A stretch of 64,000 bases of DNA from Ruminococcus sp. (lineage in GTDB: Bacteria; Bacillota; Clostridia; Oscillospirales; Ruminococcaceae). Shown piece after piece: positions 1 through 64,000 of the stretch. Numbering within the stretch: position 1 is the stretch's first letter; each line of letters starts with the position of its first letter. The notes under the pieces are model-generated. The model was not told the origin of the DNA and did no database searches. It saw only the letters and a list, made by a program, of their open reading frames with translations. The stretch spans positions 1 to 64,000 of the forward strand of contig NZ_JAFUAG010000029.1 of NCBI RefSeq assembly GCF_017464355.1, given 5' to 3'. Made by a program: the position numbers and the translations under genes.

Positions 1-26
1 ATCACCTGTCTGTAATGTGGTGAGCC

Positions 27-77
27 GCAAATTTCCCTCTCTCCGTCGCCTACGGCTCCTCCAAGAGGGAAATTTGC
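27..77. repeat. palindromic intergenic element
   Basis: A perfect 14-bp inverted repeat (27-40 and 64-77, arm GCAAATTTCCCTCT) encloses a loop that holds a smaller dyad (CCGT/ACGG). No gene is seen in 1-313 apart from this element and the promoter. There is no T-run directly after it, so it is more likely a repeated palindrome or the remains of a terminator for an upstream gene than a clean terminator. Confidence 0.6.
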
Positions 78-171
78 AATTATTTGCTTAACATCTTATT
101 TTTTTGAGGGAGAGTGTCCAAGATCATTGACAAGTGTACATGCGGCTTTTCTGAAAAAAAGCCTCAGCCTC

Positions 172-200
172 TTGAAAAATCCCTTATTATATGGTATAAT
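172..200 (+). promoter_or_regulatory. sigma-A promoter of the pdxY operon
   Basis: TTGAAA (172-177), a 17-bp spacer and TATAAT (195-200), with an extended -10 TGG just before it. The predicted transcript start near 207 leaves about 105 nt of leader. That leader contains an 8-bp dyad (CCCGATAC at 220-227, GTATCGGG at 267-274). Confidence 0.8.
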
Positions 201-313
201 TAACTGATATTGGTTTTTTCCCGATACGGCGGTGAAAGGCATTTTGTTTCAAAGCTGTGTACATCGGTATCGGGGCTGTGATATCATACTATTTAAAAAG
301 AGGGTAAGTAAAA

Positions 314-1174
314 ATGAATGGCTGCAAAAGAGTTGCCGCTATACAGGATCTTTCGGGGCTGGGCAGATGTTCGCTGACAGTTATAATACCAACACTTTCC
401 GCCATGGGTGTGCAGGTCTGTCCTGTACCGACGGCGGTGCTTTCGGCGCACACGGGCTACAGCGAGTTCGTCATACGCGACCTGACCGATTTCATACATC
501 CCGCCCTTGAGCACTACAAGCGCATGGGCACTGAGTTTGACTGCATATACAGCGGTTTTCTGGCTTCGGCGGAGCAGATAGACCACTGTCTTGAATTTTT
601 CAACGCATACCCCAATGCGCTGAAGGTCGTTGACCCTGTCATGGGCGATGACGGCAAAAGCTATGCCACCTACACAGGCGAGCTTTGCAAGCGCATGGGT
701 GAGCTGGTGGCAGTGGCAGATATAATCACCCCGAACATAACCGAGGCTGCCATACTTCTCGGGGAGGAATACCCTGCTGCGCCCCTGGGCAGCAGCGATG
801 CCAGGTCATGGCTGGTAAGGCTTTCCGAGCAGGGCGCCAAGACGGTGGTCATCACCAGTGTAAATCTGGCGGGGGGCGGTATGCACACCATCGGCTACGA
901 CAAGGCTACAGGAAGCTTCTGGAAGATACGCAACGACTATGTCAAGGGCGCCCACTATTCGGGCACGGGGGATATCTTCACCAGTGTGCTGATAGGTTCC
1001 CTTCTAAAGGGCGACAGCCTGCCCATAGCCATGAACCGTGCCACGGCTTTTTCCGAGCTCAACGTGAAGATAACCTACAGCTACCAGCAGCCCTGGACAG
1101 AGGGGCTCATGCTGGAGAGCCAGCTGCCCTGGCTGACAAGCTACCAGCAGCTGGACGATTATTCCATACTATGA
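314..1174 (+). CDS. pdxY: pyridoxamine/pyridoxal kinase, PdxY type
   Basis: Ribokinase-fold kinase of 286 aa that phosphorylates B6 vitamers in pyridoxal 5'-phosphate salvage. The N-terminus carries the family signature DLSGLGRCSL followed by VCPVPTAVLS. DPVMGDDGK lies in the middle, and YSGTGDIFTS near residue 215 supplies the anion-hole glycines and the catalytic aspartate. A RBS (AGAGGG) precedes the ATG. It is the first gene after a strong promoter, and its stop overlaps the start of trmL (ATGA). No pdxS/pdxT is nearby, so the role is probably salvage. The family is clear; preference for pyridoxamine over pyridoxal cannot be read from sequence. Confidence 0.93.
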   Translation: MNGCKRVAAIQDLSGLGRCSLTVIIPTLSAMGVQVCPVPTAVLSAHTGYSEFVIRDLTDFIHPALEHYKRMGTEFDCIYSGFLASAEQIDHCLEFFNAYPNALKVVDPVMGDDGKSYATYTGELCKRMGELVAVADIITPNITEAAILLGEEYPAAPLGSSDARSWLVRLSEQGAKTVVITSVNLAGGGMHTIGYDKATGSFWKIRNDYVKGAHYSGTGDIFTSVLIGSLLKGDSLPIAMNRATAFSELNVKITYSYQQPWTEGLMLESQLPWLTSYQQLDDYSIL

Positions 1175-1773
1175 GTACGGCAAACGCTTTTGACGGTCCG
1201 CAGCAGGAAAGTCTGCGGGCGGGGGGGCGGGAAAGCCTGTGTGTTAAAGAACAGCGGCTCTCCCGAACAGAACACCGACTGAATATCGTCCTGGTAGAGC
1301 CCCGTATCCCCCAGAACACGGGGAACATATCCCGCACCTGCGCGGTGACGGGGGCAGCCCTGCACATGGTAAGGCCTTTCGGTTTTGAGATAGATGATAA
1401 AAAGCTGAAACGGGCAGGTCTTGATTACTGGGATAAACTGGATATATACTACTACGATGACCTGGAGGACTTCTTCTCGAAGAACGAGGGTGAGTTCTTC
1501 TACTTCACCACCAAGGGGCGCAGGGTGCATTCCGAGGCCTGCTACCCCGAGGACAGACCCGTATACATAGTTTTCGGCAGAGAGGACGCAGGGCTTCCCG
1601 AGGAACTGCTTTACGCCAACCCCGAAAGCTGTGTGCGCATACCCATGCGAAACACTCTCAGGAGCCTGAACCTTTCAAACTCGGTGGCCATAGCCGCCTA
1701 CGAGGTGCTGCGCCAGTGGGATTACCCCGACCTGGGCAGAGAGGGCAAGCTGACAAAATATACCTGGGACTGA
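1171..1773 (+). CDS. trmL: tRNA (cytidine(34)-2'-O)-methyltransferase TrmL
   Basis: SPOUT-class RNA methyltransferase that 2'-O-methylates the wobble base of certain leucine tRNAs. The knotted core starts at LNIVLVEPRIPQNTGNISRT. It contains FGREDAGLP and RSLNLSNSVAIAAYEVLRQ, the SAM-binding knot motifs. The open frame runs back to 808, but that part lies inside pdxY. I chose the ATG at 1171 because it overlaps the pdxY stop (ATGA), which gives 200 aa. That leaves about 37 poorly conserved residues before the core, longer than the usual family length of around 155, so a later non-ATG start is possible. Confidence 0.9.
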   Translation: MSTANAFDGPQQESLRAGGRESLCVKEQRLSRTEHRLNIVLVEPRIPQNTGNISRTCAVTGAALHMVRPFGFEIDDKKLKRAGLDYWDKLDIYYYDDLEDFFSKNEGEFFYFTTKGRRVHSEACYPEDRPVYIVFGREDAGLPEELLYANPESCVRIPMRNTLRSLNLSNSVAIAAYEVLRQWDYPDLGREGKLTKYTWD

Positions 1774-1794
1774 CAAAACAAGAGGAAACACAAA

Positions 1795-2301
1795 ATGAAA
1801 GTAAAATACAGATATGATACCCTCAGCGGAGATCAGCGGCACATAACTGTCATACTTATCATTATGGTGGCGGTGATCTGCTTTATAAAGCTTTACTCCG
1901 ACAGCAAAGGTACCAATGCTGACCTGATATTGCTGATATGCCTGCCTGTGATGATGTACTTTGTGCTGTATACCTTTCATACATCGATATTCACTGCCGA
2001 TGACAGCGGCGTTACTTTCGGCAGGATATTCAAAAAGCGGATAGCATATTCTTCCATAAGGGGCATAGATATCCGCACCGAGGTAAGAGAACAGATATTC
2101 CGCAGGGCAAAGCGCAGCAGAGTAACGGAGATAATCACTTTTCACTGCGATGACGGCGACCATTCCTTTGCGGGGATAATAGAACCCTCCCGCAAAAGCC
2201 TGACATATGTTCAGGGCTCAACGGGCGTAAGCGCAGAGGACAAGGCCAACAGCGCTTTTTCAAGGCTGAAATATTTCATCGAAAGCAAGAGGTATCTCTG
2301 A
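1795..2301 (+). CDS. two-helix membrane protein, tandem paralog 1 of 4
   Basis: 168 aa of unknown function. Two hydrophobic segments (about residues 18-32 and 43-60) are followed by a soluble C-terminal domain starting FTADDSGVTF. That domain contains YSSIRGIDIRTE, then EIITFHCDDGDHSFAG, and ends in an amphipathic SRLKYFIESK helix. The layout resembles bacterial PH-like (bPH/YcxB-like) membrane proteins, which is inference from layout only. It follows trmL by 21 bp with a weak RBS (AGAGGAAA) and is the first of four consecutive homologs. Genes 1 and 2 are separated by a single base. Confidence 0.85.
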   Translation: MKVKYRYDTLSGDQRHITVILIIMVAVICFIKLYSDSKGTNADLILLICLPVMMYFVLYTFHTSIFTADDSGVTFGRIFKKRIAYSSIRGIDIRTEVREQIFRRAKRSRVTEIITFHCDDGDHSFAGIIEPSRKSLTYVQGSTGVSAEDKANSAFSRLKYFIESKRYL

Positions 2302-2302
2302 G

Positions 2303-2812
2303 ATGAAAGAAAAATACGCTTATGACCCCGTCAAAGAAGACACCCATGCCATAGATGGCCTGATATATCTCGCAGCGATAGCACTGGTCGTATTTTTATT
2401 CATGAAACCCTCCGATCTGGAAAGACGTACATTCAGGATATTGGTATTTACAGCGGTTTCAATGCTGGTCTGCTTTATCGGACGTTTCATAGTCCCTATG
2501 CGCTTTCGCGCTGATGACAGCTCTGTTTCATTTTACAGAGTTTTAAGAAATAAGATACCATATTCTTCCATAAAAAGCATTGATCTGCGCACCGAAACAA
2601 GATCGTACAGTAAAAAGTCAGGTTTAAAACATATCAAATATGTATACACTGTCGAGATAATCACCTTTCACTGTGATAACGGCGACCATTCATTCGCAGG
2701 CGAACTGATCCCTTCGCATGAGATCACCAAACCATCGGATGTGTCCGAAGAGGACATAGCCAACAGCAGTTTCAAACGTCTGAAAGCGTTTATTGAGGGC
2801 AAAATGGCATGA
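2303..2812 (+). CDS. two-helix membrane protein, tandem paralog 2 of 4
   Basis: 169 aa, homologous to its neighbours. It starts MKEKYAYDP, has two hydrophobic segments (about 20-33 and 46-60), then FRADDSSVSF, YSSIKSIDLRTE and EIITFHCDNGDHSFAG, and ends in FKRLKAFIEGKMA. It begins one base after paralog 1 stops and overlaps paralog 3 by ATGA, so translation is probably coupled. Function unknown; the C-terminal domain looks PH-like by pattern. Confidence 0.85.
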   Translation: MKEKYAYDPVKEDTHAIDGLIYLAAIALVVFLFMKPSDLERRTFRILVFTAVSMLVCFIGRFIVPMRFRADDSSVSFYRVLRNKIPYSSIKSIDLRTETRSYSKKSGLKHIKYVYTVEIITFHCDNGDHSFAGELIPSHEITKPSDVSEEDIANSSFKRLKAFIEGKMA

Positions 2813-3327
2813 AAGAAGATTATGATCACGATTTTCCCAAAGAGGGCGATGAAAGCATTTTCGGGTGCGTCGCAGGACTGATATGGGGAGTGTGGATGTT
2901 AGTCTGTGCATATATCGGTGCAAGCTCAGACGACCGTGCGTTCGGCACTGTGCTGGGCGTTTTTCTCGGACTTCTGCCGATCATCATAATGATCATCGTC
3001 ATGTTGTCCGCACAGGCAAGCTTCACCGCCGATGACCATGCCGTGACCTTCCGCTATCTGCTGAAAAAAACTGTGATACCCTATGAGAAAATAAAAAGCA
3101 TAGAGGTAAAAACCGAATACCGTGAACAAAGCGTTCGCGGCGGGACGAACAAGTATTATGCGGAGGTCATGACCTTCCACTGTGCAGACGGCAAAGACTA
3201 TACTTTCGCAGGCAAGCTGGAAGTATACTTTGAACTGATACTCAAAGACCCGTCCTATCTGCAAAAGCAGACGGAGAACAGCAAGTTTTCAAAGCTGAAA
3301 GAATATATTGAGGGTAAAATGGCATGA
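2809..3327 (+). CDS. two-helix membrane protein, tandem paralog 3 of 4
   Basis: 172 aa. Same plan: MKEDYDHDF, hydrophobic segments near 22-38 and 47-66, FTADDHAVTF, YEKIKSIEVKTE, EVMTFHCADGKDYTFAG and a C-terminal FSKLKEYIEGKMA. The join with the preceding gene (…GGCAAAATGGCATGAAAGAA) is almost repeated at its own 3' end, which shows DNA-level duplication as well as protein similarity. It overlaps paralog 4 by ATGA. Confidence 0.85.
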   Translation: MKEDYDHDFPKEGDESIFGCVAGLIWGVWMLVCAYIGASSDDRAFGTVLGVFLGLLPIIIMIIVMLSAQASFTADDHAVTFRYLLKKTVIPYEKIKSIEVKTEYREQSVRGGTNKYYAEVMTFHCADGKDYTFAGKLEVYFELILKDPSYLQKQTENSKFSKLKEYIEGKMA

Positions 3328-3815
3328 AAGAAAAATATACTTATCCGTCGGATATACTATATGTGATCCTGATCCCGACCTTTTTATTGATCTTCATTTT
3401 GTCTATATCGCTGGAAGCAACATCGGTGGTAGTTTCGGCTGTCAGCGGGACGCTGTTATTGTTTTGTTTACTGCTCCTGCTGGTATCAAGTTATGTACCG
3501 TGCAGCTTTGAGGCGCAGGAAAAGGAAGTCAGATTTATAAAAGCGTTCATAAAGACCGATGTTATTAAATACAGCGATATCAGGAGCATGGAAATAAGCA
3601 GAGAGCATTATGATACCAGGTACGGCACCCGCTGGCTGGAAACTATCTGCTTTAAGCTTGATGACAGAGAACTGACGTTCAGTGCAAGTATGGATATAGA
3701 CTATTACAAGCTGGACAATGACCCCACTCAGCTAGGCAAACAATTTGAGAACAGCAAGTTCGCAAATTTAAAGCGTTTTATAGAAACAAAAATGAATACC
3801 AAGGAGGAAAACTAA
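3324..3815 (+). CDS. two-helix membrane protein, tandem paralog 4 of 4
   Basis: 163 aa, the most diverged copy. It begins MKEKYTYPS, has two strongly hydrophobic segments (about 10-28 and 36-54), then VRFIKAFIKTDVIKYSDIRSMEISRE and ETICFKLDDRELTFSA, and ends FANLKRFIETKMNTKEEN. The FHC(D/A)DG motif of the other three has become FKLDD, and the sequence is shorter. Its stop lies one base before degV, whose RBS (AAGGAGG) sits inside its last codons. Confidence 0.83.
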   Translation: MKEKYTYPSDILYVILIPTFLLIFILSISLEATSVVVSAVSGTLLLFCLLLLLVSSYVPCSFEAQEKEVRFIKAFIKTDVIKYSDIRSMEISREHYDTRYGTRWLETICFKLDDRELTFSASMDIDYYKLDNDPTQLGKQFENSKFANLKRFIETKMNTKEEN

Positions 3816-3816
3816 T

Positions 3817-4689
3817 ATGCCCAAGATCAAGATAATGACAGATTCGGCCAGTGATATATCGGCCGAGAACGAAAAGAAATACGATATCCAAGTGGTGAAC
3901 TTCAAGCTGGCTATGGGCGAGAAAAGCTACACCAGCCGCATTGATTTCGACAATGAGCAGTTCTATGAGATGATGGACGAGTATGACGGTATACCCGTTA
4001 CCTCCCAGATAACTGCCTTTGAGTTCCTGGAGAATTTCAAGGAGCTGTATTACAACGACTACACCGATGTCATCTATGTGAGCATAAACTCCAAGGGTTC
4101 ATCTACCTACAACAACGCTGTCATGGCGGCTGAGCAGTTCTATGAGGAGATACCCGAGGCAAGGGACGAGTTCCGCATAATCAACATCGACGGCAAGGGC
4201 TACACGGGCGGCTACGGCTATGCTGTGGTGGAGGCTGCCAAAAAGGCTCAGAAGGGCGCTTCTGTTCAGGAGATCGAAAGCTTTATCCGTGACTGGGTAG
4301 ACAACTGTGTTATCTTCTTCGGTATGTATTCTCTGCGGTATGCCAAGAAGTCGGGGCGCATACCCGCAGCTGCGGCTTTCGTGGGCGAGATAATGGGGCT
4401 GAGGCCTGTTTCACGCATACAGCACAACAGCATAACCACCGAGGCCAAGGTCAGGGGCGATAAGGCCATTATCCCGAAGATACTGGACCTGACCGTTAAC
4501 GAGCAGATACCCAAGACCCCCTACTGCGTAGTTTACGGCAACGACGAAAGCGTCCGTGATGAGCTTATACAGGCCATGACCAAGAAGGTGGGCTATCCCC
4601 CTGCGGACACCTACCGCATAGGTTCTGAGGTGGCAGTAAACGCAGGTCCCAAGGTAGTAGGCGTTATTTTCAAATCCCAGAAAAAGTAA
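3817..4689 (+). CDS. DegV family fatty-acid-binding protein
   Basis: 290 aa, full length for DegV proteins, which bind a fatty acid and in some Firmicutes present it to fatty acid kinase FakA. The diagnostic N-terminus ITDSASD is seen as IMTDSASDIS. PVTSQIT lies near residue 60, a SINSKGSSTYNNA turn near 90, and the YAKKSGRIP and GLRPV signatures in the second domain. The start is supported by AAGGAGG 7 bases upstream of the ATG. It lies between membrane-protein genes with no FakA in the window. DegV genes occur in several copies in Firmicutes, so no symbol is assigned. Confidence 0.93.
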   Translation: MPKIKIMTDSASDISAENEKKYDIQVVNFKLAMGEKSYTSRIDFDNEQFYEMMDEYDGIPVTSQITAFEFLENFKELYYNDYTDVIYVSINSKGSSTYNNAVMAAEQFYEEIPEARDEFRIINIDGKGYTGGYGYAVVEAAKKAQKGASVQEIESFIRDWVDNCVIFFGMYSLRYAKKSGRIPAAAAFVGEIMGLRPVSRIQHNSITTEAKVRGDKAIIPKILDLTVNEQIPKTPYCVVYGNDESVRDELIQAMTKKVGYPPADTYRIGSEVAVNAGPKVVGVIFKSQKK

Positions 4690-4699
4690 GAGGACGACT

Positions 4700-5512
4700 A
4701 TGGACGAAACATTACAGCAAAATGCTCCTGCACCTGACAAGGGCAAAAAAATAGAGGACATGGCACTGTGGGTACTGCTGGGCATATCGGTACTGCTTTT
4801 TGTGCTGACGGGCAGCAGCAAGGCCCTGATAATGGGCGTTATAGCCCTGGTATGGCTGATAGTAAAGCGTTTCAGGAACGCAAAGCGCCAAGCCGAGAAC
4901 ATGGAGTCGCACCTGAAAAGGGTCATCATCTTCGTGGTGCCGGCGGTATTCGTGAACCTTGTGGGCGCCCCTTTTTTCGTGGGCAAAAGCGGTGTGTGGC
5001 GCTATCCCCTCATAAAGAAATATGTATCGGAGATATACCACCCTGTAAGAATGCCTGCGTGGTTCCCTGACAAGCTGCCCGAAAGCAGCACAAAATGCAG
5101 CATACTATACCTGCCCTCAGCAATGCAGGGCAGCGGGTATTTCTCGGTGTGCTTTAACTGCAGCACTGACGCTGCAAAAGAATGGGCAGCTCTCGGTGAG
5201 GAGAATGCCAAGTACATCGTGCCACTGACGGACTACAACAACGCCCGTGAGCTTTCCCATATGGGCGAGGGCAGATATCTTGATTTCCTGCCATCGGGCT
5301 ACGAGACCGACCCGAAGTACGCAGTGTTCACCACTGCGGGGGATACCGAACAGCGCTCGGTGGACATAGTGCTGGATAACTCTTTCTGGTACGGCGATGA
5401 AGAGGGCACCATGATATACATTATGGAAACAAATCTCAGCGTTGACAAGCCTTACAACGAGATAGTCATAGTAAACAAGGAAAAAGGCCTGGTACAGCTG
5501 TTTTCAGAATAA
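4700..5512 (+). CDS. membrane protein of unknown function
   Basis: 270 aa. The N-terminal third has three hydrophobic segments (about residues 21-38, 41-57 and 74-93). The rest is soluble, with a conserved-looking FPDKLPESS, then an extracytoplasmic-type beta-rich region ending in a YGDEEGTMIYIMETN segment. I do not recognise a family. It starts 10 bases after degV and is the last gene before the terminator at 5517-5542, so it probably ends the operon that starts at pdxY. Confidence 0.8.
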   Translation: MDETLQQNAPAPDKGKKIEDMALWVLLGISVLLFVLTGSSKALIMGVIALVWLIVKRFRNAKRQAENMESHLKRVIIFVVPAVFVNLVGAPFFVGKSGVWRYPLIKKYVSEIYHPVRMPAWFPDKLPESSTKCSILYLPSAMQGSGYFSVCFNCSTDAAKEWAALGEENAKYIVPLTDYNNARELSHMGEGRYLDFLPSGYETDPKYAVFTTAGDTEQRSVDIVLDNSFWYGDEEGTMIYIMETNLSVDKPYNEIVIVNKEKGLVQLFSE

Positions 5513-5516
5513 CATG

Positions 5517-5542
5517 AAAGCCCCGCTTAGGGGGCTTTTTTT
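5517..5542 (+). terminator. rho-independent terminator of the pdxY operon
   Basis: AGCCCC (5519-5524), a 6-nt loop, GGGGCT (5531-5536) and a run of seven T. It lies between convergent genes. On the opposite strand the stem is followed by only three T, so termination there would be weaker. Confidence 0.85.
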
Positions 5543-5543
5543 G

Positions 5544-5978
5544 TCAGAGATATCCACGTATATCAGCCGAAAGCTGTTCTTCTATGGAGATGAGCTTTTT
5601 GGTGATATCCTTTGAATATTCATCGGCGGCGGCATATTGGTTAAGATACTTTGACAGGGACTTGACCCCCATGTTGCAGCCGTCGGTCATAAGGTCGGCG
5701 GCGGCCTTGTCGGTTTTTTCGGTCACAAGCCTGAAGTTCGCCTTTATGCCCCCCATTATCTCCGCTATCACGGGCGGATCCTTGCCTTCGTCGCCGAAAC
5801 GGCCAAGGTGCCTTGATATCTCACGGTGCATCTCCAGGTGCTGTGCGCGGCTGCGCTCAAGTATCCTTTTCAGGGGCTCGCTCAGCCTGAACTCAAGCAC
5901 GTCATCTATGGAGGATACCCCCATTTTCACCCCTGCGTCGCACTCACGCAGCAAACGTATGGTGTCCTGTTCTATCAT
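5544..5978 (-). CDS. small helical protein, ferritin-like four-helix type
   Basis: 144 aa, mostly alpha-helical and without membrane segments. It begins MIEQDTIRLLRECDAGVKMG and includes DLMTDGCNMGVKSLSKYLNQY followed by an acidic/amphipathic helix. It resembles a widespread Clostridia family of uncharacterised proteins with a ferritin-like (DUF2383-type) helical bundle; this is recalled similarity. The open frame extends to 6095, but the ATG at 5978 has a clean AAGGAG RBS and the upstream part runs into a palindromic element. It is monocistronic and convergent with the pdxY operon. Confidence 0.82.
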   Translation of the reverse strand: MIEQDTIRLLRECDAGVKMGVSSIDDVLEFRLSEPLKRILERSRAQHLEMHREISRHLGRFGDEGKDPPVIAEIMGGIKANFRLVTEKTDKAAADLMTDGCNMGVKSLSKYLNQYAAADEYSKDITKKLISIEEQLSADIRGYL

Positions 5979-6046
5979 GCTGACACTCCTTTTTCTGTTG
6001 GTATATACAGTATGTCCCGAAAGGACAGAAATATTCCCGACAGTAA

Positions 6047-6149
6047 TATAGCAATCCGCCTTAAAATTCAGACAAAATCCAGTCACAAAATCCATAGATC
6101 CGAGCTTTTGCGACTGGATTTTGTGAATTTAAATAGTTGGATTGCTATA
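6047..6149. repeat. MITE-like 103-bp hairpin element
   Basis: The terminal arms TATAGCAATCC (6047-6057) and GGATTGCTATA (6139-6149) are perfect inverted repeats. Inside, 6061-6084 pairs with 6112-6132 across ACAAAATCCAGTC and flanking bases with short gaps. Nearly the whole element is one stem with a loop of about 27 nt. It carries no ORF and sits in the 417-bp gap between divergent genes (5979-6395). Size, terminal repeats and AT-rich site fit a miniature inverted-repeat transposable element; no transposase with matching ends is in the window. Confidence 0.6.
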
Positions 6150-6253
6150 GTTTCACAGTAAGATATATTGTTTTTTATGAACATTTTAAACCTTTTATTA
6201 CTCAGTAACTATTGTATGTTTTGATAGATTTTGAACCGAATGTGTCAAATCCA

Positions 6254-6282
6254 TTGACTTGTGAAGCGTTTTGTGATATCAT
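6254..6282 (+). promoter_or_regulatory. promoter of the first dockerin gene
   Basis: TTGACT (6254-6259), 17-bp spacer, TATCAT (6277-6282) with an extended -10 TGA. It leaves a leader of roughly 105 nt before the AGGAGG at 6381-6386. Confidence 0.65.
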
Positions 6283-6395
6283 AAAATTATCAAACAATGT
6301 AATATTTACATAATGATTTTGGGACATCATTGTGTATATCATCAGGTCACGGACAACATAACGATTTGATCAAGAAGATCAGGAGGAAAACAAAC

Positions 6396-8924
6396 ATGAG
6401 ATCTAAAAAAGTACTTTCAGGAATCATGGCTCTGTCCGTAGTTTTTGCAGGCTTCGGCGCTTTGCCGTACAACAGCTTCATGCAGTCTTCGGCCATAACT
6501 GCCGGCGCGGAGTCCATTTCCTACACCGCAGGCAGGGAATTTGTTGACGAAGCAAGAAATGAGAACTACGTAAAGAGCAAGTTCGATGTGGAGACCGAGT
6601 TCTATCTGGTGACTATCGAGGGAGATATCATTCCCATCGAAGGCACTATTGAGCATTATGAGAGCAATATATCACTGATAGACAGACTTAGCATGGACCC
6701 CGCTGAGTACAAGGAGATCATCAGCCAGCACCAGATCGCCAAGGTCGGCGCCAGGGTGACAGTAAAGGATATGGAGGACAATAAGAGCTATTACATACCC
6801 TATCTTGCTGTAAGCACCTACGAGGCCTCACCTGACCACCCCGACGGCTTCATGAACCAGTCAAGCCCATTTGCACAGCGCTATATGAGGTCTTCAGCGA
6901 ATGTGGGCGCAGTGGGAAGTGACGGCAATTGGCATGATGATTTCTTTAATGAGACCTACAGTGTCGTGAACAAGTTCCGTTATGAGGATACTACAAGCAT
7001 TGACTTCACGATGTACCTCACCAAGAGAGATGCTGAGGTCATGGATATGTCCGAAGAGGACGCAGCTGCAAAGCCTGCTGACAGGCCTGTCATCACCGAC
7101 CTGAGAAGGACCAGAGACTTCAAGGACAAGATGGTCATCGAATACTATGCTGTTGACGCTGAGAACAATCTCTATAAGTTCAATGAACAGCCCAAGCTCA
7201 CAGAAACCGACAGGTTCATATACTCCGACTTTGATTTTGACCTTGCAAACCTGGAAGGGGTATGCGATGACCCCGACAGCATAATCGGCCTGAAGACAGT
7301 AGTATCCTTCCCCGAGCTCAAAGAAGGCAGGACATATTCACTGGCACAGTATGAAGCATTTACCATAGGCACTTACAGAGAGCACTCTAATTATTCGTCC
7401 CTGCCCTCCGACTACCAGTATGACCACACCACTATAGGCTATAAGAATGCAGACGGTGATATCCAGAGAGAGCATTTCTATTACCAAAGTATCGGCTCCC
7501 TCCAGACAGGCTCCATGCACTTCGTTGTGGATAAGGTGACATCAGGTATGAATGATACCGACTACACCCACAGTAACCCCGGTCAGGGCGAGTATGATAA
7601 CACCTTCTATGATATGCCCATTGAGCTGGAGCCCGATTTCTTCCTGGTTGACATCGATGGCAACTATTACCCCATATCGGGTCAGCTTTCCACATCAGAG
7701 ACCATGGATCGTTATTCGTACCTCCTCGACGTTCCCTTTGAGGATTACGATGCTGTGGCTGACAACAAGAAGATCATAGGAACAGCTGCAAGGTTCAGAG
7801 TGAAGGACGCTGCGGCAGACAAGAGCTATGCTATAGGAACTGCAAGCGTTTCAGGCGCAGATTATGTAACACCTTCATATTCCAGCAGTTCCAGCACTTA
7901 TTTTTATTCGATCAGCCCGATGACAAATCCCAAGCCGAATATCGGTGTTGTGGGCAGTGACGGCAAATGGCATGATGACATCGTAGTAAACGGTAAAATG
8001 ACCGAAAACAAAGCTGACCGCGAGAAATTCGGCTATGAGAATGTACGCCTGTCATTAAGTGTTACAAAGCCTAACGTTGTCATATACGATATGACCGAGG
8101 CCGATGCTGCAGCGAAGCCCGAGAGCCCCGTTTACACCGATATGGATTCCCTGAGCTACGACCTGCCTGCGGATATACATATAGATTACTACGCTGTGGA
8201 CTTTGACGACAACCGCTACAAGCTGGATCTGCCTGAGGCAACAGAGAACTCCAGATACATCGTTTCTGAGATAACTGTTACACCCGATATGATAGCTGAG
8301 GTTTGCCCCCTGGATCAGTTCAAGTACCTGGTAGCTGCCGTAAATGTCCCCGGCATAGAGAGGACACAGTATGTGAGGGCAGGCATTACCAGCACAGTAG
8401 AGGAAGAATCCTACCTGGGTGAATATAAAGATACAAAGCTCCCCTACCAGAGCGAATACATTGTCCTGGGAACTGAAAACGCAGATGCTCCCAATAGCAT
8501 ACTGTATGAAAGCTTTGACCGTATCCTGGGGCCTGTAGTGGCTTCCCGTATAGATATGCTGGAAAGCGCAACTATTCTGACATACCTGGACAAGACCACC
8601 ACACGCATCAGTGGTTTTGAGGAGACCAAGCCCGATGAGCCCGATGAGCCCGACCAGCCCCAGAAGCCCGATGACGAGCCTGAGGTACCCGATGAGCCCG
8701 ACACCACCGACGGCGAGGACTTCATCTTCGGCGACCTGAACGGCGACGGCGAGATCAATGTTACCGATGTTACCATGATAGCTGCTTATGTCAAGAACAT
8801 AAAGGGTCTCAGCGAAGATGCGCTGAAGGCTGCTGATGTTACCCGCGACGGTGAAGTGAACATTTCCGATGTTACCTCACTGGCTGCTCACGTAAAGGGC
8901 ATACGTCCTATACGCAGCAATTGA
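6396..8924 (+). CDS. secreted dockerin protein with duplicated unknown module
   Basis: 842 aa. The ATG at 6396 follows AGGAGG; the frame's upstream codons are untranslated leader. Residues 1-38 form a signal peptide. Two homologous modules follow, about 60-395 and 405-740. Each has FYLV/FFLV-x-I-x-G-D/N-x-Y-P-I, VGSDG(N/K)WHDD, the phrase M(S/T)E-x-DAAAKP, YYAVD-x-(E/D)N-x-YK, and a closing V-C-D/P-L type segment. An acidic PDEPD linker (about 745-770) leads to a C-terminal type I dockerin with calcium loops DLNGDGEINVTD and DVTRDGEVNISD. It should be exported and docked to a cohesin scaffold. No catalytic family is recognised in the modules; a binding or structural role is only a guess. Confidence 0.88.
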   Translation: MRSKKVLSGIMALSVVFAGFGALPYNSFMQSSAITAGAESISYTAGREFVDEARNENYVKSKFDVETEFYLVTIEGDIIPIEGTIEHYESNISLIDRLSMDPAEYKEIISQHQIAKVGARVTVKDMEDNKSYYIPYLAVSTYEASPDHPDGFMNQSSPFAQRYMRSSANVGAVGSDGNWHDDFFNETYSVVNKFRYEDTTSIDFTMYLTKRDAEVMDMSEEDAAAKPADRPVITDLRRTRDFKDKMVIEYYAVDAENNLYKFNEQPKLTETDRFIYSDFDFDLANLEGVCDDPDSIIGLKTVVSFPELKEGRTYSLAQYEAFTIGTYREHSNYSSLPSDYQYDHTTIGYKNADGDIQREHFYYQSIGSLQTGSMHFVVDKVTSGMNDTDYTHSNPGQGEYDNTFYDMPIELEPDFFLVDIDGNYYPISGQLSTSETMDRYSYLLDVPFEDYDAVADNKKIIGTAARFRVKDAAADKSYAIGTASVSGADYVTPSYSSSSSTYFYSISPMTNPKPNIGVVGSDGKWHDDIVVNGKMTENKADREKFGYENVRLSLSVTKPNVVIYDMTEADAAAKPESPVYTDMDSLSYDLPADIHIDYYAVDFDDNRYKLDLPEATENSRYIVSEITVTPDMIAEVCPLDQFKYLVAAVNVPGIERTQYVRAGITSTVEEESYLGEYKDTKLPYQSEYIVLGTENADAPNSILYESFDRILGPVVASRIDMLESATILTYLDKTTTRISGFEETKPDEPDEPDQPQKPDDEPEVPDEPDTTDGEDFIFGDLNGDGEINVTDVTMIAAYVKNIKGLSEDALKAADVTRDGEVNISDVTSLAAHVKGIRPIRSN

Positions 8925-8953
8925 TCTGAACGACAATAGCATATTGAACAGAC

Positions 8954-8985
8954 AATGCTTCCTCTGCTGCGGCGGAGGAAGCGTT
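8954..8985 (+). terminator. hairpin after first dockerin gene
   Basis: A 14-bp stem (8954-8967 with 8972-8985, two G-U pairs), 30 nt after the stop codon. The following bases are T/G-rich without a real T-run, so it may protect the mRNA 3' end or terminate weakly. Confidence 0.5.
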
Positions 8986-9040
8986 GTTGGGTCTATACGA
9001 AGAAAAAGATATTATAAAAAGACATATACATATGAAGCTT

Positions 9041-9069
9041 ACCGCCCGTGAGGTGTTCTCACGGGCGGT
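9041..9069 (+). terminator. strong hairpin, possible second terminator
   Basis: A perfect 12-bp stem (ACCGCCCGTGAG at 9041-9052, its complement at 9058-9069) with loop GTGTT, followed by TTCTTAT. It stands between the two dockerin genes, 30 bp before the next promoter. Confidence 0.6.
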
Positions 9070-9098
9070 TCTTATGTGCATTTAATTTGTCATAAGCG

Positions 9099-9128
9099 TT
9101 GACAATTACCTGGGCGGTATTGTATAAT
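9099..9128 (+). promoter_or_regulatory. promoter of the second dockerin gene
   Basis: Consensus TTGACA (9099-9104), 18-bp spacer, TATAAT (9123-9128), ending 30 bp before the start codon. The second dockerin gene therefore has its own strong promoter. Confidence 0.8.
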
Positions 9129-9158
9129 GTTTATATCAAACAACAAAGGAGAACAACG

Positions 9159-10436
9159 ATGATACTGAAAAATTTCCTGGGCGGCCTGCTGTCGGCGGCG
9201 CTGCTTTTCACGACGGCGGCAGCACTGCCTGCGGCGGCTGATAAAACAAGCTTCGTGGAAGCACCCTACAGGTTCAAGCTATACGCTGCGGCCTTCGATT
9301 ACAACGGCGACTACCACATCATAACCACAGCCAAAGAGACCGAGACCAATGAGGAGCTTATCTACACCATGGTGTTTGACAACAACAAGTACCTTGAAGC
9401 CATAGAGGGCTGCGATATCTACAAGATCGAGGTCCTCTGCTTTGTGGACGGCTTTGACGAGAACACTGTCTACTGCTTCCGTGACCCCGAATACCTCCTC
9501 TCGGCCTCCACGGGAAGTGATATCTCCATGCAGAGCGCAGATACAGGCCCATGCAAAAGACAGATAAACTATCCTGACAGATGGAACAGGTGCATAGAGA
9601 TACTTTTCACTAACAAGAATGCCCCCGACCTGATGAAGTCACCGAACTTCCTGAACAATTTCACGGTGAGCTTCTACAAGCCACTGATGAAGACGGAACA
9701 GCTTACCGACTCGGAAAAAGAAGAGCGCAGTATGGAAGACAACAGCTTCCACATGACCTTTGAGGAGCCTGAGCGTCTGCACAAGCTGTCTATGTCGCTT
9801 TTTTTGGTGGACTACCGAGACACCCCCCACAAGCTGAAAGACCTGCCGCTGACCGAATACCGCAGGTACATACCTGTTAAAACTGTCGTCACCCCTGCGG
9901 AAGCGGCGGCGGTATGCCCCCTGGACGAGGTGAAATACATAGCAGCAGTGCTGAGTGCCGATAAGGCAGATGTAAGCAAGCAGGTACAATACAGGATAGA
10001 TGCCTATTTGCTGTCAAATGGCGCCCACTTTGAGAGCGACATCACTTCGGCAGTCATCGGCGGCGGCCGTTCAGACTTTCTGCCGCCCGAGGCAAGCATT
10101 TTTATAAAGTCAGATACTTCCTTAAGAGAACTGCGGGCAGGCAGAGAGGTGGAGTTTGATATATTGCTGGACAAAAGCAGGACAGATACTTACCCTGCCC
10201 CTGCCGAGCCCGAAATGACTGAACCGGGTGATGTCAACGATGACGGCAATATAGATGTGACCGATGTTATGCTGACAGCTTCTTATGTCAAGGGCATACT
10301 GCCTGACATGGACCACTTCCTGCCGCCTGTTGCCGATGTTGACCACGATGATGATGTGACCGTCACCGACCTGATGATGATAGCAGCACAGGTCAAGGGA
10401 CTAAAGCCGCTGAACAAGTGGCTCACGTTCTTCTGA
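9159..10436 (+). CDS. secreted dockerin protein with single unknown module
   Basis: 425 aa, start chosen at the ATG preceded by AAAGGAGAA. Residues 1-26 are a signal peptide ending near LPAAADK. Residues 30-330 match one module of the preceding dockerin protein, most clearly FLVDYRDTPHKLKDLPLTEYRRYIPVKTVVTP and VCPLDEVKYIAAVL, equivalent to VCPLDQFKYLVAAV there. The dockerin starts near residue 355, with loops DVNDDGNIDVTD and DVDHDDDVTVTD. The second loop has D in place of the usual G and may bind calcium less well. The first half of the module has diverged strongly. Function unknown; probably a cellulosome component. Confidence 0.87.
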   Translation: MILKNFLGGLLSAALLFTTAAALPAAADKTSFVEAPYRFKLYAAAFDYNGDYHIITTAKETETNEELIYTMVFDNNKYLEAIEGCDIYKIEVLCFVDGFDENTVYCFRDPEYLLSASTGSDISMQSADTGPCKRQINYPDRWNRCIEILFTNKNAPDLMKSPNFLNNFTVSFYKPLMKTEQLTDSEKEERSMEDNSFHMTFEEPERLHKLSMSLFLVDYRDTPHKLKDLPLTEYRRYIPVKTVVTPAEAAAVCPLDEVKYIAAVLSADKADVSKQVQYRIDAYLLSNGAHFESDITSAVIGGGRSDFLPPEASIFIKSDTSLRELRAGREVEFDILLDKSRTDTYPAPAEPEMTEPGDVNDDGNIDVTDVMLTASYVKGILPDMDHFLPPVADVDHDDDVTVTDLMMIAAQVKGLKPLNKWLTFF

Positions 10437-10458
10437 GCATAAAGCACAGTTATATCAC

Positions 10459-10491
10459 AAAGCACATCTCCCGCGGGCGATGTGCTTTTTT
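10459..10491 (+). terminator. terminator of second dockerin gene
   Basis: Stem AAAGCACATC (10459-10468) with GATGTGCTTT (10479-10488), followed by TTT. Located 22 bp past the stop. Confidence 0.85.
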
Positions 10492-10526
10492 GTGGGGCTC
10501 ACGGGGAAATAATTGCCTTGTAAGCA

Positions 10527-10555
10527 TTGACATTGCGGGGATATTGTTGTATAAT
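10527..10555 (+). promoter_or_regulatory. consensus promoter of tpiA
   Basis: Perfect TTGACA (10527-10532), 17 bp, perfect TATAAT (10550-10555). This is the best promoter in the window and fits a highly expressed glycolytic gene. Confidence 0.88.
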
Positions 10556-10604
10556 TAACAATGTAGGTTTATATCTTATTTCTAATATAAAGGAGTTTTT
10601 TGAC

Positions 10605-11381
10605 ATGAAAAAATCTGCAAGAAAAGCTATCATCGCAGGTAACTGGAAGATGAACAAGACCAGACCCGAGGCTAAGGAGCTGCTGGAGGCTATCAAGCCC
10701 CTGGTCGCTAATGCAGAGGGCAATGTTGAGGTCATCGCCTGCGTGCCTTTCACCAACCTGGAAACTGCTGTAAACGCTACTGCAGGCTCTAACGTTAAGG
10801 TTGGCGCTGAGAACGTTCACTTCGAGAAGAGCGGCGCTTTCACAGGTGAGATCTCTGCTGATATGCTGGTAGAGCTGGGCGTTGAGTACGTTGTTATCGG
10901 CCACAGCGAGAGAAGACAGTATTTCGGTGAGACCGATGAGACTGTAAACAAGAGAACTAAGGCTGCCCTAGCTGCAGGCCTGAAGCCTATCGTTTGCGTA
11001 GGCGAGCTGCTGTGGGAGCGTGAGTGCAACATCACTGAGGAGGTCATCGCTCGTCAGATCAAGCTGGATCTGTATGACGTTTCCGCTGAGGACGTTAAGA
11101 AGACTGTTATCGCTTATGAGCCTGTATGGGCTATCGGCACAGGCAAGACCGCTACTGCCGATCAGGCTGAGGAAGTCTGCGCATTCATCAGAGCTACTCT
11201 GGCCAAGATATATGACGAGGCTACTGCACAGGCTGTTACTATACAGTACGGCGGTTCCATGAACGCAGGCAACGCTGCTGAGCTGCTCTCCAAGGAGAAC
11301 GTTGACGGCGGTCTGATCGGCGGCGCTTCCCTGAAGGCTGCTGACTTCAACACTATCGTACAGGCTGCGGTAAACGGCTGA
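10605..11381 (+). CDS. tpiA: triosephosphate isomerase
   Basis: Interconverts dihydroxyacetone phosphate and glyceraldehyde 3-phosphate. The 258 aa are a normal full length. The active-site lysine is in GNWKMN, the catalytic histidine in IGHSERR, the glutamate in AYEPVWAIGTGK, and the phosphate-binding loops are YGGSM and GGLIGGASL. The start at the ATG following AAGGAG is preferred to the upstream frame extension. Codon use is strongly biased towards GCT, CTG and AAG, as expected for high expression. It heads a glycolytic group with gpmA and gpmI downstream. Confidence 0.98.
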   Translation: MKKSARKAIIAGNWKMNKTRPEAKELLEAIKPLVANAEGNVEVIACVPFTNLETAVNATAGSNVKVGAENVHFEKSGAFTGEISADMLVELGVEYVVIGHSERRQYFGETDETVNKRTKAALAAGLKPIVCVGELLWERECNITEEVIARQIKLDLYDVSAEDVKKTVIAYEPVWAIGTGKTATADQAEEVCAFIRATLAKIYDEATAQAVTIQYGGSMNAGNAAELLSKENVDGGLIGGASLKAADFNTIVQAAVNG

Positions 11382-11453
11382 TATATGTGAAATATGACCC
11401 GTGCTTCACTGCGGGCACGGGCTGATACGCAAGTATCCGCTTCGATGGAAAAT

Positions 11454-11478
11454 GGGGGCGCTTGACCGCCCCTGTTTT
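11454..11478 (+). terminator. weak terminator after tpiA
   Basis: GGGGCG (11455-11460) pairs with CGCCCC (11467-11472), followed by TGTTTT. A second GC-rich hairpin (CCCGTGC/GCACGGG, 11398-11421) lies just upstream. Confidence 0.5.
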
Positions 11479-11555
11479 CGTATAAATAAAATATACATGG
11501 GGTAACGGCAAAGATCTTTTGGGGAAAAATAATCTTTAAAGGAACGTGACGCTTT

Positions 11556-12050
11556 ATGAAGAGAAGTACTCTTATCAGACGGCTGATGACCATGTCAATA
11601 ATTTTTGAGGAGATATATTTCCTGCTGATAACAGTGATATATATTTTCCGACCATCTTTTTACACCAATGCGCTGGTATCCGTTTTCGGGCTGGAAGCTG
11701 ACAAGATACCCGCCAACGACCCCTCAACGCCCCTTATGATAACTATTTACGGCGGTGTTGTGGTATACTTTATACTCTGGTTCATCATGAAGATACTGAT
11801 GGACACAGATTCAGATCCCCTTATGCTTGGCATAATAACATTTCTGATCCTGCCTGTGGGCCAGGTGGTATACACCTATATGTACGGCAAAACACTGCTG
11901 ACATACCAGAAACTGGGTGCGGGAGAATTTGCTTTCCAGTCAATGAATTTCACGGTTATGAAATACTGCGGCTGGGCTAATATAGCAGCTTTTATCTTCC
12001 TGCTGATGGCTTACGCTGTGGCAAGGCAGAAGCACGCAGACCTCGACTGA
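11556..12050 (+). CDS. four-helix membrane protein of unknown function
   Basis: 164 aa with hydrophobic segments near residues 13-32, 60-83, 92-110 and 137-156 and short polar loops. It starts MKRSTLIRRLMTM, positive-inside for the N-terminus, and AAAGGA lies about 10 bases upstream. I do not recognise a family. It sits between tpiA and gpmA but is separated from both by more than 100 bp, so a link with glycolysis is not implied. Confidence 0.75.
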   Translation: MKRSTLIRRLMTMSIIFEEIYFLLITVIYIFRPSFYTNALVSVFGLEADKIPANDPSTPLMITIYGGVVVYFILWFIMKILMDTDSDPLMLGIITFLILPVGQVVYTYMYGKTLLTYQKLGAGEFAFQSMNFTVMKYCGWANIAAFIFLLMAYAVARQKHADLD

Positions 12051-12171
12051 GTTCTGCTGAACTTAAACTTATTTGATTTCGGTAATAGAAGCCTTGGGCT
12101 TTTGTTATAAATAAGTATGCCGCCTGTCCTTCATGCGTGGACGGGGGGTATAAACGAAAGGACAATTGAAT

Positions 12172-12921
12172 ATGAGCATGAAACTGGTACTTATCCGTCA
12201 CGGTGAAAGCGAGTGGAACAAGGAGAACAAGTTCACGGGCTGGACCGATGTTGAGCTGAGTGAGGCAGGTGTGCAGGAGGCGAAGAAGGCAGGCAAGGTC
12301 TTGAAAGAGGCCGGGTTTGACTTCGATATCTGCTATACCTCTTACCTGAAAAGGGCCATACACACACTCAACAATGTGCTTGCGGAAATGGACAGGGAAT
12401 GGCTGCCTGTGGTGAAGAGCTGGCGTCTCAACGAGAGGCACTACGGCGCACTGCAGGGTCTGAACAAGAGCGAGACCGCCGCCAAGTACGGCGAGGAGCA
12501 GGTGAAGATCTGGAGGCGTTCCTTTGATATCCCGCCTATAGCACTGGAGGAAGGTGACGAGAGAGATCCAAGGAAAGACCCCAAGTACCGCGAGGTCGAC
12601 CCTGCTGAGCTTCCTTTGCAGGAGAGCCTTAAGGACACGATCGCAAGGGCTGTGCCCTACTTTGAGGAGGAGATAAAGCCTCAGATCAAGGCGGGCAAGA
12701 GAGTCGTTATAGCGGCTCACGGAAACAGCCTGAGAGCGCTGGTGAAGTACTTTGACGGACTCAGCGACGAGGAGATAATCGGCGTTAACATACCTACGGC
12801 TGTGCCGCTGGTGTATGAGTTCGATGACGACCTCAATGTGATCGGCAAGGAGTATCTGTGTGACCCCGATGAGCTGGCTGCTAAAATGAACAGCGTGGCA
12901 AATCAGGGCAAAGCAAAGTAA
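12172..12921 (+). CDS. gpmA: 2,3-bisphosphoglycerate-dependent phosphoglycerate mutase
   Basis: Histidine-phosphatase-fold enzyme that interconverts 3- and 2-phosphoglycerate through a phosphohistidine. Of 249 aa, typical for dPGM. The phosphorylated histidine is in [10 protein letters not shown] near residue 10. [24 protein letters not shown] and [13 protein letters not shown] (second histidine) are all present, so it is the true mutase rather than a generic phosphatase. The ATG at 12172 lies 9 bases after AAAGGA; a TTG six bases upstream and an ATG six bases downstream are alternatives. An analogous but unrelated enzyme, gpmI, follows immediately. Confidence 0.97.
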
Positions 12922-12963
12922 ACAGTTTCGGCTTGATAATAAGAGCCGGACGGCTGTCGGGCA

Positions 12964-12980
12964 CCCCTGCATGGCAGGGG
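12964..12980 (+). other. GC-rich hairpin between gpmA and gpmI
   Basis: CCCCTGC (12964-12970) and GCAGGGG (12974-12980) form a tight 7-bp stem with a 3-nt loop, 50 bp before gpmI. There is no T-run, so it is not a terminator. It may process or stabilise the downstream message. Confidence 0.4.
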
Positions 12981-13031
12981 CTGTGCCGCGGCAGGAACGT
13001 TCGGGAGAATATACAGAAAGGACGTATTTAT

Positions 13032-14606
13032 ATGTCAAAGAAGAAAGTTTTACTGGTCGTTATGGACGGTGTGGGCATATCCGTTACAGGTCTGGGCGAC
13101 GCTGTGACCGAGGCTAACACCCCTACTCTGGACAGACTGAAGGAAGTCTGTCCCTACACCACCCTTAAGGCTCACGGCAGCGCAGTTGGACTGCCTACCG
13201 ATGACGATATGGGCAACTCTGAGGTCGGCCACAACGCACTGGGCTGCGGCCAGATCTACTCTCAGGGTGCTAAGCTGGTAAATGAGTCTATCGAAAGCGG
13301 CAAGATGTTCGACTCCGCTACCTGGACAGAGCTGCTGGACAACGTTAAGGCAAAGGGCAGCACACTGCATTTCATCGGCCTGCTCTCTGACGGCAACGTT
13401 CACTCCAACATCTCTCACCTGAAGACCATGATCGCCAAGGCTAAGGAGCAGGGCGCTGCTAAGGTAAGAGTACACGTTCTGCTGGACGGCAGAGATGTTC
13501 CCGCTACCAGCGCACCTATCTACATCGAGGATCTGGAGAAGTGCATGGCTGAGCTGAACGACGCTTCCTTCGATGCAAGGATAGCTTCGGGCGGCGGCAG
13601 AATGAAAGTCACCATGGACAGATACCAGGCTGACTGGGATATGGTAAAGCTCGGCTGGGAGACCCACGTTAAGGGCGAGGGCAGACAGTTCGCCAGCGCA
13701 CTGGAGGCTGTTGAGACCCTGAGAAACGAGACAGGCGCTATCGACCAGGATCTGCCTGCATTCATCATAGCTGAGAACGGCGAGCCTGTAGGCAAGATAG
13801 TTGACGGCGACAGCGTTATCCTGTTCAACTTCCGCGGCGACAGAGCTATCGAGCTTTCTATGGCTTTTGACGGCGGCGACGAGTTCGGCTACTTCGACAG
13901 AGGTGTTAAGCCTGACGTTATCTACGCAGGTATGCTGGAATATGACGGCGACCTGCACATACCCAACAAGTATCTGGTGAACCCCCCCGAGATCAAGGAA
14001 ACAATGTCCGAGGTACTGGACAAGGCAGGCCTGAAGTCCTATGCAGTTTCCGAGACCCAGAAGTACGGCCACGTTACATATTTCTGGAACGGCAACAGAT
14101 CCGAGAAGTTCGCTTCCGAGGAGTGGAAGGAGATACCCTCTGACAAGGTATCCTTCGACCAGAGACCCTGGATGAAGTCCGCTGAGATAACCGATGACCT
14201 CATCGAGGCTATCAAGTCCGAGAAGTTCGACTTCATCAGATGCAACTTCCCCAACGGCGACATGGTAGGCCACACAGGTTCTATGGACGCGACCATAATC
14301 GGTGTTGAGTCTGTTGACCTGGGTCTGACAAGAGTTCTTAAGGTAGCTGAGGAATACGGCTACACCGTTCTCATCACAGCTGACCACGGCAACGCTGACG
14401 AGATGCTGGAGAAGAACAAGAAGGGTGAGATCACTGTAAGAACAGCTCACTCCCTGAACCGTGTACCTTTCTACATCGTAAGCAAGGACAAGTATGAGAT
14501 CAAGGATGCTGACAGCACCAAGTATGGTCTGGCAAACGTTGCCCCCACCGTACTCAAGATACTGGGTATCGAAGCTCCTGCTTCCTGGGAAGAGTCCATG
14601 ATCTGA
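13032..14606 (+). CDS. gpmI: 2,3-bisphosphoglycerate-independent phosphoglycerate mutase
   Basis: Alkaline-phosphatase-superfamily, metal-dependent mutase of 524 aa doing the same reaction as gpmA without the bisphosphate cofactor. The N-terminus has VVMDGVGIS with the metal aspartate. DDDMGNSEVGHNALGCGQ contains the phosphorylated serine. LLDGRDVPATSA, ITADHGNADEM and TAHSLNRVPF carry the remaining metal ligands. The start at ATG 13032 follows AAAGGACG; the upstream frame has no RBS. Its codon use is even more optimised than that of gpmA, which suggests that this is the main enzyme. A terminator follows. Confidence 0.97.
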   Translation: MSKKKVLLVVMDGVGISVTGLGDAVTEANTPTLDRLKEVCPYTTLKAHGSAVGLPTDDDMGNSEVGHNALGCGQIYSQGAKLVNESIESGKMFDSATWTELLDNVKAKGSTLHFIGLLSDGNVHSNISHLKTMIAKAKEQGAAKVRVHVLLDGRDVPATSAPIYIEDLEKCMAELNDASFDARIASGGGRMKVTMDRYQADWDMVKLGWETHVKGEGRQFASALEAVETLRNETGAIDQDLPAFIIAENGEPVGKIVDGDSVILFNFRGDRAIELSMAFDGGDEFGYFDRGVKPDVIYAGMLEYDGDLHIPNKYLVNPPEIKETMSEVLDKAGLKSYAVSETQKYGHVTYFWNGNRSEKFASEEWKEIPSDKVSFDQRPWMKSAEITDDLIEAIKSEKFDFIRCNFPNGDMVGHTGSMDATIIGVESVDLGLTRVLKVAEEYGYTVLITADHGNADEMLEKNKKGEITVRTAHSLNRVPFYIVSKDKYEIKDADSTKYGLANVAPTVLKILGIEAPASWEESMI

Positions 14607-14630
14607 ATTCATAATTCATAATTCATAATT
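14606..14630. repeat. short tandem repeat
   Basis: Three and a bit copies of the 8-mer AATTCATA, beginning at the gpmI stop codon. It may come from replication slippage; no function is suggested. Confidence 0.6.
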
Positions 14631-14648
14631 ATTGACATGAACGATAGA

Positions 14649-14679
14649 AGAGCGCTCACTTAAAAGTGGGCGCTTTTTT
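14649..14679 (+). terminator. terminator of gpmI
   Basis: AGCGCTCACT (14651-14660) pairs with AGTGGGCGCT (14665-14674) with one G-U pair, followed by five more T. Confidence 0.85.
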
Positions 14680-14751
14680 GCACTTATTAGTGGGAAATGC
14701 CAAAGTGTCAGAGCGGTCGATCAAGCCCCTGCCCTACAATAATAGCGGCAA

Positions 14752-14783
14752 AATAAAAAAGACCGCACCCAAAGGTACGGTCT
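14752..14783 (-). terminator. terminator of the ribosomal protein superoperon
   Basis: On the minus strand GACCGTACC, a 4-nt loop and GGTGCGGTC form a stem (14761-14782) followed by a T-rich run. It lies 15 bp after the rplQ stop. Confidence 0.88.
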
Positions 14784-14797
14784 TCATCATCAGTATA

Positions 14798-15139
14798 TTA
14801 AACCAGCTGAATGATAGCCATTTCAGCAGCGTCGCCGCGGCGGGGTCCGATCTTAACGATCTTGGTGTAGCCGCCCTTGCGCTCTGCGTAGCTAGGAGCT
14901 ATCTCGTCGAACAGCTTCTTAGCAACAGCTTCCTTAGTAACATAGGACAGAACCTGTCTCTTGGAATGGAGATCGCCTGCCTTGCCGAGAGTAATCATCT
15001 TCTCGGTCATTGCAGCAACTTCCTTGGCTCTGGTTACAGTGGTTTCAATCTTACCGTTTTCCAGAAGGAATGTGACCATTGCTCTGAGCATTGCCTTTCT
15101 CTGGTCACTGGTCCTTCCCAGCTTTCTTGTGCCTGGCAT
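14798..15139 (-). CDS. rplQ: ribosomal protein L17
   Basis: Large-subunit protein of 113 aa, normal for Firmicutes. [19 protein letters not shown] is the family N-terminus and [14 protein letters not shown] the C-terminal signature. It is the last gene of the alpha segment, 18 bp after rpoA, and is followed directly by the operon terminator. Confidence 0.98.
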
Positions 15140-15157
15140 AGATTTTCACTCCTTACA

Positions 15158-16117
15158 TTAATTATCTTCCTCAGAATTGAGCTCGTAGCCCAGTGAATGA
15201 AGCTTCTCGCGAACCTCGTCGAATGACTTCTTACCAAGGTTACGCACCTTCATCATCTCTTCTGCTGACTTTTCGATCAAATCGTTGACTGTGTTGATGC
15301 CTGCGCGCTTCAGACAGTTGAATGAACGCACGGATAAGTCAAGTTCCTCAATGGTCATCTCAAGGATCTTTTCTTTACCCTGATCGTCTTTCTCGACCAT
15401 GATCTCCACAACGTTGGTCTCCTCAGAGAGGTCAACGAAGGGATTAAGATGCTCGTTGAGGAGTTTGGCTGCCATTGAAACAGCTTCCTTAGCGGAGATG
15501 GTACCGTCGGTCCAAACCTCCAGTGTGAGCTTGTCAAAGTCGGTAATATGACCTACACGGGTGTTGTCAACAGTGTAGTTTACCTTGAGTACCGGCGAAT
15601 AGATACTGTCAACGGCGATAATGCCGATAGGTGCATTCTGCATAAGAGACTTGTTCTTCTCAGCAGAAACGTAGCCTCTGCCTCTGTCGATAGTGATCTC
15701 CATATACAGCTTTGCGCCCGCGCCCAGTGTTGCGATATGCATATCGGGAACAAGGATATCTACCTCAGAATCAGCCTTGATGTCGCCTGCGGTAACAACG
15801 CATTCGCCCTCAGCTTCAATGTAGATAGTCTTGGGACCCTCACCGTAAAGCTTTGCAGTCAGACCCTTCAGGTTAAGGATTATCTCAGTAACGTCCTCCT
15901 TAACACCGGGGATAGTTGAAAGTTCGTGGTGTACGCCGTCTATCTTTACAGATGTAACAGCCACACCGGGTAAAGAGGAGAGCAGTACACGTCTCAGACT
16001 GTTGCCGAGAGTTATACCATAGCCGCGCTCCAGAGGCTCGAGAATAAACTTGCCGTATGTTCCGTTGCTCTTAAGCTCAGGCGTTTCGATCTTTGGCTTT
16101 TCTATCTTTTCAAGCAT
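15158..16117 (-). CDS. rpoA: RNA polymerase alpha subunit
   Basis: 319 aa. The N-terminal assembly domain has [25 protein letters not shown], and the C-terminal DNA- and regulator-binding domain has [20 protein letters not shown] and [12 protein letters not shown]. The frame opens at 16138, but the ATG at 16117 follows AGGAGGG by six bases and gives the usual [11 protein letters not shown] start. It lies between rpsD and rplQ as in other Firmicutes. Confidence 0.98.
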
Positions 16118-16233
16118 TAATAACCCTCCTGTTTTCAAACAAAATTAGTATTATGTCCGATTGGTCCAAATAACACGCTGCGTCTTGGCGGCTGTACCCT
16201 TTTGAGGTACAGCTCACAAGAAGCGTCGGCGGA
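16118..16233 (-). promoter_or_regulatory. structured spacer between rpsD and rpoA
   Basis: This 116-nt gap is long for this operon. On the minus strand GCTGTACC and GGTACAGC (16191-16198, 16206-16213) form an 8-bp hairpin. Complementary CTTG/CAAG segments flank it and could extend the stem. No T-run follows. Confidence 0.4.
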
Positions 16234-16830
16234 TTACTTAGAATACAGCTCTACGATCAGGTGCTCCTCGATCTCGTAATCGAGGTCTTCCTTAACAGGC
16301 ATACGAACTACCTTTGCAGTCTGGTTCTCCTTGTCCATTTCCAGCCAAGTGGGAACAGTTCTGCCAGCAGTAGTCTCGATGATCTGCTTGAACTTGGGGC
16401 TCTTCTTGCTGTTCTCCTTCAGGGAGATAACGTCGCCCACCTTCACTCTGTAGGAAGGTATATCAACTCTCTTGCCATTTACAAGATAGTGACCGTGTAC
16501 GACCAGCTGTCTGGCCTCACGTCTGGTCATGGACAGACCCATTCTGAAAACAACGCTGTCCAGTCTGGATTCCAGTATGGTCAGCAGATTGGTACCTGCC
16601 TGGCCGTCCATCTTCTGAGCGATCTCAAAATAGTGGTGGAACTGCTTCTCCAGAACACCGTAGATAAATCTCAGCTTCTGCTTCTCCTTCAGCTGAAGAC
16701 CGTACTCGGAAACCTTCTTCCTCTTGTTTGCATTGGGGTCACGCTTAGTTTCCTTAGCGACACCCATAACCATAGGGCTTATGCCCAGATACTTGCATTT
16801 CTTGAGTATTGGTTCTCTGTTTACTGCCAT
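16234..16830 (-). CDS. rpsD: ribosomal protein S4
   Basis: Primary 16S-binding assembly protein of 198 aa, and an autoregulator in many bacteria. The S4 RNA-binding domain is seen as SRLDSVVFRMGLSMTRREARQLVVHGHYLVNGKRVDIPS. The N-terminal region keeps only one cysteine (KKCKYLG), so it is the zinc-free form. A clean GGAGG precedes the ATG. Foldable spacers lie on both sides. Confidence 0.98.
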   Translation of the reverse strand: MAVNREPILKKCKYLGISPMVMGVAKETKRDPNANKRKKVSEYGLQLKEKQKLRFIYGVLEKQFHHYFEIAQKMDGQAGTNLLTILESRLDSVVFRMGLSMTRREARQLVVHGHYLVNGKRVDIPSYRVKVGDVISLKENSKKSPKFKQIIETTAGRTVPTWLEMDKENQTAKVVRMPVKEDLDYEIEEHLIVELYSK

Positions 16831-16932
16831 TTTAAATGACCTCCGTTTTCAATGTTATATCGGGTCTTGAGTCTTACGCAGCTGCTGCTCTACCCGACTT
16901 TGAGTTAAACTTGAAACTCAAATCGTCTGTAA
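16831..16932 (-). promoter_or_regulatory. structured spacer upstream of rpsD
   Basis: In 102 nt the minus strand can form TTTGAGTT/AACTCAAA (16899-16906 with 16915-16922) and a larger CGGGT/ACCCG stem (16861-16865 with 16892-16896) just before the rpsD RBS. Position and structure suit an S4 autoregulatory element, which is inference. Confidence 0.4.
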
Positions 16933-17331
16933 TTACACTCTTCTTCTCTTGGGGGGACGGCAACCGTTGTGGGGGATAGGAGTAACGTCCTTGATCAGTG
17001 TTACTTCCAGCTCCTCGGACTGCAGTGCTCTGATAGCAGCTTCACGTCCGGCGCCGGGTCCCTTTACGAATACCTGAACTTCCTTCAGGCCATGCTCCTT
17101 AGCAGCTCTTGCAGCTGTCTCTGCTGCGGTCTGTGCAGCGAAAGGAGTAGACTTCTTGGAGCCTCTGAAACCAAGTCCGCCTGCGGAAGCCCAAGAAATT
17201 GCGTTACCCTGAGTATCAGTGATGGTAACGATGGTGTTGTTGAATGTGGACTGGATATGAACCTGTCCCTTTTCAATGTTCTTTCTTTCACGACGGCGAC
17301 GTACAGTCGTCTTCTTCTTAGCCTGAGCCAT
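16933..17331 (-). CDS. rpsK: ribosomal protein S11
   Basis: 132 aa with a basic N-terminus, [16 protein letters not shown], and [12 protein letters not shown] followed by [13 protein letters not shown] at the C-terminus, all family signatures. It follows rpsM by 15 bp. Confidence 0.98.
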
Positions 17332-17346
17332 GCTTCATACCCTCCC

Positions 17347-17715
17347 TTACTTCTTCTTGTTAGCGATGGTCTTAACAGGACCCTTACGAGTTCTTGCGTT
17401 CGTCTTGGTTCTCTGACCTCTAACGGGCAGACCCTTTCTGTGACGAAGGCCTCTGTAGCAACCGATCTCTGTAAGTCTCTTGATGTTCAGAGCAACTGTT
17501 CTTCTCAGGTCGCCCTCAACAGTCAGGTTGTGATCAATATATTCACGAAGCTTAGCTACGTCATCCTCAGACATATCCTTAACTCTTACATCAGGATCAA
17601 CGCCTGTTTCCTTGATGATCTTTGTAGCAGTCTTCTGACCAATGCCGTAAACGTAGGTAAGAGCGATCTCGATCCTCTTATCTCTGGGCAGGTCTATACC
17701 AGCAATACGAGCCAT
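17347..17715 (-). CDS. rpsM: ribosomal protein S13
   Basis: 122 aa. [21 protein letters not shown] is the typical N-terminus, then GIG(Q)[14 protein letters not shown] and [21 protein letters not shown]. It contacts the tRNA and L5 in the ribosome. First conserved gene after rpmJ. Confidence 0.98.
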
Positions 17716-17744
17716 TATTTAGCTGCACCTCCATTATTGGTTTG

Positions 17745-17858
17745 TTAGCCCTGACGCTGCTTGTGCTTAGGATTCTGGCAGATAACCATTATCTTGCCCT
17801 TCCTCTTGATGATCTTGCACTTTTCGCAGATAGGCTTAACTGAAGGTCTTACTTTCAT
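17745..17858 (-). CDS. rpmJ: ribosomal protein L36
   Basis: 37 aa, translated by hand: it starts [20 protein letters not shown] and ends KHKQRQG. The zinc ribbon C11, C14, C27, H32 is complete, so this is the zinc-containing form. The start is preceded by AAGGAGG. It sits between infA and rpsM as in other Firmicutes. Confidence 0.97.
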
Positions 17859-17934
17859 TGAAATACCTCCTTCGATTATCCGAGCCTCGCGGCTCTCAAC
17901 GTATAAGGGGAAAGCCTTGTTGCAACCGCTTTGC

Positions 17935-18153
17935 TTACTTAGCTCTCCAGGTTATTCTTCCCTTTGTCAAGTCATAAGGCGACATCTCGACTGTGACCTT
18001 ATCACCGGGCACGATACGAATGTAGTTCATACGCAGCTTACCCGAAATATGAGCAAGAATTTTATGACCGTTTGTGAGTTCAACTGTGAATGTTGCGTTA
18101 GGCAGCGCCTCCACAACTGTACCCTCTACTTCAAGTACATCTTCTTTCGACAT
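17935..18153 (-). CDS. infA: translation initiation factor IF-1
   Basis: 72 aa, a single OB-fold domain. [43 protein letters not shown] and TKGRITWR match the family end to end. IF-1 binds the ribosomal A site during initiation. Its first base overlaps the last base of the preceding KOW gene. Confidence 0.98.
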
Positions 18154-18443
18154 TAAAAAACCTCCCCACTCAAAGGTCTTGTCTGCTGTTCCTCGGTATG
18201 GGTCAGGTACCGATTTATCAGCCGTCTTAACTTCTTGTTAGTCAATTCGTCGGCATACGCAGGCGCATCTGCAGGTGAAATGTGCTTTATGCTTTTCTTC
18301 TTGGGACTTTCGGCCTTTCGGTGCCGTCCGTCCGCCAGATACACAAAGCCGCCGTCAACTCTCACTGCAACAAAGAGGGAGCCTTTCTCACGGCCTGCCA
18401 GCGCCCATACCAATGAACCGACCTGTATCACACCGTCTGCCAT
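18153..18443 (-). CDS. KOW-domain RNA-binding protein, L14e-like
   Basis: 96 aa. The N-terminus ([21 protein letters not shown]) is a KOW motif as found in ribosomal proteins and NusG. A lysine-rich KSIKHISP segment and a helical [17 protein letters not shown] tail follow. Small KOW proteins of this kind lie between map and infA in many Clostridia and are uncharacterised. The ATG overlaps the map stop (TGATG); a GTG three bases earlier is an alternative. The protein may bind rRNA or mRNA, but its role is unknown. Confidence 0.88.
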
Positions 18444-19189
18444 CACAGTTTGCTGAGTATCACACAGCCGTCCTGTGTAACAGCGATCGCGTGCTCAAAA
18501 TGTGCGGACCATTTGCCGTCCTGTGTTTTGACAGTCCAGCCGTCGGGCAGTACCTTGATAGCTGCCGTGCCCATGTTTATCATAGGCTCGATGCAGATGA
18601 CCATACCTGCCTGGAGTCTTACTCCGTGGCCTGCCCTGCCGTAGTTGGGCACCTCGGGATCTTCGTGAAGATCTCTGCCCAGTCCGTGTCCGCAGTATTC
18701 TCTGACGACTGAAAAGCCTCTATCCTCGTTATACTTCTGTATAGCGGCACCGATGTCGCCTATCCTTACGCCGGGCTTTACCATTTTGATAGCCTCGTAA
18801 AGACTTTGCTCGGTAGAGTCAAGCAGTGCCTGAACGTCGTCTGAGATCTTGCCGCAGGCAAATGTCTTGCAGGAGTCGCCGTGGTAGCCGTCAACAAAAG
18901 CGCCCGTATCAACGGAAACTATGTCGCCCTCCAGTATCTTCCTGCTGCCGGGTATACCGTGAATGACCTCGTCATTCACCGATATGCAGGCTGCTGCGGG
19001 AAATCCGCCGTAGCCCTTGAAGCCCGGCTTTGCGCCGTGAGAAAGGATATATCTCTCAACGACCTTATCCAGCTCGTGAGTGGTCATACCCGGTCTCAGC
19101 GCTTCACCTGCTGCCTGTATAGCACAAGCGGTTATATAACCTGCCTTGCGCATTTTTTCTATTTCCTTATTGGATTTGATACATATCAT
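18443..19189 (-). CDS. map: methionine aminopeptidase, type I
   Basis: 248 aa; removes the initiator methionine from new proteins. The five metal ligands are visible as the D of VDTGAFVDG, the D of YHGDSCKT, the H of GHGLGRDLHEDP, the E of CIEPMI and the E of FEHAIAVT. It follows adk by 27 bp and overlaps the KOW gene. Confidence 0.98.
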   Translation of the reverse strand: MICIKSNKEIEKMRKAGYITACAIQAAGEALRPGMTTHELDKVVERYILSHGAKPGFKGYGGFPAAACISVNDEVIHGIPGSRKILEGDIVSVDTGAFVDGYHGDSCKTFACGKISDDVQALLDSTEQSLYEAIKMVKPGVRIGDIGAAIQKYNEDRGFSVVREYCGHGLGRDLHEDPEVPNYGRAGHGVRLQAGMVICIEPMINMGTAAIKVLPDGWTVKTQDGKWSAHFEHAIAVTQDGCVILSKL

Positions 19190-19216
19190 TTGAAAATTAC
19201 GCTTTCTATATAAATA

Positions 19217-19852
19217 TCAAGCCTTGAGAGCAGCCATAACTGCTGCGGAGGTTTCCTCAACAGTGTCGCGCCCCTTTACGGAGGTCAGCTTACCCTGCTT
19301 CTCATAGTAACCCTTGAGGGGTTCAGTGGTCTTATGATATGTTTCCAGTCTGCTCTTAACAGTAGCGGGCTCGTCGTCCTTGCGGATAACGATAGGCTTG
19401 CCGCAGACATCGCAAACGCCTTCTACCTTAGAGGGCTTGAAGTCCACATGGTAGGTAGCGCCGCAGTCCAGGCAAACTCTTCTGCCCGAAAGTCTCTGCT
19501 GGATAGTGTCATCAGCGACATCTATCTCAATGACCTTGTCTATCTGAACGCCCATAGCGTCCAGAGCCTCGGCCTGGGGAACAGATCTGGGGAAACCGTC
19601 GAGAATGAAGCCATTCTGTGCGTCAGGCTCAGCGATCCTGTCCTTCAGTATACCGATAACGATATCGTCAGATACCAGTGCGCCTGCGTCCATAGCTGCC
19701 TTAGCCTTCAGGCCGTACTCTGTGCCTGCCTTTACAGCAGCCCTGAGCATATTGCCTGTGGAAATGGTAGGAATGTTCAGCTCCTTGCAGATGACCTCTG
19801 CCTGTGTGCCCTTGCCGGCACCGGGAGCGCCCAAAAGAATGATGTTATTCAT
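19217..19852 (-). CDS. adk: adenylate kinase with zinc-binding lid
   Basis: 211 aa. P-loop [10 protein letters not shown] at the N-terminus and [13 protein letters not shown] in the middle. The LID domain holds CLDCGATYH and CDVCGK, a four-cysteine zinc site typical of Gram-positive Adk. It catalyses ATP + AMP to 2 ADP and follows secY by 30 bp. Confidence 0.98.
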
Positions 19853-19882
19853 AAGTCTTACCCCTTTCTCGATCGGAATTTA

Positions 19883-21193
19883 TCATTTCAGGAACCCGGA
19901 GTGATGACGCATCATCATCTGAGATTCCATAGTTCTTGCAGTTTCAAGCGCAACGCTTACTACGATGAGTATAGAAGTACCGCCCATAGCGATATTCATT
20001 CTGGTTATAGCAGTGAATATGATAGGGAAGATAGCGATTATACCCAGGAACACTGCACCCACCAGAGTGATCTTACCAAGTATCCTCTGGAAGTAGTCGC
20101 TGGTAGGCTTACCGGGTCTGATACCGGGAACGCCGCCGTTGTTCTGTCTGAGGTTATTTGCGATCTCTACCGGGTTGTAGGACATACTTACATAGAAGTA
20201 GTTGAACGCGATTATGAGAACGAAATACAGACAGCCGTAGAAGGGATGAGTGTACTCGAACCAGTGGAGCAGGTTGTAATAGAAGGTACCTGCCTTAGGT
20301 TCGCCCGTAAACAGCTTGAGCGTCTGGGGGATAGACATAAAGCTCATCGCAAAGATGATGGGGAGAACGCCGCTCATCGCGATCTTGATCGGGATGTAAG
20401 TGTTCTGGCCGCCGTACTGCTTTCTGCCTACAACGCGCTTTGCATACTGTATCGGTATCCTTCTCTCGGCATTGTTCATGAAGATGATGAATGCTATCAT
20501 GAGAATGAATACCACGATGATGATAGGAACCAGTATCATGTTCTTTGCCTCGCCGGTGCCCATCATCTTGACCAGGCTGATGACAGCCTCAGGTCCTCTT
20601 GCGATGATACCTGCGAACAGCAGCATGGATACGCCGTTGCCTATACCGTTTTCATTTATCCTGTCGCCCAGCCAGATAGTCAGCGAAGCGCCTGCCACGA
20701 AGCAGAGGATAATGATAACTTCAGTGAAATATCTCTCAAAGGTGTGGCCTGTGTACTGAACTACCTGAAGACCGTTAACGTTCATCAGTGTTCTGTAGTA
20801 AGCCCAGCCCTGGAACAGTGCGATACCCAGTGCAGTGTACTTGGTGATCTTGTTCAGGGTCTTTCTGCCTTCCATGCCTTCCTTGGAAAGTCTTTCCAGA
20901 GGAGGAAGTGCGTAGGTCAGCAGCTGTATGATGATCTGCGCGTTGATGTAAGGACCCACGGACAGAGCCATCAGAGTTGCCTTTGAGAAGTTACCGCCCG
21001 AAAGGACGTTCAGGTAACTGAAAAAGTCACCTGAATTTTTGCTGCCTTCGAACCATGTTTCCAGTGCAGCGGAGTCAAGATAGGGCACAGGGATCGTGCC
21101 GCCTATCCTGTATATAACGATGATGAAAAATGTAAATAGAAGCTTTCTTCTTAATTCCGGGACCTTCCAGGCATTACGAAATGTCTCTATCAC
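19883..21193 (-). CDS. secY: SecY preprotein translocase subunit
   Basis: 436 aa with ten hydrophobic segments. MIETFRNAWKVPELRRKLLFTF is the cytoplasmic start. GGTIPVPYLDS and GVLPIIFAMSFMSIPQTL are present, and the cytoplasmic loop has ERRIPIQYAKRVVGRKQYGGQ. It is the central channel of SecYEG. It follows rplO by 2 bp and is probably translationally coupled. Confidence 0.98.
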   Translation of the reverse strand: MIETFRNAWKVPELRRKLLFTFFIIVIYRIGGTIPVPYLDSAALETWFEGSKNSGDFFSYLNVLSGGNFSKATLMALSVGPYINAQIIIQLLTYALPPLERLSKEGMEGRKTLNKITKYTALGIALFQGWAYYRTLMNVNGLQVVQYTGHTFERYFTEVIIILCFVAGASLTIWLGDRINENGIGNGVSMLLFAGIIARGPEAVISLVKMMGTGEAKNMILVPIIIVVFILMIAFIIFMNNAERRIPIQYAKRVVGRKQYGGQNTYIPIKIAMSGVLPIIFAMSFMSIPQTLKLFTGEPKAGTFYYNLLHWFEYTHPFYGCLYFVLIIAFNYFYVSMSYNPVEIANNLRQNNGGVPGIRPGKPTSDYFQRILGKITLVGAVFLGIIAIFPIIFTAITRMNIAMGGTSILIVVSVALETARTMESQMMMRHHSGFLK

Positions 21194-21195
21194 AA

Positions 21196-21636
21196 TTACA
21201 TCACCTCAGCCTTCCCGCCTGCCTTTTCGATTTTCTCCTTAGCTGCTGCGGAGAACTTAGCAGCCTTGACGGTAAGGTTTTTGGTGAGTTCTCCGTTTCC
21301 GAGAACCTTGATTCCATCGAGCTCCTTCTTGATGATGCCGGATGCCTTCAGCAGTTCAGTATCAACTACTGTACCATCTACGAACTTCTCAAGATCGGAT
21401 ACATTTATGACCGCATACTTAGTTGCGAATATATTGTTGAATCCACGCTTAGGAATTCTTCTTGCAAGAGCGGTCTGACCACCCTCGAAGCCGGGTCTGA
21501 TGCTGCCGCCGGATCTTGCCTTCTGGCCCTTGTGACCCTTGCCTGCAGTCTTGCCGTTTCCTGAACCGTGACCTCTGCCCACACGCTTAACGTCTCTTAC
21601 TGCGCCGGGATTAGGTGATAATTCGTGAAGCTTCAT
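21196..21636 (-). CDS. rplO: ribosomal protein L15
   Basis: 146 aa. [22 protein letters not shown], the glycine/lysine-rich [20 protein letters not shown], and [17 protein letters not shown] identify it. It spans the 23S rRNA core. Normal length and position before secY. Confidence 0.98.
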
Positions 21637-21654
21637 GTTGTCGCACCTCCCTGC

Positions 21655-21834
21655 TTACGCTTCGGTTACTTTAATAAGGTGGGATACCAGCTTGATCTTG
21701 CCCTGTGTACAAGCGTTGTCGGGCTGCTCGGTCGTATCCCCGATTTTTCTCAGACCAAGAGAATTTGCAGTGGCGATCTGCTTCTCGCTTCTGCCATTCA
21801 GGCTCTTGATCAGCTGAATTTTCAGGTTTGCCAT
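21655..21834 (-). CDS. rpmD: ribosomal protein L30
   Basis: 59 aa, translated by hand: it starts MANLKIQLIKSLNGRSEKQI, has ATANSLGLRKIGDTTEQ in the middle and ends KLVSHLIKVTEA. This is the complete short bacterial L30. AGGAGG precedes the ATG, and it lies between rpsE and rplO as expected. Confidence 0.97.
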   Translation of the reverse strand: MANLKIQLIKSLNGRSEKQIATANSLGLRKIGDTTEQPDNACTQGKIKLVSHLIKVTEA

Positions 21835-21848
21835 ACTGTTTATCCTCC

Positions 21849-22352
21849 TTATTCAAATATTTCCTTTACAGTCTTGCCTCTCAGCTCAGCGATAGCCTCA
21901 GCGCTTCTTACGCTGGTCAGACCGTTGATGGTAGCTCTTACTGCATTGTAAGGATTGTTAGAGCGAAGCGACTTTGCTCTGATGTCTCTTATGCCGGCTG
22001 CTTCAACCACTGCTCTCACAGTGCCGCCTGCGATGATACCTGTACCGGGTGCGGCGGGCTTGAGGAGAACCTCACCTGCGCCGAACTTGCCTACGATCTC
22101 GTGGGGTATCGTTGTACCCTTGAGGGAGATCTTTACCAGGTTCTTCTTAGCGTCCTGAATAGCCTTTCTGATAGCGTCGGGAACTTCGCCCGACTTACCG
22201 ATGCCGAAGCCAACGATGCCGTTGCCGTCGCCTACTACTACAAGTGCGGAGAACTTCATGATACGGCCGCCCTTAACAGTCTTGGATACTCTGTTTATTG
22301 CTACGACCTTTTCCTGCAGCTCTTCGATCTTTGAAGCATCTATTAAAGCCAT
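21849..22352 (-). CDS. rpsE: ribosomal protein S5
   Basis: 167 aa. N-terminal double-stranded RNA-binding part with [27 protein letters not shown] and [18 protein letters not shown]-terminal part with [19 protein letters not shown]. It acts in decoding accuracy and 30S helicase activity. Confidence 0.98.
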
Positions 22353-22369
22353 TGTTTTTCCTCCTCTTC

Positions 22370-22729
22370 TTAGAACTTAAGTCCGCCTTCACGGGCACCG
22401 TCTGCCAGTTCCTGCACACGGCCGTGATAAAGGAAACCGCCTCTGTCGAATACGACATTCTCAATTCCCTTTGCCTTAGCAGCTTCTGCGATCATCTCGC
22501 CGACCTTGCGTGCGCCTTCCTTGTTGCCGCCGTTGCCCTCGAAGCCCTTAGCCATGGAGGAAGCGGAAGCCAGTGTTACGCCGTTAACATCGTCGATGAT
22601 CTGTGCATAGATATGCTTAGAGGAGCGGAATACGTTGAGGCGGGGGCATTCAGGAGTACCGCTGATCTTGTTGCGGATCCTCTGATGTCTCTTAGTTCTT
22701 GCCTTAGCTCTGTCAAGCTTTTTAACCAT
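22370..22729 (-). CDS. rplR: ribosomal protein L18
   Basis: 119 aa. [31 protein letters not shown] and [26 protein letters not shown] are diagnostic. It binds 5S rRNA with L5. The basic N-terminus is normal. Confidence 0.98.
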
Positions 22730-22747
22730 AGTGATTCTCTCCTTTTA

Positions 22748-23299
22748 TTACTTCTTGGCACCCTTGCCGGCCTTACCTTCCTTGCGGATAACGTACTCGC
22801 CTTCATAGCGGATACCCTTTCCCTTATAAGGCTCGGGGGGACGCTTCTCGCGGATCTCACAAGCAAACTGACCTACTTCCTGCTTGTCGCAGCCCGATAC
22901 TACGATGTGGTTAGGATCGGGTACTTCGATCTTGATAGTGTCAGTCTCTTCAAAGATCACCTGATGAGAAAATCCCAGGTTCATTACAAGGTTCTTACCC
23001 TGCTTCTGTGCTCTGTAACCAACACCAACGATCTCGAGCTTCTTTGAGAAACCATTGGATACACCCTCTACCATGTTGTTGACGAGGGTCCTTGTCAGAC
23101 CGTGCAGCGACTTGTGCATCTTGTCCTCAGAAGGACGAGCTACGGTGATAACGCCGCCTTCGTTCTTGATTATCATATCCTTGTGGAATGTTTTTGTAAG
23201 TGTGCCCTTAGGACCTTTTACTGTAACTACGTTGCCGTCTGCAACTGTTACCTCTACACCTGCAGGAACACTAATAGGCTTTAAACCGATTCTTGACAT
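22748..23299 (-). CDS. rplF: ribosomal protein L6
   Basis: 183 aa with two similar domains. [29 protein letters not shown] and the C-terminal [19 protein letters not shown] signature are seen. It lies near the sarcin-ricin loop of the 50S subunit. Confidence 0.98.
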
Positions 23300-23312
23300 A
23301 TCTTAGTCCTCC

Positions 23313-23711
23313 TTACCAGATGAATGCAAGGACCTCGCCGCCGACATTCAGCTCTCTTGCCTTCTTGTCGGTGATTACGCCCTTAGAGGTGGATACGATA
23401 GCGATACCCATACCCTTGATTACCTTAGGCATATCCTCGCAGCTTGCGTAGATCCTCAGACCGGGCTTTGAAACTCTTCTCAGCCCTGTGATTACGGAAT
23501 TTCTGTTCTCATCATACTTGAGAGTGATCCTGATGATACCCTGCTTACCGTCCTCTATAACGGTGAAGTTCTTTACATAGCCCTCATCTACGAGGATCTG
23601 TGTGATAGACTTCTTCATGTTAGATGCAGGTACATCGACAGTCGCGTGCTTAGCTGTGCTAGCATTGCGTATTCTTGTTAACAGATCTGCAATAGTATCT
23701 GTAATCTGCAT
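23313..23711 (-). CDS. rpsH: ribosomal protein S8
   Basis: 132 aa. [17 protein letters not shown] at the N-terminus and [26 protein letters not shown] at the C-terminus. S8 binds helix 21 of 16S rRNA and is the known autoregulator of the spc operon in E. coli. Confidence 0.98.
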
Positions 23712-23729
23712 TTGTGCCTACCTCCTTAC

Positions 23730-23915
23730 TTACCAACTTGCCTTCTTAACGCCGGGGATCTGACCGTCATGTGCCAGCTCTCTGAAGCAGATACGGCATA
23801 CGCCGAACTTTCTCAGATATGCGTGGGGTCTGCCGCAGATCTTGCATCTGTTATAAGCACGAGTGGAATACTTAGGAGCAGCCTGCTGCTTATTTATCAT
23901 AGCCTTCTTTGCCAT
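23730..23915 (-). CDS. rpsN: ribosomal protein S14, zinc type
   Basis: 61 aa, the short type Z form, with a CKIC...CRIC zinc knuckle ([21 protein letters not shown]) and the basic tail. The short zinc form is usual for the main operon copy in Firmicutes. Confidence 0.97.
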
Positions 23916-23932
23916 TTAACGTATCCTCCTCA

Positions 23933-24478
23933 TTACTTCTCAGCGAAAGGTGCGCCCATCAGTCTGAGCAGCTCCTTGCCTTCTTCATCGGTCTTAGCGG
24001 TAGTGATAAAGTTGATATCCATACCTCTTACCTTGTCGATCTTATCATACTCGATCTCAGGGAAGATCAGCTGCTCCTTCAGACCGGTGGAGTAGTTTCC
24101 TCTGCCGTCGAAAGAATTGGGGTTGATGCCTCTGAAATCTCTTACACGAGGAAATGCTACGTTGAACAGTCTGTCAACGAACTCATACATCTTCTCTGCT
24201 CTCAGTGTTACCTTTACACCGATTATCTGTCCATCTCTCAGCTTGAAGTTTGCAACGCTCTTCTTTGCCTTGCATACGATGGGCTTCTGACCTGTGATAG
24301 CAGCCAGATCGGTCATGATAGCATCGATGACCTTCTTGTTATCCTTATCAGCGCCGCAGCCGACGTTGATAACTACCTTATCAAGCTTAGGTATCTGCAT
24401 TACGTTAGCGTAGCCGAATTTCTTCATCAGTTCAGGAGCTACTGTGCTAACATACTGTTCTTTAAGTCTTGCAGCCAT
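23933..24478 (-). CDS. rplE: ribosomal protein L5
   Basis: 181 aa. [52 protein letters not shown] and [19 protein letters not shown] identify it. It binds 5S rRNA. Confidence 0.98.
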
Positions 24479-24494
24479 GTTTAACTCCTCCTTC

Positions 24495-24812
24495 TTAGAA
24501 TTCTTCGCCGCAGCTCTTGCAAACTCTTACCTTAGTTCCGTCTTCCAGGAACTTGTGTGCAACTCTGGTAGGCTTGCCGCACTTGGGGCAAACTGCCATT
24601 ACCTTAGAAGCGTACATTGCAGCCTCTGCATCTACGATGCCGCCCTGCTGCTGTGCGTTTCTGGGCTTTACGTGCTTTCTTGCGATGTTGAGACTCTCAA
24701 CGATCACCTTGCCCTCCTTGGGGGATACCTGGAGGACCTTGCCCTGCTTACCCTTCTCCTTACCGGACAGGATAACGACGGTGTCGCCGGTCTTTACGTG
24801 TACCTTATTCAT
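24495..24812 (-). CDS. rplX: ribosomal protein L24
   Basis: 105 aa with an N-terminal KOW motif ([21 protein letters not shown]) and a C-terminal [10 protein letters not shown]...CKSCGEEF pair that could hold zinc. It is one of two assembly initiators of the 50S subunit. Confidence 0.97.
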
Positions 24813-24828
24813 TATAACGACACCTCCA

Positions 24829-25197
24829 TTACAGAACTTCGGGAGCCAGCGACAGGATCTTCATATAATCCTTGTCTCTCAGTTCCTTAGCTACAGGTCC
24901 AAAGATACGTGTACCTCTGGGGTTCTTATCTTCCTTGATTATTACGGCTGCGTTCTCATCAAAACGGATATAAGTTCCGTCTGCTCTTCTGAGACCCTTT
25001 GCCGAACGAACGATGACAGCCTTTACTACATCGCCCTTCTTCACAACTCCGCCTGGTGTTGCTTTCTTAACAGAACAAACTACAACGTCACCGATGTTAG
25101 CATACTTTCTTCTCGTACCGCCGAGAACACGGATGCACATAAGCTCCTTAGCACCGGAGTTATCTGCAACCTTCAGGTAAGTCTGCATCTGTACCAT
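24829..25197 (-). CDS. rplN: ribosomal protein L14
   Basis: 122 aa. [24 protein letters not shown] and [30 protein letters not shown] are family signatures. First gene of the spc segment, preceded by a 91-nt spacer. Confidence 0.98.
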
Positions 25198-25288
25198 TGA
25201 AGCGCTCCTCCTTTCAAAACTAGGACTCAGTTACCGCGGCAGGAGCGTCTTTGCGCTCTGCCGAGGAACCTCGCACTCATTATATAAA
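25198..25288 (-). promoter_or_regulatory. structured spacer between rpsQ and rplN
   Basis: 91 nt at the S10/spc boundary. On the minus strand GGCAGAGCG and CGCTCCTGCC (25238-25262) form a stem with one bulged base, and a small CGAGG/CCTCG stem lies just 5' of it. It could be a processing or regulatory hairpin; no promoter is evident. Confidence 0.4.
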
Positions 25289-25546
25289 TTACTTAGCCTT
25301 CTCGATGATGTTAACAAGTCTCCATCTCTTGTCCTTGGACAGAGGTCTTGTTTCCATTACCTTTACTGTATCGCCGATGCCGCACTCGTTATTCTCATCG
25401 TGTGCCTTGAGCTTTACAGTCTTCTTGATGATCTTCTTATACAGAGGGTGCTGAACGTTATCCTTGATAGCTACGACGATAGTCTTGTCCATCTTGTTGG
25501 AAACAACAGTGCCAACTCTGGTCTTTCTCAGATTTCTTTCGCTCAC
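25289..25546 (-). CDS. rpsQ: ribosomal protein S17
   Basis: 85 aa OB-fold protein. [25 protein letters not shown] and [20 protein letters not shown] are diagnostic. Last gene of the S10 segment. Confidence 0.98.
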
Positions 25547-25564
25547 AGTGATCCTCCTCCTTTA

Positions 25565-25762
25565 TTACTGAGCTTCGGACTCATGCTTACGAATGAATGT
25601 CTTAACACGAGCGATATCCTTCTTCACAGCCTGAAGCCTCTTGGGATTCTCCAGCTGGTTCACAGCGTGCTGGAAGCGAAGGTTGAACAGCTCTTCCTTA
25701 AGCTCACCGAGCTTGGTGTTCAGCTCGTCTGCGGTCATATCCTTGATCTCATTTGCCTTCAT
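25565..25762 (-). CDS. rpmC: ribosomal protein L29
   Basis: 65 aa, two helices. [30 protein letters not shown] is the family core, with KKDIARVKT following. It sits at the exit tunnel. Its start codon overlaps the rplP stop by one base. Confidence 0.98.
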
Positions 25763-26184
25763 TACTGCTCACCACCCGTTTCTTTAACAATAAACTTGCA
25801 CTTGATAGGGAGCTTGTGCATTGCGAGTCTCATAGCCTCTCTTGCAGTCTCCTCAGGTACACCTGCGATCTCAAACATTACTCTGCCCGGCTTAACTACA
25901 GCTACCCAGTACTCGGGAGCGCCCTTACCTTTACCCATTCGGGTACCCAGAGGCTTTCTTGTTGCGGGCTTATCGGGGAACAGCTTTATCCATACCTGAC
26001 CGCCTCTCTTGATGTATCTTGTCATCGCGATACGGGCAGCCTCGATCTGGTTAGAGGTGATCCATGCGGGCTCAAGTGCCTGCAGACCGAAATCACCGTA
26101 GGAGACCTTGTTGCCTCTCAGTGCCTTACCGGTCATACGACCTCTGTGCTGTTTTCTGAACTTAACTCTCTTTGGAAGCAGCAT
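25762..26184 (-). CDS. rplP: ribosomal protein L16
   Basis: 140 aa. [37 protein letters not shown] and [27 protein letters not shown] identify it. It organises the peptidyl transferase region. It overlaps the stop of rpsC by one base. Confidence 0.98.
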
Positions 26185-27002
26185 TATACGTTACCTCCTT
26201 CTCTTTTCATCGCACGAGCCTTGTTGAAATCTCTGCGATTATCCTTAGACCTGTCATCTCTGCGAGGTCTTCTCTTCTTGTCGTTCTTATCGCCGCTGTC
26301 GCGTCTGTCGCTTGCTGCGATCTCGCCCTTCAGAACTTCGCCTCTGTAGATCCATACCTTGATGCCCAGACGACCGTAGGTTGTGTGAGCCTCTGCTGTA
26401 CCGTAGTCGATATCAGCTCTGATAGTCTGCAGGGGGATAGTACCCTCGTGGTAGCTCTCGCTTCTGGCGATCTCAGCGCCTGCAAGTCTGCCGGATACCT
26501 TTACCTTGATACCCTTAGCGCCCAGCTTCATAGCTCTGCCGATGGACTGCTTCATAGCTCTTCTGAAAGAAACTCTGTCCTCCAGGTCATGAGCGATCTT
26601 CTCAGCGACCAGCTGTGCATTGATGTCGGGGTTCTTTACCTCAACGATATTGATAGCAACGCTCTTGCCGATCTTCTTCTCGATAGCAGCGCGCAGCTTC
26701 TCGATCTCAGCGCCGCCCTTACCGATAACGATACCGGGCTTTGCGCAGTAGATGTGGATCCTTACCTTCTGAGCGCCGTCCTTACCGGTAAAACGCTCGA
26801 TCTCAACCTTGGGAACGCCTGCGTAAACGCACTTGTCAGCGGGGTTCTTGGATCTTCTGTTGAGGTCCTTCATGATATCCTTACGGATGTTGTAGTCCTC
26901 AACCAGAGTGTCGCCGAAAGTGCTCTTATCTGCAAACCAGCGGGAATCCCAATTCTTTATCACACCGACTCTGAGTCCGTGTGGATTTACTTTCTGGCCC
27001 AT
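26184..27002 (-). CDS. rpsC: ribosomal protein S3
   Basis: 272 aa, longer than the common length of about 220-235 because of a C-terminal tail rich in K, R and D (about residues 215-272). [24 protein letters not shown] at the N-terminus, the KH domain [11 protein letters not shown], and [12 protein letters not shown] in the second domain. The tail is low-complexity and probably disordered. Confidence 0.98.
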
Positions 27003-27022
27003 AGTTTACCTCCTCTTTCAGC

Positions 27023-27358
27023 TTAATCCTTTTCCTTGAGAACAACAGTGATGTGTGATGTTCTCTTCAGAATTCTATATGCTCTGCCCTGTGCTCTGGG
27101 CATGATCCTCTTCATGATAGGTCCGGGGCAAACATAGCACTCTGCAACATAGAGGTTGTTCTTATCCATGTTGTGGTTGTTCTCTGCGTTTGCTGCTGCG
27201 GACTTGAGGAGCTTCTCCAGATACTCACTTGCAGCCTTGGGTGTATTCTTAACAGTTGCCATTGCAACCTCGTAATCCTTACCTCTGATAAGATCAAGGA
27301 CGATCTGTACCTTACGAGGAGCAATTCTAGCTGTTCTCAGTATAGCTTTTGCTTCCAT
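27023..27358 (-). CDS. rplV: ribosomal protein L22
   Basis: 111 aa. [24 protein letters not shown] and [24 protein letters not shown], the latter being the loop lining the exit tunnel. Normal length and order after rpsS. Confidence 0.98.
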
Positions 27359-27374
27359 GTCTGATCCTCCTTAT

Positions 27375-27659
27375 TTACTTCTTACCGTTGTTCGAGGTCT
27401 TGGAACCTGCGTGGCCCTTGTAGGTCCTTGTGGGAGCGAACTCGCCCAGCTTATGACCTACCATATCCTCGGTAACATACACAGGCACGTGCTTTCTGCC
27501 GTCGTGTACTGCGAATGTGTGGCCTACGAAATCAGGGAAAATAGTGGAAGCTCTGCTCCAGGTCTTGAGGACCTTCTTCTCGCCTGCTTCGTTCATAGCA
27601 ACTACTCTCTTATAAAGAGCCTCCTGAACGTAAGGACCCTTCTTAACACTTCTGCCCAT
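27375..27659 (-). CDS. rpsS: ribosomal protein S19
   Basis: 94 aa. [43 protein letters not shown] and [15 protein letters not shown] are family motifs. It forms the A-site finger contact with S13. Confidence 0.98.
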
Positions 27660-27681
27660 TAGTCATCGTCCTCCTTTCAGG

Positions 27682-28515
27682 TTACTTGCCGTTTCTGCGC
27701 TTTACGATAAACTTATCGGAACGAGCGTGCTTAGCTCTGGTCTTGTAACCCAGAGTAGGCTTACCCCAAGGAGTAACAGGAGAAGGACGGCCAACAGGTG
27801 ACTTACCTTCACCACCACCGTGAGGGTGATCGCAGGGGTTCATGACGGAACCTCTTACGGTAGGTCTCCAGCCCATATGGCGCTTTCTTCCTGCCTTACC
27901 GATGTTTACGTTAGAGTGGTCGATGTTGCCTACCTGGCCGATAGTAGCCATGCAGTTAACGGAGATCTTTCTCATCTCGCCTGAAGGCAGTCTGATCAGA
28001 GCGTAAGCGCCCTCTCTGCCCATCAGCTGAGCCATGTTACCGGCGGAGCGAACCAGCTGTGCGCCCTTGCCGGGATAAAGCTCGATGTTGTGGATGAAAG
28101 TACCCACAGGGATATCCGCCAGAGTCAGAGCGTTGCCGGGCTTGATATCAGCGCCTGCACCGGCTCTTACAACATCACCAACAGCAAGACCGTTAGGTGC
28201 GATGATGTATCTCTTCTCGCCGTCCTCGTACTCAACCAGTGCGATGAAAGCGGATCTGTTAGGATCGTACTCGATAGTCAGAACAGTTGCGTTCATGTCG
28301 AGCTTGTTCCTCTTGAAATCAATAACACGGTATTTTCTTCTTACTCCGCCGCCTCTGTGACGAACGGTGATCCTACCGTAGCTGTTTCTTCCCGAGTTCT
28401 TCTTCAGGGGCTCAAGAAGGGACTTGCAAGGCTCAACCTTGGACAGCCCGGAATAGTCGATGACAGTCATGCCTCTTCTGCCGGGAGTCGTGGGCTTGTA
28501 AGTCTTTATTGCCAT
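27682..28515 (-). CDS. rplB: ribosomal protein L2
   Basis: 277 aa. [22 protein letters not shown], the RNA-binding core, and the C-terminal [29 protein letters not shown] with the conserved histidine. An AAGGAGT RBS precedes it. Unusually, 243 nt separate it from rplW. Confidence 0.98.
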
Positions 28516-28758
28516 TTTAATTCAACTCCTTAAAATCTGGTTTTGCGAAAAGGTCAAAGTCCTCAGGACCAAGCACCCTTCCATACCTACGCTTTGCGGT
28601 GAACATGATGAGCGGTCCTCGCCGCCTCGCAAAGCCTCTCCGCCTTCACCTCGGTGTTTTCGGCATCAGGCGGGCAATGCGGAAATATCCGCACCTCTTT
28701 TCGAGGGTATCCTCAAAGCTTTCCCTTGGGTTCTCACCCGAGGTTCCGTCTTCAAGAA
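28516..28758 (-). promoter_or_regulatory. 243-nt structured spacer upstream of rplB
   Basis: No ORF is seen. On the minus strand it contains TGCGGA/TCCGCA (28678-28693), GAGG/CCTC (around 28700-28715), a GTCC-TGA-GGAC dyad near the 3' end, and a longer-range pairing of ACCTCGGGTG with CACCGAGGT. Gaps in this operon are normally 0-25 nt. The region may be an internal leader controlling rplB and downstream genes, or an inserted element. Confidence 0.5.
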
Positions 28759-29049
28759 TTAGTACATACCATCGAAGAATTCGATAGTCTTTTCGCCCTC
28801 AAGAGTAACGATAGCCTTTTTCCAGTCAGGGCGGAAACCAACGTATCTGCCCATTCTCTTCTGCTTGCCCTTAACGCTTATGGTGTTTACCTTAGCGACC
28901 TTAACGCCGAAGATCTCTTCGATAGCCTTAGCTATCTCGATCTTGTTAGCGTCCTTGGCAACCTCGAAGGTGTACTTCTTATCAGCGAGTCTGTCCATAG
29001 AGTCCTCGGTGATGATAGGCTTTATGATAATATCGTGAGCATTTTTCAT
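28759..29049 (-). CDS. rplW: ribosomal protein L23
   Basis: 96 aa. [26 protein letters not shown] and the [17 protein letters not shown]-terminal segment match the family. It docks trigger factor and SRP at the tunnel exit. Its start overlaps the rplD stop. Confidence 0.98.
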
Positions 29050-29672
29050 TAAGCGTATACCTCCTCGATCTTCTTTACAGCATCTGAAGATACAACGAAC
29101 TTATCGTAGTTCAGTATATCGTAAACGCTCAGGGTGTTTACAGTTGCTGTCTTGACACCGGGAATGTTTGCAGCGCTCTTAACTACCTTGTTATCAACAT
29201 CAGCAGTTACGATGAGAGCCTTGCCCTCTGCGCCGATAGCCTTGAGCATATCGACCATTACCTTGGTCTTATACTCCTTGGTCTCGATCTCGTTAACAAC
29301 GATCATGTTGTTGTCGATGACCTTGGTGGAGAAAGCAGACTTCATAGCAAGTCTTCTCTCCTTCTTATTAAGAGAATAGCTGTAATCTCTGGGCTTAGGA
29401 CCAAGAGCGATACCGCCGTGTACCCACTGAGGAGCTCTGATGGAGCCCTGTCTTGCGTGACCGGTACCCTTCTGTCTCCAGGGCTTTCTGCCGCCGCCTC
29501 TTACCTCTGTTCTGGTGAGGGTGGACTGTGTGCCCTGTCTCTGGTTAGCCAGATAATTAACTACCATAGCGTGCATAAGTGCCTTGTTAGGCTCAATGCC
29601 GAATATTGCATCGTTCAGCTCAGTGTCAGCTACCTTGTTGCCTGTCATATCAACTACTGCGATTTTTGACAT
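29049..29672 (-). CDS. rplD: ribosomal protein L4
   Basis: 207 aa. [35 protein letters not shown] is the extended rRNA-binding loop. The ATG at 29672 follows AAGGAGGAG and gives the normal [11 protein letters not shown] start; the frame runs six codons further. In E. coli L4 represses the S10 operon by binding its leader, relevant to the long leader here. Confidence 0.98.
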
Positions 29673-29689
29673 ATTAACTCCTCCTTCCA

Positions 29690-30328
29690 CTAAGCCTTCT
29701 TCTTAACGCTATCGCAAATGGTCACTGTTCCGTTCTTAGGACCGGGGATAGCGCCCTTGATAGCGATAAGATTATTTTCTGCGTCTACCTTAACGACTGT
29801 CAGGTTCTGTACAGTTACCTTAACGTTACCGTACTGACCGGGCATCTTCTTGCCCTTGTAGATCCTGGAAGGATCCGAGCAAGCGCCGTAGGAACCTGCG
29901 TGTCTGTGTACAGGGCCTGTACCGTGAGTTTCCTTCAGCCTGTGGCCGTTGTGACGCTTGATGGTACCGCTGAAGCCGTGACCCTTGCTGGTGCCGCTGA
30001 CATCAACAACGTCACCCTCAGCGAAAACGTCTGCCTTTACGATGTCGCCAACGTTGAGAGCAGCTGTATCAGCCAGTCTGAACTCCTTAAGAGTTCTCTT
30101 CATTGCAACGTCAGCCTTCTTGAAGTGACCCTGGAGAGGCTTGTTGACTCTCTTGGCTCTGATCTCGCCATAGCCCAGCTGAACAGCTTCGTAACCGTCG
30201 TTCTCAACGGTCTTCTTCCGAACAACTACGCAGGGGCCTGCTTCAACTACTGTTACAGGAACTATCTTTCCTGCTTCATCGAAGATCTGTGTCATACCGA
30301 TCTTCTTACCGATGATTCCCTTCTGCAT
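29690..30328 (-). CDS. rplC: ribosomal protein L3
   Basis: 212 aa. [39 protein letters not shown] and [25 protein letters not shown] are diagnostic. It is an early-assembly protein near the peptidyl transferase centre. 95 nt separate it from rpsJ, with two short hairpins. Confidence 0.98.
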
Positions 30329-30423
30329 GATTTTTCCTCCTTGTGGTTATTGGTCGGTTTTCCGACATGACCTAACGTTTACCTCGTTTTTTGAGATCTC
30401 AGATAAACGATCTCATTTGGAGA

Positions 30424-30738
30424 TTACTTGACCTCCATAACGATGTTTACGCCGGCGGGAAGTTCAAGGTTCTCAAGAGTAGATATCGTCTCCTTGGTAG
30501 GTCTGATAACATCTATGAGTCTCTTGTGAGTTCTCAGCTCGAACTGCTCACGGCTGTCCTTGTACTTGTGAACAGCTCTCAGGATCGTTACTATCTCCTT
30601 GTTGGTAGGCAGCGGGATAGGTCCTGAAACCTGTGCGCCCGAACGCTTTACCGCCTCAACGATCTTTGCAGCTGCACTGTCAACAACAGCGTGCTCATAG
30701 CCCTTGATCTTGATCCTCATCTTCTCATTGACTGCCAC
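30424..30738 (-). CDS. rpsJ: ribosomal protein S10
   Basis: 104 aa. The frame opens earlier, but the GTG at 30738 follows AAGGAGG by eight bases and gives (M)[19 protein letters not shown], matching the family. [37 protein letters not shown] is the conserved core. It is also the transcription factor NusE. First gene of the superoperon. Confidence 0.97.
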
Positions 30739-30824
30739 TTGAATCGCCTCCTTACAGCAATATAAAAATTGTTTTAGGGGCATGGTACCGATACTTCATT
30801 GGGTAAGTATCAGCATAAGCCTCA

Positions 30825-30895
30825 AAGCCTCAGTCAATTGCACAAACGATCGACTTTTCTGTCAACGCTCAACCGCTTGTGCAATTGACAGGCTT
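30825..30895 (-). promoter_or_regulatory. large hairpin in the S10 operon leader
   Basis: A perfect 13-bp dyad (GTCAATTGCACAA at 30833-30845 with its complement at 30877-30889) extends through AAGCCT/AGGCTT with a 2-nt bulge, so about 19 pairs surround a 31-nt interior. It ends about 85 nt before the rpsJ start. An L4-responsive or processing element is plausible but unproven. Confidence 0.55.
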
Positions 30896-30959
30896 TCAAG
30901 ACTACCTGTAGTACCGTGAGATGCGGTCATCTCAATCTACACTCTACCGTGTGTTCCCT

Positions 30960-31010
30960 GCCCTTCAATAAAAAATCCCGAGATCCGCCAACGCGGCCCC
31001 CGGACTGAAG
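30960..31010 (-). promoter_or_regulatory. possible attenuator in the S10 leader
   Basis: On the minus strand CCGC-GTTG-GCGG, with flanking CCG/CGG, is followed by GATTTTTTATT. It looks like an intrinsic terminator with an internal loop, placed in the leader between the promoter and rpsJ. Such a site would make the operon subject to attenuation. Confidence 0.4.
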
Positions 31011-31227
31011 AACATAGCACACGGTCACACGTCATGCTAAAAGAGCGCAGGATATCCCCGTACTCCCTCGCAAGAAGCATAACACATACAGTGCTCGGTA
31101 TTACAGCCGCCCGGTTTAAAATCGGACATACTCCGCGGAAATTACCTGACCAACTGTCAGCAACCTTCCGTTTCATCGCATATCATTCGCGTATCGTAAA
31201 GATACACATTGCAGTCATGCAAGTATT

Positions 31228-31256
31228 ATTATACACTACTCTCCCCGATTTTTCAA
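31228..31256 (-). promoter_or_regulatory. promoter of the S10-spc-alpha superoperon
   Basis: Minus-strand TTGAAA (31251-31256), 17 bp, TATAAT (31228-31233). Transcription would start near 31221, leaving a leader of about 480 nt. The gap 30739-31427 holds only this promoter, the leader structures and a hairpin at 31338-31365. Confidence 0.8.
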
Positions 31257-31337
31257 GGGTTTTGCGAAATTTATCCCCTTTTCTTGTATAGAACTTTTAT
31301 AACATTTGTACCTTGTTTTTATCTATTTTACACAAAG

Positions 31338-31365
31338 AACTTCCCGCCGTTTCCGATGGGAAGTT
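31338..31365 (-). terminator. possible terminator of the XRE regulator gene
   Basis: AACTTCCC (31338-31345) and GGGAAGTT (31358-31365) form an 8-bp stem about 60 nt after the XRE gene; on the minus strand only a short T-stretch follows. Confidence 0.45.
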
Positions 31366-31427
31366 TATCGCTGTATTTTACTGCTATGTCATCTCCGCCG
31401 ACGGGACTATACTATTATAATAGTATA

Positions 31428-32021
31428 TCACATCAGTTCTATTATCAGTCGGATAATACAGTACACCATGCTGATACCACCTATTGCTGCCGCCGCCAAC
31501 AGACTATTCCTGACAGTGCGGCGGTTTTTCTGCTCCTTCTCTTTCTCGATGTCATCGAGCGTTTCGCCGTTCACGAAAGCCAGTATCTCACGCTGAGTCT
31601 GAATATCGTTGTCAGCCTTTATCGTTTCCATTCGGTGGAAGGAAAGGAACGTCAGCACCGCCAGACCGCCTGCCAGCACCGCACCAATGACCCTGCCGAC
31701 CTCACCGCAGTTCTCGAATATCGCTGTCGTCAGCATCATGGCGACAAGCCCCAGCACCCCGCACCACTGTGCAGTTTTCAGCGTTTTTGCGTCTTTTTCA
31801 TTTACCGTCTTTTTCATAGTTTCGACATCTCCTTTGATAAGTTCATCGAGGCTCACTCCGAACAGGCCGCTGAGTATCAGCAAGCTGTGAACATCGGGAT
31901 AGCATTTTTCGTTCTCCCAGTTTGATACTGTCTGTCGGCTTACATAAGCCTTCTCAGCCAGCATCTCCTGTGACCACTCCTTTTCAGTCCTCAGCTTTCT
32001 GATAGTCTTGCAAAGTTCCAT
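31428..32021 (-). CDS. XRE-family regulator with C-terminal membrane helices
   Basis: 197 aa. The N-terminal helix-turn-helix (about residues 4-60) has LRTEKEWSQEMLAEKAYVSRQTVSNWENEKCYPD. A short linker leads to two hydrophobic segments (about 85-122) and a third near 172-193. A DNA-binding domain tied to a membrane part suggests a membrane-anchored sensor-repressor. The start at 32021 has an AAAGGAGG RBS, and the codons upstream are untranslated leader that includes the promoter. Monocistronic, with its own promoter and operator-like palindrome. Confidence 0.9.
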   Translation of the reverse strand: MELCKTIRKLRTEKEWSQEMLAEKAYVSRQTVSNWENEKCYPDVHSLLILSGLFGVSLDELIKGDVETMKKTVNEKDAKTLKTAQWCGVLGLVAMMLTTAIFENCGEVGRVIGAVLAGGLAVLTFLSFHRMETIKADNDIQTQREILAFVNGETLDDIEKEKEQKNRRTVRNSLLAAAAIGGISMVYCIIRLIIELM

Positions 32022-32088
32022 AAGGTCGCCTCCTTTCTTTTGTGTGAACTCATCATAGCATAAGCCGCAGTAAATTTCCACCAAAGGC

Positions 32089-32117
32089 ATTTTACAAAGG
32101 CGGAAAATCGTTGTCAA
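32089..32117 (-). promoter_or_regulatory. promoter of the XRE regulator
   Basis: Minus-strand TTGACA (32112-32117), 17 bp, TAAAAT (32089-32094), about 65 nt before the start codon. Confidence 0.75.
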
Positions 32118-32129
32118 ATCTCTTTGACA
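32112..32129. promoter_or_regulatory. operator-like palindrome at the XRE promoter
   Basis: TGTCAAA (32112-32118), TCTC, TTTGACA (32123-32129): a perfect 7-bp inverted repeat whose left arm includes the -35 box. Its position fits autorepression by the encoded XRE protein. Confidence 0.5.
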
Positions 32130-32201
32130 CGCCCTGTCTGCGCGGTTTTGCAGACTTTCCGCCCTGATACTATCATACCCCACATCGCAGTTTTTGTCAA
32201 T

Positions 32202-32236
32202 AAAAAAATCCGCCGCACCCGCAGGTACGGCGGAGA
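32202..32236 (-). terminator. terminator of nifJ
   Basis: An 11-bp stem (32209-32219 with 32224-32234, one mismatch) followed on the minus strand by seven T. Located 19 bp after the nifJ stop. Confidence 0.88.
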
Positions 32237-32254
32237 TCTATCTCACTTTAAGGA

Positions 32255-35200
32255 TTACTTCTCCTCAGTGTTGTACAGCTTAGCATATCTCATCAGATAG
32301 TCATATCTATCCTTTGCATTCTGCTCAGCCTTAGAGAACAGCTTCTCAGCTCTCTCAGGATTCTGTCTGGCCAGAGCGTTGTAACGAACTTCGCCCATGA
32401 TGAACTCTCTGTAATCAGCAGAAGGAGCCTTGGAATCCAGAATGAAGGGGTTCTTGCCTGCTTCCTTCAGACGAGGATCGTATCTGTACAGGTGCCAGTA
32501 GCCTGCCTGAACAGCCTTCTTCTCCTCGGTCTGAGCCAGCTTCATGCCGCCCTTGATACCGTGGTTGATACAAGGAGCATAGCCGATGATGATGGAAGGA
32601 CCGTGATAGCTCTCAGCCTCGCTGATAGCCTTCAGGCACTGGTTCATGTCTGCGCCCATTGCAACGTGTGCAACGTAAACGTAGCCATAGCTCATAGCTA
32701 TACCGGCCAGATCCTTCTTCTTAACTTCCTTACCTGCTGCTGCGAACTGAGCGATAGCGCCTGTAGGAGTAGACTTGGAGGACTGTCCGCCTGTGTTGGA
32801 GTAAACCTCGGTATCGAATACGAAGATGTTTACGTCCTCACCGGAAGCCAGAACGTGGTCAACGCCGGAGAAGCCGATATCGTATGCCCAGCCGTCGCCG
32901 CCGAAGATCCACATGGACTTCTTAGCCAGGTAGTCAGCATCCTTCAGTATCTCGTCTGCAGCCTTGGTCTTGGACTTCTTCAGAGCAGCTACCAGTTCAG
33001 CAGTTGCAGCCTTGTTAGCAGCGCCGTCATCAACAGTGCTGAGGTAAGCTTCAGCAGCTTCCTTGACAGCAGCAGCCTTGGTGGACTTGGAGAGCTCCAG
33101 GACCTTAGCAATAGTTCTGTTTCTTATAGTGGACTGAGCCAGGAACATACCGTAACCGTACTCAGCGTTATCCTCGAACAGGGAGTTAGCCCAGGCAGGA
33201 CCCTTGCCTTCCTTATTAGTGGTATAAGGAGTAGAAGGTGCGGAACCGCCCCAGATGGACGAGCAGCCTGTTGCGTTAGCGATGTACATTCTGTCGCCGA
33301 ACAGCTGGGTTATCAGCTTAGCGTAAGGAGTCTCGCCGCAGCCTGCGCAGGCGCCTGAGAATTCAAGCAGGGGCTGCTTGAACTGAGAGCCCTTGACAGT
33401 GGTCTCCTTGAACTTCTCGTGTACCTCGGGCTTGTCAGCCAGAGTCAGAGCGTAGTTGAATACTTCCTGCTCAGCCAGCTGAGTCTCCAGAGGCATCATG
33501 TTCAGAGCCTTTTCACCCTTCTTGCCGGGGCATACGTTCACGCAGGAGCCGCAGCCTGTGCAGTCCAGAGCAGACATAGTCATAACGAAGTTATAACCGG
33601 CCATGCCGTTTACGGGAACAGCCTTGTCCTGAGCCAGCTTAGGAGCCTTCTTCAGCTCGTCATCGGTCATGATAACAGGTCTGATAACAGCGTGAGGACA
33701 TACATAGGAGCAGAAGTTACACTGGATACAATTTGCACCGTTCCAAGCGGGAACATCTACTGCGATACCTCTCTTCTCGAAAGCAGCGGAGCCCTGGGGG
33801 AACACGCCGTCAGCCATATCCTTGAATGTGGATACAGGCAGCTTGTCGCCTTCCTGAGCATTGCAGGGTATCTGGATATTGTTGATGAAGTCACGGAGAG
33901 TCTTGTTCTTCTCCTGCTTCTCGGTGATCTTGTCCATGCCCATCTTGGTATCCTTAGCCTTCTTCCAGCTTGCGGGTACCTTGACCTCAACTACCTGCTG
34001 GCAGCCTGCGTCGATAGCGTCATGGTTCATCTTAACGATAGCTTCACCCTTCTTGGAGTAAGAAGCGGTAGCAGCGTCCTTCATGTACTTGATAGCGTCT
34101 TCCATAGGAATAATGCCGGACAGCTTGAAGAATGCAGACTGGAGCACGGTGTTGATCCTGTTGCCCAGACCGATCTCCTTACCGATCTTAACGCCGTTGA
34201 TGGTGTAGAACTTGATGTTGTTCTCAGCGATATATCTCTTTACCTGGCCGGGGAGGTGCTTGTCCAGCTCCTTCTCGTCCCACTGGCAGTTGAGCAGGAA
34301 TGTTCCGCCGGGCTTGATGTCCTGTACCATGTTGTACTTGTTGATATAGGACTCATTATGACAGGCAACGAAATCAGCCTGGTTGATGAGGTAAGTAGAC
34401 TTGATAGGTGTCTTACCGAATCTCAGGTGAGATACAGTTACGCCGCCCGACTTCTTGGAGTCATATGCGAAGTAAGCCTGTGCATACAGGTCGGTGTGGT
34501 CGCCGATGATCTTGATGGAGTTCTTGTTAGCGCCAACAGTACCGTCTGCGCCCAGACCCCAGAACTTACAAGCGGTGGTACCTGCAGGTGCAGAGTCCAG
34601 CTTGCCCTCGCTCTCCAGAGAGAGGTTGGTAACATCATCGTTGATACCCAGTGTGAATCTGGGCTTGTAGTTTTCCTTCCAGCTTGCGTTCCAGTAAACA
34701 GCCTTGATCTGGTCGGGAGTGGTATCCTTGGAACCAAGACCGTATCTGCCGCTTGCAACAGGGATATCGTGGAACTGAGTGCCCTTCAGTGCAGCAACAA
34801 CGTCCAGATACAGAGGCTCACCCAGAGAACCGGGCTCCTTAGTTCTGTCCAGAACGGAGATCTGCTCAACGGTAGAAGGCAGAGCAGCTACCAGTCTGTC
34901 AGCTGCGAAAGGTCTGTACAGTCTTACCTTAACAAGACCCAGCTTTGTGCCCTCGTTAGCGTTCAGGTAGTCGATAGTCTCTTCGATAGTATCGCATACA
35001 GAACCCATAGCTACGATAACGTGAGTAGCGTCCTCAGCGCCGTAGTAGTTGAACAGCTTATAGTCAGTGCCTATCTTGGCATTTACCTTGTTCATGTAAT
35101 CCTCTACGATACCGGGAACAGCGTCATAGTAGGGGTTGCAGGCCTCTCTTGCCTGGAAGAAGATATCGGGGTTCTGAGCAGTACCCTTCAGTACAGGGTG

Positions 35201-35833
35201 CTCAGGATTCAGTGCGTTCTTTCTGAATTCCTCGATCTTCTCGAAGTTGGTCATCTCTCTTACATCTTCGATATCCCAAGTCTCGATCTTCTGGATCTCG
35301 TGGGAAGTACGGAAACCGTCGAAGAAGTGCAGGAAAGGAACTCTGCTCTCTATAGTAGACAGATGAGCAACAGTACCCAGATCCATTACCTCCTGTACGT
35401 TGGAGGAGCAGAGCATAGCGAAACCTGTCTGACGGCAAGCATATACGTCAGAGTGGTCACCGAAGATGTTCAGTGCGTGGGAAGCTACACATCTTGCGGA
35501 TACATGGATAACGCAGGGCAGCAGCTCGCCGGCGATCTTGTACATATTGGGGATCATCAGCAGCAGACCCTGAGAAGCGGTGTAGGTGGTGGTCAGCGCA
35601 CCTGCACTCAGTGAGCCGTGTACAGTACCTGAAGCACCTGCCTCAGACTGCATTTCAGCAACCTTTACAGGTGTGCCGAACAGGTTCTTCTGTCCCTTAG
35701 CAGACCACTGGTCTGTGACCTCTGCCATAACAGAGGAAGGGGTGATGGGGTAGATAGCAGCGACTTCTGTAAAGGGATATGAAGCCCAAGCAGCAGCGTT
35801 GTTACCGTCCATGGTTTTCATTTTTCTTGCCAT
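32255..35833 (-). CDS. nifJ: pyruvate:ferredoxin (flavodoxin) oxidoreductase
   Basis: Single-chain homodimeric-type PFOR of 1192 aa: pyruvate + CoA + oxidised ferredoxin gives acetyl-CoA, CO2 and reduced ferredoxin. The N-terminal pyruvate-binding domain starts MKTMDGNNAAAWASYPFTEV with YPITPSS. Two ferredoxin-type 4Fe-4S clusters are in CIQCNFCSYVCP (about residue 700) and CTGCGSCVNVCP (about 755). A third uses CAGCGETPYAKL (about 828) in the thiamine diphosphate domain, with GGDGWAYDIGFSGVDH as its GDG motif. It is monocistronic, with its own promoter and terminator. Codon bias is extreme, as expected for a dominant fermentative enzyme that also feeds hydrogenase. Confidence 0.98.
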   Translation of the reverse strand: MARKMKTMDGNNAAAWASYPFTEVAAIYPITPSSVMAEVTDQWSAKGQKNLFGTPVKVAEMQSEAGASGTVHGSLSAGALTTTYTASQGLLLMIPNMYKIAGELLPCVIHVSARCVASHALNIFGDHSDVYACRQTGFAMLCSSNVQEVMDLGTVAHLSTIESRVPFLHFFDGFRTSHEIQKIETWDIEDVREMTNFEKIEEFRKNALNPEHPVLKGTAQNPDIFFQAREACNPYYDAVPGIVEDYMNKVNAKIGTDYKLFNYYGAEDATHVIVAMGSVCDTIEETIDYLNANEGTKLGLVKVRLYRPFAADRLVAALPSTVEQISVLDRTKEPGSLGEPLYLDVVAALKGTQFHDIPVASGRYGLGSKDTTPDQIKAVYWNASWKENYKPRFTLGINDDVTNLSLESEGKLDSAPAGTTACKFWGLGADGTVGANKNSIKIIGDHTDLYAQAYFAYDSKKSGGVTVSHLRFGKTPIKSTYLINQADFVACHNESYINKYNMVQDIKPGGTFLLNCQWDEKELDKHLPGQVKRYIAENNIKFYTINGVKIGKEIGLGNRINTVLQSAFFKLSGIIPMEDAIKYMKDAATASYSKKGEAIVKMNHDAIDAGCQQVVEVKVPASWKKAKDTKMGMDKITEKQEKNKTLRDFINNIQIPCNAQEGDKLPVSTFKDMADGVFPQGSAAFEKRGIAVDVPAWNGANCIQCNFCSYVCPHAVIRPVIMTDDELKKAPKLAQDKAVPVNGMAGYNFVMTMSALDCTGCGSCVNVCPGKKGEKALNMMPLETQLAEQEVFNYALTLADKPEVHEKFKETTVKGSQFKQPLLEFSGACAGCGETPYAKLITQLFGDRMYIANATGCSSIWGGSAPSTPYTTNKEGKGPAWANSLFEDNAEYGYGMFLAQSTIRNRTIAKVLELSKSTKAAAVKEAAEAYLSTVDDGAANKAATAELVAALKKSKTKAADEILKDADYLAKKSMWIFGGDGWAYDIGFSGVDHVLASGEDVNIFVFDTEVYSNTGGQSSKSTPTGAIAQFAAAGKEVKKKDLAGIAMSYGYVYVAHVAMGADMNQCLKAISEAESYHGPSIIIGYAPCINHGIKGGMKLAQTEEKKAVQAGYWHLYRYDPRLKEAGKNPFILDSKAPSADYREFIMGEVRYNALARQNPERAEKLFSKAEQNAKDRYDYLMRYAKLYNTEEK

Positions 35834-35874
35834 TTAAACGATCATCCTTTCTACGGGTCCTTGACCCGACATGA

Positions 35875-35895
35875 TTTGAGAAACGTTTTCTCAAA
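35875..35895. promoter_or_regulatory. cre-like palindrome in the nifJ leader
   Basis: Arms TTTGAGAAA (35875-35883) and TTTCTCAAA (35887-35895) around CGT: a perfect 9-bp inverted repeat containing the GAAACGTTTTC core typical of CcpA/LacI-family sites. It lies downstream of the promoter, where a bound repressor would block elongation. As RNA it is also a hairpin, and a second one (CGGGTC/GACCCG, 35854-35868) lies nearer the RBS. Confidence 0.5.
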
Positions 35896-35997
35896 GAGCG
35901 GCTTGTGTAAAAGTTAGTAAAAAGCAACTTATGTCCTACAAATTATCAGGCCATAATTTATACATATTTACCAAATGACACCCGCCTTAACTCTTAT

Positions 35998-36026
35998 AGT
36001 ATACCACTTTTTTTTTAATTTGTAAA
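35998..36026 (-). promoter_or_regulatory. promoter of nifJ
   Basis: Minus-strand TTTACA (36021-36026), 17 bp including an A-tract, TATACT (35998-36003). The leader would be about 160 nt. Confidence 0.7.
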
Positions 36027-36088
36027 TACCCTTTTTCGGTTTTTTTACTGTATAGAGCAGTTTTTTTATATATATTTTTGTGTAAAAT

Positions 36089-36106
36089 GGTTAGTTGGTA
36101 CTAACC
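36089..36106. promoter_or_regulatory. palindrome upstream of the nifJ promoter
   Basis: GGTTAGT (36089-36095), TGGT, ACTAACC (36100-36106). The 9-mer TTAGTTGGT inside it recurs in inverse orientation at 36153-36161. The 607-bp gap 35834-36440 otherwise holds only the promoter and terminator features listed and the hairpin at 36195-36233. Confidence 0.4.
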
Positions 36107-36194
36107 TAACTTTTTCTTTGATAATTTACTAATATGACTATCCCTTTAGCACACCAACTAAAAAATGCGGTAAACAAAAGGATAATTGAGCATT

Positions 36195-36233
36195 GTATAT
36201 CTTTCCCCCGCCTGCGGCGGGGGAAAGATATAC
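36195..36233. repeat. 18-bp perfect hairpin element
   Basis: GTATATCTTTCCCCCGCC (36195-36212), loop TGC, and its exact complement (36216-36233). There is no T-run on either side. Similar in design to the elements at 27-77 and 48397-48445 (AT-rich outer stem, TTTCCC, GC-rich centre). Confidence 0.6.
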
Positions 36234-36363
36234 GCCAAGAACCTTAAGTTCTGTATAGCCGCTGTTTTTGTGGTGTGTCAGCGGGATAACCACATTTACT
36301 GATATAAGACCCCATGCTCCGATGTGTATTACCGATCGGTATAATGTGCCGTCGGGTCGGGAC

Positions 36364-36401
36364 AAAAAACCCGCCGCAGCACCCAACGGTACTGCGGCGG
36401 T
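36364..36401 (-). terminator. terminator of the GH130 gene
   Basis: A 13-bp stem (36371-36383 with 36388-36400, one mismatch) followed on the minus strand by GTTTTTT. About 40 bp past the stop. Confidence 0.9.
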
Positions 36402-36440
36402 CATCATTCTATAAGACTATAAGATCATTTATCCCTATCA

Positions 36441-37448
36441 TCAAACGGAAGAGTGGTTCTTCACATAATCTACCACGTCATCAACGGTGGTGAATGCCAT
36501 GCTTACGCAGGTATCTGCGCAGCCGTAGTAGATAGCGATCCTGCCTGTGTCAGCGTCTACCAGTGTAGCGCAGGGGAATGTTACGTTCTGTACGTCGCCT
36601 ACGCACTCATAGATCTTCTGGGGGCTCAGCAGGTACTCAGCACATCTGTACTTTACCTTCCAGGGCTCGTCCTTGTCCAGTATGCAGGCGGAGAAGCTGT
36701 AAACGAAGCCGTTGCAGCTTTCCAGAACGCCGTGGTAGAAGCACAGCCAGCCCTCGCTGGTCTCTATCGGGATAGGACCTGCGCCTATCTTCTTGGACTC
36801 CCATGCCTTCAGGGGTCCCATAACGTGTCTGTGCTCGCCCCAGTACTTCATATCGGGAGACTGGGAGATATACATATCACCGAAAGGTGTGTGGCCGCTG
36901 TCAGAGGGTCTGGAGAACATTACGAACTTGTCATTGATCTTTCTGGGGAACAGCACGCCGTTTCTGTTGAAGGGCAGGAATGCGTTCTCGCACTGATAGA
37001 AAGTCTTGAAATCAAAGGTGTAGCCTACACCGATAGTGGGCTTCCAGCCGTAAGCGTTGCACCAGGTCACCCAGAACCTGTCCTCGATAAAGCATACTCT
37101 GGGGTCATAGCCGTAGCCCCACTGGTTAACCTCCTCGGTAGACTTTTCAGCCTGCTCGAACACGATCCTGTCAGGGTCGATGTTCCAGTGGATACCGTCC
37201 TCGGAGAAGCCTGCGTGCAGCTCCATGTTCCTTACCTTGTCGTCAACACGGAACACACCTGCGAAGTGGCCCTTGTCGCTCTCAAAGGGAACGACAGCGC
37301 TGTTGAAGATAGAGTTTGAGGTAGGCAGAAGGTCTCTGGGGATTATGGGGTTAGCGTCATATCTCCAGATAACGTCCTTGCAGTCTGCGGGCTTGTCCTG
37401 CCAGGGGATATTGGGCAGTGAAACGCCGTTGATGATCTGTGTTTTCAT
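36441..37448 (-). CDS. GH130 beta-1,4-mannooligosaccharide phosphorylase
   Basis: 335 aa, cytoplasmic (no signal peptide). GH130 enzymes phosphorolyse beta-mannosides to alpha-mannose 1-phosphate. The five-bladed propeller is seen from [28 protein letters not shown] through FRVDDK and [24 protein letters not shown], and [24 protein letters not shown] to [19 protein letters not shown]. The sequence closely recalls the R. albus enzyme RaMP2, which acts on mannooligosaccharides rather than mannosyl-glucose; this is from memory. The start at 37448 follows AAAGGTGG; 22 upstream codons in frame are leader. Divergent from the xyloglucanase gene. Confidence 0.93.
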
Positions 37449-37516
37449 AATGATGATCCACCTTTCGTTAATATCATGTCGAGTGTCCGCGTACACTTCG
37501 CGGTCATCTTGCATAC

Positions 37517-37545
37517 ATTATACACAATTATTGCGGATTTTGCAA
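37517..37545 (-). promoter_or_regulatory. promoter of the GH130 gene
   Basis: Minus-strand TTGCAA (37540-37545), 17 bp, TATAAT (37517-37522). Confidence 0.75.
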
Positions 37546-37581
37546 GCCCCGACGACCTTCAAGAAAACGATTAACCCTGAA

Positions 37582-37595
37582 TGAAAACGTATACT
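37582..37595. promoter_or_regulatory. cre-like site between GH130 and GH74
   Basis: TGAAAACGTATACT agrees with the catabolite-responsive element consensus TGWAARCGYTWNCW at 13 of 14 positions. It lies 37 bp upstream of the GH130 -35 box and 170 bp upstream of the GH74 -35 box. Confidence 0.5.
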
Positions 37596-37764
37596 TTTGA
37601 AAAGTTAATATATTTTTTACAATTGGCGCCGCCCTCGGAGGATATTATTTTTGCATACTGTCACTTTTGTTGCACTTTTCTGAACCTTCTCCCGCACCTG
37701 ACCCCCCTGCTGCCATGACAAAATATGCTGATATTTTAGTATATTTCATTATATTCGGATTTCG

Positions 37765-37793
37765 TTGACTTGAAGGCTGAAATATAGTATAAT
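37765..37793 (+). promoter_or_regulatory. promoter of the GH74 gene
   Basis: TTGACT (37765-37770), 17 bp, TATAAT (37788-37793), about 50 bp before the start codon. Confidence 0.82.
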
Positions 37794-37802
37794 GGGGAAA
37801 AC

Positions 37803-37819
37803 CTGTAAACGTTTTACAG
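37803..37819. promoter_or_regulatory. operator-like palindrome at GH74 transcript start
   Basis: CTGTAAA (37803-37809), CGT, TTTACAG (37813-37819): a perfect dyad about 10 bp after the -10 box. The AAACGTTT core is that of LacI-family/CcpA sites, and its position would give roadblock repression. Confidence 0.55.
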
Positions 37820-37845
37820 CAAACGACTTAAAGGGAGGAATTTTC

Positions 37846-40149
37846 ATGAGGGGTAGAAAAGCCATAGCCGCAGCCTGTGCGGCAGCAGTTTGTCTTGGTG
37901 TTATGGCAGGCTGTTCGGACAAGAAGACCGATGACAGCAAGAAAGATACTTCCGCGGCGGAGGGCACAGCTGTGACAGAAGAGAACGCATATTACAACGC
38001 TCAGCCTGTGGATACGGGCTGGGAATGGTCGAACGTTGAGATAGTCGGGGGCGGCTTTGTGCCCAACATCATCTACAACCCCACCGAGGAGGGACTGGTG
38101 TACTGCCGCACGGATATCGGCGGTGCATACAAGCTGAACAAGGAAACAAACCGTTGGGAATGCATAACTGATTTCATCGGGGGCGATGACTGGAACTACA
38201 TGGGCATTGAAAGCATTGCCACCGACCCTGTGGAGCCCAACCGCGTATACATTGCGGCGGGCACCTATTCCAGTGCGCCGGGTGCTATTTTCTATTCGGA
38301 CGACTACGGCGAGAACTGGGGCATTTTCGAGCTGCCCTTCGGCTGCGGCGGAAATGAAGTCGGCCGAGGTGCGGGAGAAAGGCTTCAGGTAGACCCCAAC
38401 GACAACTCCATAATATACTTCGGTTCAAGGGCGGACGGCCTGTGGAAGTCGGAGGACTACGGCAGGACCTGGGCTGAGGTGACAAGCTTCCCCACCAAGG
38501 GGGGCTACACCGAGGACGGCTATGCCCAGGGACTTACCTTTGTGGCCTTTGACAAATCCAGCGGTGAAGCGGGCAAGGCCACGCAGACTATCTTCGTGGG
38601 GGCGGCGGCCACCAAGGGCAACTACATCTACCGTTCGGACGACGGCGGACAGACCTGGACGGAGATAGAAAATCCTCCTGCCATTACCGCGGGGGACGAC
38701 AGGCAGCTGCTAAAACCCTGCCAGGGCGAGGTAAGCTCAGACGGTCATCTCTACACCTCATGGTCCATGAAGATAGGCCCCAACGGCGCCATGGAGGGTG
38801 CTATACAGAAGTACAACATTGCCACAGGCGAGTGGAAGGAGATATCTCCCGAGACCTCACTGACCTGCGGCTACAACGGCATATCCGTAAACCCCAATGA
38901 CCCCAACATGATAGTATGCACTACCCTTGACCTCTGGGCGATAGTGGACAACGTCTTCGTAAGCTTCGACGGCGGCGAGACCTGGGGCAGCATATGGACA
39001 AGGGACGAGGACAAGAACCGTGTTGACAACTACACCATGGATATATCCTCCAGTGAATGGCTGTTCTGGCAGGATCAGCTGAAACCCGGCTGGTGGATGA
39101 CAGGTGTGGCCATAAACCCCTTTGACCCCGATGAGATAATGTACGGCACAGGCGCCACTATCTACGGCACCACCAACCTGACCAAGGTCTTCGATGAGCC
39201 TGTGAACATCGAGGTAAGAGCCATGGGTGTGGAGGAAACGGCTATCTTTGATTTTGTTTCGCCCATGCCCAACGATGAGAACGCCCCCGACCTTTATTCT
39301 ATCATGGGGGATATCTACGGCTTCAAACACCAGGACGCAGATGTGGCGCCCAAGGAGCATTTCGGTGATTTCAAGTCCACCGACATAGACTGCGCAGCCC
39401 TTGATTACCACATAGTTGTCCGTGCCACCGATGAGGGTCCCGGGACTATCTATTATTCCACCGATGCGGCCGACACCTGGGAGGCTGTCGAAACTCTTCC
39501 CGAGGGTGTTAAAAAGGCTTCTGGCGGAACGGTAAAGCTTTCCGCTGACGGCGGTACTATACTGTATGCCGCAGGTGTGGCGGGGGCAGGTGTGTTCACC
39601 TCTGATGACTTCGGCAAAAGCTGGAGCCTCTGCGAGGGCGTGCCCTCGGCTTCCCAGATAGAGACCGACAAGGTGGACCCGAACAAGTTCTATGCTGCCT
39701 TTGACGGCACGGTATATGTCAGCACCGACAAGGGCAAAAGCTGGAAAAACCTGACCACCCTGCTGGTATCAAGCTTTACCATGCAGGCCTGCCCTGATGT
39801 TTCGGGCGACCTCTGGATAAACATTGGCTCGGGTCTTTTCCTGCTGGATACCGAAACGGGCGAGCTGACCAATATGTCAGAAAACCTCCAGGACTGCAAG
39901 GCCATAGGCTTCGGCAAGGCCGAAAAGGACGGCGATTACATGACTATCTATATGCTCGGCCAGGCCAACGAACAGGGCTTCGGTGTGTATATGTCCCGGG
40001 ATAAAGGCGCCACCTGGAAACGCATAAACGACGACGCCCACAAGTGGGGCAACGTAAACAACGTCATCTCGGGCGACCCCAAAACCTTCGGCAGAGTCTA
40101 CATCAGCACCAACGGCCGCGGCATTATCCGCGGCGATGTAAAGCAGTAA
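37846..40149 (+). CDS. GH74 xyloglucanase, surface lipoprotein
   Basis: 767 aa. The lipoprotein signal ends in VMAGC (C23), and a short D/K/S/T-rich linker follows. The rest is the tandem seven-bladed propeller pair of GH74 endo-xyloglucanases, with many Asp-box-type repeats (SDDGGQTWTE, STDKGKSWKN, SRDKGATWKR). YCRTDIGGAYK near residue 88 carries the first catalytic aspartate; the second domain has DIDCAALDY near 513. There is no dockerin, so it is tethered to the membrane rather than to a cellulosome. The ATG at 37846 follows AGGGAGG; upstream codons in frame include the promoter and are not coding. It converges on rqcH across a giant inverted repeat. Confidence 0.95.
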   Translation: MRGRKAIAAACAAAVCLGVMAGCSDKKTDDSKKDTSAAEGTAVTEENAYYNAQPVDTGWEWSNVEIVGGGFVPNIIYNPTEEGLVYCRTDIGGAYKLNKETNRWECITDFIGGDDWNYMGIESIATDPVEPNRVYIAAGTYSSAPGAIFYSDDYGENWGIFELPFGCGGNEVGRGAGERLQVDPNDNSIIYFGSRADGLWKSEDYGRTWAEVTSFPTKGGYTEDGYAQGLTFVAFDKSSGEAGKATQTIFVGAAATKGNYIYRSDDGGQTWTEIENPPAITAGDDRQLLKPCQGEVSSDGHLYTSWSMKIGPNGAMEGAIQKYNIATGEWKEISPETSLTCGYNGISVNPNDPNMIVCTTLDLWAIVDNVFVSFDGGETWGSIWTRDEDKNRVDNYTMDISSSEWLFWQDQLKPGWWMTGVAINPFDPDEIMYGTGATIYGTTNLTKVFDEPVNIEVRAMGVEETAIFDFVSPMPNDENAPDLYSIMGDIYGFKHQDADVAPKEHFGDFKSTDIDCAALDYHIVVRATDEGPGTIYYSTDAADTWEAVETLPEGVKKASGGTVKLSADGGTILYAAGVAGAGVFTSDDFGKSWSLCEGVPSASQIETDKVDPNKFYAAFDGTVYVSTDKGKSWKNLTTLLVSSFTMQACPDVSGDLWINIGSGLFLLDTETGELTNMSENLQDCKAIGFGKAEKDGDYMTIYMLGQANEQGFGVYMSRDKGATWKRINDDAHKWGNVNNVISGDPKTFGRVYISTNGRGIIRGDVKQ

Positions 40150-40485
40150 CAAAAAACAGCCCCCGCTTGAGGGGTGGTGTTCACAGAGAAATTCGTGTAT
40201 TTTATTGGGGGAAACCTTTCTGAAGAAAGGTTATCCCCCAAACCCCTTTCCAAAGACTTTTATATTTGGGGGCGAAAGGGCGCCGTACTATCGGAGTATG
40301 GCGAATGTCCGAACTCTGCGTTCTATCGCAGAATGGCACCCTTTCGCCCCCAAACGTAAAAAGTTTTAGGGAGGGGGTCTGGGGGACGACCCTTTTTCAA
40401 AAGGGTCTCCCCCAGTAAATACATAAGTTTTTCTGTGAACACCACTACCCCAAGCAGGGGCTGTTTTTGTTACTGCTTTACTTCG
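40135..40485. repeat. giant 351-bp inverted repeat between convergent genes
   Basis: The left arm (40135-40284) and right arm (40335-40485) are near-complete reverse complements with few mismatches and small gaps, around a 50-nt centre. The outer ends include the last codons and stops of both genes: each reads GTAAAGCAGTAAC, encoding VKQ-stop. Shared blocks include GTGGTGTTCACAGA and TTTGGGGGCGAAAGGG. Each arm also holds its own hairpin (GGGGGA...TCCCCC at 40207-40239; GGGGGA...TCCCCC at 40381-40412). No ORF; probably acts as a bidirectional 3' end. Confidence 0.85.
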
Positions 40486-42254
40486 AGGCTTTGCACGAGG
40501 TCTTCGTCGGGTTTAACGGTTATGGTATAGTTATGGGTAAAAATTACCATACCGGGTTTTGAGCCTGCGGGTTTCTTTACGAACTTAACGAAAGTATAGT
40601 CCACGTCGGCTCTTGAAGAAGTTTTAGCTTTGGAGTAATAGGCGGCGATGACAGCGGCCTCTTCGATAGTACGGTCTGGGGGCAGCTCATCGGGGGTGAA
40701 CTTAGCGGCCTCGCCTTTATCGGGGCAGCTGATTATCACATGGCAGCCTGTTATATCTTTAGCGTGGAGCCAGACATCGGTCTTTCTGGAGTCCTTGCAG
40801 GTCAGCCTGTCGTTCTGGGCATTATTTCTGCCCACCCTTATCTCAAAGCCCTCGCTGGAACGGAACCTCATGGGTGGCAGAGCTTTTGGGGGCTTACCTT
40901 TCGATCTGCCGCGGCTGATATAGCCCTGCTCGGTCAGCTCCTGTCTGAGGGCAGCTATATCGCCCTCGGTGCGGGCACGGGTAAGGGCATCCAGCACGGT
41001 ATCCAGGTACCTGGCTTCCTCCTCGCCTTTGGCTATCAGGTCGTTGAGGACTTTCTCGGCGGTATCCAGCTTGCGGTACTCCTTGAAATACTTCTGGGCG
41101 TTCTGCACGGGGGTCAGGCGCTTATCAAGCTTTACCGTGACCTCGGGCTGGCCTTCATCGTAGAAGTTTACAAGCTTAGCCTCGGTCATGCCTTTTTCCA
41201 GCTGATAGAGGTTGGCGGTGATAAGGTCGCCGTACTGTTTCAGCTGTTCGCGCCTGGCGCAGTCTTTCAGTTCGAGCTGCTGGTTCTTCACCCTGGACTC
41301 GGTGCGGTCTATAGTATTTGCCAGCAGCCTGAAAAGGTCCTGGGCTTTCTGGCGGGTGCGGGAGAGGCTGTCTCTTTCCGCATAGAAATAGTCCAGCAGC
41401 TGCGAGGGTGTATCAAACTGCTTTGTCACCATAAGTCCGCCGTACTGGTCGATATTGCAGAAGCAGAAATCTTTCAGCTCGCCCCCCGTGGTCTTAAGGA
41501 GGGTGTACCTGTTCTCGCCGTTTTCCAGCTGGGTGCGTATCTTTTTGATGTAGAACCAGAGCCTGTCCTTATGGTCATCGGTCATCTCCCCCACTATGAC
41601 CTCAGCGGAGTGGGAGGTGAAGAAGGCGCACTCTCTGGCAAATACGGGCGATATGCCCTGAAAGGTCTTCATAATGCCCTTGGAAAGCTCAGCCTTTGCA
41701 GACTCGGCCAGCTTTTCCTCAAACTCCTCACGGGTGCATTCCGTCAGGGATATCCTGCCGTCACCCTGAGGCAGGGTGTATATGACCCCCGGAAGTACGG
41801 GTGTTTCGGAGGTCTCTGAGGATATGCGCTTTATGCTGTCGATTATTTTTCCGTCCTTATCCATCAGCAGAAGATTTGAGCGCCTGCCCATAAGTTCCAC
41901 CGTAATGGTCAGCCTGACAATATCGCCCAGTTCGTTGGCGGCGTCAAAGTCCAGCATGATGACACGCTCGTAGTCGGGCTGCCTTATGTCCACCAGTTTA
42001 GCGGAGGACAGGTGCTTCCTCATCAGCATACAGAACATGGGCGGCTGCTTGGGGTTCTCGATATCCGCAGTGGTCAGGTGCAGCCTTGCCGTGCCCGATA
42101 CGGTGTTTATTATCAGCTTTTTCAGCCCCTCATAGGTGCGTATGGCCAGCAGCAGCTCCCCTTTTGAGGGCTGGTGTATCTTATCCACTCTGCCGCCCAC
42201 CAGGGGCATAAGTTCCTTTTTTATCTCGCTCAGGAAAACTCCGTCAAGCGCCAT
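40470..42254 (-). CDS. rqcH: RqcH / NFACT family ribosome-quality-control protein
   Basis: 594 aa, the bacterial homolog of Rqc2/NEMF (older name FbpA). It binds stalled 50S-peptidyl-tRNA and recruits alanyl-tRNA to add C-terminal alanine tails for degradation. The NFACT-N domain begins MALDGVFLSEIKKELMPLVGGRVDKIHQPS. The GRRSNLLLMD motif lies near 125, a long coiled coil covers about 290-430, and the NFACT-R domain has DVWLHAKDITGCHVII near 510. Normal length. Last gene of the tatD operon, 24 bp after the Nudix gene. Confidence 0.96.
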   Translation of the reverse strand: MALDGVFLSEIKKELMPLVGGRVDKIHQPSKGELLLAIRTYEGLKKLIINTVSGTARLHLTTADIENPKQPPMFCMLMRKHLSSAKLVDIRQPDYERVIMLDFDAANELGDIVRLTITVELMGRRSNLLLMDKDGKIIDSIKRISSETSETPVLPGVIYTLPQGDGRISLTECTREEFEEKLAESAKAELSKGIMKTFQGISPVFARECAFFTSHSAEVIVGEMTDDHKDRLWFYIKKIRTQLENGENRYTLLKTTGGELKDFCFCNIDQYGGLMVTKQFDTPSQLLDYFYAERDSLSRTRQKAQDLFRLLANTIDRTESRVKNQQLELKDCARREQLKQYGDLITANLYQLEKGMTEAKLVNFYDEGQPEVTVKLDKRLTPVQNAQKYFKEYRKLDTAEKVLNDLIAKGEEEARYLDTVLDALTRARTEGDIAALRQELTEQGYISRGRSKGKPPKALPPMRFRSSEGFEIRVGRNNAQNDRLTCKDSRKTDVWLHAKDITGCHVIISCPDKGEAAKFTPDELPPDRTIEEAAVIAAYYSKAKTSSRADVDYTFVKFVKKPAGSKPGMVIFTHNYTITVKPDEDLVQSLEVKQ

Positions 42255-42278
42255 TCATCTCATCTCCAATGGGTCAGT

Positions 42279-42791
42279 TTACTTTTTGCCGTAATACTCT
42301 TTCATGAACTTCATATATATGGCATAGGCCGCATTGCCCGGGGCATCGGGGAAGATAGTATCTATCACCCTTTCCGCGGGGGTCCATTCAGCCCAGTCCA
42401 CTTCGCTTGAAAGCACCAGCGGCTGTTTTTTCGTCCGTGATATGAAGCCGTGCATGAGCAGCCCCTGCTGCTCGAACCAGTAGGTGCCTGCATAGTCAAG
42501 GCTGTCAAGGGAAATACCGATCTCCTCCCTGACCTCCCTCAGCGCCGTCTGCTCGGCATTTTCCCCGGGGGTGATATACCCCGAAACAAAAGAGGTATAC
42601 TTATCCGACATATAATCCTGCCGCAGCTGTACTATCTCATCAAACTCATTGGCCACCAGCACTATGGAACAGCTGGGAAAGGTATCGAACCAGAGTTTTT
42701 TGCAGCCCTCGCAGTAGGGCACCATGCCCTCATCTCCCGCAGGCCTTTCCGTAAGCTTGCTGCCGCAAACGGGACAATAGATATATCTCAT
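42279..42791 (-). CDS. Nudix hydrolase with zinc ribbon, NudC-like
   Basis: 170 aa. A zinc ribbon (CPVCGSKL...YCEGCKKLWF, residues about 6-33) precedes a Nudix fold whose box fits GX5EX7REVXEEXGI exactly (GYITPGE, then REVREEIGI). This order is that of NADH pyrophosphatase NudC, but the protein is shorter than NudC (about 260 aa) and lacks the N-terminal domain. The ATG at 42791 fits GAGGTG spacing better than the GTG three codons earlier. Substrate not assignable beyond a nucleoside diphosphate linked to another moiety. Confidence 0.9.
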   Translation of the reverse strand: MRYIYCPVCGSKLTERPAGDEGMVPYCEGCKKLWFDTFPSCSIVLVANEFDEIVQLRQDYMSDKYTSFVSGYITPGENAEQTALREVREEIGISLDSLDYAGTYWFEQQGLLMHGFISRTKKQPLVLSSEVDWAEWTPAERVIDTIFPDAPGNAAYAIYMKFMKEYYGKK

Positions 42792-42804
42792 TATACCCAC
42801 CTCA

Positions 42805-42838
42805 CTAAAAGGGTCGGAACAGTGCTGCTGTCCCGACC
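42805..42838 (-). terminator. terminator after the SseB-domain gene
   Basis: An 11-bp stem (42812-42822 with 42828-42838, one G-U pair) followed on the minus strand by CTTTTAG. It would reduce read-through into the Nudix and rqcH genes. Confidence 0.65.
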
Positions 42839-42855
42839 ATAGTAATTTACGTATA

Positions 42856-43449
42856 TTACTGCTCGTCAGTTGAAGAAACAGTTATATCAGGCTTAGCTTC
42901 GCCGTTAGCCTCAGCTGCCTTTGCAGCCTCCCTATCAGCTCTGTACTTGATGAGGGTCTGCTTGATAGACTCCAGCATGGGCTTGGTGAAAGGCAGGTTA
43001 TGCTCTCTGGTGAAGGGGTCAAGAACAAAGCCCTCAACGTTGGGGGTGTTCTCGGTCAGGTTAGCCACATCGCTGAACTTCATGGCGAAAGGCACATACT
43101 TCTGGTCTGTGGTGATCTTTGCCAGCTCTTCCCTGCTTGTGAAGATAGGGAAATAGGTCAGGGTCTTGTCGTTGCCGTTCTCGTCCTTAACGGGCTTGTT
43201 TATCAGCAGGAACTTTGCAGTCTGCTTATCCTGGAACTGTACGTGGTTGTCGCCGTCAGCTACCAGCTCCTGGTTCTTCTCAATAACAGCAGGTACAAGG
43301 AAAGTGCATCTCAGTGCAGTGTTGATGACCTTATTCTGAGCCTCGTGGGTGAATTCCTTTCTCATATCTGCGATCGCCTCTACCAGCGCGGTGTTGTCGA
43401 TCTTCTCGTTGGATACCTGTCCCGATATCTTCAAATTCTGGTTTGCCAT
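42856..43449 (-). CDS. SseB-domain protein
   Basis: 197 aa, soluble. LTYFPIFTSREELAK, KFSDVANL, VEGFVLDPFTREHNLPFTKPML and the preceding FLLINKP strands match the SseB N-terminal domain, a fold named after an E. coli serine-sensitivity protein and widespread in Firmicutes and Actinobacteria as a stand-alone domain of unknown function. The C-terminal 30 residues are low-complexity. It lies 33 bp after the GT2 gene. Confidence 0.88.
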   Translation of the reverse strand: MANQNLKISGQVSNEKIDNTALVEAIADMRKEFTHEAQNKVINTALRCTFLVPAVIEKNQELVADGDNHVQFQDKQTAKFLLINKPVKDENGNDKTLTYFPIFTSREELAKITTDQKYVPFAMKFSDVANLTENTPNVEGFVLDPFTREHNLPFTKPMLESIKQTLIKYRADREAAKAAEANGEAKPDITVSSTDEQ

Positions 43450-43482
43450 ATCTTTCTACTCCTTTTTTTACTGCGGAAGAAA

Positions 43483-44448
43483 TTACTTCTCTTCCAGATT
43501 TATATCTACGATGAACTTAGGTCTTGCCTTAGTTTCCAGATAGATCTTGCCTATATATTCGCCGATGACACCTATCGCCAGCATTTGCAGGCCGCCTATA
43601 GCCCATATCGAAACTATGGTGGAAGCCCAGCCTCTTTCGGTGTTGCCGAAAGCCTTGTCGATAAGGAAGTATATCAGCATTATCACAGATACCACAAAAA
43701 TGAACACGCCCAGGGCGGTGATGAACCTTATGGGCTTTACCGAAAGGGAGGTTATGCCCTCCACCGCAAAGGCTATCATCTTTCTCAGGGGGTACTTTGA
43801 CTCCCCTGCCACACGCTCATTCCTCTCGTAGGTTACTATATCGCTCTTGAAGCCCACCATGGGCACCATGCCTCTCAGGAAGAGATTGACCTCCTTGAAT
43901 TCCGCCAGTGCGTCCACCGCACGCTTGCTCATGAGCCTGTAGTCTGCGTGGTCGTAGGTTATCTCTACGCCCATCATCTCAAGTATCTTGTAGTATGACC
44001 TTGCGGTAGTCCTCTTGAAAGCAGTATCGGTCTCTCTCGATGACCTCACCCCGTAGACTATCTCACAGCCCTCGGCACGCTTATCCAGCATACCGTCAAT
44101 GGCATTGATATCGTCCTGCAGGTCTGCGTCCATGGATATGAGTATATCCGCATAGTTCCTTGCGGTCATAAGTCCTGCCAGCAGGGCATTCTGGTGGCCC
44201 TTGTTGCGGGACAGCTTTATGCCCGTGAATATATCGCTCTGCTTAAGGCCGTGGAGCTTCTCGATGATCTCCCAGGTGTTGTCCTTTGAACCGTCGTCCA
44301 CGAACATCACCTTGCTCCTGTGGCTTATCCTGCCCGAGGACATGAGCTCGTCCATTTTCTTCATCAGCTCTTTCGCTGTGATGGGGAGCATTTCCTCCTC
44401 GTTATAGCACGGTATCACCAAATAAAGTGTTTCCGCCAATTCTTTCAT
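43483..44448 (-). CDS. GT2 glycosyltransferase, GtrB/DPM1-like
   Basis: 321 aa. GT-A domain with LVIPCYNEEEMLP, FVDDGSKDNTWE and the metal-binding ISMDADLQDD, then a QRMS-type YKILEMMGV region. Two membrane helices lie near 235-260 and 270-300, with the KARPKF tail. Proteins of this type move glucose, mannose or similar sugars from nucleotide sugar to undecaprenyl phosphate. The start is uncertain: ATG 44448 has GGAG directly before it (too close), and a TTG two codons upstream is the alternative. No flippase or polymer-modifying transferase is adjacent. Confidence 0.93.
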   Translation of the reverse strand: MKELAETLYLVIPCYNEEEMLPITAKELMKKMDELMSSGRISHRSKVMFVDDGSKDNTWEIIEKLHGLKQSDIFTGIKLSRNKGHQNALLAGLMTARNYADILISMDADLQDDINAIDGMLDKRAEGCEIVYGVRSSRETDTAFKRTTARSYYKILEMMGVEITYDHADYRLMSKRAVDALAEFKEVNLFLRGMVPMVGFKSDIVTYERNERVAGESKYPLRKMIAFAVEGITSLSVKPIRFITALGVFIFVVSVIMLIYFLIDKAFGNTERGWASTIVSIWAIGGLQMLAIGVIGEYIGKIYLETKARPKFIVDINLEEK

Positions 44449-44506
44449 CTCCAAAGTTCAGTTATTTCACGATACCCTTTCGGTGTACGATACACCTGCG
44501 GTGTAT

Positions 44507-45328
44507 CTAGAGTGTACTCAAAAATATCGCTTCCTCGTCGCGGTTTATGCCGAAGAGCCTGCAGGCATTCTCGTTGGTGATACGCAGTATCTCCTCCGCC
44601 GAAACGCCCTTTATCTCCGCCATGACCTTTGCGGTCTCCGCTATCATGGAGCTGTCGCTGCGCTCACCTCTGTAAGGGGGCGGCGCCATGTAGGGGCAGT
44701 CGGTCTCCAGCAGCAGCCTGTCCGGGGGGACGGCCTCGCAGGCACGCTTTGACTTCTTGTTGTTCTTGAAAGCCAGCGCCCCCGTGAACCCGATGTACAT
44801 ACCCAGCCTGACCACTTCCTCAGCGGTCTCCGCCGAGCCCGAAAAGCAGTGCATGACGCCCTCAGGCCGAAACTCGCTCAGTATCTTCATGCAATCCTCC
44901 GTGGCATCACGGCAGTGTACTATGACAGGCAGCGATTTACACACCGCAAACCTGACCTGATCCTTGAAAAGCTTTATCTGCTTTTCTTTATCGTAGCCCT
45001 CATAGTGGTAATCCAGCCCTATCTCACCGATAGCCCCCAGCTTGTGGATAAGTGCTGCCTGCTCATAGAGCCTGCCCAGCACCTCCATATAATTTTCGGG
45101 GACTTCATCGACATTCTCGGGGTGGAAGCCTATGGAGGTATAATAATTCTCATACCTTTTTGCAGTTTCGATACCGAACAGGGAAGACTTCTCGTCGGTG
45201 GCCGCATGGAGCATTCTGTCAACGGGGTGTCCCTCGTTTTTCAGCAGCCTGTCCAGCAGCTCATATCTGTCCTCATCAAAAGCTGCGTCATCGTAATGAC
45301 AATGGGAGTCAAAAATTCCTCCTGCCAT
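44507..45328 (-). CDS. tatD: TatD family metal-dependent deoxyribonuclease
   Basis: 273 aa TIM-barrel hydrolase. FDSHCHYDD supplies the first metal-binding histidines. GAIGEIGLDYHYEGYDKEKQIKLF, PVIVHCRDA, GVMHCFSGS and LLETDCPYMAPPPYRGERSDS are the classic TatD motifs. The ATG at 45328 follows AAAGGAG; twelve upstream codons are leader. First gene of a five-gene operon (tatD, GT2, SseB, Nudix, rqcH). Confidence 0.96.
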   Translation of the reverse strand: MAGGIFDSHCHYDDAAFDEDRYELLDRLLKNEGHPVDRMLHAATDEKSSLFGIETAKRYENYYTSIGFHPENVDEVPENYMEVLGRLYEQAALIHKLGAIGEIGLDYHYEGYDKEKQIKLFKDQVRFAVCKSLPVIVHCRDATEDCMKILSEFRPEGVMHCFSGSAETAEEVVRLGMYIGFTGALAFKNNKKSKRACEAVPPDRLLLETDCPYMAPPPYRGERSDSSMIAETAKVMAEIKGVSAEEILRITNENACRLFGINRDEEAIFLSTL

Positions 45329-45390
45329 ACAGATCTCCTTTCCATGTATAACAGCTGTTCTCAAACAGCTGACCTATATATACAATAGTT

Positions 45391-45419
45391 ATTATAGCAC
45401 AGTTTTGCCCTTTTGTAAA
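45391..45419 (-). promoter_or_regulatory. promoter of the tatD operon
   Basis: Minus-strand TTTACA (45414-45419), 17 bp, TATAAT (45391-45396), about 55 nt upstream of the tatD start. Confidence 0.75.
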
Positions 45420-45440
45420 GCACTTTTTTGTCACAGGGCG

Positions 45441-45471
45441 AAAAAGTCCCCCCGCCGAGGGGCGAGGGGAC
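45441..45471 (-). terminator. terminator of the sigma/PASTA protein operon
   Basis: On the minus strand GTCCCC-CGCC pairs with GGCG-GGGGAC (45446-45471, one bulged base per side) and is followed by TTTTTC. Confidence 0.85.
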
Positions 45472-45507
45472 AGCTGTACGGCTGATAGTGACGCTATATC
45501 ATTATTT

Positions 45508-47736
45508 TCAGCTGCGGGCCGCTTCAGACACGGCAGCTTCTTCCCTGGGGGTTATAGCCAGCAGACCCTCCTTATCAAAGCTGCCCACCAGTGCCGACTC
45601 GTTGTTTTCATGGTCGATATCGAACACTGCATATTCAACTTCTCTTCCTGTTTCATCATTCCTGATATTGACAGTGATCCTTTCCTGACCCTCGCCCTCG
45701 ACTTCTATCCGATACTGCCCGCCTGCAACATCTTCGCCGTTTTCAAATGCCATGGACCTGAAGACTTCATCGTCCTTGCAGATATCAACGGTGTAAGCAC
45801 CGTGGATACCCTCAGGCATATCAAGATCTATGAGCAGAGAGTCGGCGGCGCTGTCGTCTTCGGGAACGTAAATGATAACTACAGTTTCGGACTTGACCAG
45901 ACTGTCGGGCGCCACAGACTGCTCTATGACCTTGCCTGCGTCACCCTCATGGGGCATCACCTGTATATTGGCAGTCAGACCACTCTCTGTCAGCATATCA
46001 ACAGCCTTTTCCTCGTCCAGGCCTACAACGTTGGGCACTGTCACCAGAGTTGCCAGGGGACCCTTGCTGATATATATGGTTATCTCCTCATCTGCCGCCG
46101 CAGCCTTGCCTGCTTCGGGCTCGGTCATTATGGCGAGGCCATCTTCGAGCTTTTCATAGAGCCTTTCTCTCATCACCACGTTGGAAAAGCCTGCTTTTTC
46201 CAGTTCAGCTATAGCTTTATCCTCTGTCATGCCTGTTACATCGGGTATGATGAGATTTTCTGCGCTGTCGTTCTCTGTCTGCTCAGAGCCCTTTATGCCG
46301 AAGTTAGTAAATTCCTCCTTCGCCACATTGAAGGTGATGACCTTGTCTGCTCTGCCCCCCGGGACAATGGAGGGATCAAAGAAGCCGCTTATGCAGACAT
46401 CTCCCGTGACCTCATCATAGATAAGGTCCATGCCGTCACCGCTGAACTCCCCAAGATTCAAACCATCTACTACCTCACTGTATATGAGCTCCATGTCTGA
46501 GCTTATGTCATATACCTTAAGCTCACAGCTGCCTGAATCATTGCTGTATTTATCATCAAGAGTAAACAGGTAGTTGCAGTCAGGTGTTACATAGGCACTG
46601 TCAACATCTGTGAAGTTTTCACCTGTGAGATCGGAAGACACGGCACTGCCGTCGGAGGTGAGCTTCACGATCTCGGGAGTATCCCCTGTAAGGGTGCAGA
46701 TATCTCCGCCCATGGAAAACAGCTCAGGCGGATCCATTTCGGGAAGTGCCAGGCTGCAGCGGTATGTGTCATAGCCTTCCTTAAGCCCCTTGACATAAAG
46801 GCTGGTTCCCTCATCGCCATACAGAACGACCCATGCTGTGCTTCTGTCCGATGCGATCTCGGGTGAAGCAAGCAAAAATTCGTGCCCGCCCTCGTCAGTG
46901 CTGAATACTTCTGTACCGTCTTCATCGATAAGGCGGTATAACTCGCTGCCTGTTTCGGGGTCTGAAGTCCCTATCCAGGTGCTTATGGTCTTATCTTCAT
47001 TCACCAGCGGATAGCCCCTGCCGTCCTTACCGAGAGATACCATTACGTCCTCACGTATGGGCTCAAGGTCCAGGTCATATATATCGCAGTCAAGCACGGG
47101 GTAGCCGTTCTCATCTTCCTGTGAGTAATTGCTCCATACTGCAAAGCAATCATCATATACTTTTATGCCCGAACCGAGGGTCTGTATTTCTTTGACCACT
47201 GCGTTTTTGGTGCCGTCATAGAGGAAGTAGTGGAACAACTGTCCGTCGTACTGATAGTACTCTGCGCCCTCGCCGCTTACCTCCCTGACCAGGAAGCTGC
47301 CGCTGCTGAGCTTCCAGATATCAGCGTCCTTGCCGAACTTGTCATACAGCGTATAGCCCGAGGGGTCGAAAAATTCCTCAAGACCCTCTATAGTGTATCC
47401 TTCTGCGGCGGTGTCCTCGTCCGAGGTCGTTTCACGCCCTGCGACTACAGGGCTGGTGTCCACCTTGTCAAAGCCGTCCTTCAGCAGGTAAGCGCCGCCG
47501 CCCACTGCGACTATGGCTGCTGCCGCCGCTGCGACTATGCGTCCGCTGCGGTTTACTGCTGCTTTGCCTTCTTTGTTCACAACGTTGTTTACAGTTTCAT
47601 TTTCCGTTACGGTTATCTTTCTGTTCTCCATACTATCACCCGTTAAGCCTTTCCGTATGCGAGCCTTGACAGCAGTGTCCGCCCGTATATTACCGAAAGC
47701 CGCTTCAAGCTTTTCATCAAGCTGTCTGTCTGTCAT
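45508..47736 (-). CDS. membrane protein with two PASTA domains, probable anti-sigma factor
   Basis: 742 aa. The cytoplasmic N-terminus (1-65, MTDRQLDEKLEAAFGNIRADTAVKARIRKGL) is followed by one helix at about 66-85. A beta-rich extracytoplasmic region of about 400 aa with propeller-like repeats comes next. Two PASTA domains follow (about 494-561 with IPDVTGMTEDKAIAELEKAGF, 564-627 with VPNVVGLDEEKAVDMLTESGL), then a C-terminal beta domain. It begins 4 bases after the ECF sigma gene, with RBS TTAGGAG. PASTA domains bind peptidoglycan or beta-lactams in Ser/Thr kinases and PBPs. The anti-sigma role is inferred from position and topology; no zinc-binding anti-sigma motif is seen. Confidence 0.85.
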   Translation of the reverse strand: MTDRQLDEKLEAAFGNIRADTAVKARIRKGLTGDSMENRKITVTENETVNNVVNKEGKAAVNRSGRIVAAAAAAIVAVGGGAYLLKDGFDKVDTSPVVAGRETTSDEDTAAEGYTIEGLEEFFDPSGYTLYDKFGKDADIWKLSSGSFLVREVSGEGAEYYQYDGQLFHYFLYDGTKNAVVKEIQTLGSGIKVYDDCFAVWSNYSQEDENGYPVLDCDIYDLDLEPIREDVMVSLGKDGRGYPLVNEDKTISTWIGTSDPETGSELYRLIDEDGTEVFSTDEGGHEFLLASPEIASDRSTAWVVLYGDEGTSLYVKGLKEGYDTYRCSLALPEMDPPELFSMGGDICTLTGDTPEIVKLTSDGSAVSSDLTGENFTDVDSAYVTPDCNYLFTLDDKYSNDSGSCELKVYDISSDMELIYSEVVDGLNLGEFSGDGMDLIYDEVTGDVCISGFFDPSIVPGGRADKVITFNVAKEEFTNFGIKGSEQTENDSAENLIIPDVTGMTEDKAIAELEKAGFSNVVMRERLYEKLEDGLAIMTEPEAGKAAAADEEITIYISKGPLATLVTVPNVVGLDEEKAVDMLTESGLTANIQVMPHEGDAGKVIEQSVAPDSLVKSETVVIIYVPEDDSAADSLLIDLDMPEGIHGAYTVDICKDDEVFRSMAFENGEDVAGGQYRIEVEGEGQERITVNIRNDETGREVEYAVFDIDHENNESALVGSFDKEGLLAITPREEAAVSEAARS

Positions 47737-47740
47737 AGTC

Positions 47741-48217
47741 TCACTCTCCTAACTCTTTCTTAAGTTTTTTTCTGGCTCGGTGTATGTATGAATATACCGT
47801 GTTTTCCCTGCAGCCCATAAGCTCTGCGGTTTCTGCGGCAGTGTAGCCCTCGTATAGATTAAGGTACACCGCCATACGCTCCTTCTCGGGCAGCCGCATG
47901 ACAGCGTCCATGACCTCGCCGTACTGCGGGGCGCTGCCTAAATGGGCTGCGCTTTCAAGGTCTGTGTCCCTGCGGTGATGTCTTCTCAGCATGGACTTGC
48001 AGGTGTTCTGCGCTGTAACTATCAGCCATGCCTTGGTATGCTCGCCTGTTTCGGGAGGTGCGCCTGCTTCCAGATATTTCATGAATACCGTCTGCACAGC
48101 GTCCTCCGCATCAGCGGCCTGACCGTGGAAATACACATAGCATATCCTGTACACCATATCGAAATATTCATCGTAGACAGCATCAAAGCCGCCCGAACGT
48201 TCAATAGCCATTGCCAT
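47741..48217 (-). CDS. ECF-type RNA polymerase sigma factor
   Basis: 158 aa. Region 2 has YDEYFDMVYRICYVYFHGQAADAEDAVQTVFMKYLE, the -10-binding part. Region 4 has LPEKERMAVYLNLYEGYTAAETAELMGCRENTVYSYIHRARKKLK, the -35-binding helix-turn-helix. The start is uncertain: ATG 48217 is 14 bases after AGGAGG, a GTG four codons upstream is too close to it, and ATG 48211 is also possible. Co-transcribed with the PASTA-domain membrane protein that follows. Confidence 0.92.
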   Translation of the reverse strand: MAMAIERSGGFDAVYDEYFDMVYRICYVYFHGQAADAEDAVQTVFMKYLEAGAPPETGEHTKAWLIVTAQNTCKSMLRRHHRRDTDLESAAHLGSAPQYGEVMDAVMRLPEKERMAVYLNLYEGYTAAETAELMGCRENTVYSYIHRARKKLKKELGE

Positions 48218-48396
48218 GGTCAAAACCACCCCCTCCTTTCCCTGAGCTGCGGGGGGTGCAGCCTCGGGTGTTTTTGGTTTTCTGTATATAATACTCCTGT
48301 GCAGACCATATCCTTGCAGACTTAAAAAAATTTTTCTCCCAATTTTGAAGTGTATTGCTGATGATACAGAATGACTTTTTTGCGTATTGTTTCCCG

Positions 48397-48445
48397 CCCG
48401 CAGGGCAGAAAAATTTCCCGCAAGGCACTGCCCTGCGGGGAAATT
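48397..48445 (-). terminator. terminator-like competing hairpins
   Basis: CCCGCAGGGCAG (48397-48408) is perfectly complementary to CTGCCCTGCGGG (48428-48439). An overlapping alternative stem pairs AATTTCCC(C)GC with GCGGGAAATT and, read on the minus strand, is followed by TTT, as a terminator of the gene at 48449 would be. The gap 48218-48448 shows no further clear feature. Confidence 0.5.
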
Positions 48446-48448
48446 CTA

Positions 48449-49078
48449 TCAATGTTCTCTGTGCTGTATCAGCTCGTTGTTCTCATCGTCCAGCAGCTGT
48501 ACAAGCTCTTCGCCCTTGAAAACTGCTATATAGCCGTCAGGCAGGCACAGCACATCTATCAGCTCGGGGCGACGGGTAAGCAGCTCGTAGGCATATACGC
48601 CCTCGTAGTCTTCTGCGTCCACCAGCCTGGCGCTGCCCTTTTCATCGTAGACAAAATTCTGCACCGACCAGCCCGAACCGCCCAGGTCGCCAAAGCGCTG
48701 CATGGAGATATTCGGTTTTTCCAGGGCACCCTTTGCCACCGCCAGCTTGTCATAAAAATGCACAGCCTTGCCTACCACCCCGTACTTGTGGAGCAGCAGC
48801 ACCTGCCTGTACTGTATGTGCAGCGCCAGGGTCAGGTCTGTGTTCAGGGCAGTGAGGGGGTCATCGGTGTAATCGGGGGCAGCTATGTCGTAGCCCTTGC
48901 CATGCTCGCTCAGCAGAAAGGTCGAGAACCCTGCCCTTATGCGGAAGCCGTCGGTTATCCTCTCGGTGGGTATATACTCTATGGCTTCCAGCAGAGGTTC
49001 GGCAAAGGGTCTCAGGGCTTCCTCCGCAGAAAAAGTGTAGTTTATGCCGTTTATCTCTTCGGTGTAGGTTATCAGCAT
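48449..49078 (-). CDS. unknown protein, single copy of a novel module
   Basis: 209 aa, soluble, no signal or membrane segment. It aligns with both halves of the upstream 425-aa protein: N-terminal TYTEEINGINYTF, RAGFSTFLL, IAAPDYTDDPLTALNTDLT, a central G-V-x-G turn, KGALEKPNISMQR, SGWSVQNFVYDEKG, AYELL and C-terminal LPDGYIAVFKGEELVQLLDDENNE. No known family is recognised. It follows that protein by 27 bp and is probably in the same operon as the cation transporter. Confidence 0.8.
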   Translation of the reverse strand: MLITYTEEINGINYTFSAEEALRPFAEPLLEAIEYIPTERITDGFRIRAGFSTFLLSEHGKGYDIAAPDYTDDPLTALNTDLTLALHIQYRQVLLLHKYGVVGKAVHFYDKLAVAKGALEKPNISMQRFGDLGGSGWSVQNFVYDEKGSARLVDAEDYEGVYAYELLTRRPELIDVLCLPDGYIAVFKGEELVQLLDDENNELIQHREH

Positions 49079-49105
49079 AAGGGGCTCCTTTCAGTAAGGT
49101 CTGCC

Positions 49106-50383
49106 TTATGACAGGCCTTCGGTGCTGATGTCATTGCCTTCTTCGTCTGTCAGGTATTCCATTTCGCCGTTTTTGAACACAGCACAGTAGCCCACAGGCA
49201 TGGAAAGCACTGCTGCCATGGCCATGCGTCCCTCTTTCATAAGCGTGAATGCAGGCTTTTCTTCGGAGTCAGCCTTTTCGGGGCATACGGGGTTGCCCTC
49301 CTCATCATAGGTTATCGTCCTTATAACGCAGTAGGCCTTGCCGTCATACTCGACCTTTGTCACCATGGCATACTCAGCCTCAAGGGCACCCTTTTCGATA
49401 ACTATGTTGTCTATCTCGCTTACAGGCACAGCGTCCTTTTTATAGAGCTTTACCATTTCCTCCTGCACCGACTCTATGAGCAGCATATCGGTCAGATCCT
49501 CGGTGGCGGTGGTCATGGGGTCTTCTGCCTTGTGGGCAGGTGTCAGCAGCCTTATACCGCCCTCTGTCTGCTTAAGTATGACCACACCGAAGCTCATAAC
49601 TATCTTGATGTTCTTTTCAAGCTCCTCCTCGGGAACTTCGGCCAGCACCTTGAATACCTTTTCTATATACTTCACCTGATCCTCATAGCAGGTGTAGAAA
49701 AATCTTCTGCCCCTGAATATCCTGTAGTAGGTGATGACAAAGTCACGGTCCCCCAGCAGCTCGGCGCCTGTGTTATCCAGGTCGGTGATAGTATTGTCCT
49801 CTATCAGCGCCATGCTGCCCTCGGGCAGAACAGTACACTGTATCGCAACGTGATGATCCTTCACCAGCACATAGGCAGGCATCTCCACCAGCCTGGGCTC
49901 GTCCTTGATGATGATATCATCGTCCTCGTTCAGTTCGGCTGCCAGTATCACCCAGGCAGAACCATTCTCGGCGTCCCGCCTTACCATTACTTTCTTATCT
50001 GCCTTGAGCGCGTCGGGCTCAACAAAGATATTTTCAAAAAGGGTAATGGGCTTTGCCCCTGTTACGCCGTTCTGATGAGCAGCGTTTGCGGTGTAGGTTA
50101 TGTCGTTTTCAAGCTCAAATACCTTTGTCAGGTCGTTGGTCCTGACAGCAATGGGATTTAAAGAGTCATAGTCGGGAGCAAGCACCATCATGCGGCCGCC
50201 CTCTTCACGGAAGCGCAGCTCACTGAAACCGAACTGCAGCTTGGTCTTATCGTCAATGCCCTCGGGGGGTGCCGACTCCAGAGCCTCAGCCAGTTTTTTT
50301 GCAAAAATGCTGCCGCTTACGGCGTCCTCACACTGAAAAACGTAGGTCTTTCCGTTGATCTCTCTTGCGTATTCGTTTATCAT
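49106..50383 (-). CDS. unknown protein, tandem copies of a novel module
   Basis: 425 aa made of two modules of the type found alone in the next gene (about 1-212 and 213-425). Shared landmarks in module 1 and module 2 are REINGKTYVF / RIFRGRRFFY, LQFGFSELRF / IVMSFGVVIL, LAPDYDSLNP / LTPAHKAEDP, NDLTKVFELENDI / EDLTDMLLIESVQ, then VEPDALKADKKVMVRR / IEKGALEAEYAMVTKV and LPEGSMALIEDN / MPVGYCAVFKNG. Soluble, acidic, without recognised catalytic motifs. It follows the CDF transporter by 27 bp. Function unknown; a binding or regulatory role is only a guess. Confidence 0.82.
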   Translation of the reverse strand: MINEYAREINGKTYVFQCEDAVSGSIFAKKLAEALESAPPEGIDDKTKLQFGFSELRFREEGGRMMVLAPDYDSLNPIAVRTNDLTKVFELENDITYTANAAHQNGVTGAKPITLFENIFVEPDALKADKKVMVRRDAENGSAWVILAAELNEDDDIIIKDEPRLVEMPAYVLVKDHHVAIQCTVLPEGSMALIEDNTITDLDNTGAELLGDRDFVITYYRIFRGRRFFYTCYEDQVKYIEKVFKVLAEVPEEELEKNIKIVMSFGVVILKQTEGGIRLLTPAHKAEDPMTTATEDLTDMLLIESVQEEMVKLYKKDAVPVSEIDNIVIEKGALEAEYAMVTKVEYDGKAYCVIRTITYDEEGNPVCPEKADSEEKPAFTLMKEGRMAMAAVLSMPVGYCAVFKNGEMEYLTDEEGNDISTEGLS

Positions 50384-50410
50384 TTGATTATTCCTCTCTT
50401 TGCTGTTATA

Positions 50411-51574
50411 TCATGTCAGGCTGTAGTCCGTATCCAGTGATGCTGTAACATCGTAATCGGGAAAACCTGTTCTTACCTCTTCAAGGGCTTTTCTGAAAAG
50501 GGCAAGTCTGTCCTCCTCATCAAAGCTCACCACCATGTCAAAGTGCATGGACTTCTTTTCAGGGTCGGCATAAAAGCCGTGTACCTGTATTATGTTCTTA
50601 TGCGCCATTACTATATCACATACCTGCTTTCTCATGGAAACTATCTCAGGCTCCCGGGTGTTCATGGCATAAATGCTCACCGCTGTGAGTATGACGCCCG
50701 TCTTCTGATAGACCCTTGCGGTAACATCATGTATCAGGGCATCTATCTCGTGGGCGGTATGGGTATCGGCTATCTCGATATGCACCGAGCCGTTGGTGCT
50801 GTCGGGGCCGTAGTCGTGCAGCACCAGGTCATAGGCACCTATGACCCCCGGGCATTCCGAAACAGCCTCCATGACCTCAGACACTTTTTGCGGGCTGACC
50901 CTTTCTCCCAGTATCTCCGAGAGGGTGCCGCCCAGCATCTCGATGCCCGACTTTATTATGACTATGGAGATGACCCCCGCCAGAAACGCCTCAAGGCTCA
51001 CCCCGATGAGCAGGTACAGTATGGCCGCACCCAGGGTAGCCGCAGATATGACCGAGTCCATCATGGCATCGGTGCCCGAATTTATCAGCGAATCGGAGTT
51101 GACCTTTTCGCCCACACCTTTAACATAACGTCCCAGCACTATCTTCACCACTACTGCCGCCCCCACTATTATCAGCGTGGGCATGGAGTAATCGGGGGTC
51201 TGGGGGGCAAGTATCTTCTTCACCGATTCCACCAGCGAAGTGACACCTGCGTAAAGCACTATCAGCGAGATGACCATAGCTGTCAGGTACTCTATCCTGC
51301 CGTAGCCCCAGGGGTGTTTCTTATCGGGGTGCCTGGCCGCCAGCTTGGTGCCCGCAATGGTTATCACCGAAGACGCCGCGTCGCTCAGGTTGTTGACAGC
51401 GTCCAGCACTATAGCGATGGAGCCGCTTATCGCACCGACCACAGCTTTAAATCCTGCCAGCAGCAGGTTGGCGCCTATGCCCACCATACTGGTGCGCACG
51501 ATAGTCCTGTCCCTGCTCTGAGCCGTAGTCTGCTCCTGCTCGGTCATGACCGCAGCTTCGTTCAGATTTTTCAT
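50411..51574 (-). CDS. cation diffusion facilitator, probable Mn2+ exporter
   Basis: 387 aa. Six membrane helices (about 30-210) and a cytoplasmic metallochaperone-like domain, with a further C-terminal extension. The transport site is N-x3-D in helix 2 (LDAVNNLSDA) and D-x3-D in helix 5 (SGTDAMMDS). The His/Asp set of zinc transporters is absent. N/D-only sites are characteristic of manganese-exporting CDF proteins such as MntE, so Mn2+ is the most likely substrate. KKHPWGYGRIEYL is the family loop after helix 2. It heads a three-gene run with the two unknown-module proteins. Confidence 0.92.
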   Translation of the reverse strand: MKNLNEAAVMTEQEQTTAQSRDRTIVRTSMVGIGANLLLAGFKAVVGAISGSIAIVLDAVNNLSDAASSVITIAGTKLAARHPDKKHPWGYGRIEYLTAMVISLIVLYAGVTSLVESVKKILAPQTPDYSMPTLIIVGAAVVVKIVLGRYVKGVGEKVNSDSLINSGTDAMMDSVISAATLGAAILYLLIGVSLEAFLAGVISIVIIKSGIEMLGGTLSEILGERVSPQKVSEVMEAVSECPGVIGAYDLVLHDYGPDSTNGSVHIEIADTHTAHEIDALIHDVTARVYQKTGVILTAVSIYAMNTREPEIVSMRKQVCDIVMAHKNIIQVHGFYADPEKKSMHFDMVVSFDEEDRLALFRKALEEVRTGFPDYDVTASLDTDYSLT

Positions 51575-51589
51575 ATTATCACACCTTAC

Positions 51590-51616
51590 AAAAACAGGCG
51601 GAAAAACCTCCGCCTG
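51590..51616 (-). terminator. terminator of the divIC operon
   Basis: CAGGCGGA/TCCGCCTG stem (51595-51602 with 51609-51616), followed on the minus strand by TTTTTG, right after the lipoprotein stop. Confidence 0.88.
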
Positions 51617-51620
51617 AATT

Positions 51621-52295
51621 TTATTCCTTCATAAACTGCTCCACCGTATTCTCCACCAGGCTGACACCGTTTTCCTCGGTTATCTCCACCCTGTAATCAT
51701 AGGTGTTCTCACTGCCGTTGTTTTCGGCCTCGGTGATCTCATCGAAATACATGAGCTTTCCGTCACCGTCAAACAGATACTCCGCACGGAAGCCCGTCAC
51801 TGTGCCTTCCTCGACCTTAGCGCCTATCTTCTGCACATCGTACACATGGGTGACTTTTATGCCCTCGGGCACCGTTTCTTCCTTAGCCTCGGTGATGTTC
51901 TCGGGGCTGTATATCAGCAGGCCCTCAGCCGCCTGGGGGTGGGGCATTTTTCTTGTATACCTGACAAAGTCAGTATCGCCCTTTGTGGTATGGCTGACCT
52001 CGCCGTTCTCATAGGTAAAGCATTCAAGCCCATTGTTATACTGGGCATACTCGTTGTTCTCGCTTTTCCCGTAATAGGAGAATATCAGCGTATCCTTTTC
52101 ATCATACTTGAAAGTGAAGCTCTGCGCCTCTTCCCCTGTGTTCATGTCTGTCATGACCACACGGGCGCTGTCAAGGGAAGCATACTCCTCCCGTGCCTGC
52201 TTTATCAGAGCGCCGCCTGCCTTGTCCTCTGCCTTGCCGCAACCCGCAAGCCCCAGCATAAGCACAGCCAGCCCTGCCGCAAAGATCTTCCTCAT
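51621..52295 (-). CDS. lipoprotein of unknown function
   Basis: 224 aa. The lipobox LAGC (C19) follows a hydrophobic signal, so the mature protein is anchored outside the membrane. The mature part has SARVVMTDMNTGEEAQSFTFKYDEKDTLIFSYYG and ends LVENTVEQFMKE. This sheet-rich pattern, with a MTDMNTGE-type opening, resembles LolA/LppX-like folds; that is speculative. It overlaps the previous gene by 4 bases (ATGA) and ends the divIC operon. Confidence 0.83.
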   Translation of the reverse strand: MRKIFAAGLAVLMLGLAGCGKAEDKAGGALIKQAREEYASLDSARVVMTDMNTGEEAQSFTFKYDEKDTLIFSYYGKSENNEYAQYNNGLECFTYENGEVSHTTKGDTDFVRYTRKMPHPQAAEGLLIYSPENITEAKEETVPEGIKVTHVYDVQKIGAKVEEGTVTGFRAEYLFDGDGKLMYFDEITEAENNGSENTYDYRVEITEENGVSLVENTVEQFMKE

Positions 52296-52555
52296 ATGCT
52301 CTTGCCGACCTTCGCAAACATTATGAGCGCCAGCGTTATGGTGAATATCTGTGAAATGGTAGCGTGTATCATAAGTCCCAGGCTGAACTTTATGACATAC
52401 AGGTCTACCGCCACATTCTCTATCCCTATATCCCTGCCCCAGCTGAGCCAGTCAACATAAGCCTTGCCTGCGCATATGTAAGCTATGAAAGCCCCCAGCA
52501 CTATACCTGCCAGCATAAAGAATATGAACGCGAACGCTTTCTTGAATTTTTCCAT
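52292..52555 (-). CDS. small membrane protein, DUF4321-like
   Basis: 87 aa with two hydrophobic segments (about 8-28 and 53-80) joined by a polar loop WLSWGRDIGIENVAVDLYVIKFSLGLMI. The glycine-rich first helix and the IGI...VDLYVIKFSLG pattern resemble DUF4321 proteins of Firmicutes, which are uncharacterised. Between the S1-domain gene and the lipoprotein gene, translationally coupled to the latter. Confidence 0.8.
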   Translation of the reverse strand: MEKFKKAFAFIFFMLAGIVLGAFIAYICAGKAYVDWLSWGRDIGIENVAVDLYVIKFSLGLMIHATISQIFTITLALIMFAKVGKSI

Positions 52556-52569
52556 ACTAAGCCCTCAGC

Positions 52570-53091
52570 TCACTTTCTGCGGGAGGGTGAGCGTCTTTTA
52601 TTATCGGTTATCCTTTTCAGGTCAGAGAATTTCTCATCGCTCGATGCCTTGAACTTGCTGAGCATATCCTCAAAATCCGCATTGCCCGAATTCTGGTTCG
52701 GGTCATATATGGGGGGCGGGTTCTTGCTCAGGTCCTGGGGAGGTCTGTCATCGCGGGTCCTCTGGAAAGCAGGTCTTGCCCCTCCCTGTCTGCCCTGCTG
52801 GGGCCTTCCGCCCTGTCTGCCGCCGCCCTGGCGGTCTCCCTGCTTTCTGGGAGGTGCGGGCAGTGCCTTCTTTATGGACAGGGATATCTTGCCGTCCTCG
52901 CCCATGCTCAGCACCTTGACCTTTACAGTTTCCCCCTCGTGGATATGGTCCTTTATCTCACTTACGAAAGTATTTGCCACCTCCGAGATATGCACCATAC
53001 CCGTGGTATCCTTGTCCAGTTCCACAAAAGCACCGAACTTTGTGATACCTGTTACTTTTCCCTCATAGATCTTTCCAACTTCCAGCTGCAT
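52570..53091 (-). CDS. S1-domain RNA-binding protein
   Basis: 173 aa. A single S1 domain (residues 1-75: GKIYEGKVTGITKFGAFVELDKDTTGMVHISEVANTFV...GETVKVKVLSMGEDGKISLSIKKA) is followed by a Q/G/R-rich low-complexity stretch (RQGGGRQGGRPQQGRQGG) and a basic tail. Domain and neighbourhood match the B. subtilis YabR type, found next to divIC. The R/G/Q tail, unusual in bacteria, suggests extra RNA binding. Confidence 0.92.
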   Translation of the reverse strand: MQLEVGKIYEGKVTGITKFGAFVELDKDTTGMVHISEVANTFVSEIKDHIHEGETVKVKVLSMGEDGKISLSIKKALPAPPRKQGDRQGGGRQGGRPQQGRQGGARPAFQRTRDDRPPQDLSKNPPPIYDPNQNSGNADFEDMLSKFKASSDEKFSDLKRITDNKRRSPSRRK

Positions 53092-53144
53092 TTAGATTTT
53101 ACTTCCTCACTTTAGATTTTTATACAAACAGGCTCCCCTCAGGG

Positions 53145-53705
53145 TCAGCCTTTATTTTCCTCTGACTTGTTCACTATATAATAGCGCCTCTCATTGGGAT
53201 AGGAATACCCCAGCTGTTCAACGGCCACCCTTTCCATGAACTCGTCCTCGTCTGCTTCGAGAAGTGCAGTGTACTCATCGTTCTTCTGCTTGGTCTCCTC
53301 TATCTTGTTGTTCATCATGACGGTCTCCTGCTCGAGCTGTTCTATCTCGTTCTGCTGGGAGATTATATCCGCCGCCGCGATGACACAGAAACAAACGATT
53401 ATCACGAAAAGTATGGGTCTGAACAATCTCGGTCTGCGCTTTGTGGTGACAGCCGTGCTTTTCTCGGCGGGCACATCGTCATCATCGGGAAGAGGTTCTT
53501 CTTCCTGCACAGTTTCGGGCTCTTCCGTTTCACCGTATCCCTCAGGCTCTTCAGCTTCCTCATAGCCGTCATATCCGTCTTCCTGAGCTTCCTCATGCTC
53601 ATTGAGGTTCGCTGCCATAATGAGGTCCCCTGCGCCGTCGAGATCTGCGTTACTGCCTTTTTCTTCCGTTGTTTCCCCGAGGGCAACAGTTTCGTCCTTA
53701 TCCAT
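53145..53705 (-). CDS. divIC: septum formation initiator, DivIC/FtsB family
   Basis: 186 aa. After a long, strongly acidic cytoplasmic region (1-80, rich in E/D) comes KRRPRLFRP, one membrane helix (about 97-113), then a coiled coil (IISQQNEIEQLEQETVMMNNKIEETKQKNDEY) and the typical VAVEQLGYSYPNERRYY end. DivIC bridges early and late divisome proteins at the septum. The acidic N-terminus is much longer than in B. subtilis. It heads the operon with the S1 gene. Confidence 0.92.
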   Translation of the reverse strand: MDKDETVALGETTEEKGSNADLDGAGDLIMAANLNEHEEAQEDGYDGYEEAEEPEGYGETEEPETVQEEEPLPDDDDVPAEKSTAVTTKRRPRLFRPILFVIIVCFCVIAAADIISQQNEIEQLEQETVMMNNKIEETKQKNDEYTALLEADEDEFMERVAVEQLGYSYPNERRYYIVNKSEENKG

Positions 53706-53757
53706 CGCCTGCTCCTTTCCGACTTATGTATACATTACACAAAGTCTACTCTTTTGT

Positions 53758-53787
53758 ATTATACAACATTTTCGCCTTAACTTTCAA
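53758..53787 (-). promoter_or_regulatory. promoter of the divIC operon
   Basis: Minus-strand TTGAAA (53782-53787), 18 bp, TATAAT (53758-53763), with TTG before the -10. The leader would be about 45 nt. Confidence 0.75.
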
Positions 53788-53884
53788 GGGCTTTTTCCAA
53801 GTTTTTTTGTCAGATATAAAATTTAGTCGTTTTTCACAAAATACCATTAAACTCCGCCTGATTTTTTTAAGCCGATATCCCTCC

Positions 53885-53928
53885 GAAAACAACATGAGCG
53901 CGGGCGAAACTTTCGCTCACGCTCATGA
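53885..53928 (-). terminator. terminator of the CE2 esterase gene
   Basis: CATGAGCG (53893-53900) with CGCTCATG (53920-53927) and an inner GCGAAA/TTTCGC stem; TTGTTTT follows on the minus strand. Confidence 0.7.
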
Positions 53929-53944
53929 TCATATCACAGAGATC

Positions 53945-55036
53945 TTATTCCCAGAGCTTATCGCCCATATTTGAAAGGTAGGCTGTCAGCTCCCCTGCCA
54001 TTTCATACTGTTCGCTGAGCCTGGGGTGCCCCGGGGTAGCCCTGCCCGAACGGGTGAACATAAAGTGGCTTATCCTCTCGTCGTTCAGCTCGTTTGCTAT
54101 CTCATCTATGACCTTGTCCCACTCGGGGTCATGGTTGAGGACGGTCAGGGTCAGCACGAAATATGCCTTGGGGTATTTTTCCCTCAGAGACTTTATGATA
54201 TCCTTGTACCTCTCCTTCCAGCGGGTGCGGAAAGCGGCGTCGTTGATATCGGGGTCGCCCTCAGCCTCGTTGTGCTGGTCGTTCTGTCCCACCGCGAAGA
54301 TGACCACGTTGGGAACATACTTTGCAAAGTCCCAGTCGGTGTAGCCCTTTTCGCCCTCGGGGAAATAGCACAGCTTGTCGTAAGCTGTTTCCATGCCGAT
54401 GAAGTTCGGTGCATGGTACCAGCCTGTGTTATCGAAGATAGCTATGCCCCCCTGGGCAGTATCGTGCAGCTGCGCCCCCAGGTTCCTGGCGGTGATGGCA
54501 GCATAGCTGTGCCATGCGTTATCGTAGATGCCCTTTGTATCCTCGGGGTCGGACTTGCCCACGTTGTCCATGGCTTCCACCACAGCTCCCGCCGATACCG
54601 AATCGCCGAAGCATTCTATCTTCCTTGCGGGAAGTGCGGGGGCTTCCAGCACCTCGGCATTTTCATCTATGATGAAGCCCAGGAACTTGTAGTAATGGGA
54701 AGCGTCCTGTCTTTTGAAGAGCAGTATGTCATGCTCGCCCTCCTCAAGGCCTTCCGCCAGGGGGACAATGTATTCGCCTTCCCACTCATCTTCCTTGCCG
54801 AAATCCGCACGGCACTCCTTGCCGTCGATGAGAAAACCCAGGGACATATCGTTGAAGAACCGCTTGTTGAACACAGCGGCACTCACGGAAGTTCCCGTAA
54901 ATCTCATTCTCACCCACGAACCTGCCCAGATGAACACAGGGGCTTCGGGCTCGGAAAAGTCTATCCTGCCCATGTAGGTCATTTTGTCTGCGGGGCTTAC
55001 AAGCTTTTTGCCCGCGGGTATCTTTGTCTTATCCAT
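53945..55036 (-). CDS. CE2-like acetyl esterase, probably intracellular
   Basis: 363 aa. The N-terminal jelly-roll-like domain (1-125: IDFSEPEAPVFIWAGSWVRMRFTGTSVSA...) precedes an SGNH hydrolase domain with the nucleophile in FGDSVSAG (about 147), FAVGQNDQHN (about 256) and the catalytic histidine in PGHPRLSEQYEMAGEL near the C-terminus. This two-domain order is that of carbohydrate esterase family 2, which removes acetyl groups from xylan or mannan oligosaccharides. No signal peptide is seen after the chosen ATG (RBS GGAGG), so it may deacetylate imported oligosaccharides. The frame extends 20 codons upstream without a signal sequence. Confidence 0.9.
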   Translation of the reverse strand: MDKTKIPAGKKLVSPADKMTYMGRIDFSEPEAPVFIWAGSWVRMRFTGTSVSAAVFNKRFFNDMSLGFLIDGKECRADFGKEDEWEGEYIVPLAEGLEEGEHDILLFKRQDASHYYKFLGFIIDENAEVLEAPALPARKIECFGDSVSAGAVVEAMDNVGKSDPEDTKGIYDNAWHSYAAITARNLGAQLHDTAQGGIAIFDNTGWYHAPNFIGMETAYDKLCYFPEGEKGYTDWDFAKYVPNVVIFAVGQNDQHNEAEGDPDINDAAFRTRWKERYKDIIKSLREKYPKAYFVLTLTVLNHDPEWDKVIDEIANELNDERISHFMFTRSGRATPGHPRLSEQYEMAGELTAYLSNMGDKLWE

Positions 55037-55113
55037 AATTATACCTCCAGAAAATTCCATATATCCTTCAAGCAGTACCCTACTGCCGAATACCATTATT
55101 ATTCCTTCTCACC

Positions 55114-56481
55114 TTATTTACCAACGCAGAATTTCGAGAACACCTCGCTGACCACCGCTTCGGTGGCCTTTTCACCTGTCAGCTCCAGCAGTGAATTTGC
55201 CGCATAGTCTATCATTACCGTCACCGCGTCTAAAGTTTCGCCCATACCGAGGGCTTCCAGGGCGGCTTTCAGGTTCCTGTTCGCCTTGTCAAGGCAGGCA
55301 CGCTGTCTTTCATTGGCGAAGATAGTGCTGTGGGCATCGTAGTTCTCGGGGGTGAATATCTTCTCCGCCGCCTTTTGTATCTGCGCTCTGTCATCGCGGT
55401 TCTTAGCCGAGATATAAACTATATCATCGCTGTATTTTTTGAAGAAGCTTTCCTCCACAGCGCTTTCAAGGTCTGATTTATTCAGCACTATCAGCGTGCG
55501 CTTGCCCAGGCTCTTCACCTTTTCCAGCAGGGCGATGTCGTCCTCATCGGGCTTGACGGAGGTGTCGAAGACCTCAATGACGAACATACACTCATCAAGT
55601 CTTTTCTCGGCCATTTCAACACCTATCTTTTCCACCCTGTCATCGGTATCCCGTATGCCTGCGGTATCCGAAAGGCGGAAGATCAGCTCGCCCAGCTTGG
55701 CGCTTTCCTCTATGACATCACGGGTGGTGCCTGCCACCTCGGTGACTATGGATCTGTCATAGCCCAGCAGCAGGTTCATCAGTGTGCTTTTGCCCACATT
55801 GGGCCTGCCTGCAATGACGGTATCTATGCCGTGCTTTATGAGCATACCGTTGTCGCAGTCTGCCAGCAGCTTATCAGTGACGCTGACGGCATTTTCAAGG
55901 CTTTCTCTCAGGGCGGTTTCCTCCACGGCGGGCAGGTCTTCCTCGGGGTAATCCACCCAGGCAGCCAGCTCGCCCAGCAGCTTCACCAGCTTGTCGCTGA
56001 CCTCATGTATCCTGCCGAACAGGCTGCCCTGTCTGGTAAGGTTAGCTGAGGCCAGAGCGTACTCGCCCTGGGCTGCTATGGTATCCATGACAGCTTCCGC
56101 CTGGGTAAGGGAAAGCTTGCCGTTCAGCATAGCCCTTTTAGTGAACTCCCCTGCCTGGGCGGGCTCACAGCCGTTGTCAAGGCAGAGCCTCAGCACACGT
56201 TTGGTAACATAGATACCGCCGTGGCAGGATATCTCGCAGACGTCCTCGCCCGTATATGAATGGGGGGCTCTGAACACGGTCAGCACGCCGTCGTCCACGG
56301 TCTTGCCGCCGTCATGTATCTGTCCGTAGGCGCAGGTATAGCCTGCCATGCTGCCCACGCTTTCGCAGGTAAAGGGCTTGAACACCTTTTCTGCGATGCT
56401 CACGGCATTCTCGCCGCTTATCCTTATAACAGATATACCGCCCTCAGCCATGGGGGTAGAAATTGCACATATAGTTGACAT
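55114..56481 (-). CDS. mnmE: tRNA modification GTPase MnmE
   Basis: 455 aa. The N-terminal tetrahydrofolate-binding domain starts MSTICAISTPMAEGGISVIRISG. The inserted G domain has GRPNVGKSTLMN (P-loop), GTTRDVI, DTAGIRDT and NKSD. The C-terminus FCVGK contains the conserved cysteine. With MnmG it installs the carboxymethylaminomethyl group on wobble uridine 34. Its partner mnmG is about 1.2 kb upstream, with one unknown gene between. Confidence 0.98.
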   Translation of the reverse strand: MSTICAISTPMAEGGISVIRISGENAVSIAEKVFKPFTCESVGSMAGYTCAYGQIHDGGKTVDDGVLTVFRAPHSYTGEDVCEISCHGGIYVTKRVLRLCLDNGCEPAQAGEFTKRAMLNGKLSLTQAEAVMDTIAAQGEYALASANLTRQGSLFGRIHEVSDKLVKLLGELAAWVDYPEEDLPAVEETALRESLENAVSVTDKLLADCDNGMLIKHGIDTVIAGRPNVGKSTLMNLLLGYDRSIVTEVAGTTRDVIEESAKLGELIFRLSDTAGIRDTDDRVEKIGVEMAEKRLDECMFVIEVFDTSVKPDEDDIALLEKVKSLGKRTLIVLNKSDLESAVEESFFKKYSDDIVYISAKNRDDRAQIQKAAEKIFTPENYDAHSTIFANERQRACLDKANRNLKAALEALGMGETLDAVTVMIDYAANSLLELTGEKATEAVVSEVFSKFCVGK

Positions 56482-56505
56482 AGCATTCTCCTTGAAATAT
56501 TTGCC

Positions 56506-57492
56506 TTACTCGTACATATCAACATACCGCTTATCATAGACCAGGAAGTTCTCTTCATCTTCAAAGGGGACAAGCATTGTATTTTTGCTTGTATTTTCTC
56601 CTTTATCTGAGGTAAAGTGTTCTACCACCTCTGCCTTATAGCCTTTTATGAAGTCATCCTCATCTATCCCTGCATATTCAGCCACATAGGCCAGTTCCTC
56701 GGGGGACATAGTCGATATGCTGTCCAGGGAAAACGTCACCTGAAAGCCCTCGCCGAACTCTTCGGCCAGCGCACCTGTCTCTTCCGCGTACATCAGCGCT
56801 GTATTCTCAGGAAAATCGTAGCTGTCCAGCGAAGATGGGTCAGCAGAGATACTGTTTATTCTGTCATAATGGGCATCTACAGTATAAAGGAAGCGGATAT
56901 CATTGCCCAGCTCCACCTGTCTTTCCTCCTGGAATACCCAGCGTTCCCCGTTCTTGCGGGCAACTATTATATTCTGTTTCTCAAAGCCTTCGCCCTTGGG
57001 GCCTTTGAAGTGTTCCTTCATGGTCAGGCGGTAGGCTTTGTCATAATCGCCTTTTATTGCGATATTTTTTCTGTAGTCATCCAGCTCTTTCTCGGTGAGG
57101 GGTTCGGTCTTTTCTATCCGGTAAGCCACCTTGAAGCCTTCGCCGTACTTATCCTCCATTATCCTTGCATCCAGCTGCTGGAGTATATCTATCCACTGGG
57201 AATAGCCTGATATACCCTTGCTGCTCAGTCCCTCCGCCGCGTCGTCAGTGAGCTCCTGCTTCATCATATCTCTGCAATAGCTGCTGCCTTTATTGAGTGC
57301 ATCGTAGTAACTGTCTATGCCGTACATATATGCCAGTTCGTCGTTATTTTTCAGGTAGAAGAACACGGCTATTCCTATGAGCCACAGTGCGGCGACGAAT
57401 ATGATCGTCATTTTTCTGCGGCGCTTTTTATTTTTCAGGTAGCTTTCGTTTTCATTCAGCCACGAGTTATCTGCATTCAGGTTTTCGTTCAT
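56506..57492 (-). CDS. single-helix membrane protein with two similar repeats
   Basis: 328 aa. A basic KNKKRRRK stretch and one membrane helix (about 29-47) are followed by an extracytoplasmic part. This contains two similar segments: YGEGFKVAYRIEKTEPLTEKELDDY...EHFKGPKGEGFEKQNIIV (about 116-190) and FGEGFQVTFSLDSISTMSPEELAYV...EHFTSDKGENTSKNTMLV (about 245-320). No known family is recognised. Lies between mnmG and mnmE, 24 bp from the latter. Confidence 0.8.
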   Translation of the reverse strand: MNENLNADNSWLNENESYLKNKKRRRKMTIIFVAALWLIGIAVFFYLKNNDELAYMYGIDSYYDALNKGSSYCRDMMKQELTDDAAEGLSSKGISGYSQWIDILQQLDARIMEDKYGEGFKVAYRIEKTEPLTEKELDDYRKNIAIKGDYDKAYRLTMKEHFKGPKGEGFEKQNIIVARKNGERWVFQEERQVELGNDIRFLYTVDAHYDRINSISADPSSLDSYDFPENTALMYAEETGALAEEFGEGFQVTFSLDSISTMSPEELAYVAEYAGIDEDDFIKGYKAEVVEHFTSDKGENTSKNTMLVPFEDEENFLVYDKRYVDMYE

Positions 57493-57608
57493 TTGATTTC
57501 CCTTTTTTTGCCGGTTTTATCGCTGTTTCTGCGTTTGCGACCGCCGAAAGTTGTTCGCTGTTCTTATCGCTTATTTGTTTGTTTCGCTTTTATTGTTTGC
57601 CGGTCATC

Positions 57609-57684
57609 TTGGGTTGCTCCCTGGTGATTGAGAGGCTCTGCCTCTCAAACTCTCCGCAAGCCTTTCGCGAAAGGCTTGACCCAA
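57609..57684. repeat. three-part palindromic element
   Basis: An outer TTGGGT/ACCCAA pair encloses a 9-bp hairpin (TTGAGAGGC, 57628-57636, with 57640-57648) and a perfect 22-bp palindrome at 57657-57678 (half-site CAAGCCTTTCG). It fills most of the 220-bp gap 57493-57712 and has no ORF. Its layout (hairpin, AAAC-C-C linker, hairpin) resembles each arm of the giant repeat at 40135-40485. Confidence 0.65.
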
Positions 57685-57712
57685 AGCTCTCTTCCTTGGC
57701 ATTCTGTTTGGG

Positions 57713-59581
57713 CTATGCTTTTCCGTTTACTTCCAGATATACCAGCAGCACATTTATATCCGCAGGGTTCACTCCGCTGATACGGCTTGCCTGCCCTACG
57801 GACAATGGTCTTATCTTCGCCAGTTTCTCCGCCGCTTCAAGTCTCAGTGAGCCTACCTTTGAATAGTCGATATCCTCGGGTATGCGCCTGCTCTCCAGCT
57901 TGCGCATGGCTTCAACCTGCTCCAGCTGTATTTTGATGTAGCCCTCATATTTCACCATGAGTTCCACCTGCTCACATACATCATCGGGCAGCTCGGGTCT
58001 TTCGGGGTCGATGAATGCCAGCCCCTTATAGCTCAGCTGTGGTCTGCGTATCAGCTGGGTCAGCTTGAAGCCGTTATTGATAGGGTCTGTACCCTGTGAT
58101 ACCAGGTACTCGTTCAGCTTATCCGAGGGTGCTATATTTATGCCTGAGATACGCTTTATCTCCGCCTCTATCTGCTCTTTCTTCTTAAGGAAAGCTGCAT
58201 ATCTCTCATCATCTACCAGCCCGACCCTATGGCCTGTTTCCGTCAGGCGCAGGTCAGCGTTATCCTGTCTCAGCAGAAGTCTGTATTCGCTCCTGCTGGT
58301 GAGCATTCTGTAGGGATCTGAAACGCCTTTGGTACACAGGTCGTCTATGAGAGTACCTATATAGCTGCTGGCGCGGTCAAGCACCATAGGCTCCTCGCCC
58401 TTTAATTTCAGCGCAGCGTTTATGCCTGCTGCCAGACCCTGGGCGGCGGCCTCCTCATAGCCCGAGGTACCGTTGAACTGTCCTGCGCCGTACACCCCAT
58501 GGAACTCCTTGAATTCCAGTGTTGGCAGCAGGTCGGTGGGGTCGCAGCAGTCATATTCTATGGCATAGGCATTGCGCATTATCTCCACATTTTCAAGACC
58601 CTCGATAGTCCGCAGGAATTTCAGCTGCACATCAACGGGCAGTGAAGAGCTCATGCCCTGCAGGTAGAATTCGTCCGTATCAAGTCCCATCGGCTCAATA
58701 AAAAGCTGATGTCTGGGCTTATCGGAAAACCTCATTATCTTATCCTCGATAGAAGGGCAGTATCTGGGGCCTATAGCGTGTATACGTCCCGAATAGATAG
58801 GTGACAGGTGAATGTTATCCATAATGACCTTATGGGTATCGGCATTGGTATATGCCACATAGCAGTCCACCTTATTTTCGGGCAGCACCTCATTGGTAAA
58901 GGAGAAGGGCTGTATATCCTCATCTCCGTGCTGCACTTCCAGCTTATCAAAGTTTATGGAACGTCTGTGTACTCTGGCGGGGGTACCTGTTTTAAAGCGG
59001 CGCAGTGTCATGCCTGCTGCCTTCAGGCTGTCGGAAAGCTTCCGTGCAGGCAGCACCGAGTCGGGGCCGCTGGCATAGGTGGTAGTTCCAACGTGTATCT
59101 CACCGTTCAAGTAAGTACCGCTGGCGATGATGACAGCTTTGCAGCCGTACTCCACACCGAGATGTGTCCTCACCCCGCATACGGTCCTGCCGTCCTCTTT
59201 AAAAATAAGGTAGGTTATCTCCGCCTGTTTCAGGTAGAGGCCGTCCGTGGCCTCGATAGTTTTTTTCATCAGGTTATGGTAAGCCACCCTGTCTATCTGG
59301 GCTCTCAGGCTATGCACAGCGGGGCCTTTGCCGCGGTTGAGCATTCTGCTCTGTATCAGGGTCTTGTCGGCCGCCCTGCCCATTTCTCCGCCCAGGGCAT
59401 CTATCTCTCTTACGAGGTGTCCTTTGGCTGTTCCGCCTATGGAGGGGTTGCAGGGCATATTGGCAAGCCCGTCCAGGGTTATGGTGAAAAGGGCTGTCTT
59501 AAGTCCCATTCTTGCTCCTGCCAGAGCCGCTTCGCAGCCCGCATGGCCTGCGCCTATAACGATGATATCAAAATTTTCCAT
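57713..59581 (-). CDS. mnmG: tRNA modification flavoprotein MnmG (GidA)
   Basis: 622 aa. FAD-binding GAGHAGCEAALAGARMG at the N-terminus, NPSIGGTAKGHLVREIDALGGEMG, ASGTYLNGEIHVG, and GYEEAAAQGLAAGINAALK in the middle; SRSEYRLLLRQDNADLRL begins the C-terminal region. It works with MnmE on wobble uridine. It starts a group that includes mnmE, downstream of the serS terminator. Confidence 0.98.
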   Translation of the reverse strand: MENFDIIVIGAGHAGCEAALAGARMGLKTALFTITLDGLANMPCNPSIGGTAKGHLVREIDALGGEMGRAADKTLIQSRMLNRGKGPAVHSLRAQIDRVAYHNLMKKTIEATDGLYLKQAEITYLIFKEDGRTVCGVRTHLGVEYGCKAVIIASGTYLNGEIHVGTTTYASGPDSVLPARKLSDSLKAAGMTLRRFKTGTPARVHRRSINFDKLEVQHGDEDIQPFSFTNEVLPENKVDCYVAYTNADTHKVIMDNIHLSPIYSGRIHAIGPRYCPSIEDKIMRFSDKPRHQLFIEPMGLDTDEFYLQGMSSSLPVDVQLKFLRTIEGLENVEIMRNAYAIEYDCCDPTDLLPTLEFKEFHGVYGAGQFNGTSGYEEAAAQGLAAGINAALKLKGEEPMVLDRASSYIGTLIDDLCTKGVSDPYRMLTSRSEYRLLLRQDNADLRLTETGHRVGLVDDERYAAFLKKKEQIEAEIKRISGINIAPSDKLNEYLVSQGTDPINNGFKLTQLIRRPQLSYKGLAFIDPERPELPDDVCEQVELMVKYEGYIKIQLEQVEAMRKLESRRIPEDIDYSKVGSLRLEAAEKLAKIRPLSVGQASRISGVNPADINVLLVYLEVNGKA

Positions 59582-59646
59582 GTGGTCTGCTCCTAGTACA
59601 TAGATATCTTTGCTGCCTGCTGCGGCAGCTTGTTTTACATTTCCTC

Positions 59647-59684
59647 AAAAAACTCGCCGCACCACCGTACATAGTGCAGCGAGT
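59647..59684 (-). terminator. terminator of serS
   Basis: An 11-bp stem with one mismatch (59652-59662 with 59674-59684), followed on the minus strand by TTTTT. It separates serS from mnmG. Confidence 0.85.
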
Positions 59685-59703
59685 CAATGACCTGTTCGTT
59701 ATA

Positions 59704-60993
59704 TTACTTGGTGGGCACCAGCTTGTCCTTGCCGCCCATGTACATTCTCAGGGGTTCGGGGATAGATACTGTGCCGTCGCCGTTGAGGTTGTTCTCCAGG
59801 AAAGCTATGAGCATTCTGGGGGGTGCAACAACGGTGTTGTTCAAGGTATGTGCGAAGTACTTGCTGCCGTCCTCGCCCTTGACTCTTATCTGGAGCCTTC
59901 TTGCCTGAGCGTCGCCCAGGTTGGAGCAGGAACCTACCTCGAAATACTTCTTCTGTCTGGGGCTCCATGCCTCGACGTCGCAGCTCTTCACCTTAAGGTC
60001 AGCCAGGTCGCCCGAACAGCACTCCAGTGTTCTTACGGGGATATCCAGCGAACGGAAGAAGTCTACAGAGTTCTGCCACAGCTTGTCATACCATGCCTTG
60101 CTGTCCTCAGGCTTGCAGACAACTATCATCTCCTGCTTCTCGAACTGGTGTATACGGTATACACCTCTCTCCTCGATACCGTGAGCGCCTACCTCTTTAC
60201 GGAAGCAGGGCGAATAGCTGGTCAGGGTCTGGGGCAGCTGTGCCTCAGGCAGGGTGGTCTTTATGAACTTGCCTATCATCGAATGCTCGGAGGTGCCTAT
60301 CAGGTACAGGTCCTCGCCCTCGATCTTGTACATCATGTTCTCCATCTCAGCGAAGCTCATAACGCCTGTAACAACGCTGGATCTTATCATGAAAGGAGGA
60401 ACATAGTAGGTAAAGCCCCTGTCTATCATGAAATCTCTTGCATAGGAAAGTATAGCCGAATGCAGTCTTGCGATATCGCCCTTAAGATAGTAGAAGCCGT
60501 TGCCCGAGGTCTCTCTTGCGGCGTCCAGGTCAATGCCGTCGAAGGTCTCCATTATATCAACGTGGTAGGGCACCTCAAAATCAGGCACCACAGGCTCACC
60601 GAACTTTTCTATCTCAACATTCTCGCTGTCGTCCTTGCCTATGGGCACGCTCTCGTCGATGATGTTGGGTATCACCAGCATTCTCTCTCTGATCTTGCCT
60701 TCCAGCTCTTCTTCCTTTACTTCAAGGTCAGCCAGCTCCTGAGCCATAGCTGTTACCTCAGCCTTTACCTTTTCAGCCTCTTCCTTCTGACCCTTGCCCA
60801 TGAGAGCGCCTATCTGCTTGCTCTTTACATTTCTCTGGTTTCTCAGCTCGTCAGCTCTTGTCCTGGCAGCCCTGTACTCCTTATCGAACTCAGCTACCTC
60901 GTCCACCAGCACCAGCTTTTCGTCCTGGAACTTCTTGCGTATATTCTCCTTGACCAGTTCAGGCTCTGTTCTAATCAGCTTGATATCTATCAT
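59704..60993 (-). CDS. serS: seryl-tRNA synthetase
   Basis: 429 aa. The N-terminal coiled-coil arm that grips the tRNA long variable arm lies at about 30-105. The class II core has TSEHSMIG, motif 2 FRKEVGAHGIEERGVYRIHQFEKQEMIV and motif 3 NTVVAPPRMLIAFLENN. Normal length. It has its own promoter and terminator. The short leader (about 42 nt) leaves no room for a T-box. Confidence 0.98.
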   Translation of the reverse strand: MIDIKLIRTEPELVKENIRKKFQDEKLVLVDEVAEFDKEYRAARTRADELRNQRNVKSKQIGALMGKGQKEEAEKVKAEVTAMAQELADLEVKEEELEGKIRERMLVIPNIIDESVPIGKDDSENVEIEKFGEPVVPDFEVPYHVDIMETFDGIDLDAARETSGNGFYYLKGDIARLHSAILSYARDFMIDRGFTYYVPPFMIRSSVVTGVMSFAEMENMMYKIEGEDLYLIGTSEHSMIGKFIKTTLPEAQLPQTLTSYSPCFRKEVGAHGIEERGVYRIHQFEKQEMIVVCKPEDSKAWYDKLWQNSVDFFRSLDIPVRTLECCSGDLADLKVKSCDVEAWSPRQKKYFEVGSCSNLGDAQARRLQIRVKGEDGSKYFAHTLNNTVVAPPRMLIAFLENNLNGDGTVSIPEPLRMYMGGKDKLVPTK

Positions 60994-61041
60994 AGTTATT
61001 ACTCCTTACATGGGGCGAAAGCCCGTAATTTATCAACTTAT

Positions 61042-61070
61042 AGTGTAACATTTCTTGCAGGGTTTGTCAA
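61042..61070 (-). promoter_or_regulatory. promoter of serS
   Basis: Minus-strand TTGACA (61065-61070), 17 bp, TACACT (61042-61047). Confidence 0.75.
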
Positions 61071-61107
61071 GCCCCGAGGAGCCCCCGCGGCAAAAATATG
61101 GTATTGA

Positions 61108-61136
61108 TTGACAACGGCACGAAAGTGTTGTAAAAT
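61108..61136 (+). promoter_or_regulatory. promoter of fruK
   Basis: TTGACA (61108-61113), 17 bp, TAAAAT (61131-61136). Back to back with the serS promoter. Confidence 0.8.
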
Positions 61137-61171
61137 TATAGCAGTATATTTTTTCGGGAGGATATGATGAT

Positions 61172-62122
61172 ATGGTATACACAGTTACCTTCAACCCCGC
61201 CATTGACTATGTGGTACACACAGACGAGATGAAGCTGGGGGAGATAAACCGTGCCGACAGGGAGATGATGTTCTTCGGGGGCAAGGGCATAAACGTTTCG
61301 GTCATGCTGGAGCGCATGGGCATAAAGTCCGTGGCGCTGGGCTTTACCGCAGGCTTCACGGGGGAGGCCATCGAAAAGGGTGTTGAAGCCCTCGGGGTGG
61401 GAGCTGATTTCATCAGGCTTGAAAAGGGAAATTCCCGCATAAACGTGAAGATAAAATCGGGGCAGGAGACCGAGCTGAACGGTCAGGGACCCGATATAGA
61501 CAGCGTTTCCCTTGAAAAGCTGTTTGCAAAGCTTGACAGGCTGACCGAGGGGGACACCCTTATCCTTGCGGGCAGCATACCGAAAACTCTGCCCGCGGAC
61601 ATTTACGAGAAGATACTCAAAAGGCTTCAGGGCAGGGGCATACGCTTTGTGGTGGACGCCGCAGGGGCTCTGCTGCTGAACGTGCTGAAATACCGGCCTT
61701 TCCTGATAAAGCCCAATAATATCGAGCTGGGCGAGATGTTCGGGGCAAAGCTTGAAGGTCTTGCAGACATTGAAAAATATGCAAAAAAATTGCAGGAAAT
61801 GGGTGCTGCCAACGTGCTTGTTTCCATGGCTGGGGACGGTGCTTTCCTGCTGGACGAAAACGGCCGTACCTACAGCTGCGGTGTATGCGAGGGTGTGGTG
61901 AAAAATTCCGTGGGCGCAGGAGATTCCATGGTGGCAGGCTTTATGGCCAGCGTCATCATGCAGGAGAATTGGGACAGCGCCATACCCGTGAACTACAGAG
62001 ATGCCCTGATCGAGGGCACAGCTGCGGGGGGCGCCACGGCATTCTCCGATGACCTCGGCAAAAAGAAAGACATCGACAGGCTGAGAGATCAGCTGTACAG
62101 GCAGATGGAAAAAGAGAACTGA
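61172..62122 (+). CDS. fruK: 1-phosphofructokinase, PfkB family
   Basis: 316 aa. TVTFNPAIDYVV is the hexose-phosphate-kinase N-terminus, FGGKGINVSVMLERMG the substrate-binding segment, and NSVGAGDSMVAGF the ATP site with the catalytic aspartate. Typical for FruK or tagatose-6-phosphate kinase LacC, which cannot be told apart by eye. The ATG at 61172 is 9 bases after GGGAGGA; two closer ATGs are out of frame. No fruA/fruB transport gene is adjacent; the next gene begins 1 base later. Confidence 0.9.
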   Translation: MVYTVTFNPAIDYVVHTDEMKLGEINRADREMMFFGGKGINVSVMLERMGIKSVALGFTAGFTGEAIEKGVEALGVGADFIRLEKGNSRINVKIKSGQETELNGQGPDIDSVSLEKLFAKLDRLTEGDTLILAGSIPKTLPADIYEKILKRLQGRGIRFVVDAAGALLLNVLKYRPFLIKPNNIELGEMFGAKLEGLADIEKYAKKLQEMGAANVLVSMAGDGAFLLDENGRTYSCGVCEGVVKNSVGAGDSMVAGFMASVIMQENWDSAIPVNYRDALIEGTAAGGATAFSDDLGKKKDIDRLRDQLYRQMEKEN

Positions 62123-62123
62123 T

Positions 62124-63413
62124 ATGTCACTGAAAAACAAAAAGCGGGATATGACCCCCTTTGATATGAAGCGCAGGCCTGTGAAACAGAATATCTTCCT
62201 GACCCCGCTGCTGTGGGCTGTATCATACATACTCACAAGAAAACAGGGGCTCAGGAAAGTCAGCCGTATCAGAATGAAAGGCCTTGAGCCGCCCTATCTG
62301 GTCTTTGCCACCCATCAGGGCTTTTCGGATTACTACATTGCCCCGCGGGCGCTGTTCCCGCACAGGGCGAACTATATCTCTGATATGGAGGGCTTTGCCG
62401 CTTTCGGGAACTGGCTTTACCGTCGGGGGGGCTGCATTGGCAAGCGCAGGTACGTCGCTGATACGGCAGTGCTAAACAATGTGAAATATGCTCTCTTCAC
62501 CCTGAAACAGCCTGTGGTCATCTTCCCCGAATCACGGCACTGCGATGCAGGTGTTACCTCCTGCATATCCAATGACATAGGCAGGCTGGCAAAGCATTTC
62601 GGGTTGCCCGTGGCGGTCATATCGGCTCACGGCAGCTACCTTGCAAACCCTTTCTGGGACGAAGCCCATGAACGCAGGTCGAAGATATCCGCTGAGATAG
62701 AACAGGTCTTCACCGCCGAGGAAGTTAAGCGCACCTCCGCCGAGGTGATACAGGCGGAGATAGAAAAACGTCTTAAGTACGATGAGTACAGCTATCAGCT
62801 GCAAGAGCATATCTCCATAAATTACCCCAAAAGGGCGGAGGGGCTGCAGCTTCCCCTTTATAAATGTATCAGCTGCAAAGCCGAGGGCAGCATGGCCGCC
62901 GCAGGGACGAAGCTTTCCTGCCGGGCCTGCGGAAAGACTTGGGAGATGACCGAATACGGACAGCTCAGAGAACAGGAAAGCGGGAAGCTTCTGCACATAC
63001 CCGACTGGTACAGGTGGGAACGCAGGGAGACCGAAAAGGAGATAGAGGCGGACGGATATCTTGCCGACAACATCGTCACGGTGGAAGCCCTGCCCAACGA
63101 GAAAGGCTTTGTTCCACTGGGGAAAGGCAGGCTTGAACACAGCAGCGGGGGATATGTGCTTTACCTCGATGACACGGAACAGCAGGCCGTAAGAAATTCT
63201 CCCGACAGCTTTCCCGTAAGGGTAAAGGCAGAGAACCTTGTTTCTGCCCAGACGGAATACAACTATCGGGGCAGGGGTAAATGCATTGTGCTTTCCACCA
63301 AAAACTGCTGCTACTACTGCTACGGCAGCGAGCCTGACTTTATTGTGACAAAGCAGGAATTCGCCCAGGAATATTTTTACAGAAAAAACAAACTCAACAA
63401 GAAAGAGGTGTAA
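62124..63413 (+). CDS. PlsC-like acyltransferase with C-terminal zinc ribbon
   Basis: 429 aa. The N-terminal half (about 50-200) has acyltransferase motif I as HQGFSD in FATHQGFSDYY (HX4D) and motif III as IFPESRHCD, as in 1-acylglycerol-3-phosphate acyltransferases. A helical segment leads to a zinc ribbon at about 248-275 (CISCKAEGSM...CRACGKTW), then a C-terminal beta-rich domain ending with CCYYCYGSEPDF. The zinc ribbon is not normal for PlsC. Acyl acceptor unknown. It starts 1 base after fruK and is followed 2 bases later by the next gene. Confidence 0.87.
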   Translation: MSLKNKKRDMTPFDMKRRPVKQNIFLTPLLWAVSYILTRKQGLRKVSRIRMKGLEPPYLVFATHQGFSDYYIAPRALFPHRANYISDMEGFAAFGNWLYRRGGCIGKRRYVADTAVLNNVKYALFTLKQPVVIFPESRHCDAGVTSCISNDIGRLAKHFGLPVAVISAHGSYLANPFWDEAHERRSKISAEIEQVFTAEEVKRTSAEVIQAEIEKRLKYDEYSYQLQEHISINYPKRAEGLQLPLYKCISCKAEGSMAAAGTKLSCRACGKTWEMTEYGQLREQESGKLLHIPDWYRWERRETEKEIEADGYLADNIVTVEALPNEKGFVPLGKGRLEHSSGGYVLYLDDTEQQAVRNSPDSFPVRVKAENLVSAQTEYNYRGRGKCIVLSTKNCCYYCYGSEPDFIVTKQEFAQEYFYRKNKLNKKEV

Positions 63414-63415
63414 CC

Positions 63416-64000
63416 ATGCCACTTAGATTTTTCGGCAGGGGCTCAGCCTTTGCAGACAACCATAATTCAGCCTTTTTTATCAGTGACGGCGACCTTGTCA
63501 TCATCGACTGCCCCGCTTCGGCCTTTCAGGCTGTCAAGAAAATGGACTGGGAGAAATTCGGCAAAATTTACATACTTGTCACCCACACCCACGGCGACCA
63601 TGCAGGCGGAGTGGGCATGATGCTGCAGTTCGTGTGGTTTGCAAGCGGAATGAAAAAACGGGCTGTCATAGTCGCACCCTCGGAGGAAGTACGGGCGGAT
63701 CTGGAACTTCTGCTCAACAGGATAGAGGGCTGCGAGCCTGAATGGTACGAGCTGACCACCGCTGAAAAGCTTGAAAAAAGCTGGCTGACAAAGGCAGTAC
63801 CCACTGTCCATGCAAGCACCCTTGCGGGAAAATGCTTCGGCTATCAGCTGAATGTGGACGGCAAAAATGTGGTCTATACAGGTGATACCGCCACACTGGC
63901 ACCTTTCCTGCCCCTGCTTTTGGAAGACACCGTGCTTTACACCGAAGCCGCAACTTTCAGGAGCAGTGTTCACCTTTATCTGGAAGATGTTCTGCCCACA
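63416..64000 (+). CDS. metallo-beta-lactamase-fold hydrolase, 3' end missing
   Basis: 195 codons are visible with no stop; the gene runs off the window. It starts MPLRFFGRGSAFADNHNSAFF and has the zinc-binding THTHGDHAGG at about 56-65. YTGDTATLAPFLPLL follows near 160, the aspartate position in RNase Z-like and other hydrolase members of this superfamily. It begins 2 bases after the acyltransferase stop. The substrate cannot be told; the DNSAF-type start and spacing resemble MBL hydrolases of the ribonuclease Z group. Confidence 0.85.
   Translation, partial: MPLRFFGRGSAFADNHNSAFFISDGDLVIIDCPASAFQAVKKMDWEKFGKIYILVTHTHGDHAGGVGMMLQFVWFASGMKKRAVIVAPSEEVRADLELLLNRIEGCEPEWYELTTAEKLEKSWLTKAVPTVHASTLAGKCFGYQLNVDGKNVVYTGDTATLAPFLPLLLEDTVLYTEAATFRSSVHLYLEDVLPT

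Follow-up and report, generated by a model that had tools for sequence, protein, structure and literature searches.

A dispersed palindromic repeat of Ruminococcus that probably sits in the loops of bidirectional transcription terminators

Between two convergent genes in the 64,000-nt window that we analyzed from a Ruminococcus genome lies a giant inverted repeat. This repeat belongs to a dispersed family of palindromes, of which it is one copy, and is no one-off duplication of gene ends. With a probability of about 0.7, we read positions 40172 to 40450 as a MITE-like, non-coding palindrome of Ruminococcus and related genera, seated in the apical loop of a bidirectional intrinsic terminator. 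The reading is carried by the family itself, with its anatomy and its location, by element-free sites in relatives and by the terminator that reappears once the element is removed from the sequence. The features of the window are as follows.

40134 to 40485, no strand: whole palindrome, made of the element, the mirrored host terminator halves and the gene ends (arm alignment and RNA fold)
40172 to 40450, a-to-b orientation on the plus strand: dispersed element proper, 279 bp, GGGTGG...CTACCC, delimited by the GGG(T/C)(G/A)G end motif common to copies, each end uncertain by about 2 nt
40207 to 40239, plus strand: local hairpin of arm a, GGGGGAAACCTTTCTGAAGAAAGGTTATCCCCC, near-invariant in its own genome, −20.8 kcal/mol
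40381 to 40413, minus strand: local hairpin of arm b, GGGGGAGACCCTTTTGAAAAAGGGTCGTCCCCC on the minus strand, −23.6 kcal/mol
40290 to 40329, no strand: central variable region between the arms (arm alignment)
40150 to 40171, no strand: left host terminator half, A-tract and CAGCCCC half-stem (joined flanks)
40451 to 40469, no strand: right host terminator half, GGGGCTG half-stem and T-tract (joined flanks)
37792 to 40149, plus strand: convergent gene 1, BNR-repeat protein ending GDVKQ-stop (ORF, Pfam, C terminus compared across relatives)
40470 to 42254, minus strand: convergent gene 2, rqcH (NFACT), ending SLEVKQ-stop (ORF, Pfam)

The arms (40134 to 40289 and 40330 to 40485, with a loop of 40 nt) are identical at 130 of 152 aligned positions, or at 128 of 154 with 4 gaps in a second scoring, and the predicted RNA fold of 40134 to 40485 is a single rod of −232.5 kcal/mol (about −233). 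The giant inverted repeat described in the initial annotation is thus real and far beyond chance; its pairing is strong, but “almost perfectly complementary” is a somewhat strong wording for an identity of about 85%. Both genes do end in VKQ-stop within the arms. As for the gene names given there, Pfam agrees with rqcH (NFACT/RqcH-like) but not with GH74, the plus-strand gene matching BNR and Sortilin-Vps10 models and no GH74 model. A long double-stranded read-through RNA from both genes, as was also proposed, would be plausible. Joined without the element, the flanks of the window copy (CAAAAAACAGCCCC...GGGGCTGTTTTTG) give a hairpin whose foot runs through both stop codons, with a predicted energy of −35.3 kcal/mol when two hinge bases are preset to TA. 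The left terminator half overlaps a weak terminator-like hairpin of the minus strand. In the window, Rfam gives a single match above gathering score, an S10-Clostridia ribosomal protein leader at 31104 to 31185 on the minus strand. In the relative G026, rqcH is directly followed by a homologue of the window gene at 36441 to 37514 (GH130 type); in the window, the BNR gene sits between this GH130-type gene and rqcH, so that the junction 36441 to 42254 is rearranged relative to G026.

A check proposed beforehand, the search for other copies, was rewarding: about 30 were found in the window’s own genome (G000; 3.48 Mb, 49 contigs). A BLAST search with the palindrome returned 75 matches, both strands of each copy being counted. 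They resolve into 22 long copies, in which both arms are present, and 9 more loci with the a hairpin, 5 of which are short forms, the rest being partial or at contig ends. Long copies measure about 280 to 310 bp and short forms about 112 bp. Each full copy holds one arm a hairpin, AACCTTTCTGAAGAAAGGTT, and one arm b hairpin, (G/A)ACCCTTTTGAAAAAGGGT(C/T); among the 22 long copies, identity is 0.99 between a hairpins, 0.93 between b hairpins and 0.83 between a and b. Since the same two distinguishable arms recur in the full copies, the palindrome was moved or copied as a unit and not remade at each site. It is short, non-coding and multicopy and has terminal inverted repeats, as expected of a MITE. 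In Rfam, the element found no match above gathering score, only weak ones far below it. Comparisons within and between copies used the 22 long copies, the 9 a-hairpin loci lacking a b match being excluded; the transition/transversion count used 26 copies, the arm-coupling and mirror tests 27, and the hinge test 33.

Mis-assembly, a hazard of such repeats named at the outset, is not the general cause, as copies sit within long contigs, including a 3.69-Mb contig of the relative G002. The family does seem to break assemblies: seven contigs of the window’s genome (C7, C19, C23, C32, C36, C37 and C42) end in or near a copy, and the ends of C37 and C32 bear matching half-terminators and may be one copy. 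At another locus (L014, G000:C3:3953-7242), two copies in the same a-b orientation, about 1.2 kb apart, enclose one gene of about 282 aa. The joined flanks of the second copy form no terminator; a composite unit is conceivable.

The outer arms typically run, from outside inwards, through an A-tract, a G/C-rich copy-specific half-stem, TA, W and the GGG end of the element. When 48 ends from G000 and G002 were aligned, TA stood at positions −3 and −2 of GGG in 28, W at −1 in 41 and A at −15 in 33. When the element is removed and the flanks are joined, most copies yield a bidirectional intrinsic terminator. To quantify this, complementary hinge bases were counted in 33 copies, 26 from G000 (including the decayed copies L045 and L046) and 7 from G002, against flanks drawn from different copies, with the same freedom for the hinge to slide in both sets. 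In 22/33 copies, versus 31/1056 mismatched flank pairings, at least 11 of 14 hinge bases were complementary; for at least 12 of 14, the figures are 18/33 versus 3/1056. Eleven copies fall below the threshold of 11. The test misplaces some ends (L002 and L210), and by eye L002, L005, L026, L028, L030 and L210 resemble split terminators with an offset hinge; the second copy of L014, L032 and L045 are below threshold and have no such look. TA lies beside many element ends, but it occurs in the loop of only 2 of 19 native terminator-like hairpins, a sample too small for judging a preference for TA.

Copies lie mostly at gene 3' ends. By a simple codon-score gene call, limited to copies flanked by two called genes, 25/30 copies in G000 lie between convergent genes and 5/30 between tandem genes, with 5 more at ends; in relatives, 10/24 are convergent, 13/24 tandem and 1/24 divergent, with 4 more at ends (raw counts in both cases). 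A second, length-based gene caller placed 23 of 28 G000 copies between convergent genes.

Beyond the core, the arms are mirrored within a copy and unlike between copies. In the 22 long copies, identity within versus between copies is 0.82 versus 0.64 at 15 to 35 nt out from the core, 0.80 versus 0.47 at 30 to 50 nt and 0.76 versus 0.53 at 40 to 60 nt; at 55 to 75 nt the match is gone (0.40 versus 0.36). Flanks past the mirrored half-terminators are thus on average unmatched; contrary to one suggestion, the element brings no gene 3' ends with it. In 27 copies, the Watson-Crick share of paired arms is 0.666, versus 0.510 (SD 0.011) when partners are permuted, and none of 2000 permutations reaches 0.666. 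Selection or arm-to-arm correction may keep these outer arms paired. Within a copy, the two arms differ mostly by transitions (transition/transversion counts of 120/6, 63/19 and 30/13 by zone, versus 845/197, 969/1123 and 458/915 between copies in the same three zones; 26 copies). This excess fits selection that keeps pairing through G-U pairs; in the outer zones, simple recent mutation would fit too. A strand bias of the G-U type was not clearly seen in the arm differences of the 26 copies.

Sites without the element were found in relatives. We set a 20-kb stretch of G000 with four copies against eight of them. At one site (L006), both flanks were present in 4 of the 8 relatives fetched, all without the element: the interval is 44 bp with one plain terminator in G004, 68 bp with one in G002, 101 bp with two in G026, and 305 bp of other hairpin-rich DNA in G018. 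At a second site (L004), both flanks were present in 4 of the 7 relatives fetched and the element in none, the intervals measuring 129 bp in G004, 100 bp in G026, 265 bp in G018 and 430 bp in G002; only some are plain terminators. The comparison of the window locus across relatives, suggested in the initial annotation, gave a concordant picture, 0 of 27 showing the palindrome by eye within 420 nt of the rqcH 3' end. The same inspection of 420 nt showed a related unit downstream of rqcH in G028 and G022 and none in G015, G020, G017, G006 and G021. Such element-free sites support insertion, and transposition may well be what spread the family. The relatives’ flanks are only about 73 to 82% identical to G000, too diverged for the exact junction or a target duplication to be read, and we therefore infer the insertion point and a duplication of TA.

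Within the genus, 21 of 29 genomes, among them the window’s own, contain matches at E 1e-6; G001, G004, G011, G012, G014, G018, G023 and G026 have no match at this threshold. A family-level sample at E 1e-5 gave matches in at least 32 of 297 genomes and at least 16 of 126 genera, lower bounds because at most two candidates were scored per genome. An exact scan for the a hairpin in named genomes returned at least 106 stretches; among the matches listed, titles name 80 Ruminococcus, 23 other Oscillospiraceae/Clostridia, 2 Planctomycetota and 1 Desulfovibrio, with R. albus AR67 and KH2T6, R. flavefaciens YRD2003, XPD3002 and MA2007, and Ruminococcus sp. YE71 among the strains. The exact a hairpin in metagenome-assembled contigs labelled as lying outside Clostridia (L285 and L351, Planctomycetota; L307, Desulfovibrio) is perhaps a matter of mis-binning. 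Two stretches in viral contigs carry the exact a hairpin; a search of plasmids and phages for the element gave no match.

Many copies fetched from relatives follow the same plan. In fetched units of the clade comprising G006, G015, G017, G020 to G022, G027 and G028, a single hairpin is often clear and the arm opposite it degraded; in L054 and L056 the outer arms match poorly. The relative whose copies match the G000 element best is G016 (L049, L232 to L239), although its rqcH is only 60% identical; either horizontal spread or strong constraint could account for this. G016 also has a different, truncated-looking copy (L120) immediately downstream of its homologous BNR gene.

These data also bear on the idea that the repeat belongs to the host, as a bidirectional “super-terminator” or RNase III processing cassette that gene conversion, and not transposition, has spread and homogenized. 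The location at 3' ends, the conservation of the core hairpins across species and the predominance of transitions between the arms of a copy all speak for such a cassette. However, its presence is patchy, eight genus genomes having no match at E 1e-6, and it is absent from orthologous sites; moreover, recent mutation would likewise give the within-copy transition/transversion ratio of 2 to 3 in the outer zones. We regard the cassette as an unlikely origin. Even an inserted palindrome may have a host function, given how conserved the core is across species.

The mirrored VKQ-stop deserves separate treatment. Past the terminator, the window copy continues in a 22-nt mirror with 21 matches, which is special to it among 27 copies: its score is 39, whereas none of 702 between-copy pairings exceeds 26 (the maximum), and the next of the 27 copies scores 23. 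In 11 of 14 relatives, the plus-strand gene has the C terminus G(D/N)VK, optionally followed by Q/K/E, and in the others it ends GDVR-stop or GDVSEG-stop; the end seen in the window is thus native. The rqcH ends of relatives vary (SLEV-stop, LENQ-stop, LELK-stop, LRVK-stop and others). Since the G(D/N)VK end is native and rqcH may end NQ-stop, LK-stop or VK-stop, partial coincidence in the mirror is possible. The earlier statement that random convergence is unlikely may hold for the mirror, given its score (39 versus 26), with the reservation that native-like ends may account for part of it. From the sequences compared, the mirror would be either a small inverted copy of the plus-strand gene end placed onto rqcH or similar native ends meeting in a long terminator foot.

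A local inverted duplication, in which a fork switched templates and copied the 3' end of one gene onto the other, draws on the same evidence. The 22-nt mirror with VKQ-stop tops all copies and controls, the native end of the plus-strand gene would make the rqcH side the copied one, and microhomology (the V-K codons GTAAAG in both genes) could have guided the switch. Nevertheless, such an event leaves the shared a/b core at about 30 places unexplained, and the ends NQ-stop, LK-stop and VK-stop in relatives mean that the mirror may be partly native. For the core, the shared a/b arms rule template switching out as the source of the whole palindrome; as an account of the repeat it is unlikely overall. 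Of the two origins first offered, template switching and an element, the second is thus retained and the first fails for most of the length, given the arms shared by 22 copies.

If the repeat is an inserted palindrome, an enzyme should have moved it. Among the Y1, DDE_3, DUF4096 and DUF772 families, no mobilizing enzyme was found in the 29 genus genomes. An IS630/mariner origin, hinted at by TA, was rejected, DDE_3 (PF13358) scoring above cut-off in 0/29 genomes, with two weak sub-cut-off matches, one in G000. An IS5-type DUF4096 partner (PF13340; 0/29) was likewise set aside. PF01797 occurs in 16/29 genomes and PF05598 in 10/29, and neither tracks the element. PF05598 (DUF772), which we take to be a marker of the IS1182 type, was discarded as partner on this ground, and because the IS loci fetched carry no element ends; the element thereby differs from IS1182-type systems. 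REPIN/BIME elements are dispersed non-coding palindromes with terminal inverted repeats, and an element of this kind moved by a RAYT (Y1) transposase would explain a palindrome in many copies at 3' ends, with no multicopy transposase seen among the families tested. However, Y1_Tnp went undetected in the element-bearing genomes G007, G009, G010, G015, G016, G019, G020, G025 and G027 (several genomes being incomplete) and is present in the element-free G001, G004, G014 and G018. In G000 there is one weak Y1 match, and element-bearing genomes do not consistently have a Y1 protein, as a RAYT partnership would require. A REPIN is thus very unlikely, and less likely than either alternative above.

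Comparison with known systems places the element among several of them. The available portions of two reports describe IS1272/TnSha1 (IS1182 family, Staphylococcus) as targeting stem-loops regardless of sequence, several of them confirmed transcription terminators, and IS1272 as carrying a transposase and deleting or replacing the target hairpin without target duplication; the stem-loop is lost on insertion of TnSha1 too (PMC4923244, PMC5678879). The targets of the Ruminococcus element are similarly stem-loops irrespective of sequence but, unlike IS1272, the element retains both half-stems (22/33 copies), is palindromic and encodes nothing. It resembles SPRITE, RUP and BOX as a small interspersed stem-loop repeat. 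The pneumococcal SPRITE is terminator-like, with 15/30 between convergent genes (PMC3049150, in part); as described there, it is one terminator-like hairpin with AAAA/TTTT ends, whereas the Ruminococcus element would split a host terminator, a separation by description and not by sequence. As with IS1397, IS621 and ISKpn1, which insert into REP palindromes (PMC1525189, in part), insertion would be aimed at short extragenic palindromes; the REP targets as described are of one sequence type and the insertion sequences have transposases, while the targets here are unrelated in sequence and share hairpin form alone. MITEs are dispersed non-coding palindromes with terminal inverted repeats (PMC10969869, in part). 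Unlike these and REPIN/BIME, the Ruminococcus element has two arms, conserved but not identical, each with its own hairpin, and half of a host terminator on each side. As far as the available descriptions go, the combination of a palindromic passenger with preserved host half-stems occurs in none of the systems compared. In the open-access PMC literature we found no recognized account of the Ruminococcus family, and the hairpin strings had no match; the available part of the RepRanger paper (PMC12306157) does not mention Ruminococcus.

We propose that the element, two diverged inverted arms a and b with a conserved local hairpin in each and ends of the form (TA)W-GGG, is a non-autonomous palindrome that would insert into terminator loops, apparently at TA, which may be the target or the duplicated site. 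Because it is itself palindromic, the half-stems and A/T tracts of a hairpin that receives it in the loop would stay in register; the product would be an extended hairpin that keeps a T-tract behind it in both directions, and termination would probably continue at filled sites. With terminator form preserved, insertion would be nearly neutral, so that copies could gather at 3' ends. A bolder version, in which the mobile palindrome recognizes the terminator loop by form and not by sequence, each insertion rebuilds a longer terminator, and an enzyme outside the tested families reads the a/b hairpins, is tentative, and we hold it at somewhat under even odds.

Terminators are usually regarded as victims of insertion. 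This repeat family seems instead to exploit terminator symmetry for harmless insertion and, if so, it would help to account for the accumulation of palindromic repeats between convergent genes. Its hosts are fibre-degrading Ruminococcus, in which many genes could gain about 300 nt of double-stranded 3' RNA. How bacterial palindromic repeats choose 3' ends thereby becomes directly testable.
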